Below are positions 1 to 28,143 of a DNA stretch of 28,143 nucleotides, piece after piece (within the stretch, counting starts at the first letter, position 1; each line of letters begins with the position of its first letter). Below the pieces are notes generated by a model. The model was not told the origin of the DNA and did not search any database. It saw only the letters and a program-made list of their open reading frames with translations. This stretch comes from a virus: positions 1 through 28,143 of IMG/VR virus record IMGVR_UViG_3300028299_000022; one strand, 5' to 3'. Both the position numbers and the translations under genes were made by a program.

Positions 1-402
1 AACTGTTTGATTTAATGCTCCTGCTGTATGAGGACCTGCCCCTGAACCAGCATATACAAGCCCCCCTACCGTCCAAGCAGGTGCAAGAGTGTGAAGATGA
101 ACAATCGTCCCGGGCAACAGAAATACTCCAGAAGCATCTGCATTGATAGTTGCTGCCGCTAAAACACACCCGGGCATGGTGGCAGCAGCGTCCGCATCAG
201 TCAAGGCCGCCTCACCGCTTGCATTGATAAAACATAGCTGGCCGAGGGCTACGTTTTCATGGGCTGTCAAGGTAACTATATTCCCTTCCCATGTATCAGC
301 AGCAGGGGCAGGAGCTGTATCAATGGAATGGCCATTTAGGTCAAGATCCCCACCAAGTTGTGGAGTGGTATCTTTGACGATATTCTCTCCCAATTTAAGC
401 AT
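1..402 (-). CDS. Phage tail fibre/distal structural protein, partial (C-terminus beyond window)
   Basis: An open frame runs from ATG at 402 to the left edge, giving 134 codons without a stop. A strong AGGAGG ribosome site lies 6 nt upstream of the ATG. The N-terminus contains LGGDLDLNGHSI at about residues 16-27, a motif seen often at the start of phage tail-fibre and fibre-shaft domains. It is followed by an Ala/Gly/Thr-rich stretch that looks all-beta. The gene is the last of a row of small distal tail genes and starts 12 nt after the stop of its upstream neighbour, so it is probably co-transcribed. The likely role is a virion fibre or tip accessory protein. The motif supports a structural role, but the exact function is inferred and the C-terminus is not visible. 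Confidence 0.7.
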   Translation of the reverse strand, partial: MLKLGENIVKDTTPQLGGDLDLNGHSIDTAPAPAADTWEGNIVTLTAHENVALGQLCFINASGEAALTDADAAATMPGCVLAAATINADASGVFLLPGTIVHLHTLAPAWTVGGLVYAGSGAGPHTAGALNQTV

Positions 403-413
403 CAAACACCTCC

Positions 414-740
414 TTAGCTCCTCCTCATACCAGATAGATGGAATGAGCAAGATTCCCCAGAATTTGCTTTCACTCTGATCTGTTCCAGATTCCGAGCATT
501 TACACTTAACTCGTGTATATCATTTCCATCAATTGTTTTATCATAGGCAAGAAAGGATGCCACCGCAGCAGGGGATTCCCCTGATGGAGAATGGGCTACT
601 CTGTAAGATTGAATCAAAGCAGACTGATTTACAATCCTAACAATCCCAACAACATCTGCATTTGCAGGCACCTCATATAGTTGAGCCTCTGTCACATTTG
701 CTGGTTTCAGCGCAGCTAATCTTAAATACTGAACAGTCAT
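414..740 (-). CDS. Hypothetical small virion/tail protein
   Basis: This 108-residue protein starts at ATG 740 with a good AAAGGAGG ribosome site. I do not recognise a family. The sequence is predicted soluble and beta-rich, with no signal peptide or membrane segment. Its middle part (NQSALIQSYRVAHSPSGESP) and the closing stretch (VKANSGESCSFHLSGMRRS) look like a small beta-sandwich, as in many phage virion accessory proteins. It sits between two fibre-like genes, with about 20 nt to the upstream gene and about 12 nt to the next start. Position is the main reason to call it a distal tail or virion protein, so the function is an inference from context only. Confidence 0.6.
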   Translation of the reverse strand: MTVQYLRLAALKPANVTEAQLYEVPANADVVGIVRIVNQSALIQSYRVAHSPSGESPAAVASFLAYDKTIDGNDIHELSVNARNLEQIRVKANSGESCSFHLSGMRRS

Positions 741-759
741 TTTAATTCCCTCCTTTTAA

Positions 760-1044
760 TTATAGAGTGCTATAAAAGAAACCAATAGTTTCTTCAGTAT
801 CCACTGCTGTCTTGGTAGCCTTCTGTGTTGCAATTACCGTATCACTGTTTGCCGCCAAAGTTCCATCTGTATCGTAAGTCAACCCCCAAGAAGCATCACC
901 ATTAGCATCTCCCGTCAATATGGTGCTCGCAGCTTTGCCTGTAAGCAAGCGAATAGTGTAAAAGAAACCCTTCAGCCATGCTTTTGCAGTGGTTCCAATT
1001 CCACCTTCATTATCTGCTCGCGGCACTATGTTTTTCGTAGCCAT
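760..1044 (-). CDS. Small tail-fibre-like protein
   Basis: This 94-residue protein starts at ATG 1044, chosen because AAGGAGG sits directly upstream. A longer frame up to 1080 would overlap the upstream gene's end and lacks such a site. The sequence contains GDASWGLTYDTDGTLAANSD followed by TVIATQKATKTAVD. This arrangement (a short beta hairpin, then 'SDxxIATQKAxKTxVD') is very common in phage tail fibres, where it forms a coil leading into a trimeric shaft. The N-terminus also looks like a virion attachment segment (MATKNIVPRADNEGG). The ribosome site begins immediately after the upstream stop (CAT TAA GGAGG), which indicates tight coupling. The likely role is a short fibre or fibre-base component. 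It is short for a complete fibre and may act with its neighbours. Confidence 0.65.
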   Translation of the reverse strand: MATKNIVPRADNEGGIGTTAKAWLKGFFYTIRLLTGKAASTILTGDANGDASWGLTYDTDGTLAANSDTVIATQKATKTAVDTEETIGFFYSTL

Positions 1045-1054
1045 TTCTTCCTCC

Positions 1055-2299
1055 TTAATGAGACAGATATTCAATATCAATAAGCATCTTTGTACCTATG
1101 CCAGTATTTACTGTTTGTCTTGCTTGTAAAACTCCAGCAACAAATTGAAGTTCTATATGTGCACCATTAGGTCTGGATAAATAAGTTATGTTCTCATATC
1201 CCAAACAACCTCCAGCATGAGCCAAGCAAGTTCGATCATTCTCATGTCCAAACTCATCTTCATATAAAACGCCCACAAGAGCGGAGAATCCCATCCCTGA
1301 AGAAATGACCAATTTTGTATTATACCACATTCCGTTTTCAGGCAGTGTGATACGTGTCTTTACATTTGTCACGGAGCTGTAAGTGTTCTGCAAAAGCATG
1401 TTCAAGAATTGTGGTGTTGATCTATGACCAAGAACCTCATCAATTCTTCTGATCATATTCAAAGACAAATGGGTCTTCCAATCAATGTCTCCTACCAACA
1501 CTTCACAAAGCTTCAGTGTAGAAGTGAATCTCCTTGATATTTGGTATTCTATATCTTCTACAGATGCTCCTTCGAAGAAATCCTTTAATGTGACTTGTCT
1601 GTTGGAATCAACAGAAGCTATCTCATAGACAACTTTACCGTTCCTCACCTTGAGGAAATGTGTTAAAGGATCAATATTGTATTGCCACAAAGTTCTCTTG
1701 CCCATAATTGTTTTGGAGTTTCTTGTTGCCGAAATCACACCTTCTATATATTGAGTAAGTCCTCCAAATAGAATTGCTGCTGCTCCCCCCACAACAGCTC
1801 CGCCGATCATAGAGCTTTCATCCTCAATTATGTCAATATCCGCAGAGCCACCAGCAACAGCACCACCAAGAAACTCCCAAATAAGTTTTCTTAGGACTAC
1901 TGCCTCTCCACCAGCAACAGCGCCACCAAGCATATCAACAATATATTGATGCAAAGTGGAATAATCAAAAGAACCTCCAGCAACTCCTCCACCAGACATT
2001 GCCATTAGTAATCGAGCATACCAACTTGTCAATCCGCCAGCAACAGCACCACCAAGCATATTAACAAGTTGTGTTCTGTTAAAGCCTGCTGATCCTCCGG
2101 AGATTCCCCCTCCCACCATATCAAATACATAGGCATTCCTTTCAAAGAGATCGTCTCCATCCAAAGACCAATACAGATCAAAATCTGTGCCTACAGAAGG
2201 CATCAAATCCCCAGAGCCATCAACTTCCCATTGCCCCTCTGTAGAAACAGAAGCCAACGGCTGTAAATCATTATTAATATCTCTTTCCCACGTGGACAT
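1055..2299 (-). CDS. Distal tail protein with Gly-rich repeats and a C-terminal module shared with its upstream paralogue
   Basis: The protein has 414 residues and three visible parts. Residues 1-60 are acidic and Trp-containing. Residues 61-172 hold six copies of a Gly-rich box of the type MLGGAVAGG, spaced 20, 20, 22, 20 and 21 residues apart. From about residue 200 to the end there is a module clearly related to the protein encoded at 2760..3491: both carry EYQISR, GDIDW, MIRRID or VIRRID, LGH, VLYEDE, CLAH and YLSRPNG-HIELQF in the same order. The Gly boxes could pack as polyglycine II-type or glycine-zipper helices, as in some phage adhesin tips, but this is inference. Its place among fibre genes suggests an adhesin or fibre-tip protein. 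The ribosome site is weaker (AAGGAA) than at neighbouring genes. Confidence 0.7.
   Translation of the reverse strand: MSTWERDINNDLQPLASVSTEGQWEVDGSGDLMPSVGTDFDLYWSLDGDDLFERNAYVFDMVGGGISGGSAGFNRTQLVNMLGGAVAGGLTSWYARLLMAMSGGGVAGGSFDYSTLHQYIVDMLGGAVAGGEAVVLRKLIWEFLGGAVAGGSADIDIIEDESSMIGGAVVGGAAAILFGGLTQYIEGVISATRNSKTIMGKRTLWQYNIDPLTHFLKVRNGKVVYEIASVDSNRQVTLKDFFEGASVEDIEYQISRRFTSTLKLCEVLVGDIDWKTHLSLNMIRRIDEVLGHRSTPQFLNMLLQNTYSSVTNVKTRITLPENGMWYNTKLVISSGMGFSALVGVLYEDEFGHENDRTCLAHAGGCLGYENITYLSRPNGAHIELQFVAGVLQARQTVNTGIGTKMLIDIEYLSH
1784..2119 (-). repeat. Six in-frame Gly-rich repeats of about 20 codons
   Basis: The repeats encode [M/F]-x-G-G-[A/G]-[V/I]-[A/S/V]-G-G at residues 61, 81, 101, 123, 143 and 164 of the protein at 1055..2299. 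On the + strand several copies read ccaccagcaacagc-ccaccaag with only small changes, so the DNA itself is repetitive. The residues between boxes vary and contain aromatic and charged side chains (for example TSWYARLL and FDYSTLHQYI). Alternating conserved boxes and variable linkers is the pattern expected of a repeat scaffold presenting variable surface. Confidence 0.85.
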
Positions 2300-2311
2300 A
2301 TAATCTATTCC

Positions 2312-2740
2312 TTATGTAGGAGTTCCTTTTGACAACTGAAATTTTGGTGTCACCAAAATCTGGTCGCCGTTGTTTACAGGAGTAAATGCCTGAGCAAACT
2401 TCTCCGCCCAAACAAGAACACCATCTGCATCAACAACAAAATAACCGTAGACCGTTCCATTTGTTGTTAGTGGTCCAGTGAAAGCAAACGTCTGTTGGGC
2501 GTAGATGGCATCACTTGGATCATTAGCAGGGGTTACTGTCCAGCTCCCATTACTCAGGGTTTTCGCTGCATAGCCTCCTCCCAATGCCTCAGTGTAGGTG
2601 CCTGCCACATCGGTGTCGGCGGGTGTTACATCCGTAGCGAACAGTTTTAAAGTTAAATCTTTTCCTCCAGCCGCCCAATCATCATTGAAAAAAGCCTTTA
2701 AAGCCACATCCGCTCCAACATCTGCAAGTACAAGAGCCAT
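2312..2740 (-). CDS. Phage distal tail/virion protein (beta-sandwich type)
   Basis: This 142-residue protein starts at ATG 2740, preceded by AGGAGGTAAGGAAA. It opens MALVLADVGADVALKAFF, then runs through alternating hydrophobic and polar strands, with TYTEALGGGYAAKTL in the middle and GYFVVDADGVLVWAEKF near the end. There are no Cys residues and no membrane segment. Small proteins with this look are frequent in the distal tail clusters of siphophages and their prophages, next to fibre genes, but I cannot name a characterised family. It lies between the two paralogous tail proteins with gaps of about 12-20 nt. A structural role in the tail tip or fibre is inferred from sequence style and position. 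Confidence 0.65.
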   Translation of the reverse strand: MALVLADVGADVALKAFFNDDWAAGGKDLTLKLFATDVTPADTDVAGTYTEALGGGYAAKTLSNGSWTVTPANDPSDAIYAQQTFAFTGPLTTNGTVYGYFVVDADGVLVWAEKFAQAFTPVNNGDQILVTPKFQLSKGTPT

Positions 2741-2759
2741 TTTCCTTACCTCCTATATT

Positions 2760-3491
2760 TTATACATGAATCATATAATTACCAAACACAGTCAGCTTTG
2801 AATCCAAACTCGAATTAACAATCTGCCTAACCTGCATCTCACCTGATATAAACTGAAGTTCAATATGCTCTCCATTTGGTCTTGATAAGTATGCTACAGC
2901 TTCTCCACTAACAGGACCACCATAGCCACCAATATGAGCGAGACATGATCTATCATTCCCATGAGCGTTTTCGTCTTCATAGAGCACGTTAATGAGGCCA
3001 GAGAACGCTTCCGCAGCATCAACTACAAGATCAGTATCATACCAAGTGTTCACAACAGGATTCAATTGGGTGAAGAATAAAGTATTTGACTCTCCACTCG
3101 CAGAACTCAGCTTCAGCCCTGCAAACTGAGGCACTGCATTATGACCAAGCAGTGTATCAATCCTCCTGATAACATTCGTGGTCAAATGAATTGGCCAATC
3201 AATGTCGCCAGGATTGATTTCTTGAAGCTCCAGAGTAGGCGTCCAATCTCTTGAAATCTGATACTCACCAGAGATAATATTCTCTCCACTATAAGCAGGG
3301 GTGATTGTGAGGGCTTCATTGCCATCAACAGAACTAACGGTGTGGATATTCCAATCATTCAGAAGTTTGAAGGAATCACCAACTTCGACTTCGGTTAAGA
3401 AGGTTGTGCCTATTCCCCGAACCTCATTCAAACTTCCTCCAAGAAGGAGAGATTCCCCACTTATAGTAACATACCCCGTTCTGTATTGCAT
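2760..3491 (-). CDS. Distal tail protein, paralogue of the protein at 1055..2299
   Basis: The protein has 243 residues, with ATG at 3491 and its AGGAG site inside the end of the upstream small gene. Residues 5-80 form a domain of the type often seen in phage structural proteins (TGYVTISGES, then GIGTTFLTEVEVGDSF, then SSVDGNEALTITPAYSG), probably a small beta-barrel. From about residue 80 onward it matches the C-terminal half of the 1055..2299 protein: EYQISRDWTPTL, GDIDWPIHL, VIRRIDTLLGH, VLYEDENAHGNDRSCLAH and YLSRPNGEHIELQF. The two genes therefore arose by duplication of a module, with different N-terminal parts. A role in the distal tail is inferred from location. Residues 80-190 resemble a domain I associate with phage virion proteins, but I cannot assign an activity. 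Confidence 0.7.
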   Translation of the reverse strand: MQYRTGYVTISGESLLLGGSLNEVRGIGTTFLTEVEVGDSFKLLNDWNIHTVSSVDGNEALTITPAYSGENIISGEYQISRDWTPTLELQEINPGDIDWPIHLTTNVIRRIDTLLGHNAVPQFAGLKLSSASGESNTLFFTQLNPVVNTWYDTDLVVDAAEAFSGLINVLYEDENAHGNDRSCLAHIGGYGGPVSGEAVAYLSRPNGEHIELQFISGEMQVRQIVNSSLDSKLTVFGNYMIHV

Positions 3492-3494
3492 AAT

Positions 3495-3656
3495 TTACTC
3501 CTCTTTTTTCGGAGTCAATTCCTCTATCTCTTTTGCCAGTTTATCACATTGATCTTTGCTTGCAAGCAATTGTTGGTTTAAATCTAATACCATTGCGTCC
3601 CTTTCTGCAATGATGTCGGCCATTATCTGTTCTCTAACTATTATTTTCACTTCCAT
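3495..3656 (-). CDS. Small coiled-coil protein, hypothetical
   Basis: A 53-residue open frame starts at ATG 3656, with AAAGGAGAAAAGAT immediately upstream, and stops at 3495, three nt before the next ATG. It reads MEVKIIVREQ at the start and LAKEIEELTPKKEE at the end. The whole middle is a heptad-like helix (IMADIIAERDAMVLDLNQQL), so a small coiled coil is likely. It has a good ribosome site, ends in TAA and supplies the downstream gene's AGGAG inside its own last codons, which is strong evidence of real coding despite its size. It sits between the tip protein and the fibre genes. It may be a helical linker, chaperone or oligomerisation partner, but no function can be assigned. Confidence 0.7.
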   Translation of the reverse strand: MEVKIIVREQIMADIIAERDAMVLDLNQQLLASKDQCDKLAKEIEELTPKKEE

Positions 3657-3689
3657 ATCTTTTCTCCTTTCACCAACCCATTTTCATTC

Positions 3690-3793
3690 CTACTCCACTA
3701 CAAACAACTCCAATCCTATTGCGCCCCCACTTTTCCCCAAGCAGTTCCTCCATCTGTATTTATATATAAAACACCTGCTGATGTAATCCACAA
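3690..3793 (-). pseudogene. Possible micro-ORF split over two frames (frameshifted or degenerate)
   Basis: The 150 bp between the tip protein stop (3807) and the small coiled-coil gene have no clean gene. One frame from TTG 3793 encodes LWITSAGVLYINTDGGTAWG and stops at 3716. The -1 frame from about 3725 continues as GGAIGLELFVVE and stops at 3690. Joined, they look like a small phage structural protein. The join lies next to a GGGGG run and just after G GGA AAA, a legal -1 slippery heptamer in the first frame. There is no strong ribosome site, and the only start is TTG, possibly coupled to the tip protein stop. A competing 27-residue ATG frame (3670..3753) in the third phase has no ribosome site. 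This may be a remnant, a homopolymer error or a recoded gene. Confidence 0.3.
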
Positions 3794-3806
3794 AGTGCTC
3801 TTTAAT

Positions 3807-6800
3807 TTATCTTTTAATTTCCAGCAAAACCAAAGATCGACTGGAAGCTATCACAGCATCTTCCCCAGACCAAGCATAAACAGCTAAAGAGTAAGTATAA
3901 GTTCCTGCATCAGGATTGTCCAAATAACTAAGAGGAACGGAACAATTGGTATAAATACCAGCATGCCCCCCATGCACAAAACTAATAGCCGTTATCTGTG
4001 TAACTCCTCGATATAGGAGGAGGATACCTATTAAAACTGCACCTGCTGTAGTTGCCCTTGCTTGAATACCGCCAGTGACAAGCACTTTTCCTCCTGTTAC
4101 TGTTATTTCACAAGACAACACCGTCTCTGCTGTGTTGTCAGCAGGGCAAGAGATGTCATTTCCATTATACGAGGAGGAAGTCGTTGTTACTGCATTTGCC
4201 ACCAAATTCCCTGTGACAATAATATCTCCACCAATTGTTAATTCAGTCCCATTCCAATTTAAATATTTACTGGAATCCCCAATATAGAATTTTGCCCTAT
4301 CTGAATCAGAATCATCAATTCCGAGGATAAATCCAGATTCAGTATTTGTAAAATCTGTCTTCCCTGCCCGAATAACTGAATCCCCTGTCCCAGCAGCAAC
4401 AGCCAAAACAATATCCTTCGATGTAATAGTACCAGCAAGAAGTTTACTCACTGCTAATTCATCCACAGTAATAATATTTCCTGTGGTTGTGTTTACTAAA
4501 GCAACCCCTGAGGTATTTGTTATCTGAATACCATAGACTCCTGTGGACAACAAACCAATTTTTATTCGATCTCGAATCCCATCATTAACAACAATATTCT
4601 TATTGGTTCCCGACAACAACAAAGAGTTTGCTCCAAGATAAATTTCCTGGGCACCAATGGTTCCTGCTGTAAGTTTGCTAACAGCTAAAGAATCAATCTT
4701 TGCATTTGTAATTATTGCGTCTTTAATCTGAGCCGACAGGGTGATCAACTCTCCAGTGGTTACTTTGTCCGAAGTAACAGCCCCTGCTTGAATGTCTGCT
4801 GTTCCTACCTGAGCTGTTGTGGCATTTAATTCAGAAGCATAATTGGAATAATTTCCAGACCAATCATAAGCTCGAACTTTGGCATAATATTTTATAGCAG
4901 GAGAGCCATCATAAACAACGACTGTGGAAAGGCCTTTGTAGAAAACGGAATATACACCACCATCAGGTTTTATTGAGACCTCATACCCCGCTAAATCCTC
5001 TTCAGTATTAGCTGTCCAAGAACAAATGATTTTTTTCAAGCCAGCAGCAACGGCAAATCCTGTAGGCGTTGCCGGAGCTGAAGAGTCTGCTATGCAAGTG
5101 GTATCTACTTCTGCACTGAAAGCAGATTCATTCCCCCATTTATCCACACCTTTTATTTTAACATAATATTTAATACCTGGCAAAAGACCAATAAACTTAT
5201 GCTTCAATGCAGTGGAAAAAACCTCAGTGTACCTCGTTTCTCCATCTCGTCTCAATTGAAGAGCATAATTATTAAAATCATCCTCAGTATTAGCATTCCA
5301 AGTGGCTTCAATATAAGCAGTAATCGCCTGAGCAATTTGCTCAACCCCTGAAGACAAAGCAAGCCCTGTAGGCACATCCGGAGGAACATTATCTGTTGGA
5401 TCAGTGGAAGAAATCCGAACCAAAGTTTCCGTTGAATAATTAAGTTCATCCAATCCAAACGTATCATAAGCAGCAACCTTAAAGTACCAATTCCCTGAAT
5501 CCAGTTGAATTAGTGGGTGAGTATCCTTGCCTTGATACAACAAATTTGCTGAACTCGGAGTAAAATCCGCTGTTGTTGATCCATAAATAACATATCCTTG
5601 AAAATCAGGCTCATCATTCGCATCATACACTATCAGAACCGCTTTAATTCGTGCAGTGTAAACAACATTGCTTGGCATATCTGGAGCAGGGTTTAAAACT
5701 GTTAATCTGGCCGGTATCCTTGAAGTACGGTAATACCTATCTCTTGCTCTCACTTCAATAGTAAAATGACGATCAATGCCATCTTCATAATTTTTCTCAT
5801 AAGTATAAACATAGGTATTTACCGTTACATATTCAGTCCTCCTCAACGTGTTAACGGCGTCAAATATTTTCACTTGATAATCTTTAAACCATTGAGGAGG
5901 ATAATGATAACCAGCACCAGTAGGTTCTTCGCCTGCCGGATGCACATCTAATCCCACAGCAGATATTTCATTCCAAACCAATTTACAATCTCTGCCAGTA
6001 AACTCCACAGCATTGCCCTGACCATCAATATGAAGACCAGACACAATATCCTCTAAAGTTTCATCACCTGACCAATCACCACTCCCTGTGGTAGTGATGC
6101 TTATTGTAGGCGAAACACTGTCTCTTGATCTGACGCCACTCCAAGATTCACTGATTATGAGAAAAGTATATGTTATTTTTGGTTCAGCATTAATAAAAAC
6201 ATAACTCTCGGAAATGGTCAAGCCTGCATATGAATAAACCGATTGTCCTGTCTTCTTAAAAAACACTAAGGCTTGTTTATATAGAGCATCATTTGGTCGC
6301 TTGAAAGTAATCAGAATGTCTCTGACAACATTACCAGACTCATCCAGTCGAGAACTTTCGGCAACTGTAATATTAGTTACCACAGATACAGAACCCTGAG
6401 GAGTATAATCAGGTGTTTGTACAATAGGTGTTCCTGTGTCAACAGAATACACATTTGCATTATATTCAATAGCTCTAATGGTGGCTATCTGATCATCAGT
6501 CTTTGATATATCTACTACTCGAAAAGGCTTTGTCTCAACCCCAAGTTGACCAAAAGCATAAACATCATATTGAACAGGAATTTCTGAAAATGGAGTAGAC
6601 ACAGTAAGAACAGTATAGGAACCTGCCACATTCGTCACTGTTTTGGTAACCAAAGTATCATTCGCTAAGCGAATAAGAATGCCATAAGTAATATCAGCAT
6701 CAATAGTAACCGTTTGATCAAGCGTCACAGAATTAACTGTGGCACTGACAATCCTCCCTCCAGCATCTCCCCATCTTGGTGTATCATGTTGAAAATCAAT

Positions 6801-9407
6801 GACATCACCAATCATACAAGCGATTGCGTCAATGTCTGCGGCAAACTGTATCGTGCGCTTCCGGTATTGATTCCCCAATAAGCAGTATTGAGCAAATCGC
6901 CAAGCTTCCGATTCCCTTACAGCCCCAACCAAATAAGTTGACACTTTGTTTGTGGGTCGGTCTATTGAATTATTAAAAATAGAAACGGCATCTTTTTCAT
7001 AATCTTTATCTATATTTCTGTAGGAAACTTCAATTTCTCCCGCCCGATCTTCCAATGGCAGAAAAATTTCCTCAAAAGAATTCTCGATCACATTACCTGA
7101 AGAGAATAACTGAACGGGAGAGGCGGCTTGCTCAATAACCACAGACAAGTTATATCCATACCAAACAAGCACTGCTCTACAAGTACCACTTATCTGTAAT
7201 GCAGCCTCCCAAATAGTTGTAGCCGCATCAAATCCACCATTAAAAGTCAACCTTCTTTCAAGTCCACCACTTCCATCGTTGACAAGGACATCACAAAAAT
7301 CAGCCCATGCTTGAAAATCTGTGGTTATAAGACGAGCAGAATCAAACCCTTCAAAGCGAACAACTCCATCAGTGGCAGCTCCAGCAATACATTCCCACCT
7401 AACAGTGCCATCAACGACCGTCTGTCCTATTGTTGTTGGCCATATCGGCTCTATAGTTCCGGGCACTCCTGCAACAATACATTTATATAAACGACCATTT
7501 AGAACATTTGGTCTCACTTTCTTATTCACTGAATATGTCGGTCTGTAAGTAGAAGACATCCAATTATCATAAAACACAGGCTGTGTTAGTACATCAGAAC
7601 AAACCCAAGCAGGATTTGAACTATATTCAATCCGCCAAGAGGCTGTGGCAGAATAATTTACACCAGAAATCCAAATGAAGGAGACGTTGTCTTTTAAAGG
7701 AGGAGCGACATTATCTACAGAACTGCTACCAAGTTGAGACCAATAAGCAGCCCAACTGGCTCCGGTAATAGGTCGCTTATCTGCACTTGCAATATGAGCT
7801 GCTTTACAACGATAATTTTTACCATCTGTCCCAAGAACCTCATCCTTACGATATACACGAACATAACGACCTTCTAAAAGGCAAGAAAATTTTAAACTTC
7901 CAGAAAGCTGATCTGTAGCAAGAGCTTTTATGCCAACCAACACTTTTCGTGGATAGATAAAATCATCGTTGAATACTTCCCTTACAGATAAGAACCAAGA
8001 GTCATCAGCATATTTAATATCAGAATAATTCTCGTTTATCCTTGTGACAATAATATCGTAATGTCCTTTTGTAAAGGAAACGGGATCTTTCAGGATAAAA
8101 GTTTTTGTGAAGGCACTGTTTTTATTGCTGATTATTCTTGAATAAGCATAGCTTGTTGTCCCGACATCACTTGAAGTTATCCAATGCCAATGCAAAGCTT
8201 GGTAGGAAGTAATGGTTGTTTCCAAACCTGTTTCTGGATCAATTGTCTTAGAAGTAATTGCCTTTGTTACTTGCTGACCTTCATAATGATCCGCATAAAC
8301 AACTGAACCTGCTTCTTCTTCGTGCCATAAATTCTGATAGTAAATTCCTCCTTGAACACCAGGCGCATCTGTCCAATAACCAAGACTCCATCTCAAATGA
8401 ACAGTTGTCACATCTCCTGTCCAACCAGATAAGATATATCTCTTTGTTGGGTCGCTCATATGAACAGCTTCCACTTGTATATCAATCTCATGATCCTTAA
8501 AGTTTCCGCTTGAATCCATATGATAAACACCCTTTGGAAAAGTTATATCAACTTCAAGACCATCAAAAACATCTCCCCGTGTTCTGTACACGACAGGAGA
8601 GCCAAACATAACCTTTCTATTGACAGTGTATTCTGCTTTGGTGTCGTCAAAATTAGGAATTAAAGACTGCGTTATATAACCACCCCGAACGCGGATTTCT
8701 ATTTTTGTATAAGTAGAAATATCCTGATCATTTATCTCAAAAGAAGATAAACTTTTTACTGGTCCCATTTCTAAACAGATTAACAGATTAATGTAATTTT
8801 TATCTTCGATGTTTTCTGTAAAGGCATCAATTATATTACCAAATACTTTGCTCTTACCATAGAAATAAGGGATTGGTAAACCTTGCTGTTGCGTAGTTAC
8901 AGGTGACCAAGAAGCCGTTTGTGACAATGGAGAATCACCAAATGACAAATTGTTTGCATTTAAAGGCAGGAGGGCATCGATCAGCATTCCACCAAGCATC
9001 ATTCCTCCCATACCAACAGCAGCATAGGTGCCATAGTATACTGCTGCCTGAGCTAAACCAGACAATCCTCCTAACCCAGGAACAAGTCCCGACATATATG
9101 CTGCCGCATATGGAGCTGCCCACGCAACGGCAACGGTCAAGGCAATAAATGCGATAGTTCGTAAAGCATCCCCATCTTCAACAGAAGGAATAAAAACAGC
9201 TTGATCTCCATTCCGCAAAGAAACTAAAGGCCAGTCTTCCTCTTTAATCACTCTTCCATTGACAACTACTCGAACATTAATCCCAATAGGGAAATGCAAT
9301 TGTCTCAGTTCAAGCAGGGACTCTTTATGATAGGCTATTAAAGAAGTCTCCCGATCTCTCCTTGTGAATGGGTCTTTTATTTTTACAAGACTAATTCGCT
9401 CTTCCAC
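3807..9407 (-). CDS. J: Giant tail tip protein, lambda gpI-gpJ-like fusion with FN3-like domains
   Basis: This 1866-residue protein starts at GTG 9407, overlapping the K-like gene by 25 nt. Residues 1-75 look like a small beta-grasp segment. Residues 80-150 are hydrophobic and Gly-rich (AVAWAAPYAAAY, GGMMLGGMLIDALL). Residues 170-215 include QGLPIPYFYGKSKVFGN. This is the layout of lambda tail protein I, fused here to the tip. The J-like core follows to about residue 1000. Two small Cys/Trp modules lie in it: residues 515-562 (NYRCKAAH, ITGASWAAYWSQLG) and 625-675 (YKCIVAG, WPTTIGQTVVDGTVRWEC), both resembling short carbohydrate-binding repeats. Four or so FN3-like domains follow to about residue 1540 (PPDVPTGLAL, SAPATPTGFAV), then coil repeats (AGAVTSDKV, AVSKLTAGTI) and a C-terminal beta domain. 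In lambda, J forms the tip and contacts the receptor; the same role is inferred here. Confidence 0.88.
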   Translation of the reverse strand: MEERISLVKIKDPFTRRDRETSLIAYHKESLLELRQLHFPIGINVRVVVNGRVIKEEDWPLVSLRNGDQAVFIPSVEDGDALRTIAFIALTVAVAWAAPYAAAYMSGLVPGLGGLSGLAQAAVYYGTYAAVGMGGMMLGGMLIDALLPLNANNLSFGDSPLSQTASWSPVTTQQQGLPIPYFYGKSKVFGNIIDAFTENIEDKNYINLLICLEMGPVKSLSSFEINDQDISTYTKIEIRVRGGYITQSLIPNFDDTKAEYTVNRKVMFGSPVVYRTRGDVFDGLEVDITFPKGVYHMDSSGNFKDHEIDIQVEAVHMSDPTKRYILSGWTGDVTTVHLRWSLGYWTDAPGVQGGIYYQNLWHEEEAGSVVYADHYEGQQVTKAITSKTIDPETGLETTITSYQALHWHWITSSDVGTTSYAYSRIISNKNSAFTKTFILKDPVSFTKGHYDIIVTRINENYSDIKYADDSWFLSVREVFNDDFIYPRKVLVGIKALATDQLSGSLKFSCLLEGRYVRVYRKDEVLGTDGKNYRCKAAHIASADKRPITGASWAAYWSQLGSSSVDNVAPPLKDNVSFIWISGVNYSATASWRIEYSSNPAWVCSDVLTQPVFYDNWMSSTYRPTYSVNKKVRPNVLNGRLYKCIVAGVPGTIEPIWPTTIGQTVVDGTVRWECIAGAATDGVVRFEGFDSARLITTDFQAWADFCDVLVNDGSGGLERRLTFNGGFDAATTIWEAALQISGTCRAVLVWYGYNLSVVIEQAASPVQLFSSGNVIENSFEEIFLPLEDRAGEIEVSYRNIDKDYEKDAVSIFNNSIDRPTNKVSTYLVGAVRESEAWRFAQYCLLGNQYRKRTIQFAADIDAIACMIGDVIDFQHDTPRWGDAGGRIVSATVNSVTLDQTVTIDADITYGILIRLANDTLVTKTVTNVAGSYTVLTVSTPFSEIPVQYDVYAFGQLGVETKPFRVVDISKTDDQIATIRAIEYNANVYSVDTGTPIVQTPDYTPQGSVSVVTNITVAESSRLDESGNVVRDILITFKRPNDALYKQALVFFKKTGQSVYSYAGLTISESYVFINAEPKITYTFLIISESWSGVRSRDSVSPTISITTTGSGDWSGDETLEDIVSGLHIDGQGNAVEFTGRDCKLVWNEISAVGLDVHPAGEEPTGAGYHYPPQWFKDYQVKIFDAVNTLRRTEYVTVNTYVYTYEKNYEDGIDRHFTIEVRARDRYYRTSRIPARLTVLNPAPDMPSNVVYTARIKAVLIVYDANDEPDFQGYVIYGSTTADFTPSSANLLYQGKDTHPLIQLDSGNWYFKVAAYDTFGLDELNYSTETLVRISSTDPTDNVPPDVPTGLALSSGVEQIAQAITAYIEATWNANTEDDFNNYALQLRRDGETRYTEVFSTALKHKFIGLLPGIKYYVKIKGVDKWGNESAFSAEVDTTCIADSSAPATPTGFAVAAGLKKIICSWTANTEEDLAGYEVSIKPDGGVYSVFYKGLSTVVVYDGSPAIKYYAKVRAYDWSGNYSNYASELNATTAQVGTADIQAGAVTSDKVTTGELITLSAQIKDAIITNAKIDSLAVSKLTAGTIGAQEIYLGANSLLLSGTNKNIVVNDGIRDRIKIGLLSTGVYGIQITNTSGVALVNTTTGNIITVDELAVSKLLAGTITSKDIVLAVAAGTGDSVIRAGKTDFTNTESGFILGIDDSDSDRAKFYIGDSSKYLNWNGTELTIGGDIIVTGNLVANAVTTTSSSYNGNDISCPADNTAETVLSCEITVTGGKVLVTGGIQARATTAGAVLIGILLLYRGVTQITAISFVHGGHAGIYTNCSVPLSYLDNPDAGTYTYSLAVYAWSGEDAVIASSRSLVLLEIKR

Positions 9408-9796
9408 TTATGAAAACCTCGTATCCGTTTTTGCCACAAAATATTATCCAATCGTTCCACAGCCACATTCTGTTTTCTCAAAATATGGATGAACCTTCTG
9501 CAATCCTCTAACACCACCCCAATGTGCGTGACATAAGGATAGCGAATGCAGAAAGTAACTTTGCAAAAGGGTTCTGGTTCCGATAATTCAACTGATACCT
9601 CTTCCTTCTCTTCCTTTATAATCTGATCAATCAAATTGTACTCTTCTGGAGAATCATAATCAGGTGTGATTACTCCTCTCCAATTATCAATTACCTTAAC
9701 AAGACCTAAACAATCAAGCCCAGTCATATCCCTGCCGTTCTTCTTATAAGGAACTCCAATCAGGTTTTGTATTAAATTATGCAAAACGCACCCCAC
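9383..9796 (-). CDS. K: NlpC/P60-family tail tip peptidase, lambda K-like
   Basis: This 137-residue protein starts at GTG 9796, overlapping the end of the L-like gene. A TTG at 9784 is an alternative start. NlpC/P60 features are visible: GLDCLGLV with the catalytic Cys at residue 29 after an N-terminal helix and GVPYKKNG, then THIGVVL with the catalytic His at 91, and a possible third polar residue at His104. In lambda, K combines a JAB metallopeptidase and NlpC/P60. Here only NlpC/P60 is present, a short form common in other siphophages. The residue range of about 60-78 is a charged insertion (KEEKEEVSVELSEPEP). The enzyme should cut peptidoglycan cross-links or take part in tip assembly during entry. 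Order M-L-K-J supports the call. Confidence 0.87.
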   Translation of the reverse strand: MGCVLHNLIQNLIGVPYKKNGRDMTGLDCLGLVKVIDNWRGVITPDYDSPEEYNLIDQIIKEEKEEVSVELSEPEPFCKVTFCIRYPYVTHIGVVLEDCRRFIHILRKQNVAVERLDNILWQKRIRGFHKWKSELVL

Positions 9797-10409
9797 CTTT
9801 TCCTAATCCAGGAAAACCTCCAAAATGAACGCTGTTCCCTTTTAATTTACATGCAGCTAATGTGCCTTCACAAGTAGCATCAGTTCCTGCATAACCACAT
9901 TCTTCAGCAACATCGCCTACACCCTTAAAATATCCCGCCCAAGCACAATAATCTGACAAATATCGATGGAGGGGGAATCTGCGTTTCATTGGACTGGGCG
10001 CACCAAGTTCGAAATTAACACCCATAACAGATGCCGAACAACTAAGTATTTGAAAAGCATATGTCAACTCCGCATAATTTTCAGAGAGAAGGGCATTACT
10101 TACAATCCGCATAACAACAACCTGCCCAACAAGACCTTCATAATCTTCAATATAGGAGTGAATGGTTCTCGTGGGGTCTTCGATTGACAACTTAACTATT
10201 GGAAGCTCCCCTTTTGAAGATTGCTTTGGGCCATCAAAAGAAAAAGGAAATGCTGTGTATGTTCTACCTTCAAAAACAACATCCTCTGTATTTTTTACAA
10301 TATAGATAGGTAAGATTGGTGTCAAATACACATCAAGCAGAATCAGCCATTCCCCAGTATCAATGAGCAGATTTTTCTGCAAAATAATGTTTCGAGGCAG
10401 AGTTTTCAT
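9777..10409 (-). CDS. L: Tail tip protein, lambda L-like, with four-Cys metal/Fe-S domain
   Basis: This 210-residue protein starts at ATG 10409, overlapping the M-like stop by 4 nt (ATGA). The N-terminal two thirds are beta-rich (IVKNTEDVVFEGRTYTAFPF, LPIVKLSIEDPTRTI). The last third has Cys155, Cys171, Cys180 and Cys187 in the pattern YC-x15-C-x8-C-x6-C, followed by HFGGFPGLG. This is the signature of the lambda L family, whose C-terminal domain is known to bind an iron-sulphur cluster through four cysteines. Cys124 is extra. In lambda, L sits in the tail tip between M and J and helps start tail tube assembly. Gene order here (tape measure, M, L, K, J) is identical, so the assignment is firm by sequence and context. 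Fe-S binding is inferred from the family. Confidence 0.87.
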   Translation of the reverse strand: MKTLPRNIILQKNLLIDTGEWLILLDVYLTPILPIYIVKNTEDVVFEGRTYTAFPFSFDGPKQSSKGELPIVKLSIEDPTRTIHSYIEDYEGLVGQVVVMRIVSNALLSENYAELTYAFQILSCSASVMGVNFELGAPSPMKRRFPLHRYLSDYCAWAGYFKGVGDVAEECGYAGTDATCEGTLAACKLKGNSVHFGGFPGLGKGGVRFA

Positions 10410-10759
10410 AAAGTCACCAAAACAAAATCATAATCTGAGAGATACTGAGCACCGTCATATCCTGTATTGCTTTTCTTTGGAGGAGCCTCAAATCTTACTG
10501 TATAAGAAGTTCCTGTTACAGGGTGTGTCCAAGTAAAACTGTCTGTTGCTCCATCTACTGTATCAATAAAAGCATCGAGCAACGCTGTGTCAACAGACCC
10601 CAAATTCATGTACTTGATCTGAAATTTTCTCCTTACTCTGGTATATCGAGAACGGGTCTTCTGATAACCAGATTCAAAACGAGATTTTATCGTATTGTCT
10701 TCCCGTTCTTCTGATAATGGGTATGTTGGTTTTTTCGATAAAGTTGGATACATAGGCAT
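10406..10759 (-). CDS. M: Minor tail protein, lambda M-like
   Basis: This 117-residue protein has its start codon overlapping the tape measure stop by one base (TAATG) and its stop overlapping the L-like start. The sequence opens MPMYPTLSKKPTYPLSEERE and has a basic middle (YQKTRSRYTRVRRKFQIKY). It ends with FTWTHPVTGTSYTVRF and YDFVLVTL, a beta-rich layout typical of the distal tail proteins of the lambda M family. In lambda, M caps the tube side of the tip complex and contacts L and the tape measure protein. The one-base and four-base overlaps imply translational coupling. Family membership rests on length, position and overall pattern rather than on a single diagnostic residue. Confidence 0.8.
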   Translation of the reverse strand: MPMYPTLSKKPTYPLSEEREDNTIKSRFESGYQKTRSRYTRVRRKFQIKYMNLGSVDTALLDAFIDTVDGATDSFTWTHPVTGTSYTVRFEAPPKKSNTGYDGAQYLSDYDFVLVTL

Positions 10760-13700
10760 TACCGTCCTCCTCTCATCAAATGATATGAAGGCCCAAAAGC
10801 CTGGTAATCTTGAATAAAGGCATCAACCACCATCTTGTTAAAACCGGTCATTTTTGGTTGACTTACTTTTGCAGTGAGTGGCTGTCCACTTTGATTATAA
10901 AGATTGAACTCTATAGAAGGGGCGTTCCCTCCTGCGGCCATCTTTTCAAACATACTGCTTTGTTCTCTGGAGAGAACACGCTCATCAGTAAGAACTTTAA
11001 CCATCCGTTCATCTCCCACCAGTCCACCAATATGAAAAGAAGGAATCTTACCCCCCTCATGCGCTGTTAATGTGGGCGTGGAAAAAGCTCCTTTTAACAA
11101 ACCCCAAATACCAGAAGCTGCGGCACCTGAACCCAGCAATGTTGCCGCCGCCAACTGTTGTGCAAGGATTTGGAACATTGCATTTCTAACTGCTTTGGCA
11201 AAGGAGTTAAAATAATCCCAAAGTCCTTTCAAATTTCCTTCCGCAAGATCAATAAAAGCTTCCTTGAATGTATCGGAAAGAGCCTTACAAGTCTCTGAAA
11301 ATAAGCCGTTTAGCTGCTTTCCCCAATCAGTAAACTCTTCAAACATATCCTTTAGAGTTTTATCCCAAACAGCTCCAATACCTTTAGTCCCAAAGAGAGC
11401 AGAAAAATCCAGTGCTTTCTTTAGTTCCAAACCAAGTCCTTTTGTTTTGGTTCCTTCTACAGCTTTGGTAAGATCCGCTTCCAATTGTTCCTTATCAACA
11501 ACTAACTCTCCCATAATAGCCATGCCACGGGGGCTTTTTACTCCTACTTTAACAAGCTCCGCCCGCTTCCTTTCTTCCACTTTCTTAGCATGATCTATGA
11601 GAGTATTGGTTTCATTCTCAAGTTCCTTCTGCAAAAGCTGACTCATTCTATTATAATAAGTAATTGCAGAAATCTCTCTCTCTTTGTACAGAAATTCCGT
11701 TATTTCTCGATCTCTGGCTATTTCCGACTTTCTTAAATCTGATTGAGTGTTGATGAATATTTGTGCAAGCTTTTCCCTTTGCTTAAAGCCCTCAATAGCG
11801 ATCTTTGTTTTTTCCTCATAAACCTTTTTCTCCGTTGCAAGCTCTTGTGTATAAGTCTTATCCCTGGAAACTTTAATGGCATTGTCAATAGCTTCTAACT
11901 CAGATACCATTGTGGCTTTAAGATTGCGTGTCCTTTCATCTGCTCCCTTTCCAGAAACTCCCCCAATCCGTCGCTCAAATTCTTTCTCTATCTTTTCTCT
12001 CTTATCAGTGAGAAAAAAAATCTCCATGTCCCCAGCATCTCGTATTATCTGGAGTCTCTTCGCCTCATACTCAGAAGCAGAAATCAATCCTTTATAATGA
12101 TGAACTTCTAACTCAGCAAGTTGCTCCTTCTCACCACTCTTAATTGCTTCTATTGCGGAATTGTATGTCTTTTTGATTGCACTTACATCAGACAATAGAT
12201 GAGTGTCTTCTTTTGGAATAATTGGAAGACCAGCATCCTTCTTTTCTTTCTCAGCATCATAAATATCTTGTACATTCTTTCTCGCCACTGCGGTTTCATA
12301 CGCAGCCAGGCGTTTGCGTTCATTATAAGCATCCATATCCTTCTTAAACATTTGATCCAATACTATCTGCTGAGTAGCAGAAGTGGCCGTGTACTTACTC
12401 AAGTCAGGTTTTTTTATCTGCTCCTCTGCTTGCAAAGCCTTATTAAACTCCTTTACGGCATTGAACTTATCTTTTGCAGAGGCCATCCTGGCGGAAAATT
12501 CACGATCTCGCTTATCCAGAGCATCATATTCAGCGTTCAATGCTCTAAACAAAAGGATGATTGCAGTAACACCAACTGCTAAAACACCAAAGGCGACATT
12601 CAACTGCATAACACTGGGAGCAAGTTGACCTACTCCTTTTGTCATTATCATGACAAGCCCATGAGCGGAACTAAACACCGCTGCTATTCGAGCCATAAGA
12701 ACAATAAGAGCTGGCAAAGCTAATTTTACAAGATAAGCGGTAATAGCCCCTGCAAGTAATGCCATAGCATCCTTCCATTGAAGAGTCCACCCTACCACAT
12801 TAGTTAAACCAGATATAGGAAAAAGAATCGCTGTGCCAAAAGAGGTAATTGCAGTAGTCAAAGTAGACACCACATCTTTCAACAAAGCGAAAGCATTATA
12901 AGTGAAAGTACCTGCTCTGCCAAGCCCTTGAATCTTCTCATCAAAAGCATGAGTGGAATCCAAAGCAAATAACATTCCACTTGACATATCCACCAATACC
13001 GATGTCAAATTTCTCAAAGAGCCTTCACTGAGTCCAGAGACAGCCGCACTTAAAGCGTCAAGAATATTTAGAAAGATTTTCCATTGTGCACCACTGGTTA
13101 AAGTCATTTCACTTGCGGCCAAATCCAATGATCCGCCCACTGTTTTTAATCCTTCAGTCAGTTTTATATACTTTTCATATTGTGTTAAGAAGGCGACAAA
13201 AGCCCTCCCTTGCTCCTTTCCCATCATTCCACCAAAGAATGACATTATTCCAACAGGCACAGCACCTCCTCCCGCTTTTGTCTTGCTAAGAAGCTGAGAC
13301 ACAATAGAATCAAATTGAGAGGCCAATGTCTTGGTCGCATCCATTTCAATGTTCAATTTCTTTAACTCTTGACGAGCCTTTGGTTGCTGAAGAGCGGTCA
13401 TAAAACTTGCCGTCAAACGACCAGCCGAAGAGGCCTTCTGACCTGTATCTGTAACAGCAACGGCAATAGCTATCATTTGCTGTAGGGTAAAATCTGACAG
13501 CTTAGAAACAACGCCCATGTACTGGATAACCTTTGTAAATTCTTCCGGTCTTATGATACCAACTGCCTGACCTCGGAGTAGGGTTTCCACAATAGTCTTG
13601 AACTTCTCCGCCTCCGTTCCCGCCATCTGTAGCTGATCTTTAAAATTGTTAAACGCTGCGGTAACAGCCACAGCAAACTGCTTCATGTCAATTTCACCAA

Positions 13701-14352
13701 AAGCAGTCTTCAGATTGGCGAGCATGGGAAGCATATCAGCAACGGTTTGCTCCGCAATACCAGCACCAACAAAAGCCTGTCCTATCTCACTTAAATCCTT
13801 CATAACAACAGGTTTCTCAATAGCGGCTACTCTCATTGCAGCAACAGCCGATCTTGTTCCCATCCTTGCTTCTGGAGAGATTTTGCCTGAAGTGGCACTA
13901 AAACGTATCATCTCAGCAGCGGCTTGATCTAAAGCAGCTATGTATTTAAACGCACCTGTTGTAGCTGCTGCAAAGCCTGCCGCAATGGTGTCCAAAACAA
14001 GACGTGTGCTGTACCATCTCATCTGTATCTGGATGAGGTATTCCATGCCTTCGTACAAAGACTTTATGGAATAACTCATGTTCTTTAAGGGATTGGTGGA
14101 ACTGGTGGCCGCACTACCCACACTCTTCATACTCGTTGACAGTTTACTTACAGAACTTGAAAGGGTGTCGACAGAAGTGCGAACCTTTTCCATCTCAGAA
14201 TTCATCCGAGACATTACTTGAGGAACCTTATTAAAAGAAGTTTGAAGCTCAGCCCCTAACTTATTGACTGCTTCAGAAACAGCGGTGAACCCTTTTGCTT
14301 GGGCCTCAATCAACAGAGATGTTTTAATCGGTCCTGATCCTGGTCCTCCCAT
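10759..14352 (-). CDS. H: Tape measure protein
   Basis: The protein has 1197 residues, with ATG at 14352 after GGAGAGGTGTAAT. An N-terminal coiled coil (residues 15-80, MNSEMEKVRTSVDTLSSSVS) leads into a TP901-type tape measure core at about residues 150-390 (AVAAMRVAAIEKPVVMKDLS, then GIIRPEEFTKVIQYMGVVSK, then SSAGRLTASFMTALQQPKAR). Two strongly hydrophobic segments lie at about residues 531-557 and 581-602 and may insert in the host inner membrane during DNA entry. Residues 610-1000 are a long charged helical region. The C-terminus is Gly-rich (HEGGKIPSFHIGGLVGDERM) and ends in a small domain. By the usual rule of about 0.15 nm per residue, the tail would be near 180 nm, so a siphovirus-type tail is inferred. 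It follows the chaperone genes, as expected. Confidence 0.95.
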   Translation of the reverse strand: MGGPGSGPIKTSLLIEAQAKGFTAVSEAVNKLGAELQTSFNKVPQVMSRMNSEMEKVRTSVDTLSSSVSKLSTSMKSVGSAATSSTNPLKNMSYSIKSLYEGMEYLIQIQMRWYSTRLVLDTIAAGFAAATTGAFKYIAALDQAAAEMIRFSATSGKISPEARMGTRSAVAAMRVAAIEKPVVMKDLSEIGQAFVGAGIAEQTVADMLPMLANLKTAFGEIDMKQFAVAVTAAFNNFKDQLQMAGTEAEKFKTIVETLLRGQAVGIIRPEEFTKVIQYMGVVSKLSDFTLQQMIAIAVAVTDTGQKASSAGRLTASFMTALQQPKARQELKKLNIEMDATKTLASQFDSIVSQLLSKTKAGGGAVPVGIMSFFGGMMGKEQGRAFVAFLTQYEKYIKLTEGLKTVGGSLDLAASEMTLTSGAQWKIFLNILDALSAAVSGLSEGSLRNLTSVLVDMSSGMLFALDSTHAFDEKIQGLGRAGTFTYNAFALLKDVVSTLTTAITSFGTAILFPISGLTNVVGWTLQWKDAMALLAGAITAYLVKLALPALIVLMARIAAVFSSAHGLVMIMTKGVGQLAPSVMQLNVAFGVLAVGVTAIILLFRALNAEYDALDKRDREFSARMASAKDKFNAVKEFNKALQAEEQIKKPDLSKYTATSATQQIVLDQMFKKDMDAYNERKRLAAYETAVARKNVQDIYDAEKEKKDAGLPIIPKEDTHLLSDVSAIKKTYNSAIEAIKSGEKEQLAELEVHHYKGLISASEYEAKRLQIIRDAGDMEIFFLTDKREKIEKEFERRIGGVSGKGADERTRNLKATMVSELEAIDNAIKVSRDKTYTQELATEKKVYEEKTKIAIEGFKQREKLAQIFINTQSDLRKSEIARDREITEFLYKEREISAITYYNRMSQLLQKELENETNTLIDHAKKVEERKRAELVKVGVKSPRGMAIMGELVVDKEQLEADLTKAVEGTKTKGLGLELKKALDFSALFGTKGIGAVWDKTLKDMFEEFTDWGKQLNGLFSETCKALSDTFKEAFIDLAEGNLKGLWDYFNSFAKAVRNAMFQILAQQLAAATLLGSGAAASGIWGLLKGAFSTPTLTAHEGGKIPSFHIGGLVGDERMVKVLTDERVLSREQSSMFEKMAAGGNAPSIEFNLYNQSGQPLTAKVSQPKMTGFNKMVVDAFIQDYQAFGPSYHLMRGGR

Positions 14353-14364
14353 ATTACACCTCTC

Positions 14365-14721
14365 CTAATTTTCTTTCCTATCTACTTTTATCTGGCTTTT
14401 ATCACACTTAGAGCAATCTAAATCGGGCTTTGCTTTCTTACAGGCTTTGCAATAATCACTTTCCAGCCTGACACGATCCTTCTCTTTAGGAACAAGAGCG
14501 GCAATAACCGATTCTCGAAATAATTCTTCTCTCAGACGGTGATCCATGTAGGGGACACTCTCTTTAGGAGTAGCCCCCCACAAAATTAAGTCTCGCTTGG
14601 AGATGTCTCCTCCGCTAAGGAGGAGGACAACTTCGCTAATGAACTGATCTGTCCTGGCACTTCGATCTTCCCGATCAGCTTCTCTATTTTTTCGAGATAT
14701 ATAGCTGTCGGGTTGCATTCG
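14365..14721 (-). CDS. Tail assembly chaperone T frame, made as G-T by -1 frameshift
   Basis: This frame lies -1 relative to the G-like gene and encodes about 118 residues after the slip (RMQPDSYISRKNREADRED and on). It has an ATG at 14718 but no ribosome site, and its frame is closed by TGA only two codons upstream of the slippery T TTT TTC. It is therefore expected to be made only as a G-T fusion of about 214 residues. The C-terminus carries CKAC and CSKC pairs (DYCKACKKAKPDLDCSKCDK), a probable zinc-binding site. In lambda, the T part of G-T binds tail tube subunits and delivers them to the tape measure complex. The gene lies between tail tube and tape measure, where this chaperone is normally found. 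Confidence 0.85.
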   Translation of the reverse strand, partial: RMQPDSYISRKNREADREDRSARTDQFISEVVLLLSGGDISKRDLILWGATPKESVPYMDHRLREELFRESVIAALVPKEKDRVRLESDYCKACKKAKPDLDCSKCDKSQIKVDRKEN

Positions 14722-15008
14722 AAAAAATCTTCAATCACCATAACCATCATTTTAACAGGTATGTGAAATCCCAAAAACTCCGAAAGGGAAGTCAAATCCT
14801 TATCCTTTACAGACCCCCCTTTCTCAGTTAAAACAACGGCCAGAGCATCAGGCATTTTGTCACCAATCAATGAAATTATATCCATTGGAGACACGGCTTC
14901 AGTTAGATCAACACCTTTTAAGACAGCCAGTAATTGCCTCACTTGCCCCCATACAAGAGGCTTCTGAACAAATTCCCGTCCTTCTATGGTATAGCTTGTC
15001 TCTTCCAT
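14586..15008 (-). CDS. G: Tail assembly chaperone, lambda G-like
   Basis: The protein has 140 residues, with ATG at 15008 after AAAGGAGTGTTTTAAT. It is mostly helical, opening MEETSYTIEGREFVQKPLVW and continuing with GVDLTEAVSPMDIISLIGDK. There is no Cys-rich part and no membrane segment. G coats the tape measure protein during tail assembly and is absent from mature virions. The reading frame overlaps the T frame by 136 nt, and a canonical slip site sits at codons 95-96. G and G-T thus share only the first 96 residues, whereas in lambda the slip is close to the end of G. The unslipped tail (residues 97-140) is Ser/Lys/Glu-rich. Placement between tail tube and tape measure strongly supports the role. 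Confidence 0.85.
   Translation of the reverse strand: MEETSYTIEGREFVQKPLVWGQVRQLLAVLKGVDLTEAVSPMDIISLIGDKMPDALAVVLTEKGGSVKDKDLTSLSEFLGFHIPVKMMVMVIEDFFECNPTAIYLEKIEKLIGKIEVPGQISSLAKLSSSLAEETSPSET
14670..14727 (-). promoter_or_regulatory. Programmed -1 frameshift signal for G-T
   Basis: The heptamer TTTTTTC (14727-14721) is in phase X XXY YYZ with the G frame (GA-T TTT TTC), so both tRNAs can re-pair after slipping to TTT TTT. An 8-nt spacer (14720-14713) follows. Then comes a bulged hairpin: CCCGA (14712-14708) with TCGGG (14674-14670), CAGCT (14707-14703) with AGCTG (14680-14676), and TCTC (14697-14694) with GAGA (14684-14681), around a 9-nt loop. One A bulge and a 5-nt ATATA bulge interrupt it. 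The -1 frame is blocked by TGA just upstream, so this is effectively the only workable site. Confidence 0.85.
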
Positions 15009-15037
15009 ATTAAAACACTCCTTTCAAAATCCCTATT

Positions 15038-16009
15038 TTATTCATACGAAGTTGTTGGGCTCAGCAAGACCATTCTTGCTGCTGTCGCCGCGGCCGCATC
15101 GCTGTAGTAAGCCTCAAACGGCAGCTCTACCAACACCCCTGCAGGACCGGTTACTACTGGCGCCTGTGGTTTCAATATAACCTCATCAAAAGAGAAGGTC
15201 ATCTTTTCATTCCCGGATGAACCGTCCCCATTGCCTTTGGTGAAACAAATTGTAAGAGCAATTTCTGTGTTAGCAATGGCAAGATCATACAATGTGGTGC
15301 TGTCAAAAATAGCCCTCAGTGTCCCTGTTACTTTCGCAGATCCGGCTGGCAATGAATCCCTCTCCCCAGTACCATCAATGACATAGTTACTGCCATCAAG
15401 ATTATTTTCAAGAGTAAACTCAAACTCAGTCACTCCCGCCAAGGCTGATCCGTCCTTGGTAAGAGCCGCCTCAAAGGCATCAAATGGAGTGAAACCAAGA
15501 TCAGTGGGAGTAGAGTCCATTGTATTTACTGCTTCCGTTTCCTTTGCTCCCATAATATTCACAGAACACTCAATCATGCCTTCTGACTTACAAGACATGG
15601 TAAAGCTGTTCACCCGGCAGCCGTTGTACTGAAAATATTTTGGTGAGGCGAGATCAAGGAACTGCTTTTCAATAACCAATCCGTTAGGAAGGGAGCCGAC
15701 TTTGAATGTGTGAGTTGACATTTCACCTGTTGCTGCATACCCATAATGACCATAGATATGCTGAAACAGCCTTCCATGCTGAGGAGACAGTTCAAAGGGA
15801 ATATCCCCAGAAATCTCTGTATTGCCTCTTACAGGCTGTTGTGGATTTCTATCAGACCGAATTGTGTTTGAAGAGATCAGGTTCCTATTCAACCGCAAAC
15901 TCTCGCTCACAAATGGAAGATACATGGCATCCACTACGGCCGGATTTGTTTTGAAAGTGTCCTCAGTGTCGTAAATAAGTTTTACATTACTTCCCTGTTG
16001 CTGTGCCAT
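15038..16009 (-). CDS. Major tail tube protein
   Basis: The protein has 323 residues, with ATG at 16009 behind AAGGAGGTAAGTAAA. It opens MAQQQGSNVKLIYDTEDTF, then contains LPFVSESLRLNRNLISSN, ISGDIPFELSPQHGRLFQHI and YFQYNGCRVNSFTMSCKSEG. This order (an N-terminal arm, a 'variance/expected value' strand set, then a 'G-x-R-V-N-S-F' core strand) is what I know from the family of large siphophage tail tube proteins found in many prophages. The C-terminal third is beta-rich with an Ala-rich end (YYSDAAAATAARM). The protein should polymerise into the tube through which DNA passes. It is followed directly by the chaperone genes and tape measure, as expected for a tube gene. Confidence 0.88.
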   Translation of the reverse strand: MAQQQGSNVKLIYDTEDTFKTNPAVVDAMYLPFVSESLRLNRNLISSNTIRSDRNPQQPVRGNTEISGDIPFELSPQHGRLFQHIYGHYGYAATGEMSTHTFKVGSLPNGLVIEKQFLDLASPKYFQYNGCRVNSFTMSCKSEGMIECSVNIMGAKETEAVNTMDSTPTDLGFTPFDAFEAALTKDGSALAGVTEFEFTLENNLDGSNYVIDGTGERDSLPAGSAKVTGTLRAIFDSTTLYDLAIANTEIALTICFTKGNGDGSSGNEKMTFSFDEVILKPQAPVVTGPAGVLVELPFEAYYSDAAAATAARMVLLSPTTSYE

Positions 16010-16014
16010 TTTAC

Positions 16015-16236
16015 TTACCTCCTTCCTCTATTTTTTCTTGGTTCTATTACGTCTTCCTTCTTTTTAGAAGACATTAAGGGAGGAGGGAAGTCAAACACCT
16101 CTCTCACCCTTCCTTTTCGCACCAACTGATCAATGGCATCATCTGGAAGATCATCCCTCATCTGTCCTTTTGTAAACACATAAGGACCAAAGGCAATCTT
16201 GTCTGGACCACGCTCATATATTACTTTCCTTGACAT
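16015..16236 (-). CDS. Small hypothetical protein of the head-tail joining region
   Basis: This 73-residue protein starts at ATG 16236 after GGGAGGTATGTAAT, one base past the upstream stop. The sequence FGPYVFTKGQMRDDLPDDAI followed by DQLVRKGRVREVF looks like a small beta-hairpin plus helix. Similar short modules occur in phage head or connector regions ('...PDDxAxxLxxKGxVxE'). The tail is basic and Pro-rich (PPPLMSSKKKEDVIEPRKNR). There is no membrane segment. It lies between the tail terminator and tail tube genes and is tightly packed, so it is almost certainly expressed with them. The function is unknown; a small virion or assembly factor is the most likely role. Confidence 0.65.
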   Translation of the reverse strand: MSRKVIYERGPDKIAFGPYVFTKGQMRDDLPDDAIDQLVRKGRVREVFDFPPPLMSSKKKEDVIEPRKNRGRR

Positions 16237-16237
16237 A

Positions 16238-16654
16238 TTACATACCTCCCTTAATATGACGATAAATAATCGAATAATCGATCAGCATTGCTTCCATCGC
16301 TTGTGTAGGATCGATTACATAAATATCTGCCCCTGTTCTGAATGAGGTAACAGCATATCCTGACATCGTTTCTCCAGAATGCATCTTTTCGTGTATTGCC
16401 CCCAACAAAACTTCCATATCGGAGTCCTGTGCCCACACTTCAATGGCAATACTCCAATCCCACGTTTCGTAACCGATAACAGAATAGTTGGGTTCTACTA
16501 TTCTCCTCTCAACCCCTGAGTAAACAAATGCACAAGGCATTTTTACTGTTTCCATATCGATAAGGGTGTTTTTGTTTACTTGAACCTCTTGTAAAGCAGA
16601 AACACCTTCAAGTATTGTCTTTATTGTGGTTAAAATATTTGCTCTTGTGGTCAT
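16238..16654 (-). CDS. Tail terminator protein (probable)
   Basis: The protein has 138 residues, with its start overlapping the upstream stop by 4 nt (ATGA). It opens MTTRANILTTIKTILEGVSA, a helix, then has strands with FVYSGVERRIVEPNYSVIGY and WSIAIEVWAQDSDMEVLLGA, ending SIIYRHIKGGM. The alpha helix then beta-sheet with W-D-W-S-I-x-I-E-V is the pattern of tail terminator proteins such as lambda U and its relatives. These form a ring that stops tube growth and joins the tail to the head. Position immediately before the tube gene and after the tail completion gene fits well. No residue is diagnostic, so the call rests on fold-like pattern and context. Confidence 0.72.
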   Translation of the reverse strand: MTTRANILTTIKTILEGVSALQEVQVNKNTLIDMETVKMPCAFVYSGVERRIVEPNYSVIGYETWDWSIAIEVWAQDSDMEVLLGAIHEKMHSGETMSGYAVTSFRTGADIYVIDPTQAMEAMLIDYSIIYRHIKGGM

Positions 16655-17331
16655 TCTCCAAACCCACCCACTACAGTTCCACCTGTTATTCTCAAACTGA
16701 GAAAACCAAAATCATAACCGCTAAAAGCATCTCGCATGGCTTCTGCCATCTGTCTCTTTCTGTATGCAGCAATCTCATCAAGCTTCACACGCTGAGGAAT
16801 TCTTATGGTCTTCTTTAATATAAATGCTGGTCTTATTTCCTTCCCCACCTTCCAATAAAGGGTATTCTCTTTTAATTTACTCTCCGATCCTCTTCTTGGT
16901 CTAAATAATCTTGGATACAAATTCATCAATTGCCCTGGGACAAAAGGGGAAATCCAACCCCCGTCTTTTTTTCTCACCCAAGGCATTGGTACTGTGAACT
17001 TTTTCCCACTGGTAGTAAAAACCCCACTGCTTCCAGTACCAACATGCAATGAGGCATATCTCGTTCCTTCCCCCACAACAAGAGCACCGATCACCGTTCC
17101 AGCACTTGTTCTCTGCACTGTATAAGTAGTCCCCTTATACAACTTGCCTGACTTATATGCAACAGAATCACTTCCTTTTCTACTCAAATGCTGTATCTTC
17201 AAATAAGAAACAAAATCACTCATCTCCTTATGCATTACATCTTCCATGATGCCAGGAACGCTCATACCTCGCCGGACAACCCGCTGCTTAACATCCGGTT
17301 TCAATCTCATTTGAAAGTTAATTGTTGGCAT
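16651..17331 (-). CDS. Tail completion / HK97 gp10-like protein (probable)
   Basis: The protein has 226 residues, with ATG at 17331 and GAGGTAAAG just upstream. It opens MPTINFQMRLKPDVKQRVVR, then has YASLHVGTGSSGVFTTSGKK, which matches the 'Y-A-x-x-x-x-x-G-T' core of gp10/Z-type tail proteins. Next come KFTVPMPWVRKKDGGW and a C-terminal helix with IRPAFILKKTIRIPQRVKLD, where 'RPAFxLxxT' is a hallmark of that family. It is longer than the usual 120-160 residues because of an insertion of about 60 residues between the two halves. The protein should sit at the head-proximal end of the tail. Its place between connector and terminator agrees. Confidence 0.75.
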   Translation of the reverse strand: MPTINFQMRLKPDVKQRVVRRGMSVPGIMEDVMHKEMSDFVSYLKIQHLSRKGSDSVAYKSGKLYKGTTYTVQRTSAGTVIGALVVGEGTRYASLHVGTGSSGVFTTSGKKFTVPMPWVRKKDGGWISPFVPGQLMNLYPRLFRPRRGSESKLKENTLYWKVGKEIRPAFILKKTIRIPQRVKLDEIAAYRKRQMAEAMRDAFSGYDFGFLSLRITGGTVVGGFGE

Positions 17332-17333
17332 CT

Positions 17334-18071
17334 TTACCTCATTGTTGGCACTCTTCTATAAGGTCTTAAAATATCAACGACTTCAGCGAGTAATTTCATA
17401 GGAACAAGCTTTGAGAAAGACCCATCAGGCATGGAAATAGATGATATGCCTATGTCCTTCCTTCGCCTAAAAGCAAAAGCCATCTGCATCAATGCTGCAA
17501 GGCGAGCATCATCTGGGCAACCACTCAAATAAGAATGATCTAAATACTGAGTCCCAGATGCCCACGCCACACCTACTGCGCCAAGCTGAGACCAATAAGT
17601 AGCATAATCCTCTCCAGTAATGGGCTTGTTGGTGGCTGCGGCAGTATGAGTTAATCTGCAACGATAATTCAAACTGTCTGTCCCAATAACCTCAGAAATA
17701 GAGGCTTCAGCATAACCACCTGTCCAAGCAATCAAAAGCTCCTTTGGATCAGCGTAAGGCGTTTCTGTGGCAAACTCAATCAAGCCTTCCTCCGCCCAGA
17801 CGTAGTAAGCACTATTTAAAGTCTGAACGGAGCCGTCAAGTGTTACTGTTAAAGCCACATCTGTGTCAATGGGATAAGCAGGAAGATAATAAAATTTGCG
17901 TCCGGAATCAAAATATTTACTATATGCAGCTTTGACGAGATTTCTATTCAACCACGTCTCGATGCGCTTAGAAACAACATCATCAAAAATAGCCAACAGA
18001 GAATCTTGTGATACCTTATCAGTATCGATCTCCAAGAATGCTTTTAAATCCGGGACGCTGACGATCTTCAT
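17334..18071 (-). CDS. Head-tail connector protein (gp6-like) with inserted carbohydrate-binding-like module
   Basis: The protein has 245 residues, with ATG at 18071 overlapping the upstream stop by 4 nt. The N-terminus MKIVSVPDLKAFLEID, DSLLAIFDDVVSKRIETWLN is the helical start of HK97 gp6-type DNA-packaging or connector proteins, and LIAWTGGYA precedes the next element. Residues 130-170 then carry a short insert, GTDSLNYRCRLTH, ITGEDYATYWSQLGAVG, which is nearly the same as one in the tail tip protein at residues 515-562. The end returns to the connector fold with DDARLAALMQMAFAFRRRKD, and closes on a short basic tail. Connector rings bind under the portal. The insert is likely surface-exposed decoration acquired by module transfer, and its sugar-binding role is inferred from resemblance only. 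Confidence 0.78.
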   Translation of the reverse strand: MKIVSVPDLKAFLEIDTDKVSQDSLLAIFDDVVSKRIETWLNRNLVKAAYSKYFDSGRKFYYLPAYPIDTDVALTVTLDGSVQTLNSAYYVWAEEGLIEFATETPYADPKELLIAWTGGYAEASISEVIGTDSLNYRCRLTHTAAATNKPITGEDYATYWSQLGAVGVAWASGTQYLDHSYLSGCPDDARLAALMQMAFAFRRRKDIGISSISMPDGSFSKLVPMKLLAEVVDILRPYRRVPTMR

Positions 18072-18796
18072 GTCTTACTTCTCCGTTTCAAACCAGACCT
18101 GCCAGGCTGGCGCAGGATGGCTCTATGTTTCTTTGTGTCCATGAGCTTGTCTTCTACCTCACCCTCTTTGGTCTTTTCAACTCCTTCTTCGGCTCCACTT
18201 TTTTCTTCTTTTTCTTTTTCCTCTCCTTCATTCACTTTTCCCTCCTTTACTTTTTCTGTTTTGTCTTCCCCCTGCACCTTTGAAGACTTTTCCAAGGTGA
18301 TAGTGATAACTTCTTCAATTGGAGGCACTCTCTTCACAACAGGGACAATGCTTTCTTTTGGAACAACAAGAATAAGACCAACACCTTCCCCCATTTCTTC
18401 TTCCTCCTCTTTCTCCTTTTCTGAGGGAGGATCCACCCTGTCAAAAACCCAATACCTTTCCATGTATTCTTGTTCTGTTAAGGAAATAATTGTCCCTGAT
18501 GGGGAGTCCTTTCCTGTGATAGAATCGGGGTAGGTATACCCTCCACGAATTTTCACTTTGATTTTGTTCACTGTTGTGGCATGATTGCCGTCCTTAATTT
18601 CCTGAAGTTTTCTGTCATAGAAATCTCTCTCTGCCTGATTCTTTGGAATGATCTTTTCAAGAATATGACTTGCCTTACCATATTCTTCCTCCGTAACTTC
18701 CAGAACAGAGTCCTCAGGATAAACTCCATCACTTCTTGATTTCTTCTCTTTGAGTTCGAGATTGAAAGTGTATCCATGTCTGACTTTTACTAACAT
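18068..18796 (-). CDS. Charged accessory protein with duplicated N-terminal motif
   Basis: This 242-residue protein starts at ATG 18796, chosen because GAAAGGAGAGCGGCA sits directly upstream; a longer frame to 18856 would run into the preceding hairpin. Residues 1-70 and about 76-125 hold two related units: MLVKVRHGYTF with VLEVTEEEYGKASHILEKI, and IKVKIRGGYTY with IISLTEQEYMERYWVFDRV. Both are followed by charged stretches. The rest is extremely rich in Lys and Glu (KVKEGKVNEGEEKEKEEKSG) and probably disordered, ending in a basic tail (LRQPGRSGLKRRSKT). I do not recognise a family. Lying between the decoration and connector genes, it could be a virion accessory, scaffold-like or capsid-binding protein. 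Confidence 0.6.
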   Translation of the reverse strand: MLVKVRHGYTFNLELKEKKSRSDGVYPEDSVLEVTEEEYGKASHILEKIIPKNQAERDFYDRKLQEIKDGNHATTVNKIKVKIRGGYTYPDSITGKDSPSGTIISLTEQEYMERYWVFDRVDPPSEKEKEEEEEMGEGVGLILVVPKESIVPVVKRVPPIEEVITITLEKSSKVQGEDKTEKVKEGKVNEGEEKEKEEKSGAEEGVEKTKEGEVEDKLMDTKKHRAILRQPGRSGLKRRSKT

Positions 18797-18817
18797 TGCC
18801 GCTCTCCTTTCTTTTTT

Positions 18818-18848
18818 AATAAGGGGCAGGCAGAACCTGCCCCTTACT
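18818..18848 (-). other. Strong intercistronic RNA hairpin
   Basis: AAGGGGCAGG (18845-18836) pairs with CCTGCCCCTT (18830-18821) around the 5-nt loop TTCTG, and flanking bases extend the stem to about 13 bp. It lies between the stop at 18865 and the start at 18796, in the middle of an otherwise tightly packed operon. On the minus-strand transcript it is followed by ATTAAAAAAG rather than a U-run, so it is not a standard intrinsic terminator. It probably protects the capsid mRNA 3' end or lowers transcription into the connector genes. Confidence 0.75.
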
Positions 18849-18864
18849 TTTAACAAAACCGACT

Positions 18865-19284
18865 TTACACAGCCGGTACTATCGTGGCTTCACCAAGAAC
18901 AACGGCTACGCTCACATTTGCCGTCGGAGAAGATCCTCCCGTAAATGTAGGAGTGACTGTTGGTTTCACCCATCTCTTTCGTGCCTTGAGATCAACATTC
19001 ACCTCAAGATAGGAACCGGGAATATCCGCATTCTCACCTGTGATCGTTGTCGTTTCCGAAATGGTAACTGCGGCATAGGTGCCACTTTCCGTGTCACTTT
19101 CCTGCAAACCAAATTCGATCTGCACATTCGTGGGAGAATTTGCGGTATAACCGCAACCAATTCCGAACTTGGCACTCTCGTATCCTTTACGATCAAAAGC
19201 AATGCCGGACACCACCGTTTCTCCTGAAACAATCTGTGGATAGAACTTTAACAAAGTCTTCAATTCTTCGCTTACTTGCTTCAT
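18865..19284 (-). CDS. Probable capsid decoration/virion protein
   Basis: The protein has 139 residues, with ATG at 19284 after a strong GGGGAGGTGAAATC. It opens with a helix (MKQVSEELKTLLKFYPQIVS), then beta-rich Thr/Gly/Ser sequence (GYTANSPTNVQIEFGLQESD, TYAAVTISETTTITGENAD) and ends VSVAVVLGEATIVPAV. No Cys pair, no membrane segment. Its location directly after the major capsid gene (14 nt gap) and its strong ribosome site indicate high expression, as for decoration or head-stabilising proteins. The C-terminal half looks like a small beta-sandwich. The exact family is not recognised, so capsid decoration is an inference from context, and a minor tail tube-like protein is an alternative. 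Confidence 0.6.
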   Translation of the reverse strand: MKQVSEELKTLLKFYPQIVSGETVVSGIAFDRKGYESAKFGIGCGYTANSPTNVQIEFGLQESDTESGTYAAVTISETTTITGENADIPGSYLEVNVDLKARKRWVKPTVTPTFTGGSSPTANVSVAVVLGEATIVPAV

Positions 19285-19298
19285 GATTTCACCTCCCC

Positions 19299-20504
19299 TT
19301 ATTCTGCCGACTTGGCGTCGTTGATTAAGCAGAAGGATTGACCATGACGCGGAGCAATGTCAACTTCCTGAAGAATTCTGATCCAGGTCTGATCCTTCTC
19401 GAAGGAATCATGAGCTTCCTGAGAAGCCATCATTTCCATACCACCCCACTGACCGATCATTAACTCTGCCCAGTTGCCGAAATAGACTTCGGTCAAATCC
19501 GTTCCTGTAGTGCCTTTGGTCAGATTAATAGGAATCTGTGTGGTCATTTTGTAGGGGTATCCGAGCCAATTCTGGAACACGGACTCGGTGATGGGAGCAA
19601 TGATGTACTGCCCACCTGTATCACCACTGTACTGAGCAACCTTCAACTTGAGCAACTTCCGTCTGATCGCCGGATGGAAAATGTATCCCAGCTTGCCTCT
19701 CAAGGCATTGTCAACAGCCAGTTCGTACTCCATGTCAATCAGATTGTCAAAGGTCAAATTCCCACCATTGGTGCCGATTGCTACCGTATTCAAATCAGTG
19801 GCGATATTTACGCCAGACGGCTGATTCGAAGATCCGGAGCCTCTTAACGCCTTCAAGTCGATCTGAAGAGCAATGGCTGTGGCGATGTCACTTCGAACAA
19901 GAGCTTCTGCCGAAGGATTCGACAGTTTGACCAAGGTGTTGGAAAGCTTTACCAACGCCCCGACTTTCTTCGGGGTCATGGTGAGCTGACCAAGGGTCAA
20001 ATCAGATGGTGTAATGGCAATATTCTCACCAACCCAATACCCCGTAGCTCCACCGGTCTGTTTGGGAATCTGCACCGGAGAACCAACCAATCCTGAAAGG
20101 ATTGTGGCGCCGGAGGCGACGACTACAGACTCCGCCCGTAAAAGTTCAATGATCTGAGCAATGTATTCCGCAGGCACGATGTACGCACCCGCTGAACCAG
20201 CACCCAGACCGCCCATATCCTTTACCCGTTTGCGTGTCTCGGCAAAGACCTCTTTCTCATATCCAGCCTCAGACCAATCATTCCAACGCATGGCATGAGC
20301 TGCTCTGAAGAAAGAGAACACATCCTTCCCTATATCAACACCAGGCAAGGACACCTTTCGCGGAACAACAATGGCTTCAAGGTCTTTCATCTTCTGATCC
20401 AGACGAGCAAAGTCCTGACGAAGCCCCTCATTCATCTCACCAAACTGATCGATGAGATTCTTTTTGTGTTCTGCGAGTGCCGCTTTAATCTGTTCCAACA
20501 TCAT
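19299..20504 (-). CDS. Major capsid protein, HK97 fold
   Basis: The protein has 401 residues, with tandem ATG codons at 20504 behind AGGAGGAAACGTAA. Residues 1-50 form a coiled coil (LIDQFGEMNEGLRQDFARLD), the scaffold-like delta domain removed by the prohead protease. After about residue 85 the HK97-fold body begins: GGLGAGSAGAYIVPAEYIAQ, ATILSGLVGSPVQIPKQTGG and GYWVGENIAITPSDLTLGQL, followed by PKKVGALVKLSNTLVK and the P-domain helix, then NPSAEALVRSDIATAIA. The end has YFGNWAELMIGQWGGMEMMA, typical of this family. The length and the neighbours (protease just upstream, portal further upstream) match the HK97 head operon. The delta domain suggests no separate scaffold gene is needed. Confidence 0.95.
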   Translation of the reverse strand: MMLEQIKAALAEHKKNLIDQFGEMNEGLRQDFARLDQKMKDLEAIVVPRKVSLPGVDIGKDVFSFFRAAHAMRWNDWSEAGYEKEVFAETRKRVKDMGGLGAGSAGAYIVPAEYIAQIIELLRAESVVVASGATILSGLVGSPVQIPKQTGGATGYWVGENIAITPSDLTLGQLTMTPKKVGALVKLSNTLVKLSNPSAEALVRSDIATAIALQIDLKALRGSGSSNQPSGVNIATDLNTVAIGTNGGNLTFDNLIDMEYELAVDNALRGKLGYIFHPAIRRKLLKLKVAQYSGDTGGQYIIAPITESVFQNWLGYPYKMTTQIPINLTKGTTGTDLTEVYFGNWAELMIGQWGGMEMMASQEAHDSFEKDQTWIRILQEVDIAPRHGQSFCLINDAKSAE

Positions 20505-20554
20505 TTACGTTTCCTCCTATTCTTAAAAATTATTTTTACTATGAACAGACATTC

Positions 20555-22093
20555 TCACTGCTCCTTGCCTGATGGCGGAACTGAAAATATCTTTTTCATC
20601 TCTTGATTAATGTCCGCAACAAATTCCTTAACATAAGAAACAGCTTCTTCGTTTGCTTCCTCTGTACCAAGACCAAGCGATAAACGAATTCCATCTGACA
20701 TCTCCTTCAGTTTTTCAGGACTGACGGTGTCTTCAATGTCCTCTTCCTCTGCCTCCGCAGAAGAGTCCCCTTCTTTTGGAATAATCACAGGGGTTTCTTC
20801 TTCTGCCAGGTCTGTTTCCTTTTTCTCATCGGCTGGTATTAATGTTACAGGGGTTTCTTTCTGCACAGAAAGAGCATTGACCCCATCCCGAATCTCAATC
20901 AACATGTCTTTCAAGTCCCGAAGGAAGGTCTTGTCAACGTAGACAATCATTTCCAACTCATGACTATCTTCAAAACTCAGGGCTGCCCCTTCCTCATCAA
21001 AATCAACGTAATTGGTTTCCCAGATGACATCCACTTCCTTAATAGGATGATCTTTGTACCACTTCTTCGCTTCCGCCATCGTCCATCCATCAGCTTTCGG
21101 AAAACGTAAAGACTGGATCGCCCATTCGTCTTTGCCTTTATATTTCCCGTAAATGCCATTGACTCTCGGCTTCGTTTTCTTGAGGGAAGTATAACGAAAT
21201 TTTTCGAACAAAGATGGGTCTTTCAAACGGTGACGAATTTCCTTTTCTGTCTCCTCCCATTTCTTTGCCTCAATTTCTAATGCCTCCAACTGCTCTGGAG
21301 TAAGGGCTACTTCTTCCTGTGGGTCCGATTCTTTTCCAGGACCAGGACGTTCCACTCTTCGCATCTCTCCACCACATTTTGGGCATTTGATATCCGAACA
21401 ATGCTTGGCAGATTCCACCTTATGGCTGCATTTAATACACTCGCAACTGAATTTTTCTTTGTTCTCTTCTTCTTCAGCCACTTTCTCCAAAATAAGTGTT
21501 TCAATATCCTCAAGCTCTTTAAGGAAAGGATCATCCGGATTCAATTCCTTCAAAAACAACTGAATCTCCTCCTCCATCTCTTTTGACACCACACCAGAGT
21601 CAAAGCTTCTCTGCAATGCCGATGGGTTAGCCGGAATCAGAACCTGACTTGTCTCCAACAATTCAATTTCTGTGTAATCGCATCGACTACCATCATGCTT
21701 CTTTGATTCCTCGTCATTATGCTCGACATAAGAAACAGGGATAAAACCGATGCTGAACGCAGCGATTCCTTTCTCGGCAAGCTTCCAGCCCCAATCCGCT
21801 TCTGGATTTCCTTCACCAACATACCATTTGGGACGAGCAACCACCTCATTCCCCTCGATCTTGATTTTTTCAAACTCACCGATCTGATTCATCAGACCAC
21901 GATAAGCATGAGAAGAAAGCAAAACAGGGTGCTCCATAAAAGACTTGATTGTTTTCTTAAAAGAAGAAGCCAAGACTCGCTCGCCGTGCCTGTCCAATAC
22001 TTCACTGGAAATCACAACCTCCGCTGTGTATTTCGTAGGGTCGATACTCCTCACTTTAGCCTTGAAATATTTAATTTTCTTGTTGGCTGGCAT
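20555..22093 (-). CDS. Prohead protease with zinc ribbon and long acidic C-terminal extension
   Basis: The protein has 512 residues, with ATG at 22093 after GGGAGGTAAAGAAT. Residues 1-165 are an HK97-type serine protease: FMEHPVLLSSHAY with the likely catalytic His62 (or His55), GIAAFSIGFIP with Ser114, and EIELLETSQVLIPANPSA with acidic Glu145/147. Residues 217-240 are a zinc ribbon with Cys217, 219, 222, 232, 237 and 240 (CPKCGGEM). Residues 285-350 are a basic/aromatic module (FRYTSLKKTKPRVNGIYGKY, FPKADGWTMAEAKKW). The remainder is acidic, with a helical end (LKEMSDGIRLSLGLGTEEAN). The usual protease is about 200 residues, so more than half is added. The extension may act as an internal scaffold or bring the protease to the portal. 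Confidence 0.9.
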   Translation of the reverse strand: MPANKKIKYFKAKVRSIDPTKYTAEVVISSEVLDRHGERVLASSFKKTIKSFMEHPVLLSSHAYRGLMNQIGEFEKIKIEGNEVVARPKWYVGEGNPEADWGWKLAEKGIAAFSIGFIPVSYVEHNDEESKKHDGSRCDYTEIELLETSQVLIPANPSALQRSFDSGVVSKEMEEEIQLFLKELNPDDPFLKELEDIETLILEKVAEEEENKEKFSCECIKCSHKVESAKHCSDIKCPKCGGEMRRVERPGPGKESDPQEEVALTPEQLEALEIEAKKWEETEKEIRHRLKDPSLFEKFRYTSLKKTKPRVNGIYGKYKGKDEWAIQSLRFPKADGWTMAEAKKWYKDHPIKEVDVIWETNYVDFDEEGAALSFEDSHELEMIVYVDKTFLRDLKDMLIEIRDGVNALSVQKETPVTLIPADEKKETDLAEEETPVIIPKEGDSSAEAEEEDIEDTVSPEKLKEMSDGIRLSLGLGTEEANEEAVSYVKEFVADINQEMKKIFSVPPSGKEQ

Positions 22094-22114
22094 ATTCTTT
22101 ACCTCCCGTCCTGT

Positions 22115-22348
22115 TTATTTAATCTTTTTAAAACCTAAGCACTTGCCATCAGCGTCAAGGTGAACATCCATACAACCACATTGATAAACCCCAGGCATCG
22201 GGCTTACATTGAATGCACACTCGCCATTGTCGCACGTCAATCCGACCTTCCTTAACAAGCACCCGTTTTCCGTCCATTTTTTACATTCCTTAGCTTCACA
22301 GAAGTATCTTCCTTCAGCCTTCTTCCAAGTAACTTTTGATTTACTCAT
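22115..22348 (-). CDS. Small eight-cysteine protein
   Basis: The protein has 77 residues, with its ATG overlapping the portal stop by 4 nt (ATGA) and AAGGAG just upstream inside the portal gene. There are eight cysteines, at 17, 22, 30, 39, 44, 57, 59 and 70, spaced as CEAKEC, C-x8-C, C-x4-C, C-G-C and C. There is no signal peptide, so zinc binding in the cytoplasm is more likely than disulphide bonds. I do not recognise the family. It sits between portal-methyltransferase and prohead protease and is translationally coupled to the portal. It could be a small zinc-binding assembly factor or a partner of the methyltransferase domain. No function can be asserted. Confidence 0.7.
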   Translation of the reverse strand: MSKSKVTWKKAEGRYFCEAKECKKWTENGCLLRKVGLTCDNGECAFNVSPMPGVYQCGCMDVHLDADGKCLGFKKIK

Positions 22349-22941
22349 ATCACTAACTCCTTTTGCAATAGATAAACGACTACACTATGAATGTGAGTGC
22401 CATTTTCATCCTTATCCTTAGTTTCAAAGCGCCACTTATCTCGCACTTCTAAAGAATTCTTCTTATACAACTCCTCAATTTCACTGATTTTGAAATTGAT
22501 CTCCGTTCTGTCCTCCTCCCCACCAGGAGTATAATATGTCGTTTTGATGTAAAGGTAAAGCAGAGACATTCCTTTATTCTTTAATACCCTGCTCACCTCT
22601 TTAATACTTGCATCCATTTTAGTGGAATGAAGAACGGACAAAGAATAAACGAGATCAAAAGTATTTCTTCCAAAGCGTAAAGCTTCCGCATCCCCAACTT
22701 CAAAGGAAACATTCTTCAGTTTGTTATTCCCTTTAGCAATTTCCACTGCTTCAGGCGACAAATCAATTCCAATGACATTATAACCCTGTTCCCCAAAGAA
22801 AATAGAGTCCCGACCATTACCACATCCTATATCAAGAACATTGGAGATGGTGGTATTCATCATTTCTGCTTTCACTGCCGCTTTTGCAAGAGGGGAAGGA
22901 TTCAAACTTGTTGCCCAATGAGGGTCATTCTTCCAAGCCTC
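22345..22941 (-). other. Class I SAM-dependent methyltransferase domain (C-terminus of portal)
   Basis: This is a domain of the portal protein, not a separate gene: no start codon with a ribosome site separates it. The motif I loop is D-I-G-C-G-N-G, followed by the acidic ribose-binding position in VIGIDLS, the adenine-contact GDAEAL and the motif IV-like FDLVYSLSVLH. It ends in a long beta hairpin (HIHSVVVYLLQKE). The absence of an NPPY/DPPY motif argues against a standard adenine or cytosine-N4 DNA methyltransferase, and the absence of a PC motif argues against a cytosine-C5 enzyme. The substrate is unknown. Confidence 0.85.
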
Positions 22942-25900
22942 AATCCAATCGTCTCTCGACATATCCTGTTTCGTAATAGCGAGAGCAGTGTTAATCTCTT
23001 TCCTTGCTCTTTCCATTTCAATGTTCCTGCCAAAATAAAAAGCTGTGTCAACTTCGTTCTCTGCTACAGTATAACTTTTCTGCGTCAAGTAATTATATAT
23101 CTCCCGTACCTTCTCAGCAAAAACCTCTTTATCATTACCATTTTTACTCTTAAATTGCTCAAAAGCATCTATTAAATTGCCTATTAGGGCTTTAAAATTG
23201 CTTACTACAAACGAGGTTTTTGCATCAATAAAACGGGCAATTTCTGCGTCGTTGCCATTTGAAGGCTGTTCTGAGCTTGCGCCTATCTCATTCCAAACAG
23301 AATATTGTCCTCTGTAGACAGCAGTGAAGAAAACTTCCTTTAATTCTCGCTGAAGTTTACCATAACACTTCTCAGATCGATCAATATCCCTATCTTCATA
23401 TACTGCCTCAAGAGCATCCTTTCTCTGATTAAAAAGCAATGTCTTAATCTTTGCTTTAAACTCCTTTTCGATTGGTTGTTTATATATTTGATAAGGATTG
23501 TTTTCGATCATTGGGGTTTTTACCATCTCAATTACTTTCTTTGATTCTTCTTTCGGAGCTTCTGGTTTGTCCTTCCCTGGAGCTTGGTTCTGTGCTCCAC
23601 CATGAGCCATAATATAAGCATAAGAAGAATAACCTCCAGGAATGAAGGCGTCATTGCCCCATTTTACGTCCTGCATACCAAGCTGAAGTCTTTTGTTTAT
23701 CATATTGATTGGCCAACCCATACTCCACATAAGTTTGGCAGTAACCACCTTATCCTTATAATTCTCCTGCAATGCTCCGACAGTGGCAAGATCAAACTCA
23801 CCCCAAATTCTCCCCTTGCCTCTGCGGACACCTATCCTGGAGAAGAACTTCGCCCAAAGCACTTCTTCAAAATAAGTAACCTTCGGCATCAAGCACTCTT
23901 CCCAAAACGCCTTGTGTGCTGCCTTTGATCCTTCATAGGACTTCACGTCCTTAAAAAGCCCCAATACGACTTCGTTCACACTGTAGGCGGCAAAGATTTC
24001 CTCACGGGACATCTTCTTGCCATCGATAAATTCCATGTCCCGCTGACCAAGCCTGCTTTCTGTGATCTTTGCTCCACCTTCTGCAATAACAATCCTATGC
24101 GCCTTCTTTGATCCTTTATGCCTATCTTCAAACTGCTTCAACATCCTATCATAACTATCATCATTCAACTCTTCCGGTACAGTGATATTCAAAGATGTGA
24201 CCGCCCCATTCTCGAAGAATACCTTATTATACATCGATGCATGATAATCTGACTCTACGCTTAACTTGGATGCTTCGAGTGGGGATAATCCTCGTAAATC
24301 ATTGTATGGATTAAACATTTTGAAATGGATGATTTGGCTCAGAGGGAATATTACTTCTATTTTCCCCGAGTATTTCCAACCCAACAACCAATTTGTTTTT
24401 ATATCTATCACAGGCTCAAAGCGGGAAGGTGGAAATGTCCATATCTCTTTAGGTATCTGGGAAACATCGTCTCGTCCTTCAAGAATCCAAAAGGCTTCAC
24501 CAGCCATTTCATAGAAACCGAAAGTGGCCTCAATCAACTTACTCAAGGTCATCAGAGGATTTGGATTTTGAAAAAGTTCGTAAATTGGTCCTTCTTCAAC
24601 TCTCTTTGGCTCAATATCGTCTCCAGCGTCTTTGCGAATGATAAAAGGAACTCTTGCTATGTTTGACATGATGGCATTGATGCAATTATGAGTGGCAACA
24701 CCAAATGCCAAATAAGAATGCTCCTTCCTCACCTCCAAATTAAAAACAGGTAGGTTGTTGACCTTCTCATATCCAATTTTATTAACTGGAAACTTTGCAT
24801 ATCCTTTTTCTATAGCACAAATACTTTTACCAGCATTCCACGAACCCTTCTCCTTCTTCCAAAGCATGTTTTTAAAAATCAAATTTGCCCTTCGTTTATA
24901 ACCCCCACCAATTCTTAATCGGAAACTATCACGACAATCACACATTTGGTTAATTACCCAACGTCTACAACCTTCTTTTTTAAAAACATAAGGAACAATC
25001 CCTTGTCGCAACAGCAAAAATCTTAATCCTTCAACAAGAGAAGGGGAAATTGTATCAAGATTAAAATCACCATTAGGACTTTCACAACCATCCCCCCTCC
25101 AAAACCCCCTCAAGAGGAACATTGTTTTTTCAATTGGGAGTTTAGCAACCCAATCAGGTATCTTCTTATAAGATGCCCCGGTTCCAAACAAAAGGAAAAA
25201 GTCACTGGCTATTCTTGAATTAAAAAGAACGGAAACCCTTCCCTCAGAAGGTGCTTCCAAAGAATGACTAATACCAAAACACTTTTGCATCAAGGATTTA
25301 GTCTCATCAACAAAGAAACGCTCCTCAATAGAAAAGGTAAATTGCACTGTGCTGGGAAAAACTCGACCAGGACCACACTTCTTAACTCGTACATTTCCTT
25401 CGGCCAAATAATACCCTATCAACAATAATAGATCATTATTAACAAGGACCTCCTGTTCATGTTTTTTATATTTATCCTTCCTTCCTTTATTCTCAACTTT
25501 GACAACCCATTTCTCCTTGTCCTCTATAATATCAATAACAGGTGTTAGTAAATAATCACCAATCTGAATGTCCTTAGTCTCTACCCATTGCCTGCCTCCG
25601 TCCCGCTCCACATAAAATGGATGCTCTGAAGTAGCTTGAATAGGAGGAAGGCCATTGCATTTCAAACTAAACAATTTACCAGTATAATCTAAAATTTTTA
25701 CCTCGATCACTTCATCCTGCTTACCAAGATGATTGTAAACAACATCTCCAACTTCCATATCTTCAATGTTACAAACACCATTATCAGTTAATATCGGTGT
25801 GCCTGCCGGAAAGCAAGCATACACCCAAACAGACTGTTTGTAAGGCTGCTGCACTACAGCAGAATAAGGACCAAGCAGTTCTCTCAAGGAGCGAAAAATA

Positions 25901-26028
25901 CGGTGATCATCAATGAGAGGACCAACAACACCCTTCATAGCATGTCTCTGCTGACGAGAATATTCCCACGACAACAGATTGTAACCAACTTTACCAACCA
26001 ACTTCTCAAACATGCTCTCTCCTCTCAT
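22345..26028 (-). CDS. Portal protein with LAGLIDADG intein, Mu gpF-like segment and C-terminal methyltransferase domain
   Basis: This 1227-residue precursor should give an 850-residue protein after splicing. Residues 1-71 and 449 to about 800 form the portal: WVYAC interrupted before the conserved CINAIMSNIARVPF, then IIHFKMFNPYNDLRGLSPLE, and FFENGAVTSLNITVPEELND, and EIFAAYSVNEVVLGLF. The intein spans residues 72-448. About 860-1030 is helical with SYTVAENEVDTAFYFGRNIE, resembling the start of a Mu gpF-type minor head domain, whose later W/D/R/H part is not seen. Residues 1030-1227 are a class I SAM methyltransferase: VLDIGCGNGRDSIFF (motif I near 1064), VIGIDLS, GDAEALRF, FDLVYSLSVLH. No NPPY-type DNA-MTase motif is visible, and it looks closer to TehB/UbiE-like enzymes. 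An ATG 5 codons downstream is an alternative start. The portal call is firm. Confidence 0.92.
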   Translation of the reverse strand: MRGESMFEKLVGKVGYNLLSWEYSRQQRHAMKGVVGPLIDDHRIFRSLRELLGPYSAVVQQPYKQSVWVYACFPAGTPILTDNGVCNIEDMEVGDVVYNHLGKQDEVIEVKILDYTGKLFSLKCNGLPPIQATSEHPFYVERDGGRQWVETKDIQIGDYLLTPVIDIIEDKEKWVVKVENKGRKDKYKKHEQEVLVNNDLLLLIGYYLAEGNVRVKKCGPGRVFPSTVQFTFSIEERFFVDETKSLMQKCFGISHSLEAPSEGRVSVLFNSRIASDFFLLFGTGASYKKIPDWVAKLPIEKTMFLLRGFWRGDGCESPNGDFNLDTISPSLVEGLRFLLLRQGIVPYVFKKEGCRRWVINQMCDCRDSFRLRIGGGYKRRANLIFKNMLWKKEKGSWNAGKSICAIEKGYAKFPVNKIGYEKVNNLPVFNLEVRKEHSYLAFGVATHNCINAIMSNIARVPFIIRKDAGDDIEPKRVEEGPIYELFQNPNPLMTLSKLIEATFGFYEMAGEAFWILEGRDDVSQIPKEIWTFPPSRFEPVIDIKTNWLLGWKYSGKIEVIFPLSQIIHFKMFNPYNDLRGLSPLEASKLSVESDYHASMYNKVFFENGAVTSLNITVPEELNDDSYDRMLKQFEDRHKGSKKAHRIVIAEGGAKITESRLGQRDMEFIDGKKMSREEIFAAYSVNEVVLGLFKDVKSYEGSKAAHKAFWEECLMPKVTYFEEVLWAKFFSRIGVRRGKGRIWGEFDLATVGALQENYKDKVVTAKLMWSMGWPINMINKRLQLGMQDVKWGNDAFIPGGYSSYAYIMAHGGAQNQAPGKDKPEAPKEESKKVIEMVKTPMIENNPYQIYKQPIEKEFKAKIKTLLFNQRKDALEAVYEDRDIDRSEKCYGKLQRELKEVFFTAVYRGQYSVWNEIGASSEQPSNGNDAEIARFIDAKTSFVVSNFKALIGNLIDAFEQFKSKNGNDKEVFAEKVREIYNYLTQKSYTVAENEVDTAFYFGRNIEMERARKEINTALAITKQDMSRDDWIEAWKNDPHWATSLNPSPLAKAAVKAEMMNTTISNVLDIGCGNGRDSIFFGEQGYNVIGIDLSPEAVEIAKGNNKLKNVSFEVGDAEALRFGRNTFDLVYSLSVLHSTKMDASIKEVSRVLKNKGMSLLYLYIKTTYYTPGGEEDRTEINFKISEIEELYKKNSLEVRDKWRFETKDKDENGTHIHSVVVYLLQKELVI
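24685..25815 (-). mobile_element. Intein with LAGLIDADG homing endonuclease in the portal gene
   Basis: The 377-residue intein runs from Cys72 to Asn448 of the portal precursor. Block A starts CFPAGTPILTDNG; block B is ATSEHPF near residues 131-137; two LAGLIDADG-type motifs lie at about 200-210 (LIGYYLAEGN) and 302-315 (FLLRGFWRGDGC), each with its acidic residue intact; block F/G ends HSYLAFGVATHN followed by extein Cys449. All splice residues (Cys1, His-Asn, Cys+1) are present. The insertion cuts the conserved portal motif YA|CINAI, so unspliced product should be inactive. Intact endonuclease acids suggest current or recent mobility. Confidence 0.95.
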
Positions 26029-27308
26029 ATCACCCGTATACGAACACCGGCCGCCCCTTTAGTTGAATTGTGTATAGCATATCTTTTCGCATCCATCAAG
26101 TGATTTGCCCAATCGATAGGAATATCAAGAACATTGCCATTCTTATCCTTCCGCCAAGAATAACTCCGATGCTCAGAGATGAGATCAACACTACCACTAT
26201 AAATATGGCAAACCATTCTCTTAACAGAATCAATCCCAACCTGAATTATCTTATGGGCGGCCTTGGCATTGAACCCCGCTCTTCGGATCTCTTCGATTCT
26301 ATCAGGTTCAGCAGAATCCGCCCATATTATACGAGAACGTCTGAACTCCTTTGGAATCAAACTTTGCAGCTTTAAGATCAAGTCTGAGTTGGTGAGATTC
26401 TTGTGATACAACAACTGCTCTTCCCAGCATTCCTTCCCTTTGATGTATTCCTTAATGAGAGCAGTCGGCATATTATAACCAAAGTCAAGACCATAAGCGA
26501 TCTTGTCAACGGCTCCTTCATCAGGCAGCCAGTCTACAATATCCCAGTTCTTGTAGATCAAATTCTCAAGCCGCCCCCAATTGCCCAGCGTGAAGATATT
26601 ATACAACGAAGGATCCTGCGTCTCAAGATCGAGAAGCATCTGCACGTAGTCTTCTGGCAGGAATGGATTGTCTTTGTAGTTAGATATTATTTCTTCTGCA
26701 TGAATGGTTGGATCGTCTACAATCTTCGTCTTGATCCAGTGATGCTCATCAATTGGGTTGAAGCTAAGGAATATCTGATTGCGAAGACCGTCTCTCGAAG
26801 GCTCCCTAACGCAGAAACGAATGTCCTGGAAGGAATCATAATCTATTTCAGTAGCTTCTTCAATCCAGACATAGTTCCAGTTAGAGGATCGAATCTTAGC
26901 GGCGTCGTCAACAGAACCATAATGAAGCAAAGAGCCATTGTAATACCAATTCAGATGAACCTTCTCTTCAATGATCCTATCCCTGACACCATATTCCATA
27001 GCGAGATCATTCATCAGAGGGTACACTGACTGGCGCAGGGATGGCAGAGACTTACGAAGTATGAGTATTTTCTTCCTCTCCTCAGTGAAGAACTTATAAT
27101 GCATGAGCTGGGCTAAACTGTGGCTTTTGGAGCTGCCCCTCCCCCCCCGATCAATAACGATAGGCGCCTTTGATGCCTGGTTCCTGAAGAAAATGTCGGT
27201 AGCGACAAAAGAAAGCTCCCGCTCCTCAGGATTCTCATCATGCAATAACTCGTGCAAGTAATCCTCAGTCTGCGCCTGAGCTTGAGCGACCTTACTCCGT
27301 CGTGCCAT
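26025..27308 (-). CDS. terL: Terminase large subunit
   Basis: This 427-residue protein starts at ATG 27308, chosen for its GAGGAAGG ribosome site. A TTG six bases upstream is less likely. The ATPase domain has a Walker A motif, GGRGSSKS at residues 55-62, and a Walker B motif, VWIEEATE near 147-154. The nuclease domain has three metal-binding Asp residues: YGLDFGYN (Asp275), WADSAEPD (Asp331) and HLMDAKRYA (Asp406). The arrangement and the 'RGGRGSSKS' P-loop match the SPP1/PBSX-type terminase family. It packages DNA into the prohead through the portal. Its start overlaps the end of the small subunit gene, and its stop overlaps the portal start. The C-terminus is slightly basic (GVRIRVI). Confidence 0.96.
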   Translation of the reverse strand: MARRSKVAQAQAQTEDYLHELLHDENPEERELSFVATDIFFRNQASKAPIVIDRGGRGSSKSHSLAQLMHYKFFTEERKKILILRKSLPSLRQSVYPLMNDLAMEYGVRDRIIEEKVHLNWYYNGSLLHYGSVDDAAKIRSSNWNYVWIEEATEIDYDSFQDIRFCVREPSRDGLRNQIFLSFNPIDEHHWIKTKIVDDPTIHAEEIISNYKDNPFLPEDYVQMLLDLETQDPSLYNIFTLGNWGRLENLIYKNWDIVDWLPDEGAVDKIAYGLDFGYNMPTALIKEYIKGKECWEEQLLYHKNLTNSDLILKLQSLIPKEFRRSRIIWADSAEPDRIEEIRRAGFNAKAAHKIIQVGIDSVKRMVCHIYSGSVDLISEHRSYSWRKDKNGNVLDIPIDWANHLMDAKRYAIHNSTKGAAGVRIRVI

Positions 27309-27921
27309 CAGCAACCTTCCTCTTAAACTCTAAAACGGTCTTCTGAGCACCCATCTTCTTCCGAGTAGCCGCATCCGCTTTAGAAGCAGGAATGATCCTT
27401 ATCTTAACAGGAGCTTTCCTTGACGAAGCAACCGGGGCTTCCATCCAACCACGAGATTTCCCTAAACACTTCAGCATGAAAATCATAGCAACCGTATCCT
27501 GTTTATTACGAATCTTGTCCATCAAATGACATTCCACCTCATCGATAAGAGCCTCCCGAAACTCTTCAAACATCTTTGACAGAGAAGGATACTTACGCAA
27601 TACATTCTTCACGTGATAGACAGACAAGGATAACTTACGAGCAATGTTCGTAATCAGCCCTCCAGAAGTCCAGATAGCTTCCTCAACATTCCCATAAGTA
27701 ATCTCGCCAAACACCTTCTTAGTGCGAGACACCTTGGCTCCCTTGGTAGAAGTGGCAGCTTCCCACATCGACAAGTCTCTGTCTGCATTATAATTAGTAA
27801 GAGTTGTAATATCTGCTATGATTGGTTTTGTAGGAGGAATCTCTGGGGTGGGAATTCTGCTCTTCCTTTCAGGAGTTGGCACACTCTCTTCCTTATTATC
27901 ACGTGATACAAGCCGAGCCAT
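27292..27921 (-). CDS. terS: Terminase small subunit
   Basis: This 209-residue protein starts at ATG 27921, chosen because GGAGGTGAT lies 8 nt upstream; the longer frame from 27936 starts at that ribosome site itself. Residues 1-75 are Pro-rich, basic and probably disordered. Residues 78-112 look like a helix-turn-helix (EEAIWTSGGLITNIARKLSL, YHVKNVLRKY). The following helical part (EALIDEVECHLMDKI) and a further hydrophobic helix (TVAMIFMLKCLGKSRGW) would form the oligomer ring. The C-terminus is basic. The protein recognises the packaging start site on phage DNA and recruits the large subunit. It sits directly upstream of terL and downstream of the only gene-free stretch, which probably holds its binding site. 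Confidence 0.9.
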   Translation of the reverse strand: MARLVSRDNKEESVPTPERKSRIPTPEIPPTKPIIADITTLTNYNADRDLSMWEAATSTKGAKVSRTKKVFGEITYGNVEEAIWTSGGLITNIARKLSLSVYHVKNVLRKYPSLSKMFEEFREALIDEVECHLMDKIRNKQDTVAMIFMLKCLGKSRGWMEAPVASSRKAPVKIRIIPASKADAATRKKMGAQKTVLEFKRKVADGTTE

Positions 27922-27948
27922 GAGCATCACCTCCATTACTACATTCGA

Positions 27949-27977
27949 CCACTAACACTCCAAAAACATTCTGTCAA
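27949..27977 (-). promoter_or_regulatory. Candidate late promoter
   Basis: On the minus strand, TTGACA (27977-27972) matches the consensus -35 box exactly. At 17 nt spacing there is only TAGTGG (27954-27949), preceded by TGT, a poor -10 that could be helped by an extended -10. It lies about 30 nt upstream of the small terminase start, inside the only intergenic gap at the head of the operon. A late phage promoter needing a phage activator would look like this, but so could chance. Confidence 0.3.
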
Positions 27978-28014
27978 GAATTATTTTTAATGCATGTGAT
28001 TAATGTGGGAAGAT

Positions 28015-28056
28015 GGAAGGGTTAAACTGGATGGATTAAGCTGGATGGATTAAACT
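28015..28056. repeat. Three 14-bp tandem repeats, candidate packaging/terminase site
   Basis: On the + strand the units read GGAAGGGTTAAACT, GGATGGATTAAGCT and GGATGGATTAAACT, followed by a partial GGGTTA. They lie in the non-coding region about 95-135 bp upstream of the small terminase start. Spaced direct repeats beside the small terminase gene are the usual form of pac or cosB-type sites. Operator use is an alternative. Confidence 0.6.
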
Positions 28057-28080
28057 GGGTTATATGATGTGTATATGTAA

Positions 28081-28136
28081 TTACATTGTAATGACGTATG
28101 GGTTAGACCCATAAATTATAGAGGTATACTTCTATA
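28081..28136. repeat. Cluster of three inverted repeats
   Basis: Three dyads follow each other near the right edge: TTACA-T-TGTAA (28081-28091), TATGGGT-TAG-ACCCATA (28097-28113), and a 20-bp near-perfect palindrome TATAGAGGTATACTTCTATA (28117-28136, one mismatch per arm). The 28097 dyad can form a small hairpin. No coding frame with a ribosome site runs through here. Together with the tandem repeats, the whole 27937-28143 stretch is non-coding. Operator or packaging-site use is inferred. Confidence 0.55.
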
Positions 28137-28143
28137 GACGTGA

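Follow-up and report, generated by a model that had tools for sequence, protein, structure and literature searches.

How does a phage reach the second of two tail chaperone frames when that frame lies across the end of the first gene and lacks a conserved start of its own? The question is raised by a 28,143-base virus record (IMGVR_UViG_3300028299_000022, positions 1 to 28,143), referred to below as the window. Its minus strand carries, in this order, genes for terminase, portal, prohead protease, capsid, head-tail connectors, tail tube, G, T, tape measure and lambda-like tail-tip proteins. Judged by this gene order, the layout is the one seen in viruses whose tails are long and non-contractile, and the source is taken to be an uncultivated long-tailed virus of bacteria. 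A G protein identical over 100% of its residues is encoded in a second record of 62.6 kb. The answer proposed here, in which we have high confidence, is a programmed -1 ribosomal frameshift that would let a single start codon give rise to two tail assembly chaperones. What the analysis itself provides is the signal, its conservation, the selection acting on the frames and the synteny, while slippage as such, how often it occurs and what the two proteins do are what we infer.

The G–T locus and its slip site

G (14586–15008, minus strand; 140 aa, taken as the 0 frame) is read as a tail assembly chaperone from its open reading frame, its relatives and its predicted fold, and is preceded by an AAAGGAG at 15018–15024 (minus strand). 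Upstream of it, the gene at 15038–16009 (minus strand) encodes a tail tube protein (Pfam Phage_tube_2, E 2.3e-55), and after T the gene at 10759–14352 (minus strand) encodes a tape measure protein (PHROG tape measure, E 8.7e-18; also Pfam PhageMin_Tail), so that G and T are flanked by tube and tape measure matches, as expected of a lambda-type pair. The same neighbourhood recurs in the five relatives that were scanned, with the tube upstream in all five and a tape-measure match downstream in four.

A slippery heptamer, T TTT TTC, occupies 14721–14727 (minus strand) in the phase X_XXY_YYZ, with TTT as codon 95 and TTC as codon 96 of G. It is followed by an 8-nt spacer, GAATGCAA (14713–14720, minus strand), and by a putative stimulatory hairpin at 14670–14712 (minus strand). 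From the slip the -1 frame is open to a stop at 14365–14367 (minus strand), which would yield a 214-aa G-T fusion. A sequence-only reading of this DNA had claimed a complete -1 signal here, and in-phase heptamer, 8-nt spacer and bulged hairpin of 5+5+4 bp were all found in place. Its further claim, that a TGA in the -1 frame just upstream leaves a single workable slip point, holds as well: the TGA lies two codons upstream of the slip (14731–14733, minus strand), and G has just one further in-phase X XXY YYZ heptamer, TTTGGGA at codon 78, which falls upstream of that stop. Likewise borne out by the sequence are a slip at codon 96 of 140, with G and G-T unlike over the last 44 residues of G, and the junction peptides predicted from it, DFFRMQPD if slipped and DFFECNP if not, which match the translated frames.

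By itself, such a heptamer is weak evidence since it also occurs by chance in the window, where T TTT TTN was found in phase three times among the 8,339 codons of its genes; it is conservation that removes chance from the argument. Further in-phase copies stand at codon 16 of a 142-aa open reading frame (TTTTTTC; 2312–2740, minus strand) and at codon 778 of the tape measure gene (TTTTTTT).

Conservation of the slip site and the route to T

Relatives were collected in two ways, both with back-translated, codon-neutral patterns, so that codon choice was not selected by the search. A profile search keyed on G returned 59 viral and 7 bacterial-genome loci, most of them 26–49% identical; 64 loci including the window (60 distinct) reach the slip site, and in every one TTTTTTN stands in phase at the same codon and the -1 frame passes the G stop. 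The second search was keyed on T, through motifs downstream of the slip and a tight T alignment, and bears directly on the finding that would have told against the frameshift, namely relatives that keep the T frame and lack the signal: the heptamer was present in 69 of 69 loci (62 distinct), within an upstream frame at least 92 codons long. When both searches are pooled, 102 of 102 distinct loci keep an in-phase TTTTTTN at the same place, its last base being C in 69, T in 23 and G in 10. No exact probability is attached to this conservation because the 102 relatives are phylogenetically non-independent. The six T are invariant even where the second codon specifies Leu instead of Phe (TTTTTTG), and this persistence of the hexamer despite the change of residue argues for selection on the nucleotides. 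Background codon use is 0.44 for TTT among Phe codons and 0.53 for GAT among Asp codons. A degenerate DNA pattern for DFFECNP gave 23 matches, only four of which were true relatives. Those relatives that come from bacterial genome bins belong to Deltaproteobacteria, Nitrospirota, Syntrophus and Desulfuromonadales. In two relatives the -1 frame is also open far upstream of the slip (295 codons in L043 and 124 in L040), and the upstream -1 stop of the window is therefore not a family feature.

That the overlap is a sequencing error or the remains of a decayed gene, with a coincidental heptamer, might be entertained for a single record, homopolymers being error-prone and in-phase heptamers occurring elsewhere in the window. 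It is, however, next to inconceivable when the same frame relation and the same site recur in 102 distinct relatives from independent assemblies, bacterial genome bins among them.

A more specific objection is that T might be a separate gene overlapping G and translated from its own ATG (14716–14718, minus strand), which is found in the T frame 9 nt past the start of the heptamer and opens an ORF of 117 codons. This ATG is not conserved: only 6 of 60 distinct relatives have an ATG at this position, most of the others having CTG or no start there, and in 47 of 64 loci the T frame offers neither ATG nor GTG nor TTG ahead of the T domain. Moreover, no good ribosome-binding site precedes the ATG of the window, and a separate start for T would leave the invariant hexamer unexplained. 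An independent start is thus rejected for the family as a whole, most relatives having no T start codon, and is very improbable as an account of the window. What is left is a second ORF in the -1 frame that overlaps G and has no conserved start of its own, and since most loci offer no usable start, T is reached by a change of frame.

Such a change could in principle take place during transcription, if RNA polymerase slipped on the T run and a fraction of the mRNAs carried T in frame. The run is homopolymeric and reaches 8–9 T in a row in a few relatives (L044, L049 and L075), but it has only 6 T in the window and in most relatives, and polymerase slippage usually needs longer tracts than that. 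Preservation of both the phase and an adjacent stem points to the ribosome rather than the polymerase, and we give transcriptional slippage very little credence as the general explanation. In the three relatives with 8–9 T at the slip site, it could add to ribosomal slippage or replace it.

Ribosomal -1 frameshifting in a tail chaperone gene, as the sequence-only reading had it, is therefore backed by an invariant slip site, by the synteny with tube and tape measure genes, by the absence of T starts from most relatives and by the selection seen on both frames (see below). In practical terms, the invariant TTTTTTN ahead of GDI(T/S)KRD offers annotators a means of finding the fused gene, where gene callers would give one chaperone and miss T.

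The downstream hairpin

RNA folding reproduced the bulged stem of 5+5+4 bp that had been described at 14712–14670, with bulges of 1 nt and 5 nt and a stability of -18.4 kcal/mol. None of 200 dinucleotide shuffles was as stable (z -4.5; z -2.3 when the hairpin was considered in a 121-nt context). Across the 102 relatives the commonest offset between the heptamer and the first paired base is 8 nt, as in the window (25/102), followed by an offset of 0 (24). The 48 nt past the heptamer are more structured than their dinucleotide shuffles (family mean z -1.57, with 43% of values below -2); in the same loci, the mean z values of seven control regions lay between -0.03 and -0.62. The region also exceeds its 0-frame synonymous variants in structure (mean z -1.58), but compared with variants synonymous in the -1 frame the excess of stem is weak (mean z -0.45).

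Whether the two arms belong together was addressed by an arm-swap test, in which the 5' arm of one locus is joined to the 3' arm of another and any register is allowed. Among 89 non-redundant loci, own arms pair better than swapped ones (t about -6, compared with -0.4 for a control region). Covariation of the stem in a fixed register did not rise above shuffles and RNAalifold found no consensus structure in an ungapped alignment, because the register of the stem and the length of its loop vary. No match was found in Rfam. These results suggest that the stem is probably selected in many lineages. It is absent, though, from several subclades that keep the heptamer, and thus would modulate the site rather than define it.

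Could the frameshift then be real and the hairpin dispensable, the heptamer sufficing alone? This is how P2-like phages appear to operate, with slippage on TTTTTTG and no predicted hairpin (PMC3091744), and both the stemless subclades and the missing fixed-register covariation would fit such a view. We nevertheless find it unlikely, given the strong stem of the window, the family-wide excess of structure over control regions and the fit of the arms to their own partners. A frameshift aided by the stem in many lineages is the reading retained here. Fifteen relatives (L054–L059, L062, L063, L066, L069, L077, L082, L083, L085 and L087), many of which have a variant T domain (KQRYEW...), include several that keep the heptamer with no clear stem and are natural hairpin-less comparisons. 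With its long overlap, the family amounts to over 100 natural variants in which slip sites that have a hairpin and slip sites that lack one can be compared for what they need.

Position of the proposed slip and its two products

In the proposed mechanism, most ribosomes would read G to its own stop and give the 140-aa protein. With TTT and TTC (both Phe) in the P and A sites, the ribosome would meet the hairpin 8 nt downstream, and a minority would re-pair one base back (TTT TTT) and carry on in the -1 frame to make the 214-aa G-T fusion. In the lambda model, G forms a coat on the tape measure protein and G-T, via T, delivers tube subunits, the ratio that slippage sets between the two being important (PMC5009743; see also the TP901-1 study, PMC4493119). 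By analogy, the G core may coat the tape measure protein here, the T part may recruit tail-tube subunits and the slip rate would set the G:GT ratio. A large-scale study put frameshifting in two HK97-related chaperone genes at 6–7% (PMC3711429), which is a reasonable expectation for the present site if it behaves as they do.

The slip had also been called unusually early, and this proved true in one sense only. Counted in codons it is early, with 44 codons between slip and G stop in the window (24–82 in the family, median 57). The corresponding distance is 7.3 codons in lambda and 8.3 in P2, and does not exceed 16 in HK97 or 11 in N15. It lies outside the last ~20 codons of G, a location that is typical, although not defining, of the compact lambda/P2 arrangement. 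In D29 no in-phase heptamer was found by which to place the slip and the -1 frame is open for up to 73 codons, so that a longer distance from slip to stop may occur in some known phages. Counted by fold, the slip is not early, since it coincides with the end of the predicted core. The predicted structure of G is confident to about residue 98 and is followed by a less certain helix (100–115) and then by disorder. Among PDB entries it matches the tail assembly chaperone of HK97 best (2ob9, over residues 1–104; weak, Foldseek E 0.42, Z 5.1), YqbN (3klu) being the next match to the core in a second look, and tail assembly chaperones recur among viral structure models matched to G (E 0.001 to 0.1). 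These matches are statistically weak but point to the expected chaperone family.

A codon-position test across the 139 nt read in both frames (14589–14727, minus strand) divides the overlap into zones, the 0 frame being conserved over the first ~12 codons, neither frame in the middle and the T frame from about codon 30 onwards. By the same pattern, 0-frame selection is seen upstream of the slip and T-frame selection continues past the G stop. The end of G, ETSPSET, is T's GDISKRD (14590–14610, minus strand) read in the other frame. Together, the predicted fold and the zones indicate that the slip is predicted to fall at the end of the folded G core, as in known tail chaperones, and that most of the G tail is probably a passenger, a by-product of the conserved segment of T read out of frame. 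The helix just after the slip is not a passenger in these predictions and would be the one real difference between G and GT. GT would keep the G core, but in place of the last G helix and the disordered tail it would have a linker followed by a helical T domain and a Cys cluster.

Selection on the 0-frame helix just after the slip would imply that unslipped G has a C-terminal element that GT must lose. We tentatively raise the possibility, which we rate somewhat below even, of a functional swap in which this G-specific helix (~100–115) is lost in GT, the same nucleotides would serve as helix, hairpin and GT linker, and slippage would choose the end state of the chaperone. The long overlap is in any event a case for studying how one stretch of RNA serves two reading frames plus a structure.

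The T part read after slippage (14365–14727, minus strand, including the stop) comprises 120 residues counted from FF; its open -1 frame is kept in relatives, where the conserved motif takes the form GDI(T/S)KRD-x-ILWG. It is predicted to be a mostly helical domain, and a structure search with T returned nothing meaningful. The zinc-like Cys site said to end T does contain two CxxC pairs (14404–14451, minus strand), but their spacing is x8 and not x9 (CKAC-KKAKPDLD-CSKC). In T, C96, C105 and C108 are at least 90% conserved. Among 59 relatives compared, CxxC-x(n)-CxxC is found in 23 and other arrangements of C-terminal Cys in most of the rest, with no such cluster in L030, L043 and L089. Zinc-ribbon profiles gave weak matches in single members of T, and metal binding by the cluster is plausible.

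Relation to known tail chaperones

The slippage trick itself is well known, but this chaperone family is in neither of the profile libraries searched: none of the 59 G and 58 T members compared had a convincing match in Pfam or PHROG, where the best chaperone profile was phrog_1442, matched by 2 members at E 0.074. Searches of 50,697 phage records with two G members and one T member returned no match, and the G profile shows no sequence similarity to lambda G or P2 E. Comparison of a sequence profile with solved structures yielded weak matches only, FliG at E 0.07 and above, which were taken as chance.

Resemblance to known systems lies at another level. Like lambda G/G-T, the window has the order tube, G, T and tape measure, a -1 slip on X XXY YYZ, a T that would be reached by slippage as a G-T fusion and a G of 140 aa. 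Unlike in lambda, where the slip occurs on GGGAAAG 7 codons before the G stop, it would occur here on TTTTTTC 44 codons before it, and the downstream hairpin and Cys-rich end of T are features of the window that set it apart. P2 E/E+E' shares the heptamer class, TTTTTTG, with some of the relatives found here, together with the place ahead of the tape measure gene, but differs in slipping 8 codons before the E stop and in having relatives with no predicted hairpin (PMC3091744). With HK97 gp13/gp14 the likeness is in the predicted G core, for which 2ob9 is the best fold match (~8% identity, weak statistics), and in the location of the slip, as the -1 frame of HK97 does not open until the last 16 codons, close to where the aligned domain ends; HK97 gp13 has, in contrast, no comparably long tail after it. 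Their gene order, frame relation and conserved slip site place the present genes among the lambda-type G/G-T frameshift chaperones, of which they are best regarded as a new and unannotated family. This defines a tail-chaperone family of uncultivated phages and of prophages in bins of Deltaproteobacteria, Nitrospirota and Desulfuromonadales that Pfam and PHROG searches do not recognize.

Elsewhere in the window, the portal ORF (22345–26028, minus strand; 1,227 aa) has an intein-like insert ahead of the portal domain, with an intein splicing domain and a LAGLIDADG motif between the borders CFPAGTPI and ATHNC (residues ~72–450), and ends in a SAM-methyltransferase-like domain.

Follow-up and report, generated by a model that had tools for sequence, protein, structure and literature searches.

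The phage DNA analysed here (the window, 28,143 nucleotides of the virus record IMGVR_UViG_3300028299_000022) encodes a portal protein that continues in frame into a class I SAM-dependent methyltransferase, and the next ORF codes for a small cysteine-rich partner protein. Since about 40 related enzyme genes, most of them fused to head genes, precede the same cysteine-rich gene in contigs from other uncultured phages, this cassette looks, as far as sequence comparison can tell, like a reusable phage-head enzyme module and not a one-off accident. The first-pass annotation, which concerned the fusion, did not include the partner ORF or the widespread mobile two-gene cassette. The tentative explanation proposed here, a head-tethered two-component methyltransferase effector encoded by a mobile two-gene phage cassette, may well be correct, with the balance tipping slightly against it.

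The head module of the window is encoded on the minus strand and consists, in this order, of an ORF in the small-terminase position, the large terminase, the portal ORF, the 77-amino-acid ORF, the prohead protease, and the HK97-type capsid protein (Table 1). The portal ORF is a single ATG-to-TGA frame of 1,227 codons, in agreement with the earlier description of one unbroken frame from the portal into the methyltransferase; the stretch singled out at that time (22345-23460) comprises the tail of the MuF half and the methyltransferase. The portal is of the HK97 type, as indicated by a Pfam Phage_portal match (E=1.6e-54), scores above the cut-offs for PF04860 (185.7 versus 39.1) and TIGR01537 (112.9 versus 112.05), and the gene order terminase-portal-protease-capsid. 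It is interrupted by an intein (PF14890, 37.5 versus a cut-off of 35.8) with the splicing residues C72 and H447 N448 / C449, Cys449 being the +1 residue. Excision of this intein restores the portal junction VYA/CINAI that is found in relatives and leaves 850 amino acids, the portal length given in the first-pass annotation. In related contigs (L006/L008; L-numbers denote the loci compared in viral contigs), it is the large terminase and not the portal that has an intein-like insert. The prohead protease encoded downstream would act on prohead proteins. Elsewhere in the window, an overlapping pair of ORFs (14365-15008, minus strand), located upstream of the tape measure gene, resembles tail-assembly chaperones of the G/GT frameshift type.

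Table 1. Coordinates of the fusion ORF, its parts, and the neighbouring head genes in the window.
Feature	Coordinates	Strand	Size, similarity or evidence
ORF in small-terminase position	27292-27936	-	no family match
Large terminase subunit (context)	26025..27314	-	PF04466 E=1e-34
Portal::intein::portal::MuF-half::methyltransferase ORF	22345..26028	-	1,227 aa; 850 aa after intein splicing
Portal N-extein, residues 1-71	25816..26028	-	54-57% identity to L004/L009/L028 portals
Intein with LAGLIDADG homing endonuclease, residues 72-448	24685..25815	-	PF14890 E=2.6e-9; PF14528 E=7.8e-9
Portal C-extein, HK97-type PF04860, residues 449-839	23512..24684	-	57-58% identical to L004 and L028 portals
Truncated MuF (gpF-type) first half and linker, residues 840-1022	22963..23511	-	hhalign 96.6%
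Class I SAM-dependent methyltransferase domain, residues 1023-1227 and stop	22345..22962	-	Pfam; AlphaFold2
77-aa cysteine-rich partner ORF	22115..22348	-	start overlaps fusion stop (ATGA); sequence and family alignment
Prohead protease (S78), next downstream	20555..22093	-	PF04586 E=2.3e-4
HK97-type major capsid protein (context)	19299..20504	-	PF05065 E=1.4e-52

An assembly error is very unlikely, since an independently assembled contig (IMGVR_UViG_3300028298_000008; 62,634 bp) carries the identical ORF and protein, with 99.86% DNA identity across the fusion region. The joining of two genes by an assembly or sequencing error, the possibility raised in the first-pass annotation, has a practically negligible probability and is refuted by this near-identical second contig together with 29 other distinct fused family members, including a portal-MuF-methyltransferase protein in L044 at 63% identity. 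An internal translation start at Met1023 was rejected too, as an SD-like site was absent there in the window, as in most fused members. Indeed, most fused junctions have no SD-like ribosome-binding site, and many are also without a start codon; in contrast, the standalone methyltransferase of L037 is preceded by a strong SD-like site (-10.6 kcal/mol). Therefore, the enzyme is synthesized as a portion of the head protein. The natural inference places the methyltransferase at the portal vertex, where up to 12 active copies, the number given in the first-pass annotation, may sit.

The C-terminal domain is a complete class I methyltransferase with the motifs quoted in the first-pass annotation. 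The profile search matched Methyltransf_25 (E=2.9e-21) and Methyltransf_11 (E=6e-21) at residues 1064-1154 of the fusion ORF, the score was 76.4 bits versus a cut-off of 27, motif I (GxGxD) and D67 were kept, and the AlphaFold2 model of the domain had a mean pLDDT of 89.6. The solved structures nearest to this model are small-molecule, TehB-type, and Trm112-associated methyltransferases. The fold and the SAM-binding motifs are shared with Methanosarcina 6MRO, TehB, PH0226, and Hvo_0019-Trm112, but the identity to these proteins is about 20% and the window domain stayed below the NCBIfam equivalog cut-offs for TehB (53.9 versus 218), BioC, UbiE, UbiG, and ArsM (best 59.8 bits versus 460). Hvo_0019 functions together with a small activator (Trm112), and the window methyltransferase likewise has a small protein, the cysteine-rich partner, encoded next to it. 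A known defence system was rejected as well, the enzyme being merely generically similar to Mad2 of MADS and the partner ORF giving no match.

Throughout the family, SAM motif I and the motif II acid are retained (GxGxD and D67 in 38-40 of 40 members). Nine SAM-binding or candidate active-site residues (W6, W16, G46, G50, D52, D67, H112, R125, and Y138) are kept in all 40 methyltransferases, and D185 and H192 in 39. Among these, W6, W16, H112, R125, Y138, D185, and H192 look catalytic or substrate-binding. The catalytic (D/N/S)PP(Y/F/W) or PC motif that follows strand 4 in DNA methyltransferases (N6A/N4C/C5C) is absent from the window domain and the family consensus; the strand 4 region reads FDLVYSLSVLHST in the former and FDAVFSLSVLHST in the latter. 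A DNA methyltransferase identity is thereby rejected; the first-pass annotation had already noticed the missing motif. It had kept DNA as a possible substrate, which is now disfavoured, since the nearest folds, in addition, are small-molecule and Trm112-type methyltransferases. Purifying selection acts on both cassette genes; dN/dS was about 0.04-0.08 in the majority of the pairs that had diverged measurably and higher in a few very close pairs.

The start of the partner ORF overlaps with the fusion stop codon (ATGA). The partner family displays seven invariant cysteines and a near-invariant MDVHLDAxGxC tail. When the partner ORF was used as a probe in viral contigs, 12 loci were retrieved, and 40 when the family alignment was used, each of them preceded immediately by a methyltransferase belonging to one and the same family. 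The reverse scan with the methyltransferase family yielded nine further distinct cassettes, all nine with the partner ORF directly downstream, whereas 11 weaker matches, more distant generic viral methyltransferases, were standalone and none was followed by the partner ORF. Both searches together gave 40 distinct family members, and the partner ORF follows the methyltransferase in all 40; a few members stop at a contig end and were left unjudged for pairing. Outside these contigs, no credible homologue of the partner ORF was found in phage and plasmid collections, and no match in 299 Bacillota genomes, a search that shows little as no positive genome is known. GTDB contigs contained no relative of the portal, and one weak generic match to the methyltransferase.

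Conservation is higher in the partner than in the enzyme, and the partner has been reassorted among distant enzymes. For example, the window partner is 81% identical to the partners of L022-L024 and L099, where the methyltransferases are only 35-39% identical to that of the window; conversely, the window enzyme is closest to that of L044 (63%), of which the partner is only 53% identical. Enzyme and partner still co-vary overall (Mantel r = 0.45). Because of this conservation and reassortment, a general subunit or activator fits the partner better than a cognate immunity protein. The partner is probably metal-binding. Its precise role is a guess, as its fold was not predicted (pLDDT 45). Three of 10 partner proteins matched DUF1540, a small cysteine-rich domain of unknown function, weakly (best E=5e-4) and the window partner did not; the conserved MDVHLDAxGxC tail sets the phage partner family apart from it. 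A PDB sequence search revealed no similarity to Trm112.

In 30 of the 40 members, the methyltransferase forms the C-terminal domain of a longer protein; in most cases this is a portal, from at least four families, and once a prohead protease. Homologues with the enzyme always as a separate gene would have been fatal to the claim of the first-pass annotation, by its own statement, and this is not what they show. Profile-tested partners were PF04860 portals (for instance in L022, L024, L025, L030, L034, L039, L045, and L058), PF06381 portals (L023 and L033), PF06074 Mu-type portals (L035, L038, and L051), a phrog_30703 portal with a full MuF domain (L044), and an S78 prohead protease (L028). Other partners were assigned by similarity or position instead of by profile, L100, L069, and L067 being like tested relatives and L073 and L088 being portal-like. 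The fusion partners in L018 and L043/L084 had no family identification. In the latter (IMGVR_UViG_3300033064_003586), the methyltransferase ends a protein of at least 1,662 amino acids with a frame that is open at the locus end, and its first 1,459 residues gave no Pfam (E<=1e-6) or PHROG match. L028 is closely related to the window phage (portal 58% and capsid 64% identical), yet has the cassette on the protease and not on the portal. There (L028:3310-5510), the cassette lies inside the prohead protease gene, the N-terminal part of the protease being fused to the methyltransferase, the cysteine domain being fused to a second cysteine-rich region, and the C-terminal part of the protease being located downstream. 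Similarly, L041, L050, and L057 encode the enzyme in one gene and, next to it, a separate ORF with 49-55% identity to the portal-like protein that is fused to the enzyme in L088.

Three members are standalone methyltransferases (L037, L099/L101, and L077) and six have only an N-terminal extension of 50-80 amino acids (L041, L049, L050, L056, L057, and L065); because of this minority, fusion is not essential. The remaining one of the 40, L075, lies at a contig end and its fusion state is not assignable. All cassette neighbourhoods examined were structural modules; in L101, the surrounding ORFs resemble, by eye, neck and tail-sheath genes of the T4 type. The methyltransferase tree implies 13 or more switches of partner class, an approximate number since the tree was a quick build with 14 weakly supported branches. 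On the sister contig (L061 and L062; 1-40000), a region was noticed by eye that abounds in glycosyltransferase- and radical-SAM-like ORFs and includes ORFs resembling an aminotransferase and a second methyltransferase, which suggests sugar or surface modification by this phage.

The segment between portal and enzyme was described earlier as the first half of a Mu gpF-type domain, and this assignment stands. PF04233 (MuF) gave no match in the window, so that a complete MuF domain is lacking. A profile of the segment and its relatives aligned with full MuF domains (hhalign probability 96.6%, E=5.9e-10), and the alignment ended before the conserved H...CxC half, the second half being absent. Relatives of the window phage that show this site without the enzyme have portals with 44-58% identity. 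The same truncation occurs in L004, L007, and L009, which lack the methyltransferase and in which the protease gene follows directly after the truncated MuF segment or, in L009/L010, after a NUMOD3-motif ORF (L009:3038-3514 and L010:1967-2443) at the very spot of the window cassette, marking an insertion hot spot. L006 possesses a complete MuF domain (PF04233, E=2.8e-12). A further relative, L011 (L011:5640-8348), has a full MuF domain followed at the C-terminus by a PBECR2 nuclease (PF18810, E=4.4e-18), which is predicted to act as an RNase effector of the virion. As relatives have a truncated MuF without methyltransferase, a full MuF, or MuF plus PBECR2, the MuF truncation probably preceded the gain of the methyltransferase, and what occupies the C-terminal slot varies within this portal lineage, to judge from the loci compared.

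The interior of the prohead is where HK97-type portals have their C-terminus and where the prohead protease is located. Selection for being in the head best explains the repeated fusion of the enzyme to such proteins. That one enzyme family has been attached again and again behind at least four kinds of portals, always with the same partner, strongly indicates that its position on the phage head is under selection. The sequences demonstrate that the enzyme is fused, that it is strictly paired with the cysteine-rich partner, that its head partner has changed repeatedly, and that both genes are under purifying selection. From this well-supported architecture, we infer the substrate, the time of action, and the delivery of the methyltransferase as follows. 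Recurrently joined in frame to the C-terminus of a portal or another head protein, the enzyme would be anchored by it in the capsid lumen (portal crown or prohead core) and would be catalytically active with the cysteine-rich protein as a general activator or subunit. As a virion-borne effector, it would then methylate a host molecule while the genome enters or shortly afterwards. As portals stay in the head, injection would need cleavage, and the enzyme may be freed from the head protein by the neighbouring prohead protease.

The main rival to this head-tethered effector is an enzyme acting at the assembly stage, which is on the unlikely side. Bound to portal or protease, the methyltransferase would modify a virion component during head maturation or packaging, for instance a protein of the capsid or the interior, its own cysteine-rich partner, or the packaged DNA, and would have no task in the next host. 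Its anchoring to proteins of the prohead lumen puts the enzyme at the packaging site, and the fusion and partner ORFs are probably co-translated with the late head genes, since they overlap at the fusion stop codon. However, most relatives of the window portal (L004, L007, L009, and L011) have no cassette, so that head assembly does not need it, and the absence of DNA-methyltransferase motif IV speaks against packaged DNA as the target. It is improbable that the cassette is a weapon of the MuF or polymorphic-toxin type, with the methyltransferase as a phage-delivered toxin and the small ORF as its immunity protein. Such a weapon would agree with the shuffling of the C-terminal domain and with the PBECR2 nuclease of L011 in the same slot, but not with a partner that keeps seven invariant cysteines, is more conserved than the enzyme, and moves between distant enzymes, unlike typical cognate immunity proteins. 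Finally, a selfish or neutral moron, inserted behind head genes with a read-through fusion tolerated without head function, is disfavoured and very improbable: the portal-protease junction is indeed an insertion hot spot (NUMOD3 ORF, portal intein) and standalone versions exist, but both genes are under strong purifying selection with invariant catalytic residues, in-frame fusion to head proteins recurs across unrelated portals, and the cassette has no homing nuclease.

Compared with described systems, the head-tethered effector proposed here would be closest to the portal/MuF-fused effectors (PMC5512222, PMC5576092). Among the 'polyvalent proteins', such fused effectors (PBECR, 2H, and InPase) have been proposed to travel in the virion and to enter the host together with the genome (Iyer et al. 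2017, PMC5512222). The window fusion displays the same architecture, namely an enzymatic domain on a portal encoded in the head module. None of the effectors named in the parts of that survey considered here is a class I methyltransferase, unlike the window enzyme, and the window system differs further in its obligate conserved cysteine-rich partner and in the recurrence of its domain on at least four portal families. Similarly, MuF toxins have a C-terminal toxin domain encoded in the packaging module and a small ORF next to it (Jamet et al. 2017, PMC5576092), an arrangement that the window fusion shares; in contrast with them, a complete MuF domain is absent from the window and from most members, no known toxin domain is present, and the partner is not cognate-specific. 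The DarB protein of phage P1, according to the survey on polyvalent proteins, is a virion head protein with DNA adenine methylase and helicase functions (PMC5512222). A methyltransferase domain in the phage head would be common to both, its location in the window phage following from the fusion to a head protein, but the window domain has neither a DNA-methyltransferase motif nor a helicase. No description of a portal-methyltransferase fusion or of the methyltransferase/cysteine-rich pair was found in the open-access literature searched. In its full form, the proposal is that of an undescribed, widespread two-component virion enzyme, a methyltransferase anchored in heads via any available portal or prohead protein and working with a conserved metal-binding subunit rich in cysteine. 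When the genome enters, this enzyme would be delivered to the host, or act on it, as a general factor for counter-defence or takeover. This may be so, but it is somewhat more likely to be wrong than right.

So far, knowledge of portal-fused enzymes has come mostly from isolated cases; here, a single enzyme family has been attached time after time, together with a constant partner. The partner protein offers a specific marker for finding further such systems. Furthermore, the natural fused, split, and standalone versions form a defined, testable two-gene system for what phages carry in with their DNA.
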